Below are positions 1-64,000 of a stretch of DNA of 64,000 bases, one piece after another (positions within the stretch are counted from its first letter, which is position 1; each line of letters opens with the position of its first letter). The translations under genes were made by a program, and so were the position numbers. The stretch comes from Acidithiobacillus caldus ATCC 51756 (GTDB lineage: Bacteria > Pseudomonadota > Gammaproteobacteria > Acidithiobacillales > Acidithiobacillaceae), in NCBI RefSeq assembly GCF_000175575.2, contig NZ_CP005986.1, positions 875,549 to 939,548 on the forward strand, read 5' to 3'. The notes under the pieces are model-generated. The model had not been told where the DNA came from, did not search any database, and saw only the letters and a list, made by a program, of their open reading frames with translations.

Positions 1-2
1 CT

Positions 3-161
3 CCCAGAGCCGCTCCCGAGGAAGGTCCTTGGGCGGGCCGTATTTACGCCATCGGAAGCGAATGGGCGAGGGAGTTCCCGGGCTACGTGGCGGGTGCTCT
101 TGAGAGCGCAACGATTGGAGTAAACCGGATCTGCCTGAACCGTGAGGACAGGAACCGGTAG
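3..161 (+). CDS. FAD-dependent amine oxidase-like protein, C-terminal fragment
   Basis: An open frame runs from the window edge to TAG at 159-161, giving about 52 residues. It contains GRIYAIGSEWAREFPGYVAG followed by ALESA. This matches the C-terminal FAD-contacting signature of the flavin amine oxidase family (G-x-I-x-x-x-G-(S/E)-x-x-x-x-x-(F/Y)-P-G-Y-x-x-G-A-x-x-S), in which FAD-bound enzymes oxidise amines or related substrates. The start and catalytic core lie outside the window, so the substrate cannot be inferred. The assignment rests on this motif only. Confidence 0.6.
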   Translation, partial: PRAAPEEGPWAGRIYAIGSEWAREFPGYVAGALESATIGVNRICLNREDRNR

Positions 162-479
162 CGCCGGAAAGCAGGTTTTCGTCTTCCCATCTGAGGCCCG
201 GTATACTCGTTTGCCGCTAACTAGCGGGGTACGATTGGTAAAACGGCAACCCCGTTTCCTATTATAGGAGCGCGAAAACCTTGCCTGCCATGACCTTTTT
301 CCTGAAGGTCGCCAGCCGTCTTCTTAAAAGTTCTGTTCGACGCTTTTTTCGAAGCTACGCACTTCGGGACTAGAAGCGCTTTACCGGAGGGCAAGTCAAC
401 CCTAACAAATCAGCGAGAGCATATACACCATGGCATTCATATTGCTTGTTGGAGGCGGTCATCGACTCGACAGGCAGGG
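162..479. other. Intergenic region with inverted repeats, no gene seen
   Basis: This 318-bp gap separates the amine oxidase tail from the exported DsrE gene. TTGCCG at 211-216 can pair with CGGCAA at 244-249, and CGGGGT at 225-230 with ACCCCG at 249-254, so the two stems overlap and exclude each other. Two further small hairpins are GACCTT/AAGGTC (292-297/305-310) and CGAAG/CTTCG (350-354/362-366). None is followed by a clean T-run. A TATTAT at 260-265 could be a -10 box, but its -35 partner is weak. I see no convincing small ORF. Confidence 0.35.
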
Positions 480-485
480 ATGATC

Positions 486-980
486 ATGAACTTTAGAATA
501 TTCGTATTATGCTGCGGTATTTTGTTTGGCGTTATGATGGGCGTCGGTCAGGCAGGTACTCTGTCGGATGCGCAGGCGATCTCTGGCCTGCATGCCGCAA
601 AGGCCGTTTTTCTGGTCAATGTAAAAAACCCGGACGCCCTCTACCATGTCGTCAAGGTTATCGAGCTAACACGCAAGCAGCTCGAACAGCAGAAGGTCGC
701 GCCCCATTTCATCGTGGTCTTTATTGGTCCCGACGTCGCCTTCCTGACAAAAGATCGCAGAGGGATTCCATATACCGATGAACGCGCTGTCGCTGGTATA
801 CAGCATGAGATTGAACGGTTTGCTAGGAAAGGGATTCAATTCCAGGCCTGTGGCGTCGCTCTAAAAGGCATGGACATACATCCCTCCATGCTCATATCCA
901 CGGTGCAACCTGTGGAGAGTGGATTCATTTCGGTCATCGCTTATCAAGAAAAAGGATATGCCTTGGTTCCAGTATATTGA
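486..980 (+). CDS. Exported DsrE-family protein
   Basis: The product is about 164 residues. A signal peptide is followed by a DsrE/DsrF-like fold: a beta-strand (AVFLVNV), a helix (residues with KQLEQQ), a second strand (FIVVFIGPDVAFL) and a conserved-type Cys (FQACGVALKGM). DsrE-family proteins carry or sense sulfane sulfur in sulfur oxidisers; this copy would work in the periplasm. ATG 486 is preferred over ATG 480 because AGGG at 476-479 then has proper spacing. It heads a cluster of exported proteins and has a broken paralogue near 3300. Codon and base composition are AT-richer than the rest of the window. Confidence 0.65.
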   Translation: MNFRIFVLCCGILFGVMMGVGQAGTLSDAQAISGLHAAKAVFLVNVKNPDALYHVVKVIELTRKQLEQQKVAPHFIVVFIGPDVAFLTKDRRGIPYTDERAVAGIQHEIERFARKGIQFQACGVALKGMDIHPSMLISTVQPVESGFISVIAYQEKGYALVPVY

Positions 981-1064
981 TGTGCGATTAGAGAAAATCC
1001 AATAGTTGCCCGGGCAGCAGACGCTAAATCTATATACCCGGGCTATTGGTGGAACTCTGCGCTA

Positions 1065-1544
1065 TCAAACAGCTCCGGGTATGCTCTTCAAAGCCGCGAT
1101 GACCACAGAGTCGATCCGATTTGCAATAGTGTCGGCGGAAGTCTTCTGGGTATAAGCGATCCGTTCCGGATAGACAATCGTCGTCGTCCCGTTCTTCGCG
1201 AACACCGTAAGATCCAATGGACAGACGGCCGCGGATTTCCAATGGCTGTTCAGCAACTGGCTGAAGAACATGGGGTTACAGAAGACAAAGGCCTGCACGT
1301 CGGTGAACTTGCCCTGGTTGAGATCGGGGATATGCAGCACCTTCTCCTTGGCTTCGATCCGTTTCAGCACGTCCAGATGCATTACCACCTTGAAGTGGTG
1401 TGCAGTCAGCGCGCGCTCCAACTCGGGTACGACCCGGCGGAGAGGAGCGTGTATATTTTCTACATACAAGTCGCCGGCAAGGGCTGACGAGCTGAAAGCC
1501 ATAGCCACTGCGACGCCGGCGATAATCTTTACGGAAAGATGCAT
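1065..1544 (-). CDS. Exported DUF302-domain protein
   Basis: The product is 159 residues, starting at ATG 1544, with GGAGG six bases upstream on the minus strand. Residues 1-24 form a signal peptide (MHLSVKIIAGVAVAMAFSSS then ALA-G). The remainder resembles DUF302, a small alpha/beta fold of unknown function common in sulfur- and metal-metabolising bacteria, with the characteristic Leu/Ile-rich strands and a VFCNP segment. It is transcribed opposite to its neighbours, between the exported DsrE gene and the porin gene. An upstream in-frame ATG at 1580 has no ribosome site and would bury the signal peptide, so I reject it. Confidence 0.6.
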   Translation of the reverse strand: MHLSVKIIAGVAVAMAFSSSALAGDLYVENIHAPLRRVVPELERALTAHHFKVVMHLDVLKRIEAKEKVLHIPDLNQGKFTDVQAFVFCNPMFFSQLLNSHWKSAAVCPLDLTVFAKNGTTTIVYPERIAYTQKTSADTIANRIDSVVIAALKSIPGAV

Positions 1545-1731
1545 TTCGTTCCTCCAGAATATGAGTGGAAAATTATACAACTAACATCTGTTGTTCCCAT
1601 CTGGGCATGTGCCCAGAGGAACATTGTGCCATTTGGCCCCAACCTCAATGGTAATCTGAGGTTCTGCGTTAGTGGCATAAATCATGCTTTCACGAATTTG
1701 CGATTAACACAAGACCAAAGGAGAGGACACC

Positions 1732-3093
1732 ATGAACGTTTCTGTCGTCGCGAAACGACGAGTCGCCGCTGCGCTGGCTGTTTCCTTGATTGCCATGAAT
1801 GCCGGCACGGTTTCAGCAGCAAACTGGTTCAAGATTCAGGACACCAACGCCAAGAAGGTACCGTTGATCTCGGGTTTCATTGAACCAGACGTATTCGCGA
1901 TGGCAGGTACTCCAGTAGCGATTTATAATCCGGTTCTCAAAAAATACGTAGAAGCTGTACCACATGTGAATTTGGTAGGCCCAAACTTTACACAAAGTAC
2001 GACTGGGATCATCCAGCGAGCGCGTCTCATGATTCGGGGCTGGATCGACCCCCATATTTCGTACTTCTTTGCTGGTGAGTTTGGAAACAACGCTGCTACC
2101 GACGTGCGTGGGCATTACCAGCCGCAGTTGCAGGACGGGCGATTCACCTTCAGCGGCTATATTCCGGGTATCCGGGTAGAGGCGGGGATAATTCGAGCTC
2201 CCAGCGCCGAAGATGCCATGAACGGGTACATGAGTTATAATTACGTTGTTTTCCCAACGGTAATAAATCAACTCATGCTGCAGCCATTTTACGCAGCGCG
2301 GCCGTCTTCACCCTATGCTGCAGGCCCCAGCGGCTCAGTTCTCGTACCTTCCAGTGAATCCTTGGGAGTGAATGCCTTTCGTTACCCGGGTATCCAACTG
2401 TTCGATTGGAAAACTTGGGGCCATTGGCAGATCGCGTATGCAGCCATGGTTGGCATGTACGGCAGCGTTGCCGCCGGGAATCTTTCCAATAGCCCCCTAT
2501 ATGCTGCCCGATTGCAGGGTTCGTACATCTTTGGTGGGCACGGTCCGTTCCGAAGTGATGTGACGGCGTGGATCTGGTATCAGAACGCCCAGCCAGACTA
2601 CCTGGGACATGCGTATAATATGCAGCGTGAAGGCGCGGGTTTCCAGTATCTAGATGGTTATATGCATCGCTGGGGCCGTCGCCTTAAATTCGAGTACATG
2701 CGGGGGAATGGCTGGATTTCTGCGCCGGCGGCCTTCAGCCAGGCAATTGGCCTCCAACCGGCTCTATACAACAACCAGCTGTATACGAATATCAGCAACT
2801 CGGCCTATGGATATTATGTGGAGGGTGGAGTATTTCTTACTAAACGAATTGAAGCGGATGTCCGCTACGATTACTACAATCGCCTCCCCAATCTGGAAGC
2901 TGCCGGACAGGAGCGCGTCTTCAAGACGTGGGCACTGGCTCTACAGTATCACTTCACGCCAATCACAAAGTTGATGGCAGGATACTATTTCCGGACCGTA
3001 GACGCCCCGGGAGTTGCTCCGAACACGCCGGGAGCCGCCGTAAGTGCCGCTACCGATAATGAATTTGCCATGCAGGCCATGATCAGTTTCTGA
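1732..3093 (+). CDS. Outer-membrane porin, phosphate-selective-porin-like beta-barrel
   Basis: The product is 453 residues with a signal peptide ending near ...AGTVSAA-NWF. The mature chain is rich in alternating aromatic/Gly strands typical of an outer-membrane barrel (GGHGPFRSDVTAWIWY, RIEADVRYDYYN, TWALALQYHFTP) and ends in Phe, the usual C-terminal residue recognised by the barrel-assembly machinery. The general look is of the porin O/P or OprO group. AAAGGAGAGG lies just before the ATG. Its neighbours are exported DsrE, DUF302 and PQQ-propeller proteins, suggesting transport of a sulfur or anionic substrate through the outer membrane. The substrate is not inferable from sequence alone. 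Confidence 0.65.
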   Translation: MNVSVVAKRRVAAALAVSLIAMNAGTVSAANWFKIQDTNAKKVPLISGFIEPDVFAMAGTPVAIYNPVLKKYVEAVPHVNLVGPNFTQSTTGIIQRARLMIRGWIDPHISYFFAGEFGNNAATDVRGHYQPQLQDGRFTFSGYIPGIRVEAGIIRAPSAEDAMNGYMSYNYVVFPTVINQLMLQPFYAARPSSPYAAGPSGSVLVPSSESLGVNAFRYPGIQLFDWKTWGHWQIAYAAMVGMYGSVAAGNLSNSPLYAARLQGSYIFGGHGPFRSDVTAWIWYQNAQPDYLGHAYNMQREGAGFQYLDGYMHRWGRRLKFEYMRGNGWISAPAAFSQAIGLQPALYNNQLYTNISNSAYGYYVEGGVFLTKRIEADVRYDYYNRLPNLEAAGQERVFKTWALALQYHFTPITKLMAGYYFRTVDAPGVAPNTPGAAVSAATDNEFAMQAMISF

Positions 3094-3111
3094 ACCAGGG
3101 AGATCAAACGA

Positions 3112-3601
3112 ATGCAATACCAGTTTGCACAGGCCATGAAAACTCTGATGCTGTAGCGATACTCATGCTCTTGGAGTGGAGTAGCCACGGCGATGTATCG
3201 ATGATGAAGATTTACTTGACATCCAGCCTTGCTCACGATCATCCTTTGCTAGTCGCAAACTGGTCGTTCAGGTCAGTCAGGATAATCCAGCCCGTTGGGA
3301 TCTGGTGTTGAATACTACCCAGAATATACTGAATTACTTTGGGCAGGAGAAAGTCCAGATCGTCATCGTTGCCTTTGGGCCCGGTCTCAAGTTTCTGCTG
3401 GCCAATAGCCCGGTGAAGCAAAGGATTGCCGCGTTGGATGCGGAGGGCGTCGAATTTGACGCCTGCCACAACACCATGCTGCAGTTCCAGAAGAAGCTGG
3501 GGCATATGCCCGAATTGGTCCCATCGGCTGTTGTTGTGCCTGCAGGAATCGTGCGGATCATGCAGTTGGAGAGTCATGGATTTGATTACGTTAAGCCCTG
3601 A
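3112..3601 (+). pseudogene. Second exported DsrE-like gene, apparently frameshifted near its 5' end
   Basis: A good DsrE domain is read in one frame from about 3254 (KLVVQVSQDNPARW...) to TGA 3599-3601, including the family Cys in FDACHNTM. That frame has no ATG, GTG or TTG between the stop at 3182 and a GTG at 3305 that lies inside the domain. Signal-peptide-like residues are found in the two other frames: MKTLML from ATG 3136, then AVAILMLLEW from 3150. The simplest reading is two indels in a once-intact exported DsrE gene. A short functional protein starting at GTG 3305 (98 residues) cannot be excluded. Confidence 0.5.
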
Positions 3602-3791
3602 AATACAGCTGCCTTGGCAGGATTGCCACAGTTAATAGAGTGCCGACCGGTAGAAGAGGCGAGATTGATGTGGGCGCTTTGGAGAGATTGTTGAGATGGA
3701 AAAATTTGATTCGGGGCTCGCCATAGATCAGGCTATGCTGGAATTTACACCGCCAGCCGAGGTGATTCGGCCACACGGGCGGAACGTGGAC

Positions 3792-5153
3792 ATGCAGCGC
3801 AAGACGAATGGCGTCCTGGTTGCCGCATTTCTCTGTTCTCTATGCGTATCAACGGCCTACGCCAATGTATCGTTGACTCCTCAGCGCTGGGATACCTACG
3901 CACTGCAGGGATCACACAATGCATATTACCCGTCAGGCTTTCCGGCACGGTCGTGGACATTTGTGGTTCCGGGCGCGAGAAACATAAATCGCAAAATCGT
4001 GCGCAGCCCAATCACTATCCGCGACCTCGTGGGGTTTCCGATAGGGGTCTCCGTAGTTGGTGGGGTGGTGTACGCGCCCAACGACAACGGTTACCTCTAC
4101 GCGCTTAATGCAAAGGATGGCCACCTGCGGTGGGCAGCGAATGCCTACGGGCAGATCATGACGACACCCCTGGTCGAGACCGTAAAAAGTCAGAAACTCG
4201 CATATATTGGTGTGGGTAATTCGGTTTTTGCTTATAGCCAAGCCAAGCGGTTTGGTATTCCCGGGGCGCATGTCGTTCGTGGCACGGACGTTTCGGCAAT
4301 CGAGGCTATTGATACTAACGACGGTATGCTCCGATGGGTGTATCCTACCAAGGGCGAGGATATGCCTACACCAGTGTTCGTGAACGGAAAGATAATTTTT
4401 GGTAATGGAGACGGGCACGTATATGCGCTGGGGGCTGAGAATGGCACGCTTTTATGGAAAACGAGCATTGATTCCTTCGTCAGTATGTCCTCGGCGACGC
4501 CTGCAGATGGCGGTCAGATCGTTGTTTTGGGTGGTACGCATCCCAGTGCCATCTATGGGATCAGCAGTGTTTCCGGGAAAATACTTTGGAAGGTATACCC
4601 GCGCGGAATATATTCGAGCAGCGGAGGCGATGGTACCTGGGCAGCTCAAGGTAATGTGGTAGTAGGTCAGATAGAAATCCACCGCGCGGCTCAAGCAAAG
4701 GGGATGTCCTCGTCCGAGGAAATTGCCTTGAACGCCAGGAGTGGGCACGTTCTGTGGTCAAAGGTCCTTGGCTCCGGGAAAGTTCCACCACGCAACAAGG
4801 ATGCGGTTCCCACAGTCGTGGACGGCACCATTTTCACCGGAAGCCCGGTCACCCACGACGAGTATGCCATGGCCTTGGAATCGGGCAGGATCTTGTGGAA
4901 AGTCCATTTGTCGGCGGGCATGAAGGCGGCGCCATTGGTGCTGAAGGATCGCGTGATCCAACCCACGGGCAACGGAGACCTGTATGCCTTGGACAAGCAG
5001 ACCGGAGCGGTGGAAAACATCTATCGCAATCGGTGCGGTGGATTCGGCCCACAAAATGGCGTTGTGATAGGAAGCACGTATTTTATCGGGTCAAACGCCG
5101 GCTGCGTGGAGGCGATACCGACCTCGGAGATTCTGGACAGACACCGAGGGTGA
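3792..5153 (+). CDS. Exported PQQ-like beta-propeller protein, possible tetrathionate hydrolase homologue
   Basis: The product is about 453 residues from ATG 3792, where a signal peptide begins (MQRKTNGVLVAAFLCSLCVS, cut after AYA). An in-frame ATG at 3696 would add 32 non-signal residues. The body is a series of PQQ-type propeller blades (YALNAKDGHLRW, YALGAENGTLLW, ALNARSGHVLW, MALESGRILW, YALDKQTGAV). Tetrathionate hydrolases of Acidithiobacillus are secreted proteins of this size and fold, and the neighbouring exported DsrE and porin genes suit sulfur-compound metabolism. The enzyme identity is inference, since generic PQQ-repeat proteins look alike. An IS element begins 26 bp downstream. 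Confidence 0.5.
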   Translation: MQRKTNGVLVAAFLCSLCVSTAYANVSLTPQRWDTYALQGSHNAYYPSGFPARSWTFVVPGARNINRKIVRSPITIRDLVGFPIGVSVVGGVVYAPNDNGYLYALNAKDGHLRWAANAYGQIMTTPLVETVKSQKLAYIGVGNSVFAYSQAKRFGIPGAHVVRGTDVSAIEAIDTNDGMLRWVYPTKGEDMPTPVFVNGKIIFGNGDGHVYALGAENGTLLWKTSIDSFVSMSSATPADGGQIVVLGGTHPSAIYGISSVSGKILWKVYPRGIYSSSGGDGTWAAQGNVVVGQIEIHRAAQAKGMSSSEEIALNARSGHVLWSKVLGSGKVPPRNKDAVPTVVDGTIFTGSPVTHDEYAMALESGRILWKVHLSAGMKAAPLVLKDRVIQPTGNGDLYALDKQTGAVENIYRNRCGGFGPQNGVVIGSTYFIGSNAGCVEAIPTSEILDRHRG

Positions 5154-5175
5154 TTGCCGTCCACGTTCGGCGAGA

Positions 5176-5179
5176 TTAG
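5176..5179. repeat. IS5 target-site duplication, left copy (TTAG)
   Basis: TTAG abuts the left inverted repeat and is repeated at 6440-6443 abutting the right one, marking the target-site duplication of the insertion. Confidence 0.85.
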
Positions 5180-6439
5180 GAGGTCGCTGAAAAAATATTG
5201 AAAAATCTCTTTTGATTGGGATATTCGGTCACAAAACCCCGGGAAACAGGCGCGGGCGCAGCTGTTTTGTTGTTTTTCTGAGCTTTTGGTAGCCCTTGGA
5301 CGGATTCCGGACGCACGAATCCCATCAAGCCACTGCCAGTCGCGCCATCCGCACGAGGTTGTACGCGGTGGCCGCCAAGGAGAAGTGCAGACCGACCCGT
5401 TCCAAACCACGGAATCGGGTTTTCCGCATCCCTCCCACAGTCTTCATCCAGCCGAAGATGGATTCTATCCGCCGCCGGACGTGGATGCTCATGGCATAGC
5501 CCCGGTGGCGAGTAGTCCGGGCATCGATGGCCGAGCCTTTCCGCTTGCGGGCTACATGAGGGGTCACATTCCGGTCCCGGAGATCCTGAACAAAGCCGTG
5601 ACGGTCATAGCCCTTGTCGGCACCGAGGGTGATGCGCTGGTTCCCGCCCAGATCATCCACCAATTGGGTAGCGGCATCCACTTCTGCCGTGCCATCGGCG
5701 GTGGTCACCTGTTCCCCGGCAATCAATCCATGCCGATTATCCATGAGCACATGACCCAGGTAGGCCAGACGGGACGCCTCTCCGGGAGCCTTCTTGTACA
5801 GCCGGGCATCGGGGTCCGTCACCGATGCGTGGGTCTCATTGCTGCGCTCCTGGCCCCGGAAGTCGGAGCCATCACCGCTACGATCTTCGGGATCCTTGGG
5901 CTGAAAGGATTTCTGCGAGGCCCAGGCCTCCAACAGCGTACCATCGACGGAGAAATGCTCTTCGGAGAGCAGATTCTGGCCGCGAGCCTGTTCCAGTACG
6001 GATCGGAAGAATTCCCGTACCGTCCCGTGATCCAGCAACCGATCGCGATTCTTAGTAAAGACCGTGGGCACCCAGACCTCGTCGTCCATTCCCAAACCGA
6101 CAAACCAGCGGAACAGCAGGTTGTAGTTGAGTTGCTCCATCAGCTGCCGTTCCGAGCGGATGCTGTAGAAGACCTGCAGGAGCAGTGCGCGCAGGAGAAA
6201 CTCCGGGGGAATGGAGGGGCGACCGTAGCTCGAGTACATCGTGCTGAAGTGGCTATCCATCTCCGCTAGGGACCGCTCCACGATAGCCCGGATCGCTCTC
6301 AGCGGATGGTCCTGGGGCACCCGTTGCTCCGGGGAAACGTAGCTGAATAACCCTTGAGTCTCTACCTTGGCTCCACGCATCTTTCCACCCCCCGCTGCAC
6401 CATTTTGCCCAGTATACCACCGACTTTTTCAGCAGCTTC
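5180..6439 (-). mobile_element. IS5-family insertion sequence, complete, 1260 bp
   Basis: Imperfect terminal inverted repeats are GAGGTCGCTGAAAAA at 5180 and GAAGCTGCTGAAAAA on the complement from 6439 (17 positions with four mismatches). They are flanked by a direct repeat TTAG at 5176-5179 and 6440-6443. A four-base YTAR target duplication is typical of the IS5 group. One transposase gene fills the element. The insertion lies between two convergent genes and breaks neither. Confidence 0.9.
5325..6380 (-). CDS. IS5-family transposase
   Basis: The product is 351 residues, an intact DDE transposase. The N-terminus (QGLFSYVSPEQRVPQDHPLR) is the DUF772-type region. Catalytic motifs are visible as D in FSVDGTLLEAWAS, D in LGADKGYDRHGF, and the C-terminal Y/R/E region RRRIESIFGWMK. 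The gene lies within inverted repeats 5180-6439 and looks functional. The long plus-strand frame at 5286-6269 is its antisense shadow. Confidence 0.92.
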   Translation of the reverse strand: MRGAKVETQGLFSYVSPEQRVPQDHPLRAIRAIVERSLAEMDSHFSTMYSSYGRPSIPPEFLLRALLLQVFYSIRSERQLMEQLNYNLLFRWFVGLGMDDEVWVPTVFTKNRDRLLDHGTVREFFRSVLEQARGQNLLSEEHFSVDGTLLEAWASQKSFQPKDPEDRSGDGSDFRGQERSNETHASVTDPDARLYKKAPGEASRLAYLGHVLMDNRHGLIAGEQVTTADGTAEVDAATQLVDDLGGNQRITLGADKGYDRHGFVQDLRDRNVTPHVARKRKGSAIDARTTRHRGYAMSIHVRRRIESIFGWMKTVGGMRKTRFRGLERVGLHFSLAATAYNLVRMARLAVA

Positions 6440-6443
6440 TTAG
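6440..6443. repeat. IS5 target-site duplication, right copy (TTAG)
   Basis: This is the right-hand copy of the TTAG duplication. The original target was an intergenic YTAR site 17 bp downstream of the sohB stop codon. Confidence 0.85.
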
Positions 6444-6459
6444 ACCTGCCATCCCGCGC

Positions 6460-7455
6460 TCAAAAACGAAGTGCGTCGCCCGCGCCCAGTAGGCCCTCCC
6501 AGGCCTGCTGGGCGCGCAGACCCAGGCGTTGCGCCCAGGAACTGGGGCCTGACGCGCGCACGGCCAGGACCCTGCCGCGGTCCGCGGCTTCCTGGATCAC
6601 GGTATCGCTGGTCGCTAAACGATCCACGAGACCAAGCTCCTGGGCGCGGATGCCGAGCCAAGCCTCGCCGGTGGCGACCTGCTCCAGATCGAGGCTTGGC
6701 CGATACTCGGCGACGAAGTGGCGGAACATGGCGTGGATATCCTCTAGTTCTTCCCGGAGCTTCTGTCGCCCAGCATCGGTGTTCTCACCAAAGAGCGTTA
6801 CGGTGCGTTTGTACTTGCCGGCGGTGAATTGCTCGAAATCGATATGGCGTTCACGCAGCCAGCGGTTGAAGTTGGGGATCTGCGCCACCACGCCAATGGA
6901 GCCGACGAGCGCGAAGGGGCTCGCGACGATCTCGTGCGCGGTGACGGCCATGAGATAACCGCCGCTGGCGGCCACTTGGTCCACCAGGACCGTGAGATGC
7001 AATTGTGCTGCGCGTAGACGGAGGAGCTGGGCAGCGGCAAGGCCATAGGCATTGACCATGCCGCCACCGCTTTCCAGACGCAGAAGGACGCGATCGCCAG
7101 GGCGAGCGGCGGCGAGGATGGCGCTCACCTCCTCGCGCAGACTGGCCACGGCCGAGGCACGCAGATCGCCCTTGAAATCCAGGACAAAGGTACAGTCACC
7201 CACCTGCGCGGCTTCGTCCTTGGCGTGGCGCTTACGCGCCTTGGCAGCGGCCTTGGCCGAGGCCTTGTCCAGCCGTTGCTGCTCGACGAGGGCGCCGTTG
7301 CGCCGCAATTGGGCACGCAGGTCCGTCACCTGGATCCGCGCTCCGGGTTGCCGCATTCCCTTGCGACCGAGAAAGATCAGCCCGCCGGCGAGTATCAGCA
7401 GGGCCAAGACGATGGTCGCCGTTTCTGCCAGAAAGACGAGATAGTGGGTCAACAT
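6460..7455 (-). CDS. sohB: Membrane-anchored S49 family peptidase SohB
   Basis: The product is 331 residues, close to E. coli SohB. Residues 5-30 form an N-terminal membrane anchor, followed by a basic Ala/Lys-rich linker (about 60-80) and the S49 (ClpP/crotonase-fold) domain. The nucleophile is Ser164 in VDQVAASGG. The general-base Lys lies in the GKYK motif (residues 213-216). S49 proteases degrade signal peptides or membrane-associated fragments. ATG 7455 is taken because an upstream extension of the frame to 8271 overlaps moaD and moaE on the other strand. The gene is divergent from moaD. Confidence 0.88.
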   Translation of the reverse strand: MLTHYLVFLAETATIVLALLILAGGLIFLGRKGMRQPGARIQVTDLRAQLRRNGALVEQQRLDKASAKAAAKARKRHAKDEAAQVGDCTFVLDFKGDLRASAVASLREEVSAILAAARPGDRVLLRLESGGGMVNAYGLAAAQLLRLRAAQLHLTVLVDQVAASGGYLMAVTAHEIVASPFALVGSIGVVAQIPNFNRWLRERHIDFEQFTAGKYKRTVTLFGENTDAGRQKLREELEDIHAMFRHFVAEYRPSLDLEQVATGEAWLGIRAQELGLVDRLATSDTVIQEAADRGRVLAVRASGPSSWAQRLGLRAQQAWEGLLGAGDALRF

Positions 7456-7584
7456 GGAGTCCTCAGGGGTCGGGTTTGATAAGGGGGGCGGCCGCACGCA
7501 CCGAACGGGCAAGGAGCGCCTTGCTTGAAAGCCATTAAGGTAGGGTCTACCATCCAGAACATAGCGAGGAGGTTGCGAGAGTCC

Positions 7585-7824
7585 ATGCTGCACGTCAAGT
7601 TCTTTGCCAGCGTTCGCGAGCGGGTAGGTCGTTCCCAGATGGACTTGCCCTGGTCGGAGGGGATGACGGTGACCGCTGCCCTGCAGGCTGTGGAAGAGGC
7701 CTCGGGGGTGACATTGCACGGGCAACACCTGCTTGCCGCCCGCAATCAGCATCACGTGACCTTTGCCGAGCCCCTTGCCGATGGTGATGAAGTGGCTTTT
7801 TTCCCGCCCGTGACCGGAGGCTGA
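7585..7824 (+). CDS. moaD: Molybdopterin synthase small subunit MoaD
   Basis: The product is 79 residues and ubiquitin-like, starting MLHVKFFASVRERVG and ending VTGG. The exposed Gly-Gly tail is where thiocarboxylate sulfur is loaded before transfer to cyclic pyranopterin. An in-frame upstream start at 7525 would add 20 residues not found in the family. The stop abuts the GTG of moaE, as expected for two subunits made in stoichiometry. Confidence 0.9.
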   Translation: MLHVKFFASVRERVGRSQMDLPWSEGMTVTAALQAVEEASGVTLHGQHLLAARNQHHVTFAEPLADGDEVAFFPPVTGG

Positions 7825-8295
7825 GTGCTGGTCCGAGTGCAGGAAACGGACTTCGATCCCGCCGAGATCCTTACGGCTGAGCTTCCCAACGCCTGCGGCG
7901 CCGTGGTCAGTTTCGTCGGCACCGTGCGGGATTACAGCGAGTCCAGCGACATCCTCGCCCTGGAGATCGAGCATTATCCGGGCATGACCGAGCGCGAACT
8001 TCAGCGTTTGCAGCAAGAGGCGGCGCGGCGCTTTGCCATTCTCGACAGCGCTATCGTGCACCGTTTCGGTCGCTTGGGGCCCAGTGAGCGTATCGTTCTC
8101 GTGGCGGTGTGGTCCAGCCACCGCGCCGCTGCCTTCGATGCCTGTCGCTTTCTCATCGACGTTCTCAAGACCTCGGCGCCTTTCTGGAAGAAAGAGATCA
8201 CCCCAACCGGCGCGCGCTGGGTGACGGATTGCCCCGGCTGTCGGGCCGGCACGCGCCACGGCCACGTCCATCCCGACGTTCTACAGGAGTCCTGA
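7825..8295 (+). CDS. moaE: Molybdopterin synthase catalytic subunit MoaE
   Basis: The product is 156 residues from a GTG directly following the moaD stop. It contains the MoaE signatures GAVVSFVGTVRDYS, the HYPGM segment, and the active-site Lys region FWKKEITPTGARW. With MoaD it converts precursor Z into molybdopterin for molybdenum enzymes. It is the second gene of a long plus-strand run in which most genes overlap or nearly touch. Confidence 0.92.
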   Translation: MLVRVQETDFDPAEILTAELPNACGAVVSFVGTVRDYSESSDILALEIEHYPGMTERELQRLQQEAARRFAILDSAIVHRFGRLGPSERIVLVAVWSSHRAAAFDACRFLIDVLKTSAPFWKKEITPTGARWVTDCPGCRAGTRHGHVHPDVLQES

Positions 8296-8298
8296 CCC

Positions 8299-8784
8299 GT
8301 GCCCAGCTTTGATGTCGTTTCGGAAATCGACCTCCAGGAAGTGGACAACGCGCTGAATACCACGCGCAAGGAGATCGGCACGCGTTACGATTTCAAGGGC
8401 AGCAAGGCCAGTATCGAACGTAAGGATCACGAACTCATCCTGCTGGCGGAAGACGAGTACAAGCTGGGGCAGATGCTGGACCTGCTGGCGGCCCGCCTGG
8501 TCAGACGCGGCGTCGATCTGAAGGCACTGGATTACGGGGCGGTGGAAACGGTGGGGGGCGGTCTGGAGCGGCAGGTGGTCCGCCTTAAGGCGGGCATTGC
8601 CGCGGAGGTGGGCAAGCGCATGATCAAGCATCTGAAAGACGGCAAATTCAAGGCGCAGGCCAGCATCCAGGGCGAGCAACTGCGGGTCAGTGGCAAGAGC
8701 CGGGATGAACTGCAGGCAGCCATTGCCGCCTTGCGCGCCGAGGATTTTGGCCAGCCTCTGCAATTCACCAACTTCCGCGACTGA
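8299..8784 (+). CDS. yajQ: YajQ-family nucleotide-binding protein
   Basis: The product is 161 residues with a GTG start three bases after moaE. The sequence is a near-canonical YajQ (DUF520): [20 protein letters not shown] at the start, [10 protein letters not shown], and the ending [12 protein letters not shown]. The family has two ferredoxin-like domains, and some members bind cyclic-di-GMP or RNA. The precise role here is unknown. Confidence 0.93.
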
Positions 8785-8786
8785 AC

Positions 8787-9500
8787 ATGGACGGCAGCGG
8801 TCAGAGCATTCGCCGTTTCCTGCGCGCCCACTATCGGGGAGCCGTTGCTACCCTCGCTGCCGGCGACGGAGTGCCCTACGCGTCGGTGGTGCACTATGCC
8901 TGCGATCAGCAAGGAAGGCCCTGGTTTCTGTTTTCGGACCTGGCGGTGCACAGCCACGATCTGGCCGCGGATCAGCGCGCCTCGCTCCTGGTCTGGGAAG
9001 ATGGACCCGATCTCATGGCCCTGCCGCGTGCGACCTTTCTCGGATGCATCGCTCGTGCCGACCCCGATCCGGCGCTGGAGGGGCGGCTGATGACCCTGCT
9101 GCCGGGCGCCGAGTCCTACCTCGACATGCCCGATTTTCGCTTCTATCGTCTGGAATGTGCCCGGGTGCGCTGGATCGGGGGTTTTGGCAGCATGGGTTGG
9201 CTCCAGAGCGAGACCGACTTTCTCCTGCCGGTGGCGCGGGAGCTGGAACTGCAGGAGGCGGCGGCCGTCGCCCACATGAACGCTGACCACGGCGATGCCC
9301 TCGCCGATTACTGGCGCATGGCCTCGGGACAGACGGCTGGGGCGCCGGTTCGGCTTCTGGCCCTGGACGCCGAGGGTATGGATCTGGGCTGCGGTTCCGA
9401 ACGGTTGCGCCTGGATTTTCCGAGCCCAGTGGCAACGCCCATGCAGTGGCGTGAGCAGCTGGTGGCCATGGCGCGACAGGCGCGCAGTCCACACCCATGA
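8787..9500 (+). CDS. HugZ-type pyridoxamine-5'-phosphate-oxidase-fold protein with DUF2470 domain
   Basis: The product is 237 residues. The N-terminal half has the split-barrel flavin-reductase/PPOX-type pattern (GVPYASVVHYACD...WFLFSDLAVHSHDLA...ASLLV). The C-terminal half (AVAHMNADHGDALADY) is the DUF2470 domain, as in HugZ-like haem-utilisation proteins. It may bind haem or flavin. The stop overlaps gcvT by four bases (ATGA), so the two are translationally coupled, though no metabolic link is obvious. Confidence 0.75.
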   Translation: MDGSGQSIRRFLRAHYRGAVATLAAGDGVPYASVVHYACDQQGRPWFLFSDLAVHSHDLAADQRASLLVWEDGPDLMALPRATFLGCIARADPDPALEGRLMTLLPGAESYLDMPDFRFYRLECARVRWIGGFGSMGWLQSETDFLLPVARELELQEAAAVAHMNADHGDALADYWRMASGQTAGAPVRLLALDAEGMDLGCGSERLRLDFPSPVATPMQWREQLVAMARQARSPHP

Positions 9501-10642
9501 CCGTGGCGGCGCGAGCCACACCATTGCGCGCCTGGCACCTGGCCCAGGGTGCGCGCATGGTGGAGTTCGCCGACTGGGAGCTGCCCCTGCACTACGGTTC
9601 CCAGCTTGCCGAGCATGCCGCCGTGCGGGAAGCCGCCGGGCTTTTCGACGTATCGCACATGCGGCCTCTGGACGTTTCCGGACCGCAGGCGAGGGACTTC
9701 CTCCGCTATGCCTTGGCCAACGATGTCGCCCGTCTCGACGGACAGGACGGCAAGGCGCTTTACACCGTCATGGTGCAGGAGGATGGAGGGATTCTCGACG
9801 ATCTCATCGTTACCCGGCGCACCGCGCGGGAGTATCGTCTGGTGCTCAACGCGGCGCGTGCCGAGAGTGATACGGTTCATCTGCGCTGCCTTGCGCGTCG
9901 GTGGGCCGGTTCCCAGCGCGCTGCCCCAGAAATTCAGGAACGTCCAGACCTTGGCATTCTCGCCTGCCAGGGGCCCGTGGCGGCTCGGCAGTTGGCCGCA
10001 GTGCTGGATTTCCCGGAGTTGCTGCAGCGCAAACCCTTCAGTACCCTGGAACGCGACCAACTGTTTCTCTCGCGCACCGGTTACACGGGCGAGGACGGTT
10101 TCGAAATCATCGCGCCTGGGGATCGGCTGCTGGGCCTGGCGGACGCCCTGGTCGCCGCGGGGGTGAAGCCGGCCGGACTCGCAGCCCGAGATAGTCTGCG
10201 CCTCGAGGCTGGGCTGAATCTCTATGGACAGGATATGACCGTCGCCGACAGTCCGGCACGCAGCAACCTCGATTGGACCGTCGATCTGCGTGACCCGGAG
10301 CGGGAGTTCCTGGGACGGTCGGCCCTGGCCGCCGAGCGCGCTCAGGGGGCTAGGCAGGCCCTGCGCGGGCTTATCCTGAAGGATGGCATTGCCCGTGCGG
10401 GTTGTGCCGTTTCAAGCCGCGAGGGCCTTCCCCTCGGACAGGTTACGAGCGGACTTTTTGCCCCGAGCCTGCGCCGTGGTATCGCCCTGGCGCGCCTGAC
10501 GTCCGACACCCCACTCGGCGCCACGGTCTTCGTATCCCTTCGGGGGCGGGAGCACGTCGCCCTCGTCGTTCAACCCCCTTTCTGGCGGCGCGGCCGCCCC
10601 TGTCACGATGTCGAGGAGCGGATACGTGAGCACGATACCTGA
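9497..10642 (+). CDS. gcvT: Glycine cleavage system T protein (aminomethyltransferase)
   Basis: The product is 381 residues. It transfers the methylene group from lipoyl-GcvH to tetrahydrofolate and releases ammonia. Signatures include the DVSHM segment near the N-terminus, LFLSRTGYTGEDGFEI, and AARDSLRLEAGLNLYGQDM. It overlaps hugZ upstream and gcvH downstream. Together with gcvH, gcvPA and gcvPB it forms a complete glycine decarboxylase set apart from the L protein. Confidence 0.93.
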   Translation: MTVAARATPLRAWHLAQGARMVEFADWELPLHYGSQLAEHAAVREAAGLFDVSHMRPLDVSGPQARDFLRYALANDVARLDGQDGKALYTVMVQEDGGILDDLIVTRRTAREYRLVLNAARAESDTVHLRCLARRWAGSQRAAPEIQERPDLGILACQGPVAARQLAAVLDFPELLQRKPFSTLERDQLFLSRTGYTGEDGFEIIAPGDRLLGLADALVAAGVKPAGLAARDSLRLEAGLNLYGQDMTVADSPARSNLDWTVDLRDPEREFLGRSALAAERAQGARQALRGLILKDGIARAGCAVSSREGLPLGQVTSGLFAPSLRRGIALARLTSDTPLGATVFVSLRGREHVALVVQPPFWRRGRPCHDVEERIREHDT

Positions 10643-11012
10643 GCAGTTGCGTTACAGTGAGACCCATGAGTGGGTGGAAGATCTTGGCTCCGGTCGTTAC
10701 CGCGTCGGTATCACCCATCACGCTCAGGAGCTCTTGGGTGACCTGGTCTACGTGGAACTGCCAGAGAGCGGTCGCGAGGTCCAGGCGGGCACGAGCTGCG
10801 GTGTACTCGAGTCCGTCAAAGCCGCCTCCGATCTTTTCGCGCCGCTGACGGGGGTGGTGGTGGAGCGTAACGAGGCGCTCAGCGAGCACCCGGAATGGCT
10901 CAATGAAGATCCCTATGGCCGCGCCTGGCTCATGGTGCTGGAAGCCCCGCCCGGTTCCACCGCCGAGCTGCTGGATGCGGCAGGTTACCGGCGGCTTATC
11001 GAGGGGCAGTAA
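10626..11012 (+). CDS. gcvH: Glycine cleavage system H protein
   Basis: The product is 128 residues from GTG 10626, chosen because GAGGAG lies seven bases upstream. The lipoyl-carrier Lys65 is in LESVKAASDLFAP. This carrier shuttles the aminomethyl intermediate between P and T proteins. The start lies inside the end of gcvT (16-bp overlap) and the stop abuts gcvPA. Confidence 0.93.
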   Translation: MSTIPEQLRYSETHEWVEDLGSGRYRVGITHHAQELLGDLVYVELPESGREVQAGTSCGVLESVKAASDLFAPLTGVVVERNEALSEHPEWLNEDPYGRAWLMVLEAPPGSTAELLDAAGYRRLIEGQ

Positions 11013-12356
11013 ATGCCGTACATCCCCCACGACGCGGAGGAGACGGCGGCGATGCTGGCGGCTATCGATGCGGGCAGCATCGATGCGCTTTTCGACGAGA
11101 TTCCGGAGCACCTGCAGGGTATTCCTCAGGGCTTACCCGAGGGGCTCTCGGAGATGGCCCTGGCGCGGGAGTTCGAGGCGCTGGCTGGAGCTCAGCCGCT
11201 CCTGCGCTGTTTTGCGGGGGCCGGCGCCTACGCCCACCACATTCCCGCCACCGTAGCGGAGCTCATTGGACGCGGTGAGTTCTACTCCGCTTACACGCCC
11301 TATCAGGCGGAGGCAAGTCAGGGTACGCTTCAGGTCATTTTTGAGTTTCAGACCTACATCTGCCGGCTGACTGGGATGGAGGTCGCCAATGCCTCCCTCT
11401 ACGATGGTGCCAGTGCGCTCTTCGAGGCCTGTCTCATGGCCCTGCGCTTGCGGCCGGAGCGGCGCAGCATCCTCGTGCCAAAGCACTTGTTACCCAATTG
11501 GCGTGAGGTGCTGGACAGCCTGCTGCCTCTGCAGAACATCCGCTGCATCGAGATGGACGTCGATCCGCATCGGGGCACTATGCAAGTACCGGCGCAGGCC
11601 CCGGCCGATGCCGCTGCCCTCATCATTCCGCAGATCAATGCCTTGGGTCTTCTGGAGGATGTCGACGCTCTGCAACGCTGGGCCAAGACACAGGGCCTGC
11701 TGAGCATTGCCGTCGTTCAGCCGCTGAGCCTTGCCCTGCTGAAGGAGCCCGGCCTCTGGGGTGAGGGTGGTGCCGATATCGTGGTCGGTGAGGCGCAGGC
11801 CCTGGGGATTCCCCTGAGTGGCGGTGGCCCCTACTGCGGCATCTTTGCCTGTCGCCGGGGGATGGTCCGGCAGATGCCGGGGCGGCTCGTGGCGAGGACC
11901 CGCGATGGATCCGGCAGGGTCGGATATTGCCTTACCCTGCAGGCGCGCGAACAGCATATTCGCCGTGGTCAGGCAACGAGTAATGTCTGTACCAATCAGG
12001 GCTTGATGGTGACAGCCGCGACCATCGCGATGGCTACCCTGGGCGCTCGCGGATTACAGGAGGCCGCCATCCAGAGTCACGAAAAAGCCAGTGCCTTGCT
12101 CTCTGCCCTGCTGCGTTTCGAGGGTGTGGAGCGTGTCTGGGATGGGCCCTTCTTCAACGAATTTGTGCTGCGTTTCCCCAAGCCCGCCGCCCAGCTGCGC
12201 GATGCGCTCTTGGCGGACGGAATCCTTGCTGGAGTACCTCTGGCAGATCTGGGCCTTGGCGAGGCTGGTGATCTGCTCATCGCTGGTACCGAGATGGTGA
12301 CGGACGAAGACATCGATGCCTACTGCGCGGCGCTTGGCCGATTTCTGGAGCACTGA
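11013..12356 (+). CDS. gcvPA: Glycine dehydrogenase (decarboxylating) subunit 1
   Basis: The product is 447 residues, the N-terminal half of the split P protein. Typical segments are MPYIPHDAEETAAMLAAID, AGAYAHHIPA, FYSAYTPYQAEASQGTLQ and SLYDGASALFEA. It pairs with GcvPB to form the PLP-dependent glycine decarboxylase. The split (A/B) form is common in acidophiles and many non-enteric bacteria. The gene starts immediately after gcvH. Confidence 0.95.
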   Translation: MPYIPHDAEETAAMLAAIDAGSIDALFDEIPEHLQGIPQGLPEGLSEMALAREFEALAGAQPLLRCFAGAGAYAHHIPATVAELIGRGEFYSAYTPYQAEASQGTLQVIFEFQTYICRLTGMEVANASLYDGASALFEACLMALRLRPERRSILVPKHLLPNWREVLDSLLPLQNIRCIEMDVDPHRGTMQVPAQAPADAAALIIPQINALGLLEDVDALQRWAKTQGLLSIAVVQPLSLALLKEPGLWGEGGADIVVGEAQALGIPLSGGGPYCGIFACRRGMVRQMPGRLVARTRDGSGRVGYCLTLQAREQHIRRGQATSNVCTNQGLMVTAATIAMATLGARGLQEAAIQSHEKASALLSALLRFEGVERVWDGPFFNEFVLRFPKPAAQLRDALLADGILAGVPLADLGLGEAGDLLIAGTEMVTDEDIDAYCAALGRFLEH

Positions 12357-12359
12357 GTC

Positions 12360-13790
12360 ATGGATACGATTTTTCATCTCAGCGAACGGCGCGATGCGAC
12401 GCCGCCGGAGGTGGACATCCCCGCGGCCTATCGGCGGCAGGAGCCCCTCGACCTGCCCAATCCCAGTGAACTGGAGGCCCTGCGTCATTACACCCTTCTG
12501 AGTCAGAAGAATTTTGCCATCGATACCCACTTCTATCCCCTGGGTTCCTGCACCATGAAGTACAACCCACGGATAGCCCATCGTCTGGCGAATCTGGCCG
12601 GTTTCGCTCGCGTCCATCCAGCTACGCCCGCGTCCGCACAGCAAGGTCTTTTGCACCTGCTCTGGGATTTGCAAAATGGTCTTGCACAGCTCACTCAGAT
12701 GGCGGCCGTGAGTCTGACACCGGCAGCGGGCGCCCAGGGTGAGCTGGCGGGCGTCGCCATGATCCGCGCCTATCACCATGCTCGCGGCGACCTTGGGCGT
12801 CGGCGCATGCTCATCCCGAGCGCCGCCCACGGCACTAATCCGGCCAGCGCGCGCATGGCGGGTTTCACGGTCACCGAACTACCCACCCGTGCCGACGGCG
12901 ATCTGGATCTGGCCGCGCTGGAGCGTGAGCTGGGTCCGGATGTGGCCGGGATCATGCTCACCAATCCCTCCACCCTGGGGGTCTTCGAACGCCAGATCGA
13001 GACCATCGCCGAACGGGTCCACCAGGCTGGCGCGCTGCTCTATTACGATGGCGCGAATCTCAATGCCATTTTGGGACGGGTGGCACCAGGGCGCATGGGG
13101 TTCGATGTCATGCATCTCAACCTGCATAAGACCTTTGCCACTCCCCATGGAGGCGGTGGGCCCGGCTCGGGCGCGGTGGCTGCCGCCGCCCATCTGGAGC
13201 CATACCTGCCTCTGCCGCGGGTGCAGCGTGAGGCGGATGGTAGCTGGCGCTGGCTCGATCGCGTCGATTGTCCCCAGAGTATTGGGCGTCTCAGCGCCCA
13301 TGCCGGCAATATCGGAGTCCTGCTGCGTGCCCAGGCCTATCTGCGGCGCCTGGGTGGCAGCGGGGCACATCGCGTCTCTGCCTACGCCGTCCTCAACGCC
13401 AATTATCTGTTCAAGGAGTTGCAGCGAGTGGGATATCGAGCCGCTTTTCCGCAGCGCCGCGCCAGTCACGAGTTCTTGCTGACGGTGGAGGACCTTCGCC
13501 AGCAAACGGGTGTGCGCGCCCTGGATGTGGCCAAGCGCTTGCTGGATTTTGGCATCTACGCGCCGACCATCTATTTCCCCCAGCTCGTGCCGGAATGCCT
13601 GCTCATCGAGCCAACGGAAACGGAAAGCAAGGCGACGCTGGATCGTTTTGTCGCGGTGATGGCGCAGATCCGGCAGGAGGCTTTGGAGCAGCCGGAACTG
13701 CTCAAGGATGCCCCGCACCAGTTGACGGTGGGACGCCTGGATGAGGCCTGGGCGGCACGCCATCTGGAACTGGTCCAAGGCCGATGCTGA
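12360..13790 (+). CDS. gcvPB: Glycine dehydrogenase (decarboxylating) subunit 2
   Basis: The product is 476 residues. The PLP-binding Lys is in HLNLHKTFATPHGGGGPGSG, with the AAHGTNPASA loop upstream. It completes the P protein with GcvPA. In an autotroph with RubisCO this system can recycle glycine from phosphoglycolate as well as make one-carbon units; that use is inference. The stop overlaps the start of the moxR gene by seven bases. Confidence 0.95.
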   Translation: MDTIFHLSERRDATPPEVDIPAAYRRQEPLDLPNPSELEALRHYTLLSQKNFAIDTHFYPLGSCTMKYNPRIAHRLANLAGFARVHPATPASAQQGLLHLLWDLQNGLAQLTQMAAVSLTPAAGAQGELAGVAMIRAYHHARGDLGRRRMLIPSAAHGTNPASARMAGFTVTELPTRADGDLDLAALERELGPDVAGIMLTNPSTLGVFERQIETIAERVHQAGALLYYDGANLNAILGRVAPGRMGFDVMHLNLHKTFATPHGGGGPGSGAVAAAAHLEPYLPLPRVQREADGSWRWLDRVDCPQSIGRLSAHAGNIGVLLRAQAYLRRLGGSGAHRVSAYAVLNANYLFKELQRVGYRAAFPQRRASHEFLLTVEDLRQQTGVRALDVAKRLLDFGIYAPTIYFPQLVPECLLIEPTETESKATLDRFVAVMAQIRQEALEQPELLKDAPHQLTVGRLDEAWAARHLELVQGRC

Positions 13791-14707
13791 GCGCACAGAC
13801 CGCAAGCTCCCCGAAGGAGCTTCTGCAGCAGCTGGCTACCGCCGTTCTCGACAAGGAACGGGCCCTGCGCCTGGTGGTGGCTGCCTTGCTGGGGGATGGT
13901 CACGTCCTGCTGGAAGACCTGCCGGGGGTGGGCAAGACGACCCTGGCCCTGGCCCTGGCCCGCTCCCTGGGTCTTGCCTTCGCGCGCATTCAGATGACCT
14001 CCGATCTGCTTCCGGGCGACATCTTGGGAGGCACGACCTTCGATCCCAACGCGCGGCGGTTCGTTTTCCGCCCCGGGCCCATTTTCCACTCCGTGGTTTT
14101 GGTGGACGAAATCAATCGGGCCTCGCCCCGGGCGCAGTCAGCGCTTCTGGAGGCCATGGCCGAGGGACAGGTATCCCTGGATGGCCAGACCTATCCGCTG
14201 CCGGATCCTTTTTTTGTCATAGCCACCCAGAATCCCATGGAACATCAAGGGGTCTTCCCCCTTCCGGAAAGTCAGCTGGATCGCTTCAGCATCATTCTTT
14301 CCCTGGGCTACCCCTCGGCGGCGGCGGAGGCTCGCCTCTTGGCGGGGGAACTCACGCGCGTCGATGCGCTCGCGCCGGTGGCCGATGCCGTCACCGTGCA
14401 GGTCTGGCGACAGGCGGTGAGCCAGGTATTCCTGAGCACGGAGATCCGGCAGATGCTGCTGGACCTTGCGCACCGCAGTCGTGGCGATGGGCGTATCCGC
14501 CTGGGTCTCTCGCCGCGGGGACTGCTGGCCTTGCGGCGCATGGTGCAGGCCTGGGCCTTTCTGGATGGGCGCGATTTTGTCGAGCCGGGAGATCTGCGTG
14601 CCGTAACGCTGCCCGTGCTCGCCCATCGTCTGCTGCTGCGGGAACCAGGCTCGGCAGCGCAGATGGCCGTTGCCCTGATGCAGGAGTGTTGGGGTTTCGG
14701 GCCGTGA
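13784..14707 (+). CDS. MoxR-family AAA+ ATPase
   Basis: The product is 307 residues. Walker A is EDLPGVGKTTL (Lys51), Walker B is VVLVDEINRASP, sensor 1 is IATQNPMEHQG, and the sensor-2 region is GLSPRG. MoxR proteins act with DUF58/VWA partners as chaperones in assembly of exported or metal-containing proteins. The gene heads a moxR-DUF58-transglutaminase triplet, a conserved arrangement. The TGA overlaps the GTG of the next gene. Confidence 0.9.
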   Translation: MLSAQTASSPKELLQQLATAVLDKERALRLVVAALLGDGHVLLEDLPGVGKTTLALALARSLGLAFARIQMTSDLLPGDILGGTTFDPNARRFVFRPGPIFHSVVLVDEINRASPRAQSALLEAMAEGQVSLDGQTYPLPDPFFVIATQNPMEHQGVFPLPESQLDRFSIILSLGYPSAAAEARLLAGELTRVDALAPVADAVTVQVWRQAVSQVFLSTEIRQMLLDLAHRSRGDGRIRLGLSPRGLLALRRMVQAWAFLDGRDFVEPGDLRAVTLPVLAHRLLLREPGSAAQMAVALMQECWGFGP

Positions 14708-15699
14708 GTCGTCCGCCGCGCGAGGTACGCCTGTCGCGTGCCGGCAAGGTCTTCGTGGTTTTTACCGTGGCGGTGGGCTTCGCCGCCGTCAATACCGGCA
14801 ACAATATCCTCTTTCTCCTGGTCTCCCTGATGCTCGCCATCATGATCCTCTCGGGTCTGGCGGCTCTGCTGAATCTCTGGCGGATCGATGTGCACGTCCC
14901 TCCCGGCCAGCTGCTGAACGCAGGTGAGGCGGCGGTGCTGCAGATCGAGCTGCGCAATGACCGGCCTTGGGGGGCGTGGCTGTTGGAGCTTCAGCTTGGT
15001 CCGGCGCGGGTTTCCTGGCCGTACCTGGGGGCAAGGACGACGGTGTCCATTTCCCTGCCCTGGACGGCCGCGGAGCGCGGCCAACCGCCTTTGCCGGACC
15101 TGCTGCTCGGCTCATCCTTTCCCTTCGCCTTCGTCTGGCGGGGACGCTACCGTGCCATCCCCAGCGCCCATTGGCCCTGGGTTGCCCCGGCGCCCAGCCG
15201 CTGGGATGTCACGCTGCCAACGCAGGACGTGGATGGTGCACAGCTGGACCATGGTGCTGGAGGGCAGGGGGATCTGCTCTGGTTGCGTCCCCGCGAGGAG
15301 CGCGAACCGCTCCAGCGCGTCTTGTGGCGGCGCTGCGTCTGGCGGGATCCGGAGATCGGGTTGGCGGCTTATCTTCCGGTCGTGGTGCGGGAGCGGGATG
15401 CGGACGAGGAAGTCTGGGTCCTCGACTGGAATGCACCGGCGCTGGCGGCATGGAATACGGAAGAACGGCTGCGGGCTTTGCGTGCCGGCCTGGATCGCGC
15501 CGTGGCCGAAGGTCGGGCGTGGAGCCTGCGCTTGCCGGGTTTTTCCGTGGATGGCCGTGCCGGGCAAGGGCAGCTGCGCGCGTTGGAAGCACTGGCGCGC
15601 CAAAGGCCCTTGCCTCCTTACCCACCGGTGGATCGCCGGCGCGCAGCAGCGCCCTGGTCACGACTGTCGGCGTGGCAGCGGGGTGCGCGTGCGTCCTGA
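14704..15699 (+). CDS. DUF58-domain membrane protein
   Basis: The product is 331 residues from GTG 14704, overlapping moxR by four bases. Two adjacent membrane segments at the N-terminus (VFVVFTVAVGFAAVNTGNNI and LFLLVSLMLAIMILSGLAAL) are followed by a cytosolic region with the DUF58 core (about residues 180-240, with the LLWLRPREEREPLQRVLWRR stretch). It is the presumed client adaptor of the MoxR ATPase. A longer upstream extension of the frame is antisense to nothing but overlaps moxR, so I reject it. Confidence 0.85.
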   Translation: MSRPPREVRLSRAGKVFVVFTVAVGFAAVNTGNNILFLLVSLMLAIMILSGLAALLNLWRIDVHVPPGQLLNAGEAAVLQIELRNDRPWGAWLLELQLGPARVSWPYLGARTTVSISLPWTAAERGQPPLPDLLLGSSFPFAFVWRGRYRAIPSAHWPWVAPAPSRWDVTLPTQDVDGAQLDHGAGGQGDLLWLRPREEREPLQRVLWRRCVWRDPEIGLAAYLPVVVRERDADEEVWVLDWNAPALAAWNTEERLRALRAGLDRAVAEGRAWSLRLPGFSVDGRAGQGQLRALEALARQRPLPPYPPVDRRRAAAPWSRLSAWQRGARAS

Positions 15700-17728
15700 C
15701 GGGCGTGGCCGGATTCCCCCCGCGCTCGTGGCGGGCATCGCCCTCGTGCTGTTTCTGGCCATTGGTAGCGATGCCCTGCAATGGCCCTTGCTGCTGTGGC
15801 TGCCAGCAACGCTCTGGAGCCTGTGGGCAGGCCCCTCGGAGCGTCCTTTTCCGCTGTCCGGGCGCCTGCGTTTCGTCGCCCTCCTCAGCCTGATGCTGGT
15901 GGCCGTCGCTGTGGCGGGTCTGGGCAACTGGCTGGTCATGGCCAGCCAAATCCTCATCCTTGCCCTGACCTTCAAGGCATTGGAGCTGCGCGAACTGCGC
16001 GACGTCTATCAAGTCGCCGCCCTGGTCCTGCTGGGTCTGGGCATTGCCGCCTGGCTGCGGGTCGATCTTTCCCTCGGGCTCTATCTGCTGCTGGAGGTGC
16101 TGCTCGTTCCTCTGGCGCTGCTCTGGCAGGGTTACTGGGATGCCTGTCGGGGGCAACTTGCCCGTGTCGTCGGTTCCAGCCGGGAGCAGCTCGTACCCTT
16201 GCGCCGCCTGGTCCTTTTCGACCTGGGCTTCATGTTCCTGTTGCTCCCGGTGCTGGCGCTCTTCTTTCTACTGCTGCCGCGCACCCCCACGCCGCTGTGG
16301 CACTGGGGAGCGGCAGCGGGCACGGCGGTATCGGGTTTTCAGGCAAGGCTAGATCCCCGTGACATCCGCGAACTCAGTCTGGATCCGGCCGTTGCCTTTC
16401 GCGCGCGCATCCAGGGTGCGGTTCCACCTCCCGCCGAGCTCTACTGGCAAGGGGCCATTCTCTGGCGCGACGATGGCGGCGCCAACTGGAGTCGTGGACT
16501 GCCGCCAAGGTCCGATTTTGCCGGCGTGCAGCAAGCCGATCCCCGACTGGGCGGGGCCTCGTGGCGGGAGACTATTTTACTGAGCTCTGGGGAGCATGAG
16601 TTTCTCTTCAGTCTGGGGCAGATGCAGTCTGTGCAGAGTTCGCGCCCCGTGGAGCGTCTGCCCGATGGGGCCTGGCGTCTGCGCGAGCCGAGTCACGAGC
16701 CACTGCGCTACGAGGCATTGGCAAGCCCCGACACTGGGGCTTCCACCTTACCGGACTCCTTGCGCAAGGTCGCCCTACAATTGCCAGCCAGGGTGGATCC
16801 GCAGGTGCTTGCCCTGGCCCGGCGCTTGCGCGGTGCCGATGCCGGGGCCAGTGTTGCCCACATACTGCACTGGTTTGCCACCGCCGACTTCCGCTACAGC
16901 CTGAAGGCGCCGGCAGCGTATCCCCATGGGCAGAGTCTTAGCGATTTTCTGCTGCGAACCCACGAAGGCTACTGCGAATACTACGCTGCCGGTTTGGCCC
17001 TGCTGTTGCGCCTCGATGGTGTGCCGGCGCGCGTGGTCGTAGGGTATCGGGGCGGTGAATACAATCCGGTGGGCGCTTTTTGGGTGGTGCGTCAGAACAT
17101 GGCGCATGCCTGGGTACAGGCTTGGCTACCGGGGCGTGGTTGGGTCCGCCTCGACGCAACCCCTGCGGCACCCAGCGGTACCACGGCGGGCGCTGCCGCG
17201 GCGGGCCGGGACCGGGCGTTGTCCGGCACCGATTCCCTGTGGAACTGGCTGCAGTGGCAGTGGCTCAACTGGGTGATTCAACTCACGCCTGCCAAGCAGC
17301 GCAGCCTCTGGTCTGCCGGGGGCAGCGTGCTGCAGGGCCTTGCCCACTGGCAGACGCCAAAACTGCGGAAGATGCCCACCCTCTGGCAGCACGGTGGTCA
17401 CGACACGCTACGGGCTTTGGGACTGCTGACGGTGGCGGGCATGGTGCTCATACTTGCCCTGGTATGGCGCCGGATTGGCAGGAGAGGCGTCGAGTTCTGG
17501 CAGCAGCGCGCGCGCCGACGACTGGCGCGGGCCGGTTTTGGGGACTCCCGACCGGGCACGGAGTTCGTCGCCCTGGCGCAAAGGTCGATCCCAGCGCCGC
17601 AGCGGCAGGCGCTGGTAGAACTCATTCGTCGGCAACGCTACGGACCGCGAGCCGACCGTGCCGGAGATTTGGCCTTGAAGCGTGGGCTAAGGGCCATTCG
17701 CCGCCATCCGAGCGCAGATCCGCAGTAG
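15683..17728 (+). CDS. TgpA-like membrane transglutaminase (DUF3488 plus transglutaminase core)
   Basis: The product is about 681 residues from GTG 15683. The first 190 residues hold five or six membrane helices (DUF3488). A periplasmic region follows, with the transglutaminase triad: Cys in THEGYCEYYAAG, His in NMAHAWVQAW, Asp in GWVRLDATP. One membrane segment follows near residue 580 (LLTVAGMVLILALVW), then a DUF4129-like tail. It is similar to Pseudomonas TgpA. It overlaps the DUF58 gene by 17 bp and closes the plus-strand run that starts at moaD. Confidence 0.87.
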   Translation: MRVRPDGRGRIPPALVAGIALVLFLAIGSDALQWPLLLWLPATLWSLWAGPSERPFPLSGRLRFVALLSLMLVAVAVAGLGNWLVMASQILILALTFKALELRELRDVYQVAALVLLGLGIAAWLRVDLSLGLYLLLEVLLVPLALLWQGYWDACRGQLARVVGSSREQLVPLRRLVLFDLGFMFLLLPVLALFFLLLPRTPTPLWHWGAAAGTAVSGFQARLDPRDIRELSLDPAVAFRARIQGAVPPPAELYWQGAILWRDDGGANWSRGLPPRSDFAGVQQADPRLGGASWRETILLSSGEHEFLFSLGQMQSVQSSRPVERLPDGAWRLREPSHEPLRYEALASPDTGASTLPDSLRKVALQLPARVDPQVLALARRLRGADAGASVAHILHWFATADFRYSLKAPAAYPHGQSLSDFLLRTHEGYCEYYAAGLALLLRLDGVPARVVVGYRGGEYNPVGAFWVVRQNMAHAWVQAWLPGRGWVRLDATPAAPSGTTAGAAAAGRDRALSGTDSLWNWLQWQWLNWVIQLTPAKQRSLWSAGGSVLQGLAHWQTPKLRKMPTLWQHGGHDTLRALGLLTVAGMVLILALVWRRIGRRGVEFWQQRARRRLARAGFGDSRPGTEFVALAQRSIPAPQRQALVELIRRQRYGPRADRAGDLALKRGLRAIRRHPSADPQ

Positions 17729-17744
17729 CGCAAAGCCCTTGCGG

Positions 17745-19433
17745 TCAGTCTTCGCTGGGAGCGTGTTCCAGGCGTCGACCGCCTTCCAGATAGATGCGTT
17801 GATCGGCAAGGCGGGTCGTGCGCGGGCGGTGGGCGACGATGATGATGGTTTTCTGGCCATGCAGGGCCTCGATGGTCTCGGCGATGCGCTCCTCACTCTC
17901 GCTGTCGAGATTGCTGGTCGCCTCGTCGAGGACGAGGACCGGGCGCTCCAGATACAGAGCGCGGGCAATGGCAAGGCGTTGCCGCTGCCCACCGGAAAGG
18001 TTGCTGCCCTGACCCTGGATGACGGCATCGAGCCCGCCTTGGGCCTGCAAAAAATCCCAGGCATGGGCAGAACGCGCCGCCCGTTCGGCACGTGCGCGAT
18101 CTGGCTCGGGATCGCCGAAGCTGATGTTTTCCAGGGCCGTTCCGGAAAACAGGATGGGTTCTTGGGCAACAAAGGCGAAGCAGCGGCGATAGGCGGCGAG
18201 GGACAGCTGCTCCAGATCTTTTCCCCCGAGCCGGATACTGCCGGCCGTGGGCGGAATCAGGCCCAGCAGGACGCGGACGAAACTGGTCTTGCCGCTGCCG
18301 CTTCGGCCGAGTAGGGCAACGGTCTGTCCCGGTGCAATATCCACGTCCAGGCCGCGCAGCACCAGTTCATCGCCGAGGCGCAGTTGCAGACCGCGACATT
18401 GCCAGTGACCCCAGGAGGGAAGCGGTGTCTTGTCGGTGTCGAGCGTTTCCGGCTCTGGATCCTGGTCGAGCCAGGCAAACAGGCGATCGGCAGCGGACAA
18501 TCCCTGTTGCAGCTGATTGTTGGCCGAGGACAGCTGCCGCAGCGGTTCGTAGATCATGCCCAGCGCCGCAAGAAAGCTGAAAAAGGCACCGGCGCTCATG
18601 GCCCCGCTGACCACTTGGCTGCCGCCGAGGTAAATGATGGCGGCAATGCCCAGGGCCGCAATCATCTCCATCACCGGCACACTGGCCTTCTGGATGCGCA
18701 CCATCTGCATCATCAGGCGATAGTAGCGCTCGGCCAGTTCGTGGAATCCCCGTGCCGCGAAGCTCTCGGCACCGGTGGTCTTGATGACCTCGATGCCGCG
18801 CAGACTCTGGGAGAATTGGTCCAGAATCTCGCCCATCTGCACCTGTTGATGTTGCCCGCGCTGGCGCAGTTTCTGACCAAAGCGGATCAAGGGGTAAAAG
18901 GCCAGGGGAAGTGTGGCCAGGCTGATGAGGGCCAATTGCCAGCTCATGTACAGCACCACCGCGATGAGCGCGAGGATCTGAAAGGCCGACAGGAAGAAGC
19001 GCGCCAGTACCGTCAGACCCTGCTGCAGCAGGGTGAGGTCGAGACTCATACGCGACAGAGTGGCGCCGTGGCTTTGCTGGATGATCTGGCGCAAGGGCAG
19101 ACGCAGGGTGTGGTGGAACAGGGCTTCGCGCAGTTGGCGCAGGATCTGTTCCTCGATGCGTGCAAGTACCACGGCCTGAAAATAATCGGCGAGGCCCTTG
19201 ACGGCGTAGATCACGACGACTCCCGCTGGCAACCAGAGGAGCATCTGGGCCTGCCGGTCGATGAAGATGCGATCGAGGACCGGCTTGATGTAATAGGCGA
19301 GGGCGCCGGTGGCCAGGCCCGATATGGCCATGAGCACCATGGCCCCGGCGATGGCGCCGCGGTGAGGTCGCAGCAGGCGGATGAGGCGCCGAAAACTCGG
19401 CGAGTGCAGCGCCCCGGGCGCCGGAGCGTTCAC
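17745..19433 (-). CDS. MsbA-like lipid/multidrug ABC exporter (fused permease-ATPase)
   Basis: The product is 562 residues. The N-terminal half has six membrane helices. The ATPase has Walker [10 protein letters not shown], signature LSGGQRQR, Walker [13 protein letters not shown] and the switch His in VAHRP. Half-transporters of this type flip lipid A-core or export hydrophobic compounds as homodimers. The start overlaps the ferredoxin stop by four bases, so the pair is probably co-transcribed. No lpxK neighbour is present, so the msbA name is not certain. Confidence 0.85.
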
Positions 19434-19753
19434 TCTTCCAGGAGAGCGCGCTTGTCTTTTACCTTGGCCCAGTCGTCGGCATCCGCCGGTGCCGCCTTTT
19501 TCTGGATGATGGGGGGCCAGGTTTTAGCCAGGCGGGCGTTGATCTCCAGGAATTCTTCCTGGCCCTCGGGGAGGTCATCGTCCCGGAAGATGGCCTCTGC
19601 CGGGCATTCCGGCTCACAGAGGGTGCAATCGATGCACTCATCGGGATCGATCACCAAAAAATTGGGTCCCTCGCGAAAACAGTCCACGGGACAGACATCC
19701 ACACAGTCGGTGTACTTGCACTTGATACAGGACTCGGTAACCACGTAGGTCAT
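19430..19753 (-). CDS. fdxA: FdxA-type seven-iron ferredoxin
   Basis: The product is 107 residues from ATG 19753, with AGGAG upstream. Cysteine spacing shows a [3Fe-4S] and a [4Fe-4S] site: [17 protein letters not shown] then [12 protein letters not shown]. The C-terminal extension (about 60-107) is typical of the Azotobacter FdI group. It serves as a low-potential electron carrier. An in-frame start at 19813 lacks support. Confidence 0.92.
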
Positions 19754-19870
19754 GGATGGAAACTCCTGAGCATGGGCCTGGGCCCGGACCGGCAACCCGG
19801 GCGAGCCCGTCATTCTATCCCAAGGGTTGCCCGCGGCGCATCACCTGGGGCGAGGTGTGCGCCCCGAAGG

Positions 19871-20233
19871 TCAGTAATAGACCGGGATCACCCCGCTGGC
19901 CAGGGTCTGGATGGCCTCGCCAGCGCTCACCATCTTGGCCTCTGGAATGAAGTGCTCCGCCTCGAGGCCGCGCTTCTTGAAGCAGCCGGCGCAGATCCAG
20001 ATGCGCGCACCTTGATCCACCAGCGCCTGCCGCAATGCTTTCAGGGCCGGGAAGGTGGGTTCCTGCAGCCCGTCCAGATAGCCATCGCCGCGGGCCAGGT
20101 GCACCCCATCGAGGCTCAGGAACAGGGTAACTTCATGGCCCTCGGTAAGGGCATTCTTGGCCAGGACCATGCCGACGGTGGCGCGATCGAGGTCGTTGGC
20201 GCCGTGGGTGACGTTGACAAAGAAGTGTGCCAT
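19871..20233 (-). CDS. Cytosolic DsrE-family protein
   Basis: The product is 120 residues without a signal peptide, starting MAHFFVNVTHGANDLDRATV. It has the DsrE core (VTLFLSLDGVHLA) and two cysteines in WICAGCFKKRG at the position where the family carries its reactive Cys. The likely role is handling sulfane sulfur or a related small-thiol function. It is divergent from a peroxiredoxin gene 124 bp away, which hints at shared redox control. Confidence 0.75.
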   Translation of the reverse strand: MAHFFVNVTHGANDLDRATVGMVLAKNALTEGHEVTLFLSLDGVHLARGDGYLDGLQEPTFPALKALRQALVDQGARIWICAGCFKKRGLEAEHFIPEAKMVSAGEAIQTLASGVIPVYY

Positions 20234-20295
20234 GGGAGCTCCTTGGAGGTTGCGTAAGTGTATTAGACTAACCTGATGTTGTTGCCGCCGCAAGG

Positions 20296-20324
20296 GAGAC
20301 AAACGCTGCCGTTTGCGCTATAAA
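20296..20324 (+). promoter_or_regulatory. Possible sigma70-type promoter for the peroxiredoxin gene
   Basis: GAGACA (20296-20301) and TATAAA (20319-20324) are separated by 17 bp and lie 33 bp before the peroxiredoxin ATG. The match is moderate (4/6 and 5/6). Divergent from the DsrE gene. Confidence 0.35.
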
Positions 20325-20357
20325 TGGTTTCCCCAAAAAATGGCAAGGAGAGTATCC

Positions 20358-20960
20358 ATGGCAGTATTGGTCAGCAGAAAGGCACCGGATTTCGTCGCCC
20401 CGGCGGTAATGCCCAACAACGAAATTCAGGAGCAATTCCACTTCTCTCAGTATATTCACGACAAGTATGCGGTGCTGTTTTTCTATCCCCTGGATTTTAC
20501 TTTTGTCTGTCCTTCCGAAATTCTTGCCTTCCACCATCGTCTGGCCGAATTCAAAAAGCGCAATACGGTGGTCGTCTCCTGCAGCGTGGACTCGCACTAT
20601 ACCCATCTTGCCTGGAAAAAGACGCCAGAGTCCGCCGGCGGCATCGGTGCCGTGGAGTTTCCCATGGTGGCGGATCTGACCAAGAGCATTGCCCGCGACT
20701 ACGACGTGCTCATCAACGATAGTGTGGCCTTGCGTGGGTCCTTTCTCATCGACCGTCAAGGTATAGTGCGCCACCAGGTGGTCAACGACCTGCCTTTGGG
20801 TCGGAACATCGATGAGATGATCCGTATGGTGGATGCCCTGCAGTTCTTCGAGGAACATGGCGAGGTCTGTCCGGCGCAGTGGGAGAAGGGCAAGCCCGGC
20901 ATGAGGGCGAGCTCCGAGGGCGTGGCCGAGTTCCTGGCCAAGCACGCCAAGGAGCTTTGA
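20358..20960 (+). CDS. Typical 2-Cys peroxiredoxin (AhpC/Prx1 type)
   Basis: The product is 200 residues from ATG 20358, preceded by AAGGAG. The peroxidatic Cys51 is in DFTFVCPSE and the resolving Cys171 in GEVCPAQW, as in typical 2-Cys enzymes. It reduces hydrogen peroxide and organic hydroperoxides with a thioredoxin or AhpF-like partner, which is not present nearby. Confidence 0.92.
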   Translation: MAVLVSRKAPDFVAPAVMPNNEIQEQFHFSQYIHDKYAVLFFYPLDFTFVCPSEILAFHHRLAEFKKRNTVVVSCSVDSHYTHLAWKKTPESAGGIGAVEFPMVADLTKSIARDYDVLINDSVALRGSFLIDRQGIVRHQVVNDLPLGRNIDEMIRMVDALQFFEEHGEVCPAQWEKGKPGMRASSEGVAEFLAKHAKEL

Positions 20961-20998
20961 GCCGCCAATCGTGGCATTGATCGCCGAGCTCCGCTGAC

Positions 20999-21661
20999 GT
21001 GCTGCTGCTGCGCCGGTCCCTGGCGTCGGTGCGGGAACCCCGCCTGTACCTGAGCATGGAGCGGAGCTATTTGTCTCTGGTCAAGTTCCTGTTCATAGCC
21101 TTTGCCACGGGTATTCTGGCCAAAAAATTCACCTTTCTGTTGTTGGTTCTGCGTTTGCCGAGCTTGCTGCATTTTTTTGATGATCTCTACACCCTTTTGA
21201 CCTGGCCGTCGTTATTATTGTTGTATGCGGTATTCCTGCTCTTTGCCTCGGATTTGCGTTATGTCGACCGTGGTGGTGTGGTTGCCGCGCGCGAGGTCGA
21301 GGATCCTCGCGTCTATTGCTCTGCGGAGCGGACTCTGCTGTCCTGGCTGCGCACGGGCATCAGTATCATCGTCTTTGGCTTCGTCATCGAGAAGTTCGAT
21401 TTCTTCCTCAGCAAGCTTGCGTATATCCTGCATCGCAAAATAGCCTTGGCCAGCACCTTCGCGGGCATGGATCTTTTTTTCATCGGTCTTGGCATGATCA
21501 CCCTGGTCTGTGGCTTCTGGAGTTTTTTTGCGACCTTGGCGCAGGTGGAGGCCGGGGTGTATCGCCCGCATTTCTGGATCTATGGCGTCTATGGTCTGGC
21601 GCTCTTGCTGACCTTGCTGGGGATGACCCGCCTGTTGTGGATTCTGGGCTTTTCGGCATGA
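20999..21661 (+). CDS. DUF202-domain membrane protein
   Basis: The product is 220 residues from GTG 20999. It has two similar halves: ERSYLSLVKFLFIAFATGIL near residue 21 and ERTLLSWLRTGISIIVFGFV near 108. The Glu-Arg-Thr/Ser-Leu-Leu-Ser/W motif is the DUF202 signature. About five membrane helices are visible. The function is unknown. The stop overlaps the dusA start (ATGA). Confidence 0.75.
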   Translation: MLLLRRSLASVREPRLYLSMERSYLSLVKFLFIAFATGILAKKFTFLLLVLRLPSLLHFFDDLYTLLTWPSLLLLYAVFLLFASDLRYVDRGGVVAAREVEDPRVYCSAERTLLSWLRTGISIIVFGFVIEKFDFFLSKLAYILHRKIALASTFAGMDLFFIGLGMITLVCGFWSFFATLAQVEAGVYRPHFWIYGVYGLALLLTLLGMTRLLWILGFSA

Positions 21662-22665
21662 CCGCCGTGGTATCGGCGCCGCTCGCGGGCAACTCGGCCA
21701 AGACCCTGTCCGTCGCCCCCATGCTGGATTGGACCGACCGGCACTGTCGCTATTTTTTGCGTCTGATCTGTCCAAGCTGCGTGCTGTATACGGAGATGAT
21801 CCACACCAGCGCCCTGGTGCTGGGCAAATCGCCCGAGCGTTATCTGGCCTTCACCGCTGCGGAGCAGCCCCTCGTCCTGCAACTGGGAGGGGACGATCCC
21901 GAGGCCATGGCTCGGGCGGCGATCTTGGCGCGGGATTACGGATATACCGGCGTCAACCTCAACGTAGGCTGCCCCTCAACCCGGGTACAGCGCGGAAATT
22001 TTGGTGCCTGCCTCATGCTCACGCCGGCTCTGGTGCGGGAGATCATCGACGCACTGGCGGGCAGTGGCCTACCCGTCAGTGTCAAGCATCGCCTTGGCCT
22101 GGATCGGCAGGAAGACTACGGCCAACTTGCGGATTTTGTCGCCCAGGTGGCTGCCGGCAGTTGCCGCCACTTTGTCGTCCACGCCCGCAATGCCTGGTTG
22201 CGTGGGCTCAGCCCCGCTGCCAATCGCACCATTCCACCCCTGCGCTGGGACTGGGTGGCGCGCCTGAAGGAAGATTTTCCGGGCTTGCGCTTCGAGCTCA
22301 ACGGTGGTCTGGATACGGTGCCCAAGGTAGAGGCGCAGTGGTCACGGGTGGATGGCGTCATGATCGGACGGGCCGCTTACCACCGACCCCTCTTTCTGAC
22401 GGAGTTGGAGCTTGCTCTGGGGCGGCGGCAGGCGCCGGCGCGGCGTGCCGAGGTGTTCGCGGCCCTATTGGCCTACACCGAGGATTGGGGTGCGGCGCTA
22501 CCGGCACCGCGCCTGACCCGCCATCTGCACGGGTTTTTCTTCGGTGAGCCCGGTGCCAATGCCTGGCGCCAATTCCTGGGCTGCGCCCGACCGGATCAGA
22601 GTGCGGCGCAGTTCTTTCGGGAAAACTCCGCGCGCCTGGCCCAGTTTGGCCTTACGCTCGCGTAG
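21658..22665 (+). CDS. dusA: tRNA-dihydrouridine synthase, DusA type
   Basis: The product is 335 residues, FMN-dependent. The start MTAVVSAPLAGNSAKTLSVA leads into APMLDWTDRHCRYFLRL. Motifs include LQLGGDDPEAMARAA, LNVGCPSTRVQRGNFGACLM (catalytic Cys) and HARNAWLRGLSPAANR, the last characteristic of DusA, which modifies U20/U20a in the D-loop. ATG 21658 is used because the upstream part of the frame shadows the DUF202 gene. Confidence 0.92.
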   Translation: MTAVVSAPLAGNSAKTLSVAPMLDWTDRHCRYFLRLICPSCVLYTEMIHTSALVLGKSPERYLAFTAAEQPLVLQLGGDDPEAMARAAILARDYGYTGVNLNVGCPSTRVQRGNFGACLMLTPALVREIIDALAGSGLPVSVKHRLGLDRQEDYGQLADFVAQVAAGSCRHFVVHARNAWLRGLSPAANRTIPPLRWDWVARLKEDFPGLRFELNGGLDTVPKVEAQWSRVDGVMIGRAAYHRPLFLTELELALGRRQAPARRAEVFAALLAYTEDWGAALPAPRLTRHLHGFFFGEPGANAWRQFLGCARPDQSAAQFFRENSARLAQFGLTLA

Positions 22666-22723
22666 CTCGAGGTCTGCGCCTTGGGCTGGACGGGCAGTGG
22701 TCCCGGGCGCAGAATCGCCGGCC

Positions 22724-23377
22724 ATGGACGCAACACCCCCCCACACCCGTAAATGGGTAGCCTTCGACCTCGACGGCACCCTGACCCGGCGCGAGACCAT
22801 GCCCTTTTTCCTTCGGGAGGCACTGGGAACCCCGCGCTTCCTGGCTCTGGTGCTGCGCAGCCTACCGGAGCTCGGAGCCTATGGGCTTGGGCGTCTGCGC
22901 AACGATGCCGTCAAGGAGATCGTCCTGCGCCGCAGTCTTGGCGGGCGCGCGCTGGAGGACCTGCGGCCGGTGGCGGCGCGTTTTGCCGAACAGACCTTGC
23001 CCCGATTGCTGAGTGGCCCGGTGTGGGCGCGCGCGCAGGAGCATCGGGCGCGCGGCCATGGTCTGATCCTGGTGACCGCGACCCTCGGCCTCTACGCCGA
23101 AACCTGGGCGGCGGCCGCCGGTTTCGATGCCACCATCGCCACCGAGCTGGAGTTGGATGATGCCGGGTGCATCACCGGTCGCCTGCGCGGCGCCAATTGC
23201 TATGGCCCGGAGAAGGCGCGCCGTCTGCAGGATTTTCTGCGCGGACGGTCGCTGCACTGGGCGTACGGTAACAGCCGCGGCGATGCGGAAATGCTCGGTA
23301 TGGCCAGGCAAGCCGTGTGGGTAGGGCCGCAGCAGCACCGCGGGCAGGCCCTGCCGCCGCTGGCCGACACGGATTAA
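22724..23377 (+). CDS. HAD-superfamily subclass IB phosphatase
   Basis: The product is 217 residues. Motif I is FDLDGTLT, motif II the VTATLGLY region, and motif III/IV GNSRGDAEML, close to the phosphoserine phosphatase-like HAD-IB family. The substrate is unknown. It ends convergent with the cbbR gene with four bases of overlap. Confidence 0.85.
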   Translation: MDATPPHTRKWVAFDLDGTLTRRETMPFFLREALGTPRFLALVLRSLPELGAYGLGRLRNDAVKEIVLRRSLGGRALEDLRPVAARFAEQTLPRLLSGPVWARAQEHRARGHGLILVTATLGLYAETWAAAAGFDATIATELELDDAGCITGRLRGANCYGPEKARRLQDFLRGRSLHWAYGNSRGDAEMLGMARQAVWVGPQQHRGQALPPLADTD

Positions 23378-24281
23378 GTCTCGGGTTCGGACCGATCGCG
23401 CAGCAGAAAGGAAAGAAAGCGCTCCGCGACCGCTGGCAGCCGTTTGTTGCGGCGATGGACGACATGCCAGTGACGGCGAATGGGGAAACCCGCGACATCG
23501 AGGATGGCGACATCGCCAGCGGCCACCTCGGCAGCGACAGTGTTGCGCGACAGCACGCTGAGTCCCAGACCACCGGCCACCAGTTGCTTGACCGCCTCGT
23601 TGCTGCTCATGGTCATGCGCACCCGCAGTGAATGCCGCGCTCGCGAAAGAAGTTCTCCGCCGTCATGCGGGTGCCGGAACCTTCCTCCCGGAGGATGAAG
23701 GACTCTTCGCCTATGCGTTCGGGCGCGATGGCCGAGGCCCGGGTCAGGGGATGATCGGCGGGTGCGATGAGGACGATGGGATTGTCCAGGAAGGGATACG
23801 CCGTCCCCGGGAAGCCCTCGGGAACCTGCCCCATGATGTACAGATCGTCCAGATTCTGTTTGAGACGCTCGAGGATGCTGTCGCGGTTGACGATCTCCAG
23901 GCGCACCTCGATCCCGGGATACTCCTGGCAGAAGGCACCCACCAGGCGCGGCGCGAAGTACTCCGCCGTGGTGATGATGGCCAGACGCAGGAGCCCCCGT
24001 TCGACGTTGCGATGGGCGTCCAGTTCCTGGGTGAGGCTTTCGAGCCGGCGCAGGATATCGCGTCCGGCCCGCTCCACCGCCTCGCCGCTGGCGGTCAGAA
24101 AAAGCTTCTTACCCACCTGCTCGTACAGGGGTGCGCCCGCGTACTCCGCCAATTGCTTGATCTGGATGGACAGCGCCGCCGGCGTCTGGTGCAATTCCCG
24201 AGCGGCGCGGGTCATGTTAAGGTGACGCGCAAGCACCGTGAAGATACGCAACTGGTGCAGGGTGACGTGGCGAAGGGACAT
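23374..24281 (-). pseudogene. cbbR: LysR-type regulator CbbR, interrupted by a one-base frameshift
   Basis: Residues 1-222 (24281 down to 23613) give a winged helix-turn-helix (MTRAARELHQTPAALSIQIK) and most of the effector-binding domain, then run off frame at ERGIHCGCA-stop. The rest of the domain (MRMTMSSNEAVKQLVAGGLG to the stop at 23374) continues in another frame. Restoring one C in the CACTGCGGG run at about 23621-23631 gives HLRVRMTM and a normal length of about 302 residues. CbbR activates CO2-fixation genes in response to metabolites. It is divergent from cbbL with a matching operator between them. A sequencing error is possible. Confidence 0.8.
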
Positions 24282-24296
24282 GATTTTGTTATACCA

Positions 24297-24336
24297 AAAG
24301 GTAACGTTAACTTCTTTTTACTTTACCTTAGGTATT
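24297..24336. promoter_or_regulatory. Probable CbbR operator upstream of cbbL
   Basis: This 40-bp AT-rich box lies between cbbR and cbbL. It begins AAAAGGTAACGTTAAC and ends CTTTACCTTAGGTAT. It contains ACC/GGT half-sites in dyads (ATACC..AAGGTAA; TTACCTTAGGTAA-like) as expected of LysR-type sites. The same box, with 37 of 40 bases identical, recurs before dabB at 36155-36194. Confidence 0.75.
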
Positions 24337-24351
24337 GGCCTTTGTACATTC
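24323..24351 (+). promoter_or_regulatory. Putative cbbL promoter
   Basis: TTTACC (24323-24328) and TACATT (24346-24351) are separated by 17 bp. The -35 element lies inside the right half of the putative CbbR operator, an arrangement that suits activation by a LysR-type regulator. The dabB promoter has the same geometry. Confidence 0.55.
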
Positions 24352-24404
24352 GCTGGTGGATGCAGTTTCGCAGGTCGATTGGATTGATATCTTAGGAGGG
24401 ATCT

Positions 24405-25823
24405 ATGGCTGGTAAATATGAAGCCGGCGTCAAGGAGTACCGCCACACGTACTGGGCTCCTGACTACGTGCCTTTGGACTCGGACATCCTGGCGTGTTTC
24501 AAAATCGTTCCACAGCCCGGAGTCGATCGGGAAGAGGCGGCCGCTGCCGTAGCCGCAGAATCCTCCACCGGTACCTGGACCACGGTCTGGACCGACCTGC
24601 TGACGGACATGGATTACTACAAGGGCCGGGCCTATCGCATCGAGGACGTGCCCGGCGACGACACCGCCTTCTACGCCTTCATCGCCTACCCCATCGATCT
24701 CTTCGAGGAAGGTTCCGTCGTAAACGTCTTCACCTCCCTCGTGGGCAACGTTTTCGGCTTCAAGGCGGTGCGCTCCCTGCGTCTGGAAGACGTGCGCTTC
24801 CCCCTGCACTACGTGATGACCTGCAATGGTCCGGCGCATGGCATCCAGGTAGAGCGCGACAAGATGGACAAGTACGGTCGCCCGCTGTTGGGCTGCACCA
24901 TCAAGCCCAAGCTCGGTCTGTCGGCCAAGAATTATGGCCGCGCCGTCTATGAGGCCCTGCGCGGTGGCCTGGACTTCACCAAGGACGACGAGAACGTCAA
25001 CTCCCAGCCCTTCATGCGCTGGCGCGATCGCTTCCTCTTCGTGGCCGACGCCATTCGCAACGCTGAGGCCCAGACCGGTGAGCGCAAGGGGCACTACCTC
25101 AACGTCACCGCGCCCTCTCCGGAGGAGATGTACGAGCGCGCCGAGTTCGCCAAGGAACTGGGCATGCCCATCATCATGCACGACTTCCTGACGGGTGGCT
25201 TCTGCGCCAATACGGGTCTCGCCCGCTGGTGTCGCAAGAATGGTGTGCTTCTGCACATCCACCGCGCCATGCACGCCGTCATCGATCGCAACCCCCACCA
25301 CGGCATCCATTTCCGCGTGCTGACCAAGGCCCTGCGCCTGTCCGGCGGCGATCACCTGCATACCGGTACCGTGGTGGGCAAACTGGAAGGCGACCGCGCC
25401 TCGACCTTGGGCTGGATCGACCTGCTGCGGGAATCCTACATCCCCGAAGACCGCAGCCGTGGCATCTTCTTCGATCAGGACTGGGGCTCCATGCCCGGCG
25501 CATTTGCCGTTGCCTCGGGCGGTATCCACGTTTGGCACATGCCCGCTCTGGTGAACATCTTCGGTGACGATTCCGTGTTGCAGTTCGGCGGCGGTACCTT
25601 GGGCCACCCCTGGGGCAATGCCGCTGGCGCGGCGGCCAACCGTGTCGCCCTGGAGGCCTGCGTCGAGGCCCGTAACCGCGGGGTGGAGATCGAGAAGGAG
25701 GGCAAGGAGGTGCTCATGAATGCGGCGCGCCACTCCCCTGAGCTCAAGATCGCCCTGGAGACCTGGAAGGAAATCAAGTTCGAGTTCGACACTGTCGACA
25801 AGCTCGACGTCCAGAACCGCTGA
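24405..25823 (+). CDS. cbbL: RubisCO large subunit, form IA carboxysomal
   Basis: The product is 472 residues. The carbamylated Lys193 and metal ligands are in [10 protein letters not shown]. The loop around GCTIKPKLG and the RuBP-binding [18 protein letters not shown] are intact. AGGAGG lies before the ATG. It fixes CO2 on ribulose bisphosphate inside the carboxysome. First gene of the cso operon, with strong codon bias towards C/G third bases as for a highly expressed gene. Confidence 0.98.
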
Positions 25824-25862
25824 TTGTCCCCATTCGCCTAGCTAGTCAGGAAGGAGTTTGTC

Positions 25863-26195
25863 ATGGCCGAAGTGCAAGAATACAAGCAGGTCCGGCGGTA
25901 TGAGACCTTTTCGTACCTGCCGCCCTTTTCCGCGGAGCAGGTGCGGGCCCAGATCCAGTACATCATCGCCCAGGGCTGGAATCCGGCGGTGGAACACATC
26001 GAGCCCAACCGTCCCTTTACCTACTACTGGTACATGTGGAAGCTGCCGATGTTCGGCGAGCGCAATGTCGATGCCGTCCTGGCGGAGTTGGAGGCCTGCC
26101 GGCGCGAGTACCCGAACCACCTGATCCGTCTCATCGGTTACGACAATTACACCCAGAGTCAGGGTTTGTCTTTCGTCGTCTATCGCGGTTCCTGA
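25863..26195 (+). CDS. cbbS: RubisCO small subunit, carboxysomal
   Basis: The product is 110 residues. It includes [19 protein letters not shown] and [12 protein letters not shown], as in form IA small subunits. It caps the L8 core and, with CbbL, makes the site to which the CsoS2 N-terminal peptides bind. GGAAGGAG precedes the ATG. The gap to csoS2 carries a hairpin. Confidence 0.97.
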
Positions 26196-26211
26196 GGTCA
26201 CAGGTAGGGGT

Positions 26212-26233
26212 CGCGGGTAGATCTACCGTCGCG
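26212..26233 (+). promoter_or_regulatory. RNA hairpin between cbbS and csoS2
   Basis: CGCG-GGTA (26212-26219), loop GATC, then TACC-(GT bulge)-CGCG (26224-26233) forms an 8-bp stem with a bulge, centred on a perfect 12-bp palindrome. A stem here could stabilise or partially terminate the cbbLS message so that RubisCO exceeds shell transcripts. This role is inferred. Confidence 0.45.
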
Positions 26234-26264
26234 GTGTCTGCCCGCTGCCCAGAAAGGGGGCATC

Positions 26265-33777: not shown

Positions 33778-36141
33778 ATGGCCATCCAACTCTCGGATTA
33801 TCCCGATATCCTCGAAGCCCTTGGCGATCACGCCGCCGAGCTTTTGGCCTCGCAGTGGCATGAGGCTGCGCGGGTCTTCAGTCACTCGGCGCTGGAAGCC
33901 TATCTCCAGGGTGCCGTCAGCCTCAAGGCCCTGGGGCGGGGTAGCGACCTCGTGCTCGCCTACATCGAGAGCGCCCCGCAGGTGGCGCGGGAGATCGGCG
34001 AGCAGGCCGTGTTCGAGATGCTGTCGGCGGCCATCCGTATGTTTTCCAAGACCAGCGCCGAGGTCCTGACGCTGTTCTTCTCCAGCGCTCCCTTCGTTGC
34101 CCGCCGTCTGGGGGAGATCGAGCTCTTCCGTGGTTATCTGCTCCTTTTGGATCAGCTTCTGGCACAGGCGCCGCGCGGGGTCCGTCCCATGCTCGGGAAG
34201 ATCGAGGCGTTGCTGGAGCAGATGACCCTGGGCGGTCTGCGTCGTTGGGCCGCCTGGGGGATTTCCGCCTACCGCAACGATTTTGCCGCCCAGGCCGAGT
34301 ATTTCGGGCTGCAGAGCGAGCAGTCGCGAGCGGTACTGCAGCAGGAGCGCCGCGGTCTGTTGTTCATCGATGTGCAGCGGCGCCTGATCATGTATCTGCG
34401 CGCCCTCTGGGGCCGCGATTTCTTTCTGCGTCCCACCTCCGGTGACTTCGAGACGCGCCAGGGTTATCGACCCTACATCGAGCAGTACTTCATCCACGTC
34501 CCGGACGCCTACGACGACTGGGAGAATGCCCATGGGCAGCGGGTGACGGCCCTGGAGCTTTTTCGCGCCGCCGTTGCCCACGCGGCGGCCCATGTGGTGC
34601 TTTCCCAATACGACCTGCGTCTGGAACTCGCGCCGGCGGAGCAGAAGCTCTGGATCGGCTTGCTGGAAGATGCCTGGGTGGAACGGGAAGCCATGGCCCG
34701 CTTTCCCGGACTCCTGCCCCTGTGGCAGCGCCTCCTGCAGGTGCCGGCAACACAGGAGCGTGAGCGCGAGGCCGCCTTCCCGGCGGTCCTCGATCGCTGT
34801 GCCCTGGCCTTGCTGGACCCCGACTACGGCGATGACCACCCCCTGGTCGCCCGCGCCCGCTCGGCCTTTGCCGCCTTGCTCGCCGCACAGCCCCAGGATG
34901 CCAGTGCCCGCTATACGGAGATCCTCCAACGCGCTCAGGAGCTTGCCGCGGCGGCGGCAGAGGCCGGATTGGAGCTCCCCGGATACGGCGATGACGGCGC
35001 TATCCTATACCGGGACGACAACCGCTATCTGTGGACGGCGCCGGCGTCGCAGCTGGGCGATATCCTTGCCGGAGGCCCGCCCCAGGTGCGCAAGTATGTG
35101 AGCCTCATGGAGATGATCAACGCCGTCGACGTCGAGACGGCGGGGGACGATGCCCAGGAAATCTGGGTGCTGGCCACGGAATTTTTTGACGACGACGGGA
35201 CGACCTTCAACGAGCGCGAGGGCAAGGCGCCGGTCTCCCAGCCCGTGAGTTATCCGGAGTGGGACTATCAGACCCAACTGGAGAGGCCGCTTTGGGTGAC
35301 GCTTTACGAGAAACGGCCAAAGATGGGCGACCCCGAGGTCATCCATGCCTTTTTGGAAGCGCAGAAGCCGCTGGTGCAGCGACTCAAGAAACTCATAGAG
35401 GCGGTGCAACCGCAAGGGGTCATTCGCCAGCGCAAGGTGGAGGATGGCGACGAGATCGACATCAATGCCGCGGTCCTCGCCTTTACGGATATCCGCATGG
35501 GGCAGCAGCCCGATCCGCGCATCGGGATCCGCACCCGTCTGCACACGCGCGATCTATCGGTGCTGCTGCTCATCGATCTGTCGGAGTCCACCAACGACCG
35601 CCTGCGTTCGCGCAGCGAGGGCGACGTTACGGTGCTGCAGCTGGCGCGGGAGGCGGCGGTACTTTTGGCCGAGGCACTGGAGCGTATCGGTGATCCCTTC
35701 ATGCTCTGCGGTTTCGATTCCAACGGCCGCCACGATGTGGAGTTCTATACCTTCAAGGATTTTGCCGCGGAGTACGACGACAAGGTCAAAGGTCGCCTGG
35801 CCGGCATGACGGGTCAGTTGTCCACCCGTATGGGTGCTGCCCTGCGCCACGCGGGCCACCTGCTGGATCAGCAGCCAAGTCAGAAAAAACTGTTGCTGTT
35901 GTTGACCGATGGCGAGCCCTCGGATAACGACGTACGGGATCCCCAGTACCTGCGCTTCGATGCCAAAAAAGCGGTGGAAGAGCTGGCGCGTCGCGGAATT
36001 CGGACCTTTTGTCTGTCCCTGGACCCTTACGCGGACGAATACGTCTCGCGTATCTTCGGTGCGCGCAACTATCTGGTTCTGGATCATATAGACCGTCTGC
36101 CCGAGCGACTCCCGCAACTGTATCTGGCGATGACCAAATAG
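33778..36141 (+). CDS. cbbO: RubisCO activase subunit CbbO (VWA domain)
   Basis: The product is 787 residues. A long helical N-terminal region leads to a C-terminal VWA domain (about 585-787) with the MIDAS D-x-S-x-S motif in LLLIDLSESTND, T in LLLLTDGEPSDND, and a CLSLDP motif. CbbO binds the RubisCO Q2O6 activase complex and links CbbQ to inhibited RubisCO. The ATPase partner CbbQ is about 6 kb downstream. The stop is followed by the dab promoter. Confidence 0.94.
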   Translation: MAIQLSDYPDILEALGDHAAELLASQWHEAARVFSHSALEAYLQGAVSLKALGRGSDLVLAYIESAPQVAREIGEQAVFEMLSAAIRMFSKTSAEVLTLFFSSAPFVARRLGEIELFRGYLLLLDQLLAQAPRGVRPMLGKIEALLEQMTLGGLRRWAAWGISAYRNDFAAQAEYFGLQSEQSRAVLQQERRGLLFIDVQRRLIMYLRALWGRDFFLRPTSGDFETRQGYRPYIEQYFIHVPDAYDDWENAHGQRVTALELFRAAVAHAAAHVVLSQYDLRLELAPAEQKLWIGLLEDAWVEREAMARFPGLLPLWQRLLQVPATQEREREAAFPAVLDRCALALLDPDYGDDHPLVARARSAFAALLAAQPQDASARYTEILQRAQELAAAAAEAGLELPGYGDDGAILYRDDNRYLWTAPASQLGDILAGGPPQVRKYVSLMEMINAVDVETAGDDAQEIWVLATEFFDDDGTTFNEREGKAPVSQPVSYPEWDYQTQLERPLWVTLYEKRPKMGDPEVIHAFLEAQKPLVQRLKKLIEAVQPQGVIRQRKVEDGDEIDINAAVLAFTDIRMGQQPDPRIGIRTRLHTRDLSVLLLIDLSESTNDRLRSRSEGDVTVLQLAREAAVLLAEALERIGDPFMLCGFDSNGRHDVEFYTFKDFAAEYDDKVKGRLAGMTGQLSTRMGAALRHAGHLLDQQPSQKKLLLLLTDGEPSDNDVRDPQYLRFDAKKAVEELARRGIRTFCLSLDPYADEYVSRIFGARNYLVLDHIDRLPERLPQLYLAMTK

Positions 36142-36154
36142 TTTTTACGTTTAT

Positions 36155-36194
36155 AAAAGGTATCATTAACTTCTTTTTGCTTTACCTTAGGTAT
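36155..36194. promoter_or_regulatory. Probable CbbR operator upstream of dabB
   Basis: This 40-bp box differs from 24297-24336 at only three positions (9, 11 and 25). It carries the same AAAAGGTA left half and CTTTACCTTAGGTAT right half. It begins 14 bp after the cbbO stop, in a short gap that otherwise holds only a promoter, so the second carbon-acquisition unit appears to share its regulator with cbbL. Confidence 0.75.
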
Positions 36195-36209
36195 CGCGCT
36201 GGTTAGCAT
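36181..36209 (+). promoter_or_regulatory. Putative dabB promoter
   Basis: TTTACC (36181-36186), a 17-bp spacer and TAGCAT (36204-36209) reproduce the geometry of the cbbL promoter relative to the shared operator box. It shows that dabB begins its own transcription unit rather than depending solely on the cso operon. Confidence 0.55.
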
Positions 36210-36261
36210 AGCTTTGGCGTGGGCCGCTGTCGGCACGGTCCGGAACGACAGGAGGATGTGG

Positions 36262-37947
36262 ATGGACTCCATTGCCCTGGTAATACCGCTGTTGCCCCTG
36301 CTTTCGGCCCTTACGATCTTGGCCTTTCTGCGTGGGCGCAAGAAGGCGGCCGCGCGGGTCAGTGTGGCGACCTTGACCCTGGCTTTCCTGCTGGCCGCCT
36401 TCTTTTTGGGTCGCCACCTCTGGGGAGCCAAAGATGTGCTCCTGCACTCTCCCGGCCTCTGGGGCAGCCTGTGGCTGGATCCCCTGAGCCTCATCCTGTG
36501 GACCTTCGTCTCGGGTATCAGCCTCATCGTGCACGTCTATTCGGTGCGCTACATGGTCGAGGAACCGGGTTACCCGCGCTTTTTCGCCATGCTCGATCTC
36601 ATGACGGCGGTGATCCTGCTGATGGTGGCGGCGGGGGATCTCATCAGCCTGGTGATCGCGTGGTTTTTGGTGGGTGTGGTGCTCTATTTTCTGCTGGGCC
36701 ACGATCCGACGCGTCCGGCGGCCGGTCGTTATGCCTTCTGGACCCAGATCACCTACCGGGTGGGCGACGTGCCGCTCTGGTTTGCCGCCCTCATCCTCAT
36801 CCAGAGCTACCATAGCGTGTCGCTGCCGGTCATTTTTGCGCGCATCGGCGAGGATCCCCATGTGCTGCTCTGGGGTCTGCCGGTGCCGGAGCTCTGCGGT
36901 TTTCTTTTAGCTCTTGCCGCCTTCGCCCGGTCGGCGCAGTTCCTTCTGCACACCTGGCTGCCCTACACCATGGACGGACCGACCCCGGTATCTGCCCTCA
37001 TGCACGCGGGTATCGTCAATGCTGGGGGTTTCCTGTTCAACCGCTTCGCGCCTTTGTATGAGCATGCGGGCTGGGCCTTGCACTGGGCCTTTTTCGTGGG
37101 GCTCGTCACAGCGGTGGTGGGTTCGGCGCTCATGCTCATCCAGAACGATATCAAGCGGTCCCTGGGGTACTCCACCATGGGGCAGATGGGCTTCATGGTC
37201 ATGGAATGCGGCCTGGGTGCCTTCCCTCTGGCGGTTTTTCACCTCATCGCCCACGGCTTCTTCAAGGCCTCCCTGTTTCTCGGGTCCGGTGGTGTCATCG
37301 GTGAGGCGCGCCAGCGCGATGGCGTGCCGCCGGATCCCGTCTACACCTCGGTGGTGGAGCGGCGGCCCATCAAGCCATCGCGTCTGCCCTGGCTGGTGGC
37401 GGCTTCCTTGACGGTACTGGTGCCGGTCATCGTCATTGGTCTATCGCACTTTTTTGTGGCGGAACGCCTTTTTTACGAGCAGGGCGTCATCATCCTGCTG
37501 TTCTTTGGCTGGGTGACCGGTGCCCAGGCCCTGTTTGCCGCCCACAAGCTATCGCAGAAGGACCCGTGGCGGCTGATGAGCGGTATTCTGGTCTCCTTTG
37601 TGATCATCGTCATCGGCTACACCCTCATCAGCCATTACTTTGGCGACTTTCTCTATCCCGATCGGGCCGAAAGTCTGCGCCTCTACGAAGCCGCCAGTAT
37701 TCAGCACCTGTCCTTCGATCTTTTGGCGTTGCTGCTCGCCTTCATTTTCGTGGGCGGCTGGATGTTGACCTTTTTCCGCGAGAGTCTCGACTGGGGAAGG
37801 CGCCCGGGCGGGCGTTGGTACGGATGGTACCTTGGCGTGTATGCGCTCCTGTCCCGTGAACTGTACGTTGCCGACCTCTATCAGCGCGCCAGTCAGATCC
37901 TCCTGCAGTGGTCCCGTCGCTTCAATGTCTGGCTGGGATGGTGCTGA
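36262..37947 (+). CDS. dabB: DAB complex membrane subunit DabB (cation/proton channel)
   Basis: The product is 561 residues from ATG 36262, where GGAGG is six bases upstream. It belongs to the NuoL/Mrp-antiporter-like family with about 14 membrane helices. Conserved charged residues are in the helical regions HTWLPYTMDGPTPVSALMHA and MLIQNDIKRSLGYSTMGQMG. It couples cation movement to DabA for energetic accumulation of dissolved inorganic carbon. Start at 36256 or 36214 is less likely. Confidence 0.93.
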   Translation: MDSIALVIPLLPLLSALTILAFLRGRKKAAARVSVATLTLAFLLAAFFLGRHLWGAKDVLLHSPGLWGSLWLDPLSLILWTFVSGISLIVHVYSVRYMVEEPGYPRFFAMLDLMTAVILLMVAAGDLISLVIAWFLVGVVLYFLLGHDPTRPAAGRYAFWTQITYRVGDVPLWFAALILIQSYHSVSLPVIFARIGEDPHVLLWGLPVPELCGFLLALAAFARSAQFLLHTWLPYTMDGPTPVSALMHAGIVNAGGFLFNRFAPLYEHAGWALHWAFFVGLVTAVVGSALMLIQNDIKRSLGYSTMGQMGFMVMECGLGAFPLAVFHLIAHGFFKASLFLGSGGVIGEARQRDGVPPDPVYTSVVERRPIKPSRLPWLVAASLTVLVPVIVIGLSHFFVAERLFYEQGVIILLFFGWVTGAQALFAAHKLSQKDPWRLMSGILVSFVIIVIGYTLISHYFGDFLYPDRAESLRLYEAASIQHLSFDLLALLLAFIFVGGWMLTFFRESLDWGRRPGGRWYGWYLGVYALLSRELYVADLYQRASQILLQWSRRFNVWLGWC

Positions 37948-37948
37948 C

Positions 37949-38716
37949 ATGCTCGCGCTGATCACGATCTTCGCGGCCTTTCTGCTGCCGCTCTTTCCCC
38001 TGAGCTGGGTATTCAACCGCCTGCTGGACAGTTTGCCCATGGCCGCGGCAAGGGCACTGGCGGTACTGGCTCTGCCGCAATTGGGCCTGTTGTTGTTGCA
38101 GCACGGGGTGGCACCCTGGATGCTGGCGGCCTCCCAGCGCCGTGCGCTGGTGGCACTGGCCCTATTCTCGGCACTTTTTTACGCCTTTCGCGCCCTCAGC
38201 ACCCGGGATCTCTTCATCTGGACCCGGCTGAACCTAAGCTCTGGCCTGGCGGTGCTGTGGGTTGCCTGGGCCATGGGCACGGCCATACCGGTGCTGCAGA
38301 TCCTGGCACTGACCTGGAGCGTGCCGGCCGCCTTGCTTACCCTTTTGAGCGCTGCCCTGGCAGCGCGTCTTGGGGGTGCCTATCTCGGGCTCGTGGGCAA
38401 TCTGGTGGAACCGCTGCCACGCCTGACGGCCAGTATCGTGGCTACGGCGCTGGCCCTGCTGGCGACCCCCATTTTCCCGTCCTTTTTCGTGCTCTTCGGC
38501 ACGGCCATGCAGTTGCCCCTGTCCTGGATCCTACCTTTGCTCCTGCTGTTGCTGCTCTGGGGCTGGTCCTGCGGTCGGCTTTTTCAGGATCTGCTCTTTG
38601 GCACCTATCGGGGAGAGGTGGTGGAGGACCTGAGCGTGGGCAGCAGTCTGACGATTGTCGTGGTGCTTTTGGGCCTGCTGGTGCTGGGGCTGTACGGTAG
38701 CGGAGGTGTCCTGTGA
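37949..38716 (+). CDS. Multi-pass membrane protein between dabB and dabA
   Basis: The product is 255 residues with about eight hydrophobic helices and few charged residues. It starts MLALITIFAAFLLPLFPLSW one base after the dabB stop. It resembles the C-terminal part of proton-conducting complex I/Mrp-type subunits and could be a truncated DabB relative. It overlaps dabA by four bases. Its role in the complex is not established from sequence. Confidence 0.7.
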   Translation: MLALITIFAAFLLPLFPLSWVFNRLLDSLPMAAARALAVLALPQLGLLLLQHGVAPWMLAASQRRALVALALFSALFYAFRALSTRDLFIWTRLNLSSGLAVLWVAWAMGTAIPVLQILALTWSVPAALLTLLSAALAARLGGAYLGLVGNLVEPLPRLTASIVATALALLATPIFPSFFVLFGTAMQLPLSWILPLLLLLLLWGWSCGRLFQDLLFGTYRGEVVEDLSVGSSLTIVVVLLGLLVLGLYGSGGVL

Positions 38717-41700
38717 GCCTGGATCTCGGAGATCGTCTGCGGGTGCGCGCCATGGTCTATGTGGCCAGCGAGCCCATCCCGCGTTTCTGGCCCATGCGCA
38801 CCTTCATTCACCACAACCCCCTATACGGTCTGGAGGATCGTCCCTTTGCCGAGGCCGTTGCCCAAGCTTCGGAGCTTTTTCACGCCCGAGGTTATCTCCC
38901 GCGGAGCCAGTATCGGGAATACCTGGCCGCGGGCAGGGTAGACGCGCACGCCCTGCGCCAGGGCATGCACCGCTTCCTCGCCGAAAAAGGCGCGCAAGTG
39001 CCCGGGGTGGACCTGGAGGAGTGGTTGTGGGCCCTGAGTACCCGCTATCCGGGTGAACGCGTCGTCCAGGCGGGTGACTGGATCGATGGTGTCGGCCTGC
39101 GGGCGGCGCTGCAGGGGGAAGCGCTGCCGCCCCTGGGGGATGAAGAGGCCGTGGACACGGCCCTGCTGGAGCTGCTGGAGGCACGTCTTCCGCCGCAATT
39201 GCCGGTATATCTACAGGTGGACCAGCTCTACGGCAGCCAGATTGGGGATAGCCTCGACGATCTATTGACCAAGAGCTGTCTCGACTTTTTCGACGAGGGA
39301 CAGTCGGCCTGGCAGGCGCCGGGGCGCGAGGCGGGTTTCTTTCAGTCGTGGAAGGCCATTGCCCGGCGCAATGTGCGCTTTCTGTTGCGTGGCCTGCACC
39401 TGCGGCAGTTGCTGGCGCAGGAGGATACCCCCGAGGGCACCATCGCCCAGATTCTGCGGCAGCTGGAGGTGCCGGAGACGGCCTGGCAGGACTACATTAC
39501 CCGCGAGCTCACCCGCATGCACGGCTGGGCCGGGTTCATCCGCTACCGCAGCACCGCCAAACACTACTACTGGGCGCAACGGTATCCGGCGGATCTCGTG
39601 GATTTTCTGGCGGTGCGCATGGTCCTGGGCCTGGCCTTGTTGCAGGAGGCCGGACGCCACCAGGGCAGCCCGGTGAGCTACCGCGCCCTGCGCGCGTCCT
39701 GGCAGGAGCGGCCGCGTCTGGCCTATCTGCGCAGTGAGTTGCACTCCGCCAGGATTTTACCCGCCTGGGCGCAGCGTATCGATGGGTTGCTCAGTCGGCC
39801 AAGGGCGCACGCTATCGACTCGGTGGCGGCGGAATATATCGGTGCGCGACGCCAGTTTGAGCTGGACAGCCAGCGCAAGCGGCTCATGGAACTGGCCCGG
39901 GTGGTGGGAGGCGATGCGGAGCAGGCTCTGCGCGGCCTCAAAAGCGAAGATCTGCAGACACTGCGCCGGCTTCTGCGCGAATGGGAGGCGCGGGAAGGCT
40001 ACGTCTGGCTGCAGGCCATGGAGTCGCACTACATCACGGCCCTCGTGGACCAGCTGCGGGTGCCGCAGCCGGCCAGTCCCAAACGCCCGTTCGCCCAGGC
40101 CCTTTTCTGTATCGATGTGCGCTCCGAGCCCATGCGCCGGCAACTGGAGGCACTGGGCGACTATCAGACCTTCGGTATTGCCGGATTCTTCGGTGTACCC
40201 CTGGGCTACCTGGAATTTGGCAAGGGTAGTGAGATGCATCTCTGCCCCGCAGTGCAGACCCCCAAGAATCTCGTGCTGGAGATCCCGGCGGATCTGGAGC
40301 TGGAGGAAGAGGCCCTTTACGGCGCCCTGGAGCACGTGCTGCACGATCTGAAGAGCTCGGTGTTGTCGCCTTTCGTGGCGGTGGAGGCCATCGGTCTGCT
40401 ATTCAGTCTCGGCCTCATCGGCAAGACGCTGCTGCCGCTGGGCTACCATCACTGGCACGCCCGTCTGCACAGCGAAAAACCCATCACCCGGCTGCTGTTG
40501 GACAAGCTCAGCCCCGATCAGGCCGACTCCATCGTCCGCGCCATCCAGCGCGCCATGATCGTCAAGGCCCTGGCCCGGGAGCTGCGTATCTCGCGGGATC
40601 AGGTCACGGACGGCGAGGTGCGGGAACTGCGCGAGATCGCTCTGGGTCACCAGAGTGGTCCGAGCTTCCTCGTCCGGCAACGGAATCTGTCGCCGGCGGA
40701 GGAGGCGGCCTTCGTCGACAAACTGCGCGAGATCTACCGGGTCAACCACGCCGAAACCAGCCTGCAGATGGAGCGCCTGGGTCGTATTGGTTTCAGTCTC
40801 GAAGAGCAGGTGCGTTACGTGCTGCAGGCCCTGCTGTCCATTGGTCTCGATCGCAATTTTTCGCGCTTCGTCCTGCTGGTGGGCCACGAAAGCCGCAGCG
40901 AGAACAACCCCTACGAATCGGCCCTGGATTGCGGCGCCTGCGGCGGCGGGCGCGGTCTACCCAATGCCCGAGCTTTAGCGCACATGGCCAACAAGCCCGA
41001 GGTGCGGCGCCTGCTGCGGGAGCGGGGCGTGGTCATTCCCGAGGATACCTGGTTCCTGCCGGCGGTCCATAACACCACCACGGATGCGGTGGAACTCCAC
41101 GATCTGGATCTCTTGCCGGCACGGCATCTGCTCTATCTCGAGCGTCTGCGCAATGGGCTGTCGGCGGCGACCCGCCGCTGTGCTGCCCAGCGCATGCCGT
41201 TGTTGGGAGCGCCAGCGGAACTTGCCGCCGAGCCCTTTGCGGCGGCGGCGCTGGCGCAGCGCCAGGCCCACGACTGGTCGCAGGTGCGGCCGGAGTGGGG
41301 TCTTGCACGCAACGTCTATGCCATCGTCGGGCGCCGTGCCTTGACGGAGGGGGTGGATCTGGACGCCCGCGCTTTCCTGCAGTCCTACGACTATCGGCTG
41401 GACCCGCGCGGGCGGCTGCTGGAGAATATCCTGACGGGTCCCCTGGTGGTGGGCGAATGGATCAATCTGGAGCACTATTTTTCGGTGGTGGATACGGAAA
41501 GCTATGGCAGCGGCAGCAAGGTCTACCACAACGTCGCTGGACGCTTTGGGGTCATGACCGGCAATCAGAGCGATCTACGCACCGGTCTGCCCATCCAGAC
41601 GGTCATGAAGGACGGCAAGCCCTATCACGAGCCGGTACGCCTCATTGCCCTGGTGGAGGCCCCCCTGGCCTTTGCCCAGCGCACCGTGGAGCGCATTGCC

Positions 41701-41874
41701 AAGGTCAAATCCCTCATTGGCGGAGGCTGGGTGCGCCTGCTGATCCTTGACCCAGAGGACGATTACCGGGTACACGTCCTCACGGACGATGGGTTCGTGG
41801 TTCATCCCCACAGTCCACTACGGCCGTCATCGGTCCATCCGACATCCGCCCCCATACTGGAGCACATCCCATGA
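38713..41874 (+). CDS. dabA: DAB complex subunit DabA (DUF2309), vectorial carbonic anhydrase-like
   Basis: The product is 1053 residues from GTG 38713. A putative zinc site resembles beta-carbonic anhydrase: Cys466 and Asp468 in ALFCIDVRSEP, His725 and Cys740 in GHESRSENNPYESALDCGAC. DabA hydrates CO2 in a one-way, energy-driven manner with DabB, trapping bicarbonate in the cytosol. The long form (about 1050 residues) is present here. It overlaps the PII-like gene by four bases. Confidence 0.95.
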   Translation: MSLDLGDRLRVRAMVYVASEPIPRFWPMRTFIHHNPLYGLEDRPFAEAVAQASELFHARGYLPRSQYREYLAAGRVDAHALRQGMHRFLAEKGAQVPGVDLEEWLWALSTRYPGERVVQAGDWIDGVGLRAALQGEALPPLGDEEAVDTALLELLEARLPPQLPVYLQVDQLYGSQIGDSLDDLLTKSCLDFFDEGQSAWQAPGREAGFFQSWKAIARRNVRFLLRGLHLRQLLAQEDTPEGTIAQILRQLEVPETAWQDYITRELTRMHGWAGFIRYRSTAKHYYWAQRYPADLVDFLAVRMVLGLALLQEAGRHQGSPVSYRALRASWQERPRLAYLRSELHSARILPAWAQRIDGLLSRPRAHAIDSVAAEYIGARRQFELDSQRKRLMELARVVGGDAEQALRGLKSEDLQTLRRLLREWEAREGYVWLQAMESHYITALVDQLRVPQPASPKRPFAQALFCIDVRSEPMRRQLEALGDYQTFGIAGFFGVPLGYLEFGKGSEMHLCPAVQTPKNLVLEIPADLELEEEALYGALEHVLHDLKSSVLSPFVAVEAIGLLFSLGLIGKTLLPLGYHHWHARLHSEKPITRLLLDKLSPDQADSIVRAIQRAMIVKALARELRISRDQVTDGEVRELREIALGHQSGPSFLVRQRNLSPAEEAAFVDKLREIYRVNHAETSLQMERLGRIGFSLEEQVRYVLQALLSIGLDRNFSRFVLLVGHESRSENNPYESALDCGACGGGRGLPNARALAHMANKPEVRRLLRERGVVIPEDTWFLPAVHNTTTDAVELHDLDLLPARHLLYLERLRNGLSAATRRCAAQRMPLLGAPAELAAEPFAAAALAQRQAHDWSQVRPEWGLARNVYAIVGRRALTEGVDLDARAFLQSYDYRLDPRGRLLENILTGPLVVGEWINLEHYFSVVDTESYGSGSKVYHNVAGRFGVMTGNQSDLRTGLPIQTVMKDGKPYHEPVRLIALVEAPLAFAQRTVERIAKVKSLIGGGWVRLLILDPEDDYRVHVLTDDGFVVHPHSPLRPSSVHPTSAPILEHIP

Positions 41875-42218
41875 AATCCCTGAATCTCAGTCCGCTCAAG
41901 AAACTCGAGATCATTCTCGAGGGCGCCCATAAGGATTTCGCCACGGATCTTCTGGATCGCGCCGGCGTGCAGGGCTATACCATCGTCGGCAATCTGTCCG
42001 GAAAGGGCAGCCACGGCATTTACGAGGGGCACGTCATGTTCAATGAGGACGACGTCCTCATTATGATCATCGTAGCTGTGCCCGAGGAACTGGTAGCCCC
42101 CATCCTCGAGGGCTTCGCGCCCTTCTTCGACAAACACACGGGGGTGGTTTTCGTCTCCGACATCCAGGTCAGCCGCCTGGTGAAATTCCGGAGCGAACGT
42201 TCGTCCACCAGCAACTGA
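41871..42218 (+). CDS. PII-like signalling protein of the carboxysome/DAB cluster
   Basis: The product is 115 residues with the PII ferredoxin-like fold: [34 protein letters not shown], then an acidic [18 protein letters not shown]. It lacks the T-loop Tyr/Ser of GlnB, as do carboxysome-associated PII proteins that sense adenine nucleotides or bicarbonate. A role in tuning DabAB is inferred from the operon position only. Confidence 0.8.
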
Positions 42219-42232
42219 GCACGAGGTATATC

Positions 42233-43036
42233 ATGACCGATTTGGCCAGCGCCTATCTCATCGAGAAGGAGCCCTATTACAAAGAGGTGGACGACGAGAT
42301 CGCCCTCTACGAGGCGGCCTATGCGGCGCGCCTGCCCATGATGGTGAAAGGACCGACGGGTTGCGGCAAGTCGCGTTTCATCGAATACATGGCCTGGCGT
42401 CTGAAACGGCCCCTCATCAGTGTGGCCTGCAACGAGGACATGACGGCATCGGATCTCGTGGGGCGTTTCCTCTTGGACAAGGACGGGACCAAGTGGCAGG
42501 ACGGGCCGCTGACCCTGGCGGCGCGCATCGGTGCCATCTGTTATCTCGATGAAGTGGTGGAGGCGCGCCAGGATACCACCGTGGTCATCCATCCCCTCAC
42601 CGATCATCGGCGCACCTTGCCGCTGGACAAGAAAGGGGAACTGGTGCACGCCCACCCCGATTTTCAGCTGGTAATCTCCTATAATCCCGGTTATCAGTCC
42701 TCCATGAAGGATCTGAAGCAATCCACCAAGCAGCGCTTTGGCGCCCTGGATTTCAACTATCCGGAGCGCGATCTGGAGATCGAGATCGTCGCCCACGAAT
42801 CGGGTGTGAGTACCGACGTGGCGGGCAAACTAGTGTCCATCGCCGAGCGCTCCCGCAATCTCAAGGGGCATGGTTTGGATGAAGGATTGTCCACGCGTAT
42901 GCTCATCTACGCTGGCGCGCTGATCCAGAAAGGTATCGCGCCCATCACGGCGTGTAGCGTGGCCCTGGTGCGACCCATCACCGACGATCCCGACATGCGC
43001 GACGCTCTGGACGCCGCCGTCACTACCTTTTTCTGA
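42233..43036 (+). CDS. cbbQ: RubisCO activase ATPase CbbQ
   Basis: The product is 267 residues, a MoxR-type AAA+ protein. Walker A is [11 protein letters not shown] (Lys46) and Walker B is [12 protein letters not shown], with the sensor region ISYNPGYQ. CbbQ hexamers use ATP to release sugar-phosphate inhibitors from RubisCO together with CbbO. It lies last in the dab transcription unit and away from cbbO. Confidence 0.95.
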
Positions 43037-43097
43037 GCTTTTCCTTCACCTGCACGGCGGCGCGCCCATTCCGCGGATGAGCGCGGCGGCCGCCGGC

Positions 43098-43676
43098 TCA
43101 GGGTTGGGCCTGGACGCGACCCTCGCGAAGGATCCACTCTCGGCTTTTGGCCAGGAGCCGGTGGATGGAGCGTTCGCGATTGTAGGCAGGTACCTGGGTC
43201 AGGGGTACCCAACGCAGTTCATGGGATTCGTCGTTGCCGGGAATGGGTATGGCGTCGTCGATTTCCACGAGGAAGCGGATGTCCAGGTGTTGATGCTCCG
43301 CCTCGCGCCGGTTGGCGGGGATGCGATGGATATCGATATCGAAGACATCCGCGAGCAGCAAGTGGATCCGTTCCGGCGCCAGGGCTGTCTCCTCACTACA
43401 CTCCTTGAGTGCCACCCGCAGTATGTCCTCATCGCCGTCGGCGTGTCCGCCCGGTTGAAACCACTGACCGAGCTTGCGGTGGAGCATCAGCAGGACCGCG
43501 GAGCGACCGGGGTTGATGACCCAGGTGGAACCCGTAATGTGTAGACCCGGGGTGTCCCTGCGGAAGCAGTCAGCGCCGCTGCGCAGGAGCAGACAGCCGC
43601 GTCGGGCATAGGCGCCCTCCTCGGGGTAGCGGCTGCGGTAGTGACAAAGGCGTTCTTGCAGCGTGTGGCGATCCAT
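43098..43676 (-). CDS. Nudix hydrolase of the carboxysome neighbourhood
   Basis: The product is 192 residues from ATG 43676. The Nudix box is GGHADGDEDILRVALKECSE followed by ET, with Lys for the usual Arg. Nudix enzymes cleave nucleoside diphosphate-linked compounds or sugar phosphates; the substrate here is unknown. It runs convergent to cbbQ and is 5 bp downstream of csoS1D, so the two minus-strand genes are likely co-transcribed. Confidence 0.85.
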   Translation of the reverse strand: MDRHTLQERLCHYRSRYPEEGAYARRGCLLLRSGADCFRRDTPGLHITGSTWVINPGRSAVLLMLHRKLGQWFQPGGHADGDEDILRVALKECSEETALAPERIHLLLADVFDIDIHRIPANRREAEHQHLDIRFLVEIDDAIPIPGNDESHELRWVPLTQVPAYNRERSIHRLLAKSREWILREGRVQAQP

Positions 43677-43681
43677 GGGGC

Positions 43682-44296
43682 TCAAGTCCAGGAGGGATTT
43701 TCGACGGCGTGAATGGCCGCGGCCGCCGCCTCGTCCACGTCGGCTTCGCGTCCGGCAATGATCATACGGCCATAGGCGCCCACGGCGCGGACATCCACGA
43801 GGGTGATATTGGCAGCCTTTTCGGCCTGGTTGGCGGCATAGATGATATAGCCGGCGGGTTCCGTCTCGAGAATGAACATGCTCTGCTCCGGTAGGATCAT
43901 GGAGCCCCGGCGATTCTGGCGATTGATGAGCACGGTGTGGTCGGGCATCATGCCGCGGATGATTTCGTTCCAGGTGATGCGGCAGGCCTTGCGGTCGCGC
44001 TGATCGGCACCCATGCGCTGCAGTACCGCCCGACCTGCCTCGCGCACATCGCTCTGGTCGCGATGGTGGATGACCATGGCACCGAACTCGCGCTCGATGA
44101 CCAACTGCGACAGATGCACCCGGGTGGCCTTGAGGGCTATGTCCGTCAGGCGATGCACGGCCATGCCCGGGGACACCTCCACCCACAGGGCCGCATCCCC
44201 CGGCACGGGCAGGAAACCCTGGGAGACCGTAGCGATGTAGGCAGCAAGCTGGGGCTGAAGGGAATCGATGTAGACGTAGGTGCGTAGTTGGATCAT
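43682..44296 (-). CDS. csoS1D: Carboxysome shell tandem-BMC trimer CsoS1D
   Basis: The product is 204 residues from ATG 44296 ([20 protein letters not shown]). The pair of BMC halves, [14 protein letters not shown] and [17 protein letters not shown], is as in CsoS1D pseudo-hexamers with gated pores for larger metabolites such as RuBP. It lies on the opposite strand at the far end of the carbon-fixation cluster. An upstream start at 44323 adds nine doubtful residues. Confidence 0.9.
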
Positions 44297-44407
44297 GGGC
44301 CCTGGTGCGCAATATGCAGGCACTATGATACCGCGTCACGCGCTTGGTCTCCAGAGAATTGGCCTGGCACGCCTATGGATCCGTTCAGGAATGGAAGGAA
44401 AAAAGCC

Positions 44408-44923
44408 GTGTTGCGAAAAAAACGCCTCGTCTTGGAAATACTGTTGTGGTCGGGCCTCGTTTTGGGAGTGTATTTTTTCAGTCAGTGGCGCGGCGCGGCA
44501 ACGGCGCAGGTGCAGCGGCTGCCGCCCTTGCTGGTGACGAGTCTGGGTGGCGAGCCGCAGGTGCTCGCCCCCCAACCGGGCCAGGCCATGCTCGTCAATT
44601 TCTGGTCGCCCGATTGTCCACCCTGTCTGGCCGAGACCCCGGCACTGGTAGCCCTGGACAAAATCTTTGCGGGGCCGCACCTGCGCGTTGTCGGCATTGC
44701 CACCGCTGGCAGCAGCGCCGAGGGCGTCCGCGACGTCGCCCGACGCTTCGCCATACCCTATCCTCTCTACCTGGACAGGGAAGGGGAGGCCAGCCGCAGT
44801 GTCGGCGGGGTCCTCCTGACGCCAACCACCCTACTGGTGAACGGTCACGGTGAGATCGTCGGACGCTTCGTGGGCGCCATCTCCTTGCCGGTAATCTTTT
44901 GGAGACTGCTCTGGCTCGGCTGA
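44408..44923 (+). CDS. Thioredoxin-fold, TlpA-like membrane-anchored thiol-disulfide protein
   Basis: The product is 171 residues from GTG 44408, with GGAAGG nine bases upstream. An N-terminal membrane anchor (LVLEILLWSGLVLGVYFFS) precedes a thioredoxin domain with the active site CPPC in NFWSPDCPPCLAE and the cis-Pro TPTTL. It likely reduces disulfides or aids cytochrome c biogenesis in the periplasm. The 3' end overlaps a minus-strand ORF by 93 bp. Confidence 0.83.
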   Translation: MLRKKRLVLEILLWSGLVLGVYFFSQWRGAATAQVQRLPPLLVTSLGGEPQVLAPQPGQAMLVNFWSPDCPPCLAETPALVALDKIFAGPHLRVVGIATAGSSAEGVRDVARRFAIPYPLYLDREGEASRSVGGVLLTPTTLLVNGHGEIVGRFVGAISLPVIFWRLLWLG

Positions 44924-45259
44924 GCCGCGCAGCCGTGGACCGGTAAGCACCGGCGGGTGCTTGCGGCTCTGGCCGTCCCAGGCGAAGCGCCCCTGCGCCC
45001 GCTCGCGCCGATCGTAGTGACGCAGGATCTCCTGCCAGCGACGCCGGGTACCCTCGGGGTCCCGACGCGCCATGGCGAGCATGGCAAAGCCGTCGTCCTC
45101 CCAGCCACAAACTTCTTGAATTTCCGCAGGCCAGCGCTGGAAGTAGCTTTCCCGCATGAGGGTCGAGCCCAGCTCCGCGAGATCCTTGGATACCCCCAGG
45201 CTCAACGCCCGTTCCCGCCATTCATCCCATTCCAACTCAGTGTCGTTTTCATTGCCCAT
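44831..45259 (-). CDS. Hypothetical acidic protein antisense to the end of the TlpA-like gene
   Basis: The product is 142 residues from ATG 45259. The N-terminal 95 residues look protein-like (WDEWRERALSLGVSKDLAEL, ESYFQRWPAEIQEVCGWEDD), while the C-terminal 45 are low in structure and overlap the TlpA-like gene. No family is recognised. It may be a real small gene that has extended into its neighbour. Confidence 0.5.
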   Translation of the reverse strand: MGNENDTELEWDEWRERALSLGVSKDLAELGSTLMRESYFQRWPAEIQEVCGWEDDGFAMLAMARRDPEGTRRRWQEILRHYDRRERAQGRFAWDGQSRKHPPVLTGPRLRGSAEPEQSPKDYRQGDGAHEASDDLTVTVHQ

Positions 45260-45418
45260 AGCCCGCACCCCCGCTCTAGCGTATCTCGCCGTGCTTCCGC
45301 ATACCTCTTAAGGTGTAGTCAAGAATGGCGCGCAAGTCAAATCAAAGCACCCAGGGGTATTTTTAGTGTTTCCATAGATTGTGTTTATCATTTATTGGCG
45401 ACGTCATTCAGAAGTTTT

Positions 45419-45448
45419 CTGACCTTCGACAATTTTCCTTACTATACT
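45419..45448 (+). promoter_or_regulatory. Possible promoter of the putA operon
   Basis: CTGACC (45419-45424) and TATACT (45443-45448) are 18 bp apart, 41 bp before ATG 45489 in an AT-rich stretch. GGGAG before the start is the ribosome site. Confidence 0.45.
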
Positions 45449-45488
45449 GAAAGCGTAGATACCGATGCGACAAAACGGGAGTGTCTGA

Positions 45489-46724
45489 ATGCTTTCCTCT
45501 ATGAGCTTTCCGCGCTATGGAGACAAGGAGAATTCCGATTTTTTCGAACGCTGGTTGCCACGAATACTGGAAGACAGGGACCGCGAAGGGTTAACGGAGA
45601 ATATCCGCAGGATAGACGCCTTGATGCTTACGGTGGAGCCAGGGCACTCCGCTGCTTACGTGCATGAGTTGTGTCTGATGACCCCCTACGATTATCAGTC
45701 GACTCTGGAGAGCGAGCAACATTCGACCCACATACTGCGCATCGATCAAAATGCCCCGGATCTTTTGGTGAGGGAAGTCAAGGATCCGGAATTGCGCGGG
45801 ATCTTCCGCAGCCTCAACGAAGTTTATCCCATCGGTGCCAAAAGGCCGAATTCGCGGTACATGGGCGAGGTCTTTCAGGTGGAGGATCTAGACAGCCTGG
45901 TCGCCACGCAGAAGGCCCGGGAAGTGCGCTTTTTCAACGCCGATCAGATTCGCCAGTTGGAGCTTCCGACCAACATGGCCATCGTCAAGCCCTCACCCTA
46001 CACCCACAACATCGTCGCCTACTGGGAGCGGCCCGAGGGCAGCGAGCGGCGCTATGCCTTGGGTAAGGCCGTCGTGCGACCGGACATGGAGCACGCCTAC
46101 CTCAAGGCCAAGGAGCAGCGTGAGGCCCTGGGTATCCAGCGATTACTGCTGCCCATCGATCATCTGGCCACGCGTATCTACAGCCAGAATCGCGAGGTTG
46201 CGATCCTGGAATATTTGACCCTGTCCAGTTACTACTATTGGGGGTCCTACGATATCCCCGATCAAAACTCTTCCACCAATGTGACGAAGAGTGTGCATTA
46301 CGAGGATGTACTGCGCAGCCCCGCCAAGGTGTTCACCGCAGCCAATCATCCCTATTTCTGCAATCATCTCATCGGTAAGCCCTCGCCAACGGAATCCTTT
46401 GCCCGCAATTTTGGACCCCGACTGCACCACATTGCCGTGGCCATCCCCGATGGACGCACGGCAGATCAACTCAATATCGATTACGTCGTCAATTCCCTGC
46501 GTGAGAGTGGACAGAAATTCCTGCTGGAAGTCATCGGCTCGGAACGGGAGGGACTCAAGCAGATATTCTCCAGCGCTTCCGAACATTCGTCCCTGATCAT
46601 TGAATATGTCCAGCGTTTTCACGGTTTTCAGGGATTTTTTGCCAAGGAGAACGTGGCGGATCTCACCGCCGCTGCGGGTGCCGATGAGACCCTGCGCAGC
46701 CTCGAGACGGAGTCGCGCGGATGA
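45489..46724 (+). CDS. Vicinal-oxygen-chelate / HPPD-like protein, first gene of the putA operon
   Basis: The product is 411 residues. The C-terminal third has a pattern resembling 4-hydroxyphenylpyruvate dioxygenase: metal-type His in RLHHIAVAIPDG, FLLEVIG, and the Glu of IIEYVQRFHGFQGFF. The N-terminal two thirds are not recognised. It overlaps putA by four bases, implying joint translation, yet a dioxygenase has no known role in proline breakdown. The function is uncertain; the HPPD relation is a motif-level judgement. Confidence 0.55.
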   Translation: MLSSMSFPRYGDKENSDFFERWLPRILEDRDREGLTENIRRIDALMLTVEPGHSAAYVHELCLMTPYDYQSTLESEQHSTHILRIDQNAPDLLVREVKDPELRGIFRSLNEVYPIGAKRPNSRYMGEVFQVEDLDSLVATQKAREVRFFNADQIRQLELPTNMAIVKPSPYTHNIVAYWERPEGSERRYALGKAVVRPDMEHAYLKAKEQREALGIQRLLLPIDHLATRIYSQNREVAILEYLTLSSYYYWGSYDIPDQNSSTNVTKSVHYEDVLRSPAKVFTAANHPYFCNHLIGKPSPTESFARNFGPRLHHIAVAIPDGRTADQLNIDYVVNSLRESGQKFLLEVIGSEREGLKQIFSSASEHSSLIIEYVQRFHGFQGFFAKENVADLTAAAGADETLRSLETESRG

Positions 46725-49700
46725 GCGCGGCGCAATTGGAACCTGCGGTGGAGGACGTCGTGGCCGCCCTGCCACCGGCACAGCGGGACGAGCGCGAGGT
46801 GGTCACCCAGCTGCTGCAGGGGCTGGAGGGTCTGGACTGGCAGCCCATCGCCGAGCGTGCCAGGCCCTGGCTCAGGGCCATGCGCGCCGAGGCGACGCCC
46901 TTCTGGGCACTGGAATCGCTCCTGAGCGAGTATCCCATCAGTAGCAGCGAGGGTCTGGCGCTGATGCGGCTGGCGGAGGCGCTGCTGCGGGTGCCGGATC
47001 AGGCAACGGCGGATGTGCTCCTCACGGATCAATTGTCCCGTGTCGATTTTCGGGAACAGGGCGATGCGAGCCTCATGCATCGGCTCAGCAATCAGGTACT
47101 GCGTCTGTCGCGTCGGATTCTCAGTCGGCAGGAGTCGGATCGCCTCAGTGAACGCCTGGGCAAGCGCGTGGTGGTACAGGGTGCGCTGCGCGCCATCACC
47201 CTGCTGGGACGGCAGTTTGTACTGGGCGAGACCCTTGCCGCGGCACGGACCCAGGCGGCGCAGACCTGCTCCCATTACCCCAGCCTGCGTTTTTCCTACG
47301 ATATGCTGGGGGAGGGCGCGCGTAATGCGGCGGACGCGGCGCGCTACACCCAAGCCTACCGCGATGCGCTGCTCGCCCTGGCCAAACAGCCGGCGGGCCG
47401 CAGGGGGCCGGAGGACCGCGACGGTATTTCCATCAAGCTCTCCGCCTTGCATCCGCGCTTCGAGGAGAGTCAGAGGCAGCGCCTGTGGCGCGAGCTCCTG
47501 CCGGTGCTGGTGGATCTTGCCGAACTGGCGGCGGCTGGCAACTTGGGTCTGACCCTGGACGCGGAAGAAAGTGACCGGCTGGAATTGCAGCTGGACCTTC
47601 TCGACGCCCTGCAGGCGCATCTTCATGGTCAGGTACAGACCGCTGGTTGGCAGGGGCTGGGACTCGCTCTGCAGGCCTATCAGAGCCGCGCCGCCGACGC
47701 CCTGGAGTACGTGGTGGCCAATACGCGGCGGCATCGCGGGCGGTTGATGCTGCGGCTGGTCAAGGGTGCCTACTGGGATACGGAAATCAAGCGCGCCCAG
47801 GAAATGGGACTGGATGGCTATCCGGTCTTTACCCACAAGCACCATACGGATGTCAGCTATCTGGCCTGCGCCCGCCGCATGCTGGGGTATGCCGACGGCC
47901 CCGGCGCGCCTCTGTACGCGCAGTTTGCCACCCACAATGCCACCAGTATCGCGGCCGTTCTGGAAATGGCCGCGGGGCTACCGGCGCCACAGTTCGAGAT
48001 GCAGCGACTGCACGGAATGGGAGAGCGTCTCTACGACCTGCTCATGGATCGGCAGGTCATTCCGCGGCTGCGAATCTATGCCCCCGTGGGACCTTACCGG
48101 GAGCTCCTGCCCTATCTGGTGCGCCGGGTGCTGGAAAATGGCGCCAGCACGTCCTTCATCCATCTGCTCGCCAGTGGCACGGGGGATGCCGCCGAGTTGC
48201 TGCTGAGGAGTCCTCTCTGGGCCGCCGACGCCCCCGCCTTGCCTTTGCCGCGGGCCATCTACGGCACTCTGCACGGCGAGGTGCGGCCCAACAGCGCTGG
48301 CATCGATCTGCCCTATGCCCGCGCCCGCGCCGGAATCGCGGCCAGGGCGCGCAGCATCGTGATTACGCCGCCAGCGGATGTCGACCCCGAGGCGGCGCAA
48401 GCCATCGTCCGGGAACTGGATGCGGCCCAGCCCGCCTGGGACGCCCTCGGGGTATCGGCGCGCGCGCAAATGCTCTGGCGTGCCGCCGATCTGCTGGAGG
48501 AGCGGCGGGAGTACTTCATCGCCCTGATTCAACGGGAGGGGCACAAGACCCTGGGCGATGCCGTGGCAGAATTGCGCGAAGCAGCCGACTACTGTCGTTA
48601 CTATGCCCTGCAGGCAAAGCATCTCCTGGCGACACAGAAGCTGCCGGGGCCAACGGGTGAGGAAAACCGTTGGTCCTGCCGCGGTCGGGGTGTTTTCGTC
48701 TGCATCAGTCCTTGGAACTTTCCGCTCGCCATTTTCACCGGTCAGGTGGTGGCCGCCCTTGTCACCGGTAATACCGTTGCTGCCAAGCCGGCGGAGCAGA
48801 CCCGCGCCATCGCCGCGGCCATGGTGGATCTGCTCCGGGAGGCGGGGGTGCCGCCATCGGCTCTGCGCCTCGTGCCCGGCCCAGGCCACAGTGTCGGAGC
48901 CGCCCTGGTGGCGCATCCGCAGGTGGCGGGTGTGGTGTTCACGGGTTCTACTTCCGTCGCCAAGGGTATCCAGAGGGCGCTGGCTGCCAAGGATGGCCCC
49001 ATCGTCCCCCTCATCGCCGAGACCGGGGGCATCAATTGCATGATCGTCGATTCCTCGGCCTTGCCCGAGCAGGTCGTCGATGCCGTTCTACGCTCGGCCT
49101 TTCAGTCCGCCGGCCAGCGCTGTTCGGCGCTGCGGGTGTTGTGCGTGCAAAAGGAGCTGGCGGAGCGCCTCCTGCCCATGCTCCAGGGTGCCATGGACGC
49201 GCTGTCCATCGGATCGGCCCTGGATTTTGCCACCGACGTGCCGCCCGTCATCGATGCCGGGGCGCAGCGCGCCCTCTGCCAGCAAATGGGGGAGTTGGAG
49301 CGCACGGGTGCCCGTCTCCTGCATCGCTGCGCCTGGCCCGAGGCCCTGCGGAAAGGGGCCGAACCCGGTGGGTCTGTCCTGCATTTGGACCATCGCGACG
49401 ATCGCGGCCAGATCCAGCACTTCGTGGCGCCCAGCCTTTATGCCATCGACGATCTGACCGCATTCCGGGAGGAGATCTTCGGTCCCGTCCTGCAGGTTTG
49501 CGTCTGGGAGTCTGGCAAGTTGGAAAACTTGCTGGAGCAGATCCGGTCCCTGGGCTACGGGCTCACCCTGGGGGTGCAGACGCGCATCGACGATCGCGCC
49601 CGGACCATAGCGGCGCGCTGTCGGGTTGGCAATGTCTATGTCAACCGCAGCATGATCGGCGCGGTGGTTGGAGTGCAGCCTTTCGGTGGCGAGGGTTTGA

Positions 49701-49825
49701 GCGGTACCGGGCCAAAGGCCGGTGGCCCTCTTTACCTGAGCCGTATGGTGGCTGAGCAGACCATCGCTATCGATCTCACGGCGGCGGGGGGTAATGCCGG
49801 CCTCCTGGCCCAGGGAAAATGGTAG
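46721..49825 (+). CDS. putA: Bifunctional proline dehydrogenase / L-glutamate gamma-semialdehyde dehydrogenase
   Basis: The product is 1034 residues. An N-terminal flavin-dependent proline dehydrogenase barrel (GISIKLSALHPRF, LVKGAYWDTEIKRAQ, FATHNATS) is followed by an aldehyde dehydrogenase (ISPWNFPLAIF, catalytic Cys in SAGQRCSALRV, EIFGPVLQV). No ribbon-helix-helix DNA-binding domain is visible, so it is probably an enzyme only. It oxidises proline to glutamate. It overlaps genes on both sides. Confidence 0.95.
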   Translation: MSAAQLEPAVEDVVAALPPAQRDEREVVTQLLQGLEGLDWQPIAERARPWLRAMRAEATPFWALESLLSEYPISSSEGLALMRLAEALLRVPDQATADVLLTDQLSRVDFREQGDASLMHRLSNQVLRLSRRILSRQESDRLSERLGKRVVVQGALRAITLLGRQFVLGETLAAARTQAAQTCSHYPSLRFSYDMLGEGARNAADAARYTQAYRDALLALAKQPAGRRGPEDRDGISIKLSALHPRFEESQRQRLWRELLPVLVDLAELAAAGNLGLTLDAEESDRLELQLDLLDALQAHLHGQVQTAGWQGLGLALQAYQSRAADALEYVVANTRRHRGRLMLRLVKGAYWDTEIKRAQEMGLDGYPVFTHKHHTDVSYLACARRMLGYADGPGAPLYAQFATHNATSIAAVLEMAAGLPAPQFEMQRLHGMGERLYDLLMDRQVIPRLRIYAPVGPYRELLPYLVRRVLENGASTSFIHLLASGTGDAAELLLRSPLWAADAPALPLPRAIYGTLHGEVRPNSAGIDLPYARARAGIAARARSIVITPPADVDPEAAQAIVRELDAAQPAWDALGVSARAQMLWRAADLLEERREYFIALIQREGHKTLGDAVAELREAADYCRYYALQAKHLLATQKLPGPTGEENRWSCRGRGVFVCISPWNFPLAIFTGQVVAALVTGNTVAAKPAEQTRAIAAAMVDLLREAGVPPSALRLVPGPGHSVGAALVAHPQVAGVVFTGSTSVAKGIQRALAAKDGPIVPLIAETGGINCMIVDSSALPEQVVDAVLRSAFQSAGQRCSALRVLCVQKELAERLLPMLQGAMDALSIGSALDFATDVPPVIDAGAQRALCQQMGELERTGARLLHRCAWPEALRKGAEPGGSVLHLDHRDDRGQIQHFVAPSLYAIDDLTAFREEIFGPVLQVCVWESGKLENLLEQIRSLGYGLTLGVQTRIDDRARTIAARCRVGNVYVNRSMIGAVVGVQPFGGEGLSGTGPKAGGPLYLSRMVAEQTIAIDLTAAGGNAGLLAQGKW

Positions 49826-50984
49826 CCGCGACCCTGTTGCAACGCTGGGCACGCTGGAGTCTGCCAAGCCTCGGTGCTCTGCTTGGCTTTCTTGGCAGTT
49901 ATCTGGCCCTGTATCTGGATCCATGGTGGTTCGTGCTGGCGGCGTTGGGCTGGGGAATCGTTCTGCTCGGCATATACGATGTCTGCCAAAAGCAGTCGGC
50001 CCTGCTCGCCAACTATCCGGTGCTGGCGCGGCTGCGCGGGCTTGCCCTGGATCTGCGACCCTTTTTTCGCTCCTACGTCGTGGAGGACGATCAGGAGGGG
50101 CGGCCCTACAGCTACGAGTCGCGCAGCCTCGTCTACCGGCGTGCTGCGGGTATATCGAGCACGCATCCCTTCGGCACCCAGCTCGATACCTATCGCGAGG
50201 GCTTCAACTGGATCACCCATTCCATGGCCCCTGTCAATCGCCCAGCAGAGAAGCCGCGGGTGTTGGTGGGCGCCGAAGGTACAGAGCTACCCTACAGTGC
50301 CTCGGTGTTCAATATATCGGCCTTGAGTTTTGGGGCCATCTCTGGCCGGGCCATCGAATCCCTGGCCCTTGGAGCGCGCCTCGGCAACTTTTATCTGGAT
50401 ACGGGTGAGGGCGGAATCAGCAGCTACCACCGTCGCTCTGGTGGCGATCTGGTCTTTGAGATCGGCTCGGGCTACTTCGGGTGTCGCGACGATGGCGGTC
50501 GTTTCGATGCCCATGCCTTTGCCGAGCAGGCCCGCCAGGAATCCGTGCGGATGACCGAGATCAAGCTCAGCCAAGGGGCCAAGCCGGGCCACGGTGGGGT
50601 GTTGCCGGCAGCCAAGGTCAGTCCGGAGGTGGCGGCAGCCCGCGGCATCCCGGTACACCGGGAATGTCGGTCGCCACGCGCCCACTCCGCCTTTTCCACG
50701 CCCGTGGAACTGGTTGAGTTTGCAGCGGAGATGCGGCGTCTGTCCGGAGGCAAGCCCGTGGGAATCAAATTCTGCGTCGGGCAGATTCACGAGGTCTGAG
50801 CGTCTCCAGATCCCGTCCTCTGGATCGCATTTGGGAGTTTCTCCCGGAGGGAGCGCTTCTGGACGAAGCTGGCAAGACCAGTTATGCCTTCTGGTGGCGA
50901 GCGGCGGACCCGGAAAGCTTCAAGCCACGCCTGGATCTCTCTGTGGTACGCAATACCGTGCCGCGCCTGGCCTCCCTGCGTTAG
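49819..50984 (+). pseudogene. FMN-binding glutamate synthase-like gene with internal deletion and frameshift
   Basis: Two N-terminal membrane segments and the first half of the GltS catalytic barrel are present (NISALSFGAISGRAIESLAL, DTGEGGISSYHRRSGGD, KLSQGAKPGHGGVLPAAKV, GIPVHRECRSP). The chain stops at residue 326 (GIKFCVGQIHEV). A C-terminal piece of the same kind of protein (WEFLPEGALLDEAGKT to TAG 50984) follows in another frame. Intact relatives are about 530 residues, so roughly 150-170 residues appear lost. It is translationally coupled to putA. Confidence 0.7.
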
Positions 50985-51042
50985 CACGGCGCCCCATTTC
51001 GCGGGATAATCGAATAGGGATGTGGCTGCGACGGGGGCGAAA

Positions 51043-52347
51043 ATGCGGTGGTTGCGGGGTCGTAGTCTCTTTGCGCAGACGGCCTGGACCTTGGGTCTCG
51101 GTATCGTGGTCCTGCAGACCTTTTCCCTCCTGGCCGTGGTCTTCACGGTGCTCTATCCCCTGGCCCAGCGCTCGGCCGAGGACCTTGCCGGGCTGCTGAT
51201 CATCAGTGCCCAGACCTACGAGCGTCTGCCCTTGCCCGAGCGCGGCAACTTTGCCCGGAGTCTGCGCCAGGACAACGGCATCGTCATCGGCTTGCCGCCG
51301 CGCGAGCTGTCCCTTGGTGAAGCCCACGGGCACCTCTACGGCCGTCTGTTGTCGCGCATCCTGTCGCTACGTCTGCAGCAGCGCATCCCCGTCTACACCG
51401 TCGATCGCCCCGTCCCGACCTTGTGGGTGAGGATCCCGGGCAAGCAGGGTGCCGTGTGGTTGCACTTCGACCGACGGCGTCTGGCCAGTTCCTTGCCTCT
51501 GGCCACCATCGTCATTCTGCTCCTGTCCACCCTGGCGCTGCTGATCCTCAGCATCATTCTCGTGCGTCGGGTGATCCGTCCTCTGGCGGTGCTGGCGGAT
51601 GCCCTGCGGCGCTCCTGGAAGGCGCCGCTGCCCGAGCTTCCCCCGGGCGGTCCCCGGGAGTTTGCCGACCTGTTGGAGATCTTCGCCAACATGCGTACGC
51701 GCCTGAAGGCCATGATCGATCATCAGTCCCTCCTCCTGGTGGGGGTCTCCCACGACCTGCGCTCGCCGCTGGCGCGCCTGCGCATGGCTTGGGAACTTTT
51801 GCCCGCCAGCACGCCCAGCAAGCTGCGCGACGGCATGCTGCAGGATATGGAGCGTATGGGGGAACTGCTGTCTCAATCACTGAGCCTCGGCAGGGGCCTG
51901 ACGGCACGCGTCGCCGACCTCGACCTCATCGCTCTGCTCCATGAAGTGCGTGCCGACTTCGAGCGGGCGGGTGGACGGTGGCAGGAGGATCTGCCCCGAC
52001 GTTATCCCTTTCGCGGCGATTACGATGCCCTGCGGCGCTTGCTCAACAATATCCTGGACAATGCGCGCCGGTACGGTGGTGGCCAGGTGCGGGTGCGATT
52101 ACTGCGCGGTGGTGGACGGGGATTACTGCGGATCTGCGATTCGGGGCCCGGGGTTCCGGAGGCGGACCTGGAGAAGCTTTTCGAGCCTTTCTACCGCGGC
52201 GACGATGCCCGCGGGCACGAGGAGGGGAGTGGTCTAGGGCTGGCCATCGCCCGCCAGTTGGCCGAGGCACAGGACATGACCCTGCGCCTGTACAATGCGA
52301 GCCCCACGGGGGGGCTCTGCGTCGAGTTGGCCTGGCCTGTGGGTTGA
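51043..52347 (+). CDS. Sensor histidine kinase without an adjacent response regulator
   Basis: The product is about 434 residues from ATG 51043. Two membrane helices flank a periplasmic domain (about 40-135), then a HAMP linker (RRVIRPLAVLADAL), the H-box VSHDLRSPLARLRMAWELL, the N-box LLNNILDNARRYG, and the G-boxes DSGPGVPEADLEKLFEPFYRG and GSGLGLAIARQL. It resembles EnvZ/QseC-type kinases. No regulator gene is next to it; the upstream neighbour is a pseudogene. Confidence 0.85.
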   Translation: MRWLRGRSLFAQTAWTLGLGIVVLQTFSLLAVVFTVLYPLAQRSAEDLAGLLIISAQTYERLPLPERGNFARSLRQDNGIVIGLPPRELSLGEAHGHLYGRLLSRILSLRLQQRIPVYTVDRPVPTLWVRIPGKQGAVWLHFDRRRLASSLPLATIVILLLSTLALLILSIILVRRVIRPLAVLADALRRSWKAPLPELPPGGPREFADLLEIFANMRTRLKAMIDHQSLLLVGVSHDLRSPLARLRMAWELLPASTPSKLRDGMLQDMERMGELLSQSLSLGRGLTARVADLDLIALLHEVRADFERAGGRWQEDLPRRYPFRGDYDALRRLLNNILDNARRYGGGQVRVRLLRGGGRGLLRICDSGPGVPEADLEKLFEPFYRGDDARGHEEGSGLGLAIARQLAEAQDMTLRLYNASPTGGLCVELAWPVG

Positions 52348-52361
52348 GTCCTGACCGGGGT

Positions 52362-52655
52362 TCAGGGCAGGACGCTGCGGCTCACGGCAAGAAGATTCAG
52401 GGTACGCTGATCGCGAATCCGGTAATATACCCGGCTCGCTACCTTACGCGCCAGGACCAGACCGCTGTCCTGGAGCATGGCCAGATGCTGCGAGGCGTTG
52501 CTGTGGCTGGTGTTGATGGCCTTGACCAGATTCTGCATGCTCATCTCCCCTTTGCTCAGCAGGCAGATGATCTTGTAGCGCAGCGGGTGGGCAATGGCCT
52601 TGATGGCGCTGGCCACGCGCGGAATTTCGCGATCGCTGAGAACGACTTCTTTCAT
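52362..52655 (-). CDS. ArsR-family winged-helix regulator
   Basis: The product is 97 residues. The winged helix-turn-helix is LSKGEMSMQNLVKAINTSHS NASQHLAMLQ, and a single cysteine is found in KIICLLSKG. The classical CxC metal site is absent, so it could respond to redox or another cue rather than arsenite. AAAGGAG precedes ATG 52655. It ends convergent to the kinase gene. Confidence 0.85.
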   Translation of the reverse strand: MKEVVLSDREIPRVASAIKAIAHPLRYKIICLLSKGEMSMQNLVKAINTSHSNASQHLAMLQDSGLVLARKVASRVYYRIRDQRTLNLLAVSRSVLP

Positions 52656-52885
52656 GGCAGACTCCTTTCGTTTCCGGTGACCTCTATTGACCCCTTGGTA
52701 TAAGCAGTTTTCGTGCCATCTCTGAGGGCTTCGTGCAAGTGGTTGTTTGGACGTCCCGGATTCCGCTTCGGCGATCTTCCTGGAGGGCGGCGACCTGTAG
52801 CCCGTCGGCTACGGGATCTGGCTCCGGGCTGCGCGAGGTCCAGAGGGAGCACGCTTTCCGCTGTGGGTTGTGGGCGACAGCGCCA

Positions 52886-54352
52886 TCAGATCTGGTTACG
52901 CCAGTACTGGTCTTCCTTGTCCATGATGCGGGTAGCCTCGTCCGGCCCCCAGCTGCCGGCAGGGTAGGTAATGATGTAGTCCACCTCCCGCCCCCAGGCC
53001 TTGATGATGGGATCCACTACCCGCCAGGCCCATTCCACCTCGTCAAAGCGGATGAAGAGGGCCTTGTCGCCCTCCATCACATCCAGGAGCAGGGCCTCAT
53101 AGGCGTCCAGTTCCTCTTCACCGTCACGCCGGTAGGAGGCATTCAGTTGCACCGGCCGCACGCGCATCTCCAGCCCTGGTTCCTTGACATAGATCTCGAT
53201 CTTGAGGCTCTCGGGCTCCAGGGAAAGCAGAATCCAGTTGGGTTCGATGCGCTCTATGGGGGTTTCGCGAAAGAGCTGCTGGGGGGTGTGGCGAAAGCGG
53301 ATGGCAACGCTGGAGGTCTTGGCCGGTAGACGCTTGCCCGTGCGCAGGTAGAAAGGCACGCCGCGCCAGCGCCAGTTGTCGATATAGAACTTGGCGGCGA
53401 CAAAGGTTTCCGTCACCGAGTTCTTGGCTACCCCCGCCTCATCGGCATAACCGGGCACATGCTGCTCCTCGATCACCCCCGGGCCATATTGGGCACGCAG
53501 GGCGTGGGCGTGGACGGCGGATTTGGGGATGGGGCGGATGGAACGGAGCACCTTCACCTTCTCGTCGCGCAGGGCGTCCGCCTCCAGGGAGGGCGGCGGC
53601 TCCATGGCTACCAGGGTCAGGATCTGCATGAGGTGATTCTGCACCATGTCGCGCAGAGCCCCGGCCTGATCGTAATAACCGGCACGGTTCTCGATGCCGC
53701 CGCTCTCGGCCACGGTAATCTGCACGTGATCGATGTAATTGCGGTTCCAGATGGCCTCGATGGGCAGATTGGCAAAGCGGAAGACCAGGAGGTTCTGGAC
53801 GATCTCCTTGCCCAGGTAGTGGTCGATGCGGTAGATCTGCTCTTCCTTGAAGTGGCGGTGCAACTGCTCATTGAGCTGCATGGCGCTTTCCAGATCGTCG
53901 CCGAAGGGTTTTTCGATGACGATCCGGGTGTCGGCCTCCTTGTTGAAACCAGCAGCGGACAGCTGCTGCACCACGGGTACGAAGTCCGCGGGGCGGATGG
54001 CCAGGTAGAAGATGCTGGGGTCTGGCTCCGTACTACCCTTGGGCGTCAGGATCTTGCGCAGTTTCTGGTAGGCCGCGGGATCGTGGATTTCACCTTCCAC
54101 ATAGTGAAAATGCGTGCAGAAGTCGGCAAAGTGGTCGGCCGTGAAGCCTTCGGCGTAGTGCTCCAACTGCTCCTTGAGAAACTCCTGCCAGGCCTTGTCG
54201 TTCCAGGGACGACGGCCAAAGGCGATGATGCGCATTTCCGGCGGCAGACGACCGGCGCACTTGAGGTGATAGAGTGCCGGCAGGAGTTTCTTGGAGGCGA
54301 GATCGCCCGTGGAACCAAAGATGACGAACTGGCAGATGCAGTGCTCGTCCAT
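52886..54352 (-). CDS. zwf: Glucose-6-phosphate 1-dehydrogenase
   Basis: The product is 488 residues from ATG 54352. Motifs are FGSTGDLASKKL (NADP loop), IVIEKPFGDDLESA and the active-site RIDHYLGKEIVQN. It makes 6-phosphogluconolactone and NADPH. It follows gnd by four bases, so oxidative pentose phosphate genes are paired. A longer start at 54388 would overlap gnd. Confidence 0.96.
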   Translation of the reverse strand: MDEHCICQFVIFGSTGDLASKKLLPALYHLKCAGRLPPEMRIIAFGRRPWNDKAWQEFLKEQLEHYAEGFTADHFADFCTHFHYVEGEIHDPAAYQKLRKILTPKGSTEPDPSIFYLAIRPADFVPVVQQLSAAGFNKEADTRIVIEKPFGDDLESAMQLNEQLHRHFKEEQIYRIDHYLGKEIVQNLLVFRFANLPIEAIWNRNYIDHVQITVAESGGIENRAGYYDQAGALRDMVQNHLMQILTLVAMEPPPSLEADALRDEKVKVLRSIRPIPKSAVHAHALRAQYGPGVIEEQHVPGYADEAGVAKNSVTETFVAAKFYIDNWRWRGVPFYLRTGKRLPAKTSSVAIRFRHTPQQLFRETPIERIEPNWILLSLEPESLKIEIYVKEPGLEMRVRPVQLNASYRRDGEEELDAYEALLLDVMEGDKALFIRFDEVEWAWRVVDPIIKAWGREVDYIITYPAGSWGPDEATRIMDKEDQYWRNQI

Positions 54353-54356
54353 ACGC

Positions 54357-55277
54357 TCAATGCTCCTTTTCGACGGCGTGGCCGCCAAACCGATTGCGCA
54401 TCATGGCCAGGAGCTTGGCAGCGTAGTCGTCGCGCCCCTGACTTGCCCAGCGCATCTGCAGGGCAAGGGTGATGACCGGCGCAGGTACTTTTTGTGCCAG
54501 GGCGGCCTGGGCCGTCCACAGGCCTTCCCCAGAGTCGGCGACGATGGGGGCGATATCCTGAAGCTCCTGATCCTGGGCCAGAGTCGCTGCCGTCAGGTCC
54601 AGCAACCAGGAACGTACGACACTACCGTAACGCCACATTTCGCTGATCTTGGCCAGGTCCAGACCGAACTCCTCCTTGCCCCGGAGGATGGCGAAGCCCT
54701 CGGCGAGGGCTTGCATCATGCCGTACTCGATGCCGTTGTGGACCATCTTCACGAAATGGCCGCTGCCCACGGGCCCGCAGTGCAGCCAGCCGCGGTCGCT
54801 CGCCGGTGCCAGGATCTTCAGAAAAGGCTCCACCAGGGCGACGGCCTCTTTCTTGCCGCCCACCATCAGGGCATATCCCTCTTGCAGACCCCAAACACCA
54901 CCGGACACGCCGGCGTCCACGTAGTGAATTCCCCGCGCCTCTACGTCCTTGGCCTCGTTCATGGAGTCCGCATAAAAGGCGTTGGCCCCATTCACCAGAA
55001 GGTCGCCGGGCGCGAGCAAGGGTAGCAACTCCTGCACATGCTCAGCCGTCGCTGCACCCGCCGGCAGCATCAGCCAGACGACACGCGGATGGGGCAGGTG
55101 CTGCACGAGATCCGCAAGACTCGCCGCCGCCTCCATGCCGGTCTCCTTGGCCAAGGCCTGGGCCTTTTCCGGGTGACGGTTGTAGGCCACGACGCGCGCC
55201 CCCCCCCGATGCAGACGTCGGGCCATGTTGGCCCCCATGCGCCCCAGCCCCACCATGCCGATCGCTTCCTTGCTCAT
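54357..55277 (-). CDS. gnd: 6-phosphogluconate dehydrogenase, decarboxylating (short form)
   Basis: The product is 306 residues from ATG 55277, with AAGGAG upstream. The N-terminal GLGRMGANMARRL dinucleotide loop and the GPVGSGHFVKMVHNGIEYG motif with catalytic Lys and Asn are intact. The short length fits the YqeC/GndA-type tetrameric enzymes. The usual DGGNSYY loop is NGANAFYADS, an unusual variant. It forms a unit with zwf. Confidence 0.9.
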   Translation of the reverse strand: MSKEAIGMVGLGRMGANMARRLHRGGARVVAYNRHPEKAQALAKETGMEAAASLADLVQHLPHPRVVWLMLPAGAATAEHVQELLPLLAPGDLLVNGANAFYADSMNEAKDVEARGIHYVDAGVSGGVWGLQEGYALMVGGKKEAVALVEPFLKILAPASDRGWLHCGPVGSGHFVKMVHNGIEYGMMQALAEGFAILRGKEEFGLDLAKISEMWRYGSVVRSWLLDLTAATLAQDQELQDIAPIVADSGEGLWTAQAALAQKVPAPVITLALQMRWASQGRDDYAAKLLAMMRNRFGGHAVEKEH

Positions 55278-55367
55278 CGCTGCTCCTTCGTCGCGCGGAC
55301 ACAAAATCGCTACAAGCTGCTATGATCTGCACCCAGTATAGACAATATCCATGAGGAGAAGCCGAAG

Positions 55368-56555
55368 ATGGCCCTGGTTTTGGGGACGCCGCTCGCCAGC
55401 GGCGCAACACGCCTGCTCTTGCTGGGTGCAGGCGAGCTGGGTAAGGAATTCTTGATTGCGGCGCAGCGCCTGGGTCTGGAGACCATTGCCGTGGATCGCT
55501 ATGCCGACGCACCGGCCATGCAGGTCGCCCACCGTGCCCACGTGCGCGACATGACCGACGCCGATGCCATCCTCGCCGTCGTGCGTCGCGAACGCCCGCA
55601 CTTTCTGGTACCGGAGATCGAGGCCATCGCTACCGATGCCTTGGTCCGCATCGAGAGCGAGCGCCTGGCGACGGTGGTTCCCTCGGCGCGTGCCGTGCAG
55701 CTGACCATGGACCGCGAGGGTATCCGCCGACTGGCAGCGGAAGATCTGGGGCTCCCCACCTCACCCTACGCCTTCGCCGACTCCCGCGAAGGGCTGCAGG
55801 CTGCTGCCGACGCCCTCGGTTTTCCCTGTGTGGTCAAACCGGTGATGTCCTCCAGCGGCAAGGGGCAGTCCGTGGTGCACTCCGCCGCGGATCTGGCGGT
55901 GGCCTGGGAGACGGCGCGGGCGGCCGGTCGGGTAGCTGGCCAGCGGGTCATCGTCGAGGCCTTCGTGGAGTTCGACTTTGAGATCACCCTGCTCACCATC
56001 CGCAGCGCCTCGGGTACCCATTTCTGTCCGCCCATCGGCCACCGTCAGGAAGCGGGGGACTACGTCGAGTCCTGGCAGCCCCAGGCCATGAGCCCTGAGG
56101 CTCTGAAGCGGGCACAGGAGATGGCCCGGGCCGTCACCGACGATCTTGGTGGACGTGGACTCTTTGGCGTGGAATTTTTTGTGCGCGGGGATGAGGTACT
56201 GTTCAGCGAGCTCTCGCCACGGCCCCACGACACCGGCTTCGTCACCCTTGCCAGCCAGCGCCAGAGCGAATTCGAGCTGCACCTGCGCGCCATCCTCGGT
56301 CTGCCCGTGGACCCCGGCTTTCGCCGGCCCAGTGCCTCGGCGGTGATCCGGGGGGAGGGGCTGGGTTGGGGCCCCGCATACGCCGGTGTGCCGGAAGCCT
56401 TGCGCGTGCCCGAAAGCGATCTGCGTCTGTTCGGCAAGCCCTTTGCCGGCAAGTTGCGGCGCCTGGGCGTGGCCTTGGCCAGCGCGGAAACGGTCGAACA
56501 GGCGCGGGAGCGGGCAGGGCGCGCGGCGGCGGCGGTGCGGGCGCGACCAGCCTGA
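55368..56555 (+). CDS. purT: Formate-dependent phosphoribosylglycinamide formyltransferase
   Basis: The product is 395 residues of the ATP-grasp family. [17 protein letters not shown] at the N-terminus, [14 protein letters not shown], and the metal/phosphate region [20 protein letters not shown] are as in PurT. It uses formate and ATP in purine synthesis in place of formyl-THF. It is divergent from gnd. Confidence 0.95.
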
Positions 56556-56613
56556 TCCTTGGCAACGGGCTGATGGCCAGTTCCACGGGGCGCCGCCGGC
56601 GCCCCATGTCGTA

Positions 56614-57795
56614 TCAGGCGGAAACGAAGGCGGCGATGCGATCCAGGGCGAGGCGTAGATTCTCGTCGCTGGTGGCAAAAGACAGGCGCAGGTGTCCGGG
56701 ACTGCCGAAGGCCGAGCCCGGCACCAGGGCAACGCCGGCCTCCAGCAGGGCCTCGGCTAGTTCCAGATCGTCCTTGAGTCCCTTGCGGGCGATGACCTGG
56801 TGAAATCCTGGAAAGCTGTAAAAGGTACCATCGGAGGGTAGGACCTCGACACCCGGCAGCTCGCGCAGGCGATGGAAAACGTAATCGTGGCGTCGCTCGA
56901 AAACCCGCAACATGGGCCGAATATACTCGTCGCCGCTGTCGATAGCGGCCTGGGCTGCCACCTGGGCAATGGAAGTGGGATTGGAGGTACTCTGGGACTG
57001 CACGGTGTGCATGGCGGCGATGAGCTCCCGTGGGCCGCCGCAGTAGCCGATGCGCCAGCCCGTCATGGCGTAGGCCTTGGACACCCCGTTGAGCACGATG
57101 CAGCGCTCGGCAAGATCCGGGCAGACATTGGCCAGGTTGACGAACTTCCCATCGCCAAAAAGAATTTTCTCGTACATGTCGTCGCTGGCGATGAGAATGC
57201 CCGGGTGCTCCCGCAGGACTGCACCCAGAGCGGCGAGTTCTGCCGCGCTGTAGGCCACCCCCGAAGGATTGGAGGGGCTATTGATGACCAGCAGCCGCGT
57301 TCTCGGGGTAATGGCCGCAGCAAGCTGTGCCGGGCCGATCTTGAAGTGCTCACGGGCGTTTGTCGCGAGGATCACCGGCTTGCCTTCGGCCAGCAGGACC
57401 ATATCGGGATAGGACACCCAGTAGGGTGCCGGCACGATGACCTCATCGCCGGGGTCGAGGAGCGCCTGACACAGATTGAAAAAGCTCTGCTTGCCGCCCA
57501 CCGACACCAGAATCTGCTCCGGCTCGTAATGCAGGCCGTTGTCGCGGGCAAACTTGGCGATGATGGCCGCCTTCAGTTCCGGTGTACCGCCCACCGGGGT
57601 GTATTTGGTAAAGCCGCGGTGGATCGCCTCGATGGCCGCCGACTTGATGGCGTCCGGCGTATCGAAATCCGGCTCACCCGCGCCCAGACTGACGATGTCG
57701 CGCCCCTGCCGACGGAGCTGCGCGGCGCGGGCCGTGACGGCCAGAGTAGGGGAGGGTCGGACGGCCCCAACGCGGTGAGAGAGGCGGATTTCCAC
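56614..57795 (-). CDS. aspC: Aspartate-type aminotransferase (class I, PLP)
   Basis: The product is 393 residues with a GTG start. The PLP Lys is in NGVSKAYAMTGWRIGY, with NSPSNPSGVAYS and a SVGGKQSFFN loop upstream. The class Igamma character suggests aspartate (possibly prephenate) aminotransferase. It is divergent from the hypothetical gene at 58031. Confidence 0.9.
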   Translation of the reverse strand: MEIRLSHRVGAVRPSPTLAVTARAAQLRRQGRDIVSLGAGEPDFDTPDAIKSAAIEAIHRGFTKYTPVGGTPELKAAIIAKFARDNGLHYEPEQILVSVGGKQSFFNLCQALLDPGDEVIVPAPYWVSYPDMVLLAEGKPVILATNAREHFKIGPAQLAAAITPRTRLLVINSPSNPSGVAYSAAELAALGAVLREHPGILIASDDMYEKILFGDGKFVNLANVCPDLAERCIVLNGVSKAYAMTGWRIGYCGGPRELIAAMHTVQSQSTSNPTSIAQVAAQAAIDSGDEYIRPMLRVFERRHDYVFHRLRELPGVEVLPSDGTFYSFPGFHQVIARKGLKDDLELAEALLEAGVALVPGSAFGSPGHLRLSFATSDENLRLALDRIAAFVSA

Positions 57796-58030
57796 GGTGC
57801 AAGACTCCAGTCCCAGGATGAGCGCGGTGACAAGACAAGGGGCAAGATTCTAAGGGACTGTCCCCAAAAATCAACCGCAAATGCTCATCGTGACTGCAGA
57901 CGGCGGCGCGTGGGCAGTGATCTGGGTTGGCAGCTGCCCTGGACCCCCTACAACACGATAGTCGGAAACGAACTAAAGTATTGAAGCATGGTCCGAAGAA
58001 CGTAGACGGCGAGCGCGAAGGGGAGGTGGC

Positions 58031-58408
58031 ATGAGCGGTTACGAAGAGAGCGCGGCCTGGTTGCGGCGTGCCCAGACGGATCTGCAGGCCTTCGTGGAGG
58101 CCCTCGCCGATCGGCTGGAGGGTGATATGCCTGGGCTCGTGGAGGTGGAGCGCAAGCGCGAGGGGCTTTTCTCGGGCAAACGGCAGGTAGTGGAGATGCG
58201 CGTCCACGTCGACGGCTACGACTACATCCTCAGTCGGGATGGGGCGCGAGTGCTGACCCGGCGCTCCCGTGTGGTGCGCGGCGTGGTGCTGCGCCACGAA
58301 GATCTGCCGCTGCAGGACTGGTTGCAGGGTCTCGTTCAGGATGTGGGCAAACTTTCGGGCCAGATGCAGGGAGTAAGTCAGGCCCTCCACGATTTTCTGT
58401 TGCACTAG
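58031..58408 (+). CDS. Small protein of unknown function at the head of the YbjQ/PspA cluster
   Basis: The product is 125 residues, with no signal or membrane segment. Features are [20 protein letters not shown], a strand-rich centre ([20 protein letters not shown]) and a helical tail ([20 protein letters not shown]). The family is unknown. GGGGAGG precedes the ATG. It is 11 bp upstream of a YbjQ-like gene. Confidence 0.65.
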
Positions 58409-58419
58409 GGAGCACGGGC

Positions 58420-59397
58420 ATGTCTCTGTGGGATCGCATCAAGCGCGGTGTGGAAGAGGCGGCACAGGACGCCGAAGCGGCCGTGCACAATCTCGGTCAG
58501 CAACTGGCTCCCCAGATCAAGCAACAGAGCGCGGAGGAGATGCAGCGCGCGGGCGAATGGCAGGCCGCCCTGAGCGCCCGCCGCCTACCCAGTTTTGTGG
58601 AGGGACGGCTGCGGGCCACGGCAAGCCGCCAGTTACCCTGGATCAGTAGCGGCAGTGTGGCCGCACTCCTCATGGAACGCTCCCACGGCATCAGGCCTCT
58701 GGGTATGGTCAGTGGCAACTGTTGGTACCATTTTGGCTACTCCTGGACCCAGGGGCATCACGATGGTTGGCGCAGTGCCGTTGCCCGGATGCAGCTGGAG
58801 GCCGTGGCCATGGGTGCCAATGCCGTGGTGGATGTGCGCATGCGCGTGCATCGGGGCGAAAGCCAGGACATGGATTTCGGTCTCGTCGGCACGGCCGTGC
58901 GTATTCAGGATCTACCGCCCGCGGCGGAGCCCGCCGTGGCTACGGTACCGGCCCTGGAATTCGTACGCCTGTTGGAGGACGGTGTGGTCCCGGTGGGCAT
59001 ATCCATCGGCGCCTACTACGACTGGTACCAGCCTTTCCTGGGAACGGCCCTGGATCAGGCGGGACAGATGGCACCCTTCGGCGCCGCCTTTCAGAATCTC
59101 GAAATCACGGACCTGTCGAGTTTTCAGGAAAACGTGCGGCGGCGCGCCCTGTACGATCTGCAGCAGGATGGGCAGCGGCTCGGTGCTGGAGTGCTCGCGC
59201 ACACCCATTTCTGGCAGGTACTGCGTTTTGCAGGCGATCAGGATCAACCCCAGCGCTACCTCTGTCGCCACATCGCCATTGGCACCGCTGTGAGCTACGA
59301 GCGCCAGCAAGCGCCACGGCACGAGCTGCAACCGGTCTTGTCCCTGGGCGACCGTCCCCTCAAACCTTTCACCCCCACCGTCAAGGATCTCGTATGA
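58420..59397 (+). CDS. YbjQ-like (DUF74) heavy-metal-binding-domain protein, 325 aa
   Basis: Residues 95-165 ([14 protein letters not shown] ... [20 protein letters not shown]) and a second, weaker copy after residue 195 ([20 protein letters not shown]) resemble the YbjQ fold, which forms homo-pentamers and may bind metals or nucleotides. The N-terminus ([20 protein letters not shown]) is an amphipathic helix. It overlaps the next YbjQ-like gene by four bases. Biological function is unknown. Confidence 0.7.
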
Positions 59398-60212
59398 GCG
59401 AAGACACACTGGCACCCCATGCGGTAGAACGACTCAAGGGGCTACGCTCCCAGGGCAGTCACGAGGGTATTTTTACCTCGGATCTTTCCGTCAACGAGTT
59501 TGTCATGGTGCGCAAGGCCGAATTCGAGCCCCTGGGCCTGGTGGTCGGCTCGTGCATCTACCACATGGGTATCCAGTACGGCAACTGGAACCAGAACATG
59601 GAGATGGATGTCCTCTCCCAGGCCATGTACCAGGCCAGGGAGCTGGCCATCAGCCGCATGGAACAGGAGGCGATCCTGCTCCAGGCCGATGGCATCGTCG
59701 GTGTGCGTCTGGAGGTCAAGCGAATGGAGTGGGATCCGGACATCCTCGAATTCATGGCCATCGGCACGGCCATCGCGCACCGCAGCGGCGCTCCCGGTTT
59801 CAAGGGCGTGGGCGGCAAGCCCTTCACCAGCGATCTTTCCGGCCAGGATTTCTGGATGCTGCTGCAGGCAGGCTACCGGCCCATGGAAATGGTGATGGGT
59901 TCCTGCGTCTACCACGTCGCCCACCAGGGCGTCCTGCGCTCCATGGGCAACATCGGCCGCAACACGGAATTGGAGCAGTTCACCCAGGCCATGTACGACG
60001 CGCGCGAGCTGGCCATGGAGCGGATGCAGCACGAGGCGCAGGAGGCCGAGGCAGACGGTATCACCGGGGTGCAGCTGCACGAGGGCAGCCACAACTGGAA
60101 GCCACACATCATCGAATTTTTTGCCGTCGGCACGGCCGTCAAGGCCATGGACGGCGCCGACGCCAAGGTGGACGAACTGCGCCCGCAGTTGGTCCTGCCG
60201 GTCAACGATTGA
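59394..60212 (+). CDS. Tandem YbjQ-like protein
   Basis: The product is 272 residues with two clear YbjQ-type repeats: [16 protein letters not shown] ... [20 protein letters not shown], and [15 protein letters not shown] ... [20 protein letters not shown]. Each starts after a FTSDLS segment. Both end with GTA-I/V-type strands. It forms a unit with genes 58031-60986. Confidence 0.75.
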
Positions 60213-60236
60213 GCCCCAAGGGCAAGGAGCAGCCGG

Positions 60237-60986
60237 ATGTCCCTCTTCAAACACGCCAGTGAAATCCTGCAGGCCAGGATCAATCATTTTCTCAACAATG
60301 CCGAGGACCCGTCGGAGACCCTGGACCTGTCCTACGAAAAAATGCTGTCCAGTCTGCAGGAGACCAAGCGGCACCTCGCCGACGTGGTCACCGAAAAGGT
60401 CTCCCTGGAAAATCAGATGACTGAAGCCCAGAAGGCCGCCGATCGTGCCGAGGCCGATGCGCGCACGGCTTTGGCGGCCAATCGCGAAGACCTGGCCAAG
60501 GCGGAGCTTGCGCAGAAGCAGTCGGCCCTGGAAAAACTGCAGTCCCTCAAGGACGCCCACGACCAGATTGCCGCCCAGGCGGACAAACTGACGGATTACG
60601 AGCGCAAGCTGCAGGATCGCATCGAACAGTTCCGCAGCCAGAAAGAGGTCATGAAGGGCGAGATGCTCGCAGCCAAGTCGGAGGTGGCCGCGGGTGAGGC
60701 CTTGTCTGGCATTGGCAAGGGCATGGACGACGCCGGCGAGGCCATGCAGCGGGCCATGGATCGGACCAAGCAGATGCAGGCCAAGGCCGCGGCGGTGGAC
60801 GGACTGATGGCCTCGGGCGCGCTTTCCGATCCGCTGGATCCCCGCAGTCAGACGGATCGCGAGATGGATAAGCTGCGGGAAAGTGGCGGGGTGGATGCCG
60901 ATCTCGCACGCCTCAAGGCGGAAATGGCCAAAGGTTCGACGCCCGAGGGCAAGGCCGAGGCGGACTCCGATACCGCCTCCCACTGA
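60237..60986 (+). CDS. PspA/IM30-family ESCRT-like protein
   Basis: The product is 249 residues, almost wholly coiled-coil. It resembles PspA/Vipp1 in its helical heptads (ETKRHLADVVTEKVSLENQM, EKLQSLKDAHDQIAAQADKL) and in the acidic C-terminal tail. PspA-type proteins bind stressed membranes as helical filaments. The N-terminal amphipathic helix is MSLFKHASEILQARINHFLN. No pspBC or pspF genes are nearby. Confidence 0.8.
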   Translation: MSLFKHASEILQARINHFLNNAEDPSETLDLSYEKMLSSLQETKRHLADVVTEKVSLENQMTEAQKAADRAEADARTALAANREDLAKAELAQKQSALEKLQSLKDAHDQIAAQADKLTDYERKLQDRIEQFRSQKEVMKGEMLAAKSEVAAGEALSGIGKGMDDAGEAMQRAMDRTKQMQAKAAAVDGLMASGALSDPLDPRSQTDREMDKLRESGGVDADLARLKAEMAKGSTPEGKAEADSDTASH

Positions 60987-61056
60987 GACTTTCGCAAAGT
61001 GGGCGGCTGTGGCAGGATTTGCGGATGGAAAGCAGAACCATCGCGGGGACAGTGCC

Positions 61057-61554
61057 ATGAGCCAGACGGATCCGGTGGAGATTGGCGAGTTTCTCAAGCA
61101 GCATCACCTGGCCAAATCCCTGACCCTCGAGGAAATTCACACCCTCGCCCAGTACGTGACCCACGCCCGCTTTGCGCAGAATCAGGTCATTGCGGAGTGG
61201 GGTACCCTGGGCGAGGCGCTCTTTTTCTGTGTCCGGGGAGAGATGGCCATCGTTCACCACAGTGCGGACGGTGGGGAGGTGGAGGTGGTGCGCGTCGGGG
61301 AAGGGCAGATGGCCGGTGAGATGTCCTTCTTCGACCGCCAGCCGCGCAGCGCCAGGATCGTTGCCAAAGCGGCGGACACCCAGGTGCTGGCCCTCACCCG
61401 GGCACATTATCAGCGGCTCAAGGTGGAGCAGCCCTACATCACCACCAACATATTGGAACAGGTCATCATCAGCCTTGACCACCTGTTCCGCAATCTCTCC
61501 CAGGAGTACTCGGACTTTTCCAGCTACATCTACGGTAAAAGCGGGCAGGGCTGA
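61057..61554 (+). CDS. Cyclic-nucleotide-binding-domain protein without an output domain
   Basis: The product is 165 residues. A CRP/CAP-type beta-roll runs from about residue 30 to 130, with the phosphate-binding cassette GEMSFFDRQPRSARIV. It has no DNA-binding helix-turn-helix; the C-terminal helix (IISLDHLFRNLSQEYSDFSS) could mediate dimers. It may sense cAMP or another nucleotide. It lies 70 bp after the PspA-like gene. Confidence 0.8.
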   Translation: MSQTDPVEIGEFLKQHHLAKSLTLEEIHTLAQYVTHARFAQNQVIAEWGTLGEALFFCVRGEMAIVHHSADGGEVEVVRVGEGQMAGEMSFFDRQPRSARIVAKAADTQVLALTRAHYQRLKVEQPYITTNILEQVIISLDHLFRNLSQEYSDFSSYIYGKSGQG

Positions 61555-61572
61555 GCGGCAGGCGCAGGGGCT

Positions 61573-62127
61573 TCAGTCGTCGCGGCGCAGCAGCTGCGCG
61601 ATTCGGCGCAACCGAACCAGAGGATCGTCCAGGACCAAGAGGCGCTGTTTTTCGGCGGCGGGGGCGGGCAAGGCTTGAGCGAGAATCATGCCGGCGGTGC
61701 TGGCATCGAGGCTTGCGGCAAGATCCTCTCCGAGGATTTCCACGAGAATGGGTTTGAGCCATTCGTGCTCGAACTCCAGAGGAAGCTTGGGTTCCTCCAC
61801 CCAGTAACGCGGTCGTCCCTCACTCACCGGGCTCTCGCGGCGCCAGTCCAGCACCGTGAAGCGGCTGCGGCCCTCCACCTCGATGAGCAGTACCCCGTCA
61901 TCGCTGTCCCAGTCGACGATGTGGGCCAACGTACCCACCGTCTCCGGCTCACCCTCCGCGCCGCCGGGGGCGTTGAGGCAGATACCGAAGTCCCGCTGCT
62001 CGCGCAGACAGCGACTGACCATGTCCAGATAGCGGGGTTCAAAGACGCGCAGGCCCATCCGGGCTCTGGGAAAGAGCACCGTGCTGAGCAAGAATAGGGG
62101 GATCCACGTTTCGGAATCGTTTTCCAT
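61573..62127 (-). CDS. LON-substrate-binding-domain protein
   Basis: The product is about 184 residues from the ATG at 62127 (GAGG five bases upstream). The beta-rich N-terminal domain (WIPLFLLSTVLFPRARMGLR, FEPRYLDMVSRCL) is the Lon N-terminal type, without the AAA+ or protease parts. The role is unknown; such proteins may bind substrates or regulate proteolysis. It is divergent from hemW. Confidence 0.8.
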   Translation of the reverse strand: MENDSETWIPLFLLSTVLFPRARMGLRVFEPRYLDMVSRCLREQRDFGICLNAPGGAEGEPETVGTLAHIVDWDSDDGVLLIEVEGRSRFTVLDWRRESPVSEGRPRYWVEEPKLPLEFEHEWLKPILVEILGEDLAASLDASTAGMILAQALPAPAAEKQRLLVLDDPLVRLRRIAQLLRRDD

Positions 62128-62150
62128 CATGTCCTCACTCCCGCATCGCC

Positions 62151-63350
62151 ATGACCCTTGATCTGCAAGCACCTGCCCTGTCCGTGTACGTGCATCTGCC
62201 CTGGTGTCTGGCCAAATGTCCCTACTGCGATTTCAATTCCTATGCCGCCCCGGAATTTCCGGCGGAGCATTATGTGGATGCCCTCATTGCCGACCTCGAA
62301 CGGGAGCTGCCGCGGATCTGGGGACGGCCGGTGCACAGCATCTTCCTGGGAGGCGGCACACCCAGCCTGTTTCCGCCCGAGAGCATTGCCCGTCTGCTCT
62401 CGGAGCTGCGTGCCCGCCTGCGCCTGATGCCCGGTCTCGAGGTCAGCCTGGAGGCCAATCCCGGAGCCAGCGAGGCGGCGCGTTTCCGCGCCTTTCGCCA
62501 GGCGGGGATCACGCGCCTGTCCCTGGGGGTGCAGTCCTTTGACGACGGTTTTCTGGCCCGACTCGGCCGCATTCACGACGGCCGAGCGGCCATGGCGGCG
62601 GTGTCCGCCATTTTGGAGGCGGGCTTTGCCAGCTGGAACCTGGACCTCATCTTTGCTTTGCCGGGGCAAGACCTGGCAGCGGCCCTGGCCGATCTGGAGC
62701 GGGCACTGGCCTATGCGCCCCCGCACCTTTCCCTGTATCAACTCACCCTGGAGGCCGGCACTCCCTTTGCACGCCAGGCCCCATCGGGGCTGCCCGGGGA
62801 AGATCTGGCCGCGGACATGGAACTGGCCCTGCGCGAGCGGCTGCAGGAGGCGGGACTTGCGCGCTATGAGATTTCTGCCCACGCCCGCCCGGGACAGGAA
62901 TGCTGGCACAATCGGAATTATTGGCGCTTTGGCGACTACGTGGGTATCGGGGCTGGCGCGCACGGCAAGATCACCCTGCCGGGCCAGGGTATCTGGCGCA
63001 GCCAGAAGCCGGCGCGACCGGAGTCCTACCTGAGCGATGCCTTGGGTCCTGCTGCACAGATCGGACGCGGCCACTGGGTAGCGCCGGCGGAGCGACCCTT
63101 CGAGTTTCTGCTCAACACCCTGCGCCTGCTGGAGGGCTTTAGCTGTGCGCAGTTTGAGGCCGGCACCGGTCTGCCCTGTCTGCAGATCGAGCCGCAACTG
63201 CGCCGTGCCCGGAAGGAGGGCCTGCTGACCTTTGAGGACGGGCGCTGGCGTCCCACGCGCTTTGGCTTGGATTGGCACAATGAGCTCTGCGGCCGTTTTC
63301 TGCCGCGCAGCCCCAGACGCCCAGCGACCCACGCCCATGAACCGAGCTAG
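62151..63350 (+). CDS. hemW: Radical SAM haem chaperone HemW (formerly coproporphyrinogen III oxidase-like)
   Basis: The product is 399 residues. The [4Fe-4S]/SAM motif is LPWCLAKCPYCDFNSY. Downstream are FLGGGTPSLFP and SLGVQSFDDGFLARLGR, and the HemW C-terminal domain. It inserts haem into respiratory proteins. It is convergent to the ferritin-like gene and overlaps it by four bases. Confidence 0.92.
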   Translation: MTLDLQAPALSVYVHLPWCLAKCPYCDFNSYAAPEFPAEHYVDALIADLERELPRIWGRPVHSIFLGGGTPSLFPPESIARLLSELRARLRLMPGLEVSLEANPGASEAARFRAFRQAGITRLSLGVQSFDDGFLARLGRIHDGRAAMAAVSAILEAGFASWNLDLIFALPGQDLAAALADLERALAYAPPHLSLYQLTLEAGTPFARQAPSGLPGEDLAADMELALRERLQEAGLARYEISAHARPGQECWHNRNYWRFGDYVGIGAGAHGKITLPGQGIWRSQKPARPESYLSDALGPAAQIGRGHWVAPAERPFEFLLNTLRLLEGFSCAQFEAGTGLPCLQIEPQLRRARKEGLLTFEDGRWRPTRFGLDWHNELCGRFLPRSPRRPATHAHEPS

Positions 63351-63658
63351 TCGCGGCCCATGGCCTCGGCCTCATGACCGGTGATGGAGCCGTCCTTGAA
63401 GAGGTACTCGCGCAATTCCTGGTCCAACCGGGGCAGCTTGCGCCGCAGCCATTCCAGGACCATGGCGGCGTGCTCGATTTCCTCGTCGCGGTTGTGCTCC
63501 AGCACCGACTTCAGGCTGGGGTCGGTGCAGGCATCGGCGCGCTGCTGGTACCAGTCGACGGCCTCGAGCTCTTCCATCAGCGAGACGATGGCGCGGTGGA
63601 TGTCGAGGGTGTCCTTGCTGAGCTTCTCAGGGGCTTCGTGCAGACCTTCGTGCGCCAC
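63347..63658 (-). CDS. Encapsulated-ferritin-like (EncFtn family) protein
   Basis: The product is 103 residues from GTG 63658 (AGGAGGG seven bases upstream). The core LMEELEAVDWYQQRADACTD and HNRDEEIEHAAMVLEWLRR has the Glu/Trp/Glu/His set of EncFtn, which oxidises iron in encapsulin shells. The C-terminus (GSITGHEAEAMGRD) lacks an encapsulin-targeting extension, and no encapsulin gene is adjacent. Membership in the family is firm; localisation is open. Confidence 0.85.
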   Translation of the reverse strand: MAHEGLHEAPEKLSKDTLDIHRAIVSLMEELEAVDWYQQRADACTDPSLKSVLEHNRDEEIEHAAMVLEWLRRKLPRLDQELREYLFKDGSITGHEAEAMGRD

Positions 63659-63680
63659 GGCTTGACCCTCCTGTACAGTG

Positions 63681-64000
63681 ATGAAGTTGCCTCGACAGCA
63701 TAGACCAAGAAAGGTGCGGGAGACAAAGCCCGACGCTGTGCCGCGCCTGGGGTTGGCGCGGGTGCTGTCCAAATGGGGCCTGTGTTCACGGACGGTGGCA
63801 GCGCAATGGATCCGCGCCGGGCGGGTGGCGGTGGACGGGCGCATCGTCCGCGACCCCGAGGCGCCGCAGCGAGGTCTGGATCTGTGGATCAGCATCGATG
63901 GGATTCCCCAGCAACGGGCCCGACGCCAGGTGCTCATGCTGCATAAGAAAAGGGGAGTCGTGGTATCCCGCAGCGATGAGCGCGGTCGACCCACCGTCTT
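63681..64000 (+). CDS. RsuA/RluB-type pseudouridine synthase, N-terminal part
   Basis: The partial gene runs to the window edge. From ATG 63681 (or GTG 63714) it encodes an S4 RNA-binding domain (ARVLSKWGLCSRTVAAQWIR) followed by VAVDGRIVRDPEA and HKKRGVVVSRSDERGRPTV, typical of RsuA/RluB/RluE. It modifies a uridine in ribosomal RNA. The catalytic Asp lies beyond the window. It is divergent from the EncFtn-like gene. Confidence 0.8.
   Translation, partial: MKLPRQHRPRKVRETKPDAVPRLGLARVLSKWGLCSRTVAAQWIRAGRVAVDGRIVRDPEAPQRGLDLWISIDGIPQQRARRQVLMLHKKRGVVVSRSDERGRPTV

Follow-up and report, generated by a model that had tools for sequence, protein, structure and literature searches.

CmpR, a regulator of the CbbR family, controls the cyanobacterial bicarbonate transporter cmpABCD at low CO2. 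In Acidithiobacillus ferrooxidans, CbbR was described as shifting the promoters of cbb1, cbb2, and cbb3, but not that of cbb4, and both T-N11-A and TNA-N7-TNA forms were counted as potential CbbR sites, in the accessible part of the report (PMC2942843). Transcripts of the carboxysomal cbb1 genes of this species fall as CO2 rises, according to the accessible text of another study (PMC6458275). Our literature search, which covered titles and the beginnings of abstracts with subscription journals mostly outside its reach, returned no report of CbbR control of DAB genes, and a prior report is possible; with the same coverage, CbbR and DabA were found together only in unrelated laccase work. Such control is not discussed in the accessible parts of PMC13144422, PMC7714395, PMC12628692, and PMC10880623.

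The window analyzed here is a stretch of 64,000 nucleotides at 875549-939548 of contig C1 in the A. caldus ATCC 51756 genome (G000) that carries on its plus strand, in this order, a first putative operator (box 1), cbbL, the genes for the small subunit and the carboxysome, a ParA-type gene, cbbO, a second putative operator (box 2), dabB, an ORF, dabA, a PII gene, and cbbQ. The carboxysome gene names are in part presumed, and the gene at 33778..36141 is one that we take to be cbbO. The features are the following:

23374..24281, minus strand: cbbR, divergent from cbbL, with a one-base deletion that leaves a 222-aa stub (23613-24281) and the remainder in another frame
24296..24335, plus strand: putative operator box 1, between cbbR and cbbL and 70-109 bases upstream of the cbbL start, conserved without gaps across 13 family cbbL promoters
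24322..24350, plus strand: predicted cbbL promoter TTTACC-17-TACATT, overlapping box 1, with a -10 region nearly invariant in the 13 promoters
24405..25823, plus strand: cbbL, large subunit of form I Rubisco
33778..36141, plus strand: presumed cbbO, Rubisco activase partner in which a VWA domain was found, last gene before box 2
36155..36194, plus strand: putative operator box 2, in the cbbO-dabB gap, with T-N11-A but without TNA-N7-TNA, matched by profile R2 (E = 4.5e-8)
36181..36209, plus strand: predicted dabB promoter TTTACC-17-TAGCAT, with hexamers and spacing kept in the sister genome G001
36262..37947, plus strand: dabB, NuoL/NdhF-like subunit, first gene after box 2
37832..38716, plus strand: ORF between dabB and dabA, without a Pfam match, its true start probably later than 37832
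38713..41874, plus strand: dabA (PF10070)
41871..42218, plus strand: gene for a PII-family protein (PF00543)
42233..43036, plus strand: cbbQ, AAA ATPase with CbbQ_C

A NuoL-like DabB is followed, in order, by a DabA with PF10070, as in DabAB operons. At 31017-32075 of the window, a 300-base repeat occurs three times (94-98% identical) over three csoS1-type shell genes, and this near-identity suggests gene conversion or recent duplication.

The locus is like the CmpR/cmpABCD system in that a CbbR-family regulator would stand over an operon for inorganic-carbon uptake; it differs in that cmpABCD encodes an ABC transporter in another phylum, whereas the putative operator of the window is a near copy of that of the Rubisco operon itself. 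It can also be compared with dab operons that have an adjacent LysR gene, one of which occurs in the same genome (L238, 3284-8760; about 985283-990759 of G000:C1), where a CbbR-like LysR gene, dabB (564 aa), and dabA (801 aa) lie on one strand. In contrast, the dab block of the window lacks an adjacent regulator gene and is preceded by a copy of the cbbL operator. With the cbb operators of A. ferrooxidans, it shares a divergent cbbR-cbbL gap with T-N11-A/TNA-N7-TNA sites that overlap the sigma-70-like promoter before the carboxysomal Rubisco genes, but it differs by a second copy before dabB, which keeps only T-N11-A; the accessible part of that report mentions no such site for any DAB gene (PMC2942843).

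Direct comparison of the 40-mers at 24296-24335 and 36155-36194 gave an identity of 37/40. The preliminary description had reported this match with the first box at 24297-24336, which is one base too high, as identity falls to 18/40 in that register. The promoter elements it had read after both boxes, TTTACC-17 bp-TA(C/G)(A/C)(T/A)T, are present at 24322-24350 and 36181-36209. The best other, unrelated 40-mer within the window reached 21/40. When the two intergenic gaps were randomized by first-order Markov resampling (n = 3000), the best 40-mer matched at 20.7 positions on average and at 28 at most, and 37 was reached in 0/3000 pairs. The scan of the full genome with the box, suggested in the same description as a way to list further targets, was run: a pattern search allowing three mismatches or fewer over 2,987,045 bases in four contigs detected no third copy, nor did profiles R1 and R2 at E ≤ 10, models of 60-67 positions that would miss weaker CbbR sites, so that further, weaker targets may exist. 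A mobile repeat was ruled out as the identity of the box by these two genomic copies only.

Each promoter hexamer has 4/6 of the sigma-70 consensus bases, and this is why a promoter scan of both regions reported none above its threshold. The weakness of the predicted dabB promoter would fit activator dependence, and dabB transcription is expected to start near 36216. Box 1 contains two TNA-N7-TNA sites, at 24308 and 24318, with T-N11-A at both, and inverted arms (AAGGTAA at 24298-24304 and TTACCTT at 24323-24329). In box 2, T-N11-A occurs at 36172, 36177, and 36181, a loose motif that is frequent in AT-rich DNA, and no TNA-N7-TNA was detected within the gap (36142-36261). A change from A to G at 36179, the counterpart of 24320, is found in both G000 and G001; both TNA-N7-TNA sites are lost by it and T-N11-A is kept. 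An RNA leader or attenuator was considered and rejected, none of four stretches folding better than shuffled sequences (z from -0.47 to 0.75).

The cbbL promoters of the window and 12 relatives could be aligned over 60 bp without gaps, and 28 invariant positions span the box, the -35, and the -10; the dabB boxes keep 25 of them in G000 and 24 in G001. Wherever the gap was read, box 1 lies in the region common to divergent cbbR and cbbL. CbbR systems classically combine a divergent LysR gene with a site of this kind. Profile R1 had matches in 16 of the 29 family genomes, its 18 matches being 16 on the cbbL side (that of G024 is cut short by a contig end) and the two dabB boxes of G000 and G001. 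The 13 other family genomes had no R1 match, and in the three of them whose cbbR-cbbL gap was inspected (G003, G008, and G016) it is of a different type. As the training set of R1 includes both dabB boxes, profile R2 was built from the 13 cbbL promoters alone to avoid circularity, a set that leaves out three family genomes with an R1 match (G012, G017, and G024). R2 detected box 2 in G000 (E = 4.5e-8) as well as in G001 (E = 5.2e-8), and it gave no other match outside cbbL in G000 at E ≤ 10. At the class level, the R1 search returned weak matches in G348 and G069 (21-22 bits). In two metagenome-assembled genomes (MAGs), the cbbR-cbbL gap contains a pair of boxes separated by about 270-300 bases (L160, 4915-5274; L171, 2662-2990), and duplication of the operator is thus not unique to the window.

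The loci around the boxes are syntenic among relatives, and the dabB box is confined to G000 and G001, the two genomes compared of the genus, where the cbbO-dabB gap measures 120-122 nt. The gap is 36-39 nt long in G002, G010-G012, G017, G018, G023, and G024, 82-95 nt in G021, G022, G025, G026, and G028, and 23-29 nt in seven MAGs, some labelled Acidiferrobacter or near (L153, L154, L156, L159-L161, and L171), in all cases without the box. These seven MAGs also carry the cbbL box. Since the dabB box is found only in G000 and G001 and is absent from relatives with a cbbL box, box 2 was gained in this genus. In 15 genomes, only 23-39 nt separate cbbO from dabB, consistent with co-transcription, and the two blocks are probably one transcription unit in those relatives; the DAB genes were thus probably read ancestrally from the cbbL promoter, an internal copy of which was gained later in this lineage.

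Between G000 and G001, the box and promoter are identical at 48/55 positions and the remainder of the gap at 53/67, compared with 132/211 (62.6%) at the four-fold sites of dabB (Fisher test against four-fold sites, p = 0.0003 and p = 0.012, respectively), so that the cbbO-dabB region is constrained. The gain in the genus and this conservation fit the earlier proposal that the operator was copied or conserved by selection. The cbbL-side gaps of the two genomes differ by three bases and one 9-base insertion. The dabB box of G000 is closest to its own cbbL box (37/40), and that of G001 is closest to the cbbL box of G023 (37/40), with 34/40 to its own. In this pattern, which comes from two genomes only, either an old copy may have been converted later in G000, or G001 may have changed.

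The cbbR gene of the window lacks one base relative to that of G001, outside any homopolymer in the alignment. Its stub, which is not an intact LysR protein, retains the HTH but only part of the 209-position substrate domain (positions 3-129). In G001, cbbR is intact (302 aa), with a Rubisco operon regulator as its best PDB match. A cbbR match was obtained in 26 of the 29 family genomes (27 rows, E ≤ 1e-80); among these, only that of G000 ends at residue 219, and that of G027 has one internal stop. The frameshift in G000 may be a strain-level mutation or an assembly error. Two further CbbR-like proteins, 41% and 42% identical, are encoded in open frames in G000.

From the sequence comparisons above, we estimate at about 0.74 the probability that the two boxes serve as operator-promoter modules for a single LysR-type activator (most likely CbbR) at weak sigma-70-like promoters, the internal copy giving the DAB/PII/CbbQ block a promoter of its own. 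The boxes would span about -61 to -22 of activator-dependent sigma-70-like promoters. The DAB block would have been transcribed from the cbbL promoter in the ancestor, and the arrival of a copy of this promoter in the cbbO-dabB gap would have provided the DAB/PII/CbbQ genes, 12 kb downstream, with their own promoter under the same signal. Intact CbbR, or possibly a paralogue in this strain, would bind both boxes and recruit RNA polymerase, with starts near 24357 and 36216. The DAB block would thus be transcribed both by read-through from cbbL, a terminator search of 35900-36400 having found none, and from its own promoter, which carries the same operator. Expression of the carboxysome and of the inorganic-carbon pump would change in step with CO2 supply, and the pump could exceed the level set by read-through. 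A response to low CO2 is a natural guess because the cbb1 transcripts of A. ferrooxidans fall as CO2 rises. If confirmed, this would be a direct regulatory tie between the carboxysome genes and the DAB pump in a chemolithoautotroph, and a clean case of a second promoter arising within a long operon as a copy of its first; two small DNA fragments make the co-expression of these CO2-concentrating parts testable. The grouping of the carboxysome and DAB units into one CbbR regulon, as first proposed, is likely but unproven: common control by a single LysR-type regulator is the interpretation that fits best, but the two blocks probably form one transcription unit in relatives without the dabB box, so that the box adds an internal promoter. 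The loss of both TNA-N7-TNA sites in box 2, the frameshift in cbbR, and the fair conservation of the remainder of the cbbO-dabB gap (53/67) count against the CbbR reading.

The identity of the regulator is where the frameshift matters, as CbbR may be absent from this strain or replaced by a CbbR-like paralogue. The operator could then be common to both units with another CbbR-like LysR protein acting on it, such as the protein encoded next to the second dab cluster; a cbbR cut to 222 aa and the two CbbR-like proteins in open frames, one directly upstream of the second dabB-dabA pair, are in line with this. We regard it as improbable, as the sister genome keeps both an intact cbbR and both boxes, the R1 and R2 profiles detected no copy of the box around that cluster, and the frameshift itself may be confined to the strain or to the assembly. 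It is also unlikely, although slightly less so, that box 2 is a decaying duplicate without a regulatory role and that most dabB transcription still originates at the cbbL promoter. Such a view would account for the loss of TNA-N7-TNA, for the lack of a terminator between cbbO and dabB in the 35900-36400 interval, and for the 15 relatives in which dabB follows cbbO after 23-39 nt without a box; against it, the box and promoter, including the hexamers and their 17-bp spacing, are kept in both members of the genus above the level of four-fold sites (48/55 versus 62.6%).

A resemblance by convergence or chance between two promoter regions might be considered because both are AT-rich and LysR motifs are loose. 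This is highly improbable given the 0/3000 randomized pairs that reached 37 (maximum 28), the restriction of genome-wide matches to these two, and the fact that, at positions variable in the family, the dabB copy of the window follows the window's own cbbL copy. A pair of modules answering to one LysR-type activator, most likely CbbR, is the reading we prefer for this genus.

The regions upstream of cbbL and dabB were compared in other genomes (cbbL above 80% and dabB above 50% identity, both upstream regions present), 41 rows being reduced to 32 distinct genomes after removal of nine duplicates of G-loci (L162-L164, L166-L169, L203, and L204). A box common to cbbL and dabB was found in four of the 32 (the window, G001, G015, and L231). 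The 28 others, with a best 40-mer of 25 or less that is within reach of randomized pairs, count against a general cbbL/dabB link. Among the candidates rejected, the A. ferrianus-type genomes G003 and G016 gave 22-24/40 over all DNA between cbbO and dabB, within the range of randomized pairs, and the Halothiobacillaceae-type loci L190, L191, L193, L194, L197, and L199 gave 23/40 or less in the same strand orientation. In reverse orientation, values rose to 28/40 (L191), on gene-like stretches at the margins of the regions under comparison; these stretches were judged by inspection not to be operators.

The box pairs of the MAGs G015 (Acidithiobacillus sp. KUB_Bin07) and L231 each have 31/40 identities between cbbL and dabB, and the dabB region of G015 also matches its own cbbR promoter at 30/40. 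In Parasulfuritortus cantonensis (L177), which came only from a wider comparison of 133 region pairs in two orientations, from which the box pairs were selected, the dabB region matches the promoter between cbbR and a form II-like Rubisco gene at 29/40. Each of the values observed in G015, L231, and L177 was reached by 0/3000 randomized pairs, and the box sequences differ between these lineages and the genus of the window. Pairs of cbb and dabB boxes with other sequences in three other lineages suggest repeated, local recruitment. That DAB-type pumps were repeatedly put under Rubisco-operon control through a copied host cbb operator, in four lineages, with the two copies in this genus possibly evolving in concert as though one had been overwritten by gene conversion, is a tentative extension that we hold to be somewhat doubtful.

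Finally, the DNA preceding dabB showed two further particularities. A piece of the 3' end of cbbO lies directly before dabB in L126, L127, and L125 (G003, G016, and G006, respectively), the first two of which also keep an intact cbbO, and this fragment looks like a scar left when a dab module was acquired or duplicated. In G015 (L128, 2520-3581), an ORF that resembles fructose-bisphosphate aldolase by eye is located between cbbO and dabB, and it is followed by a predicted dabB promoter with its own putative operator.
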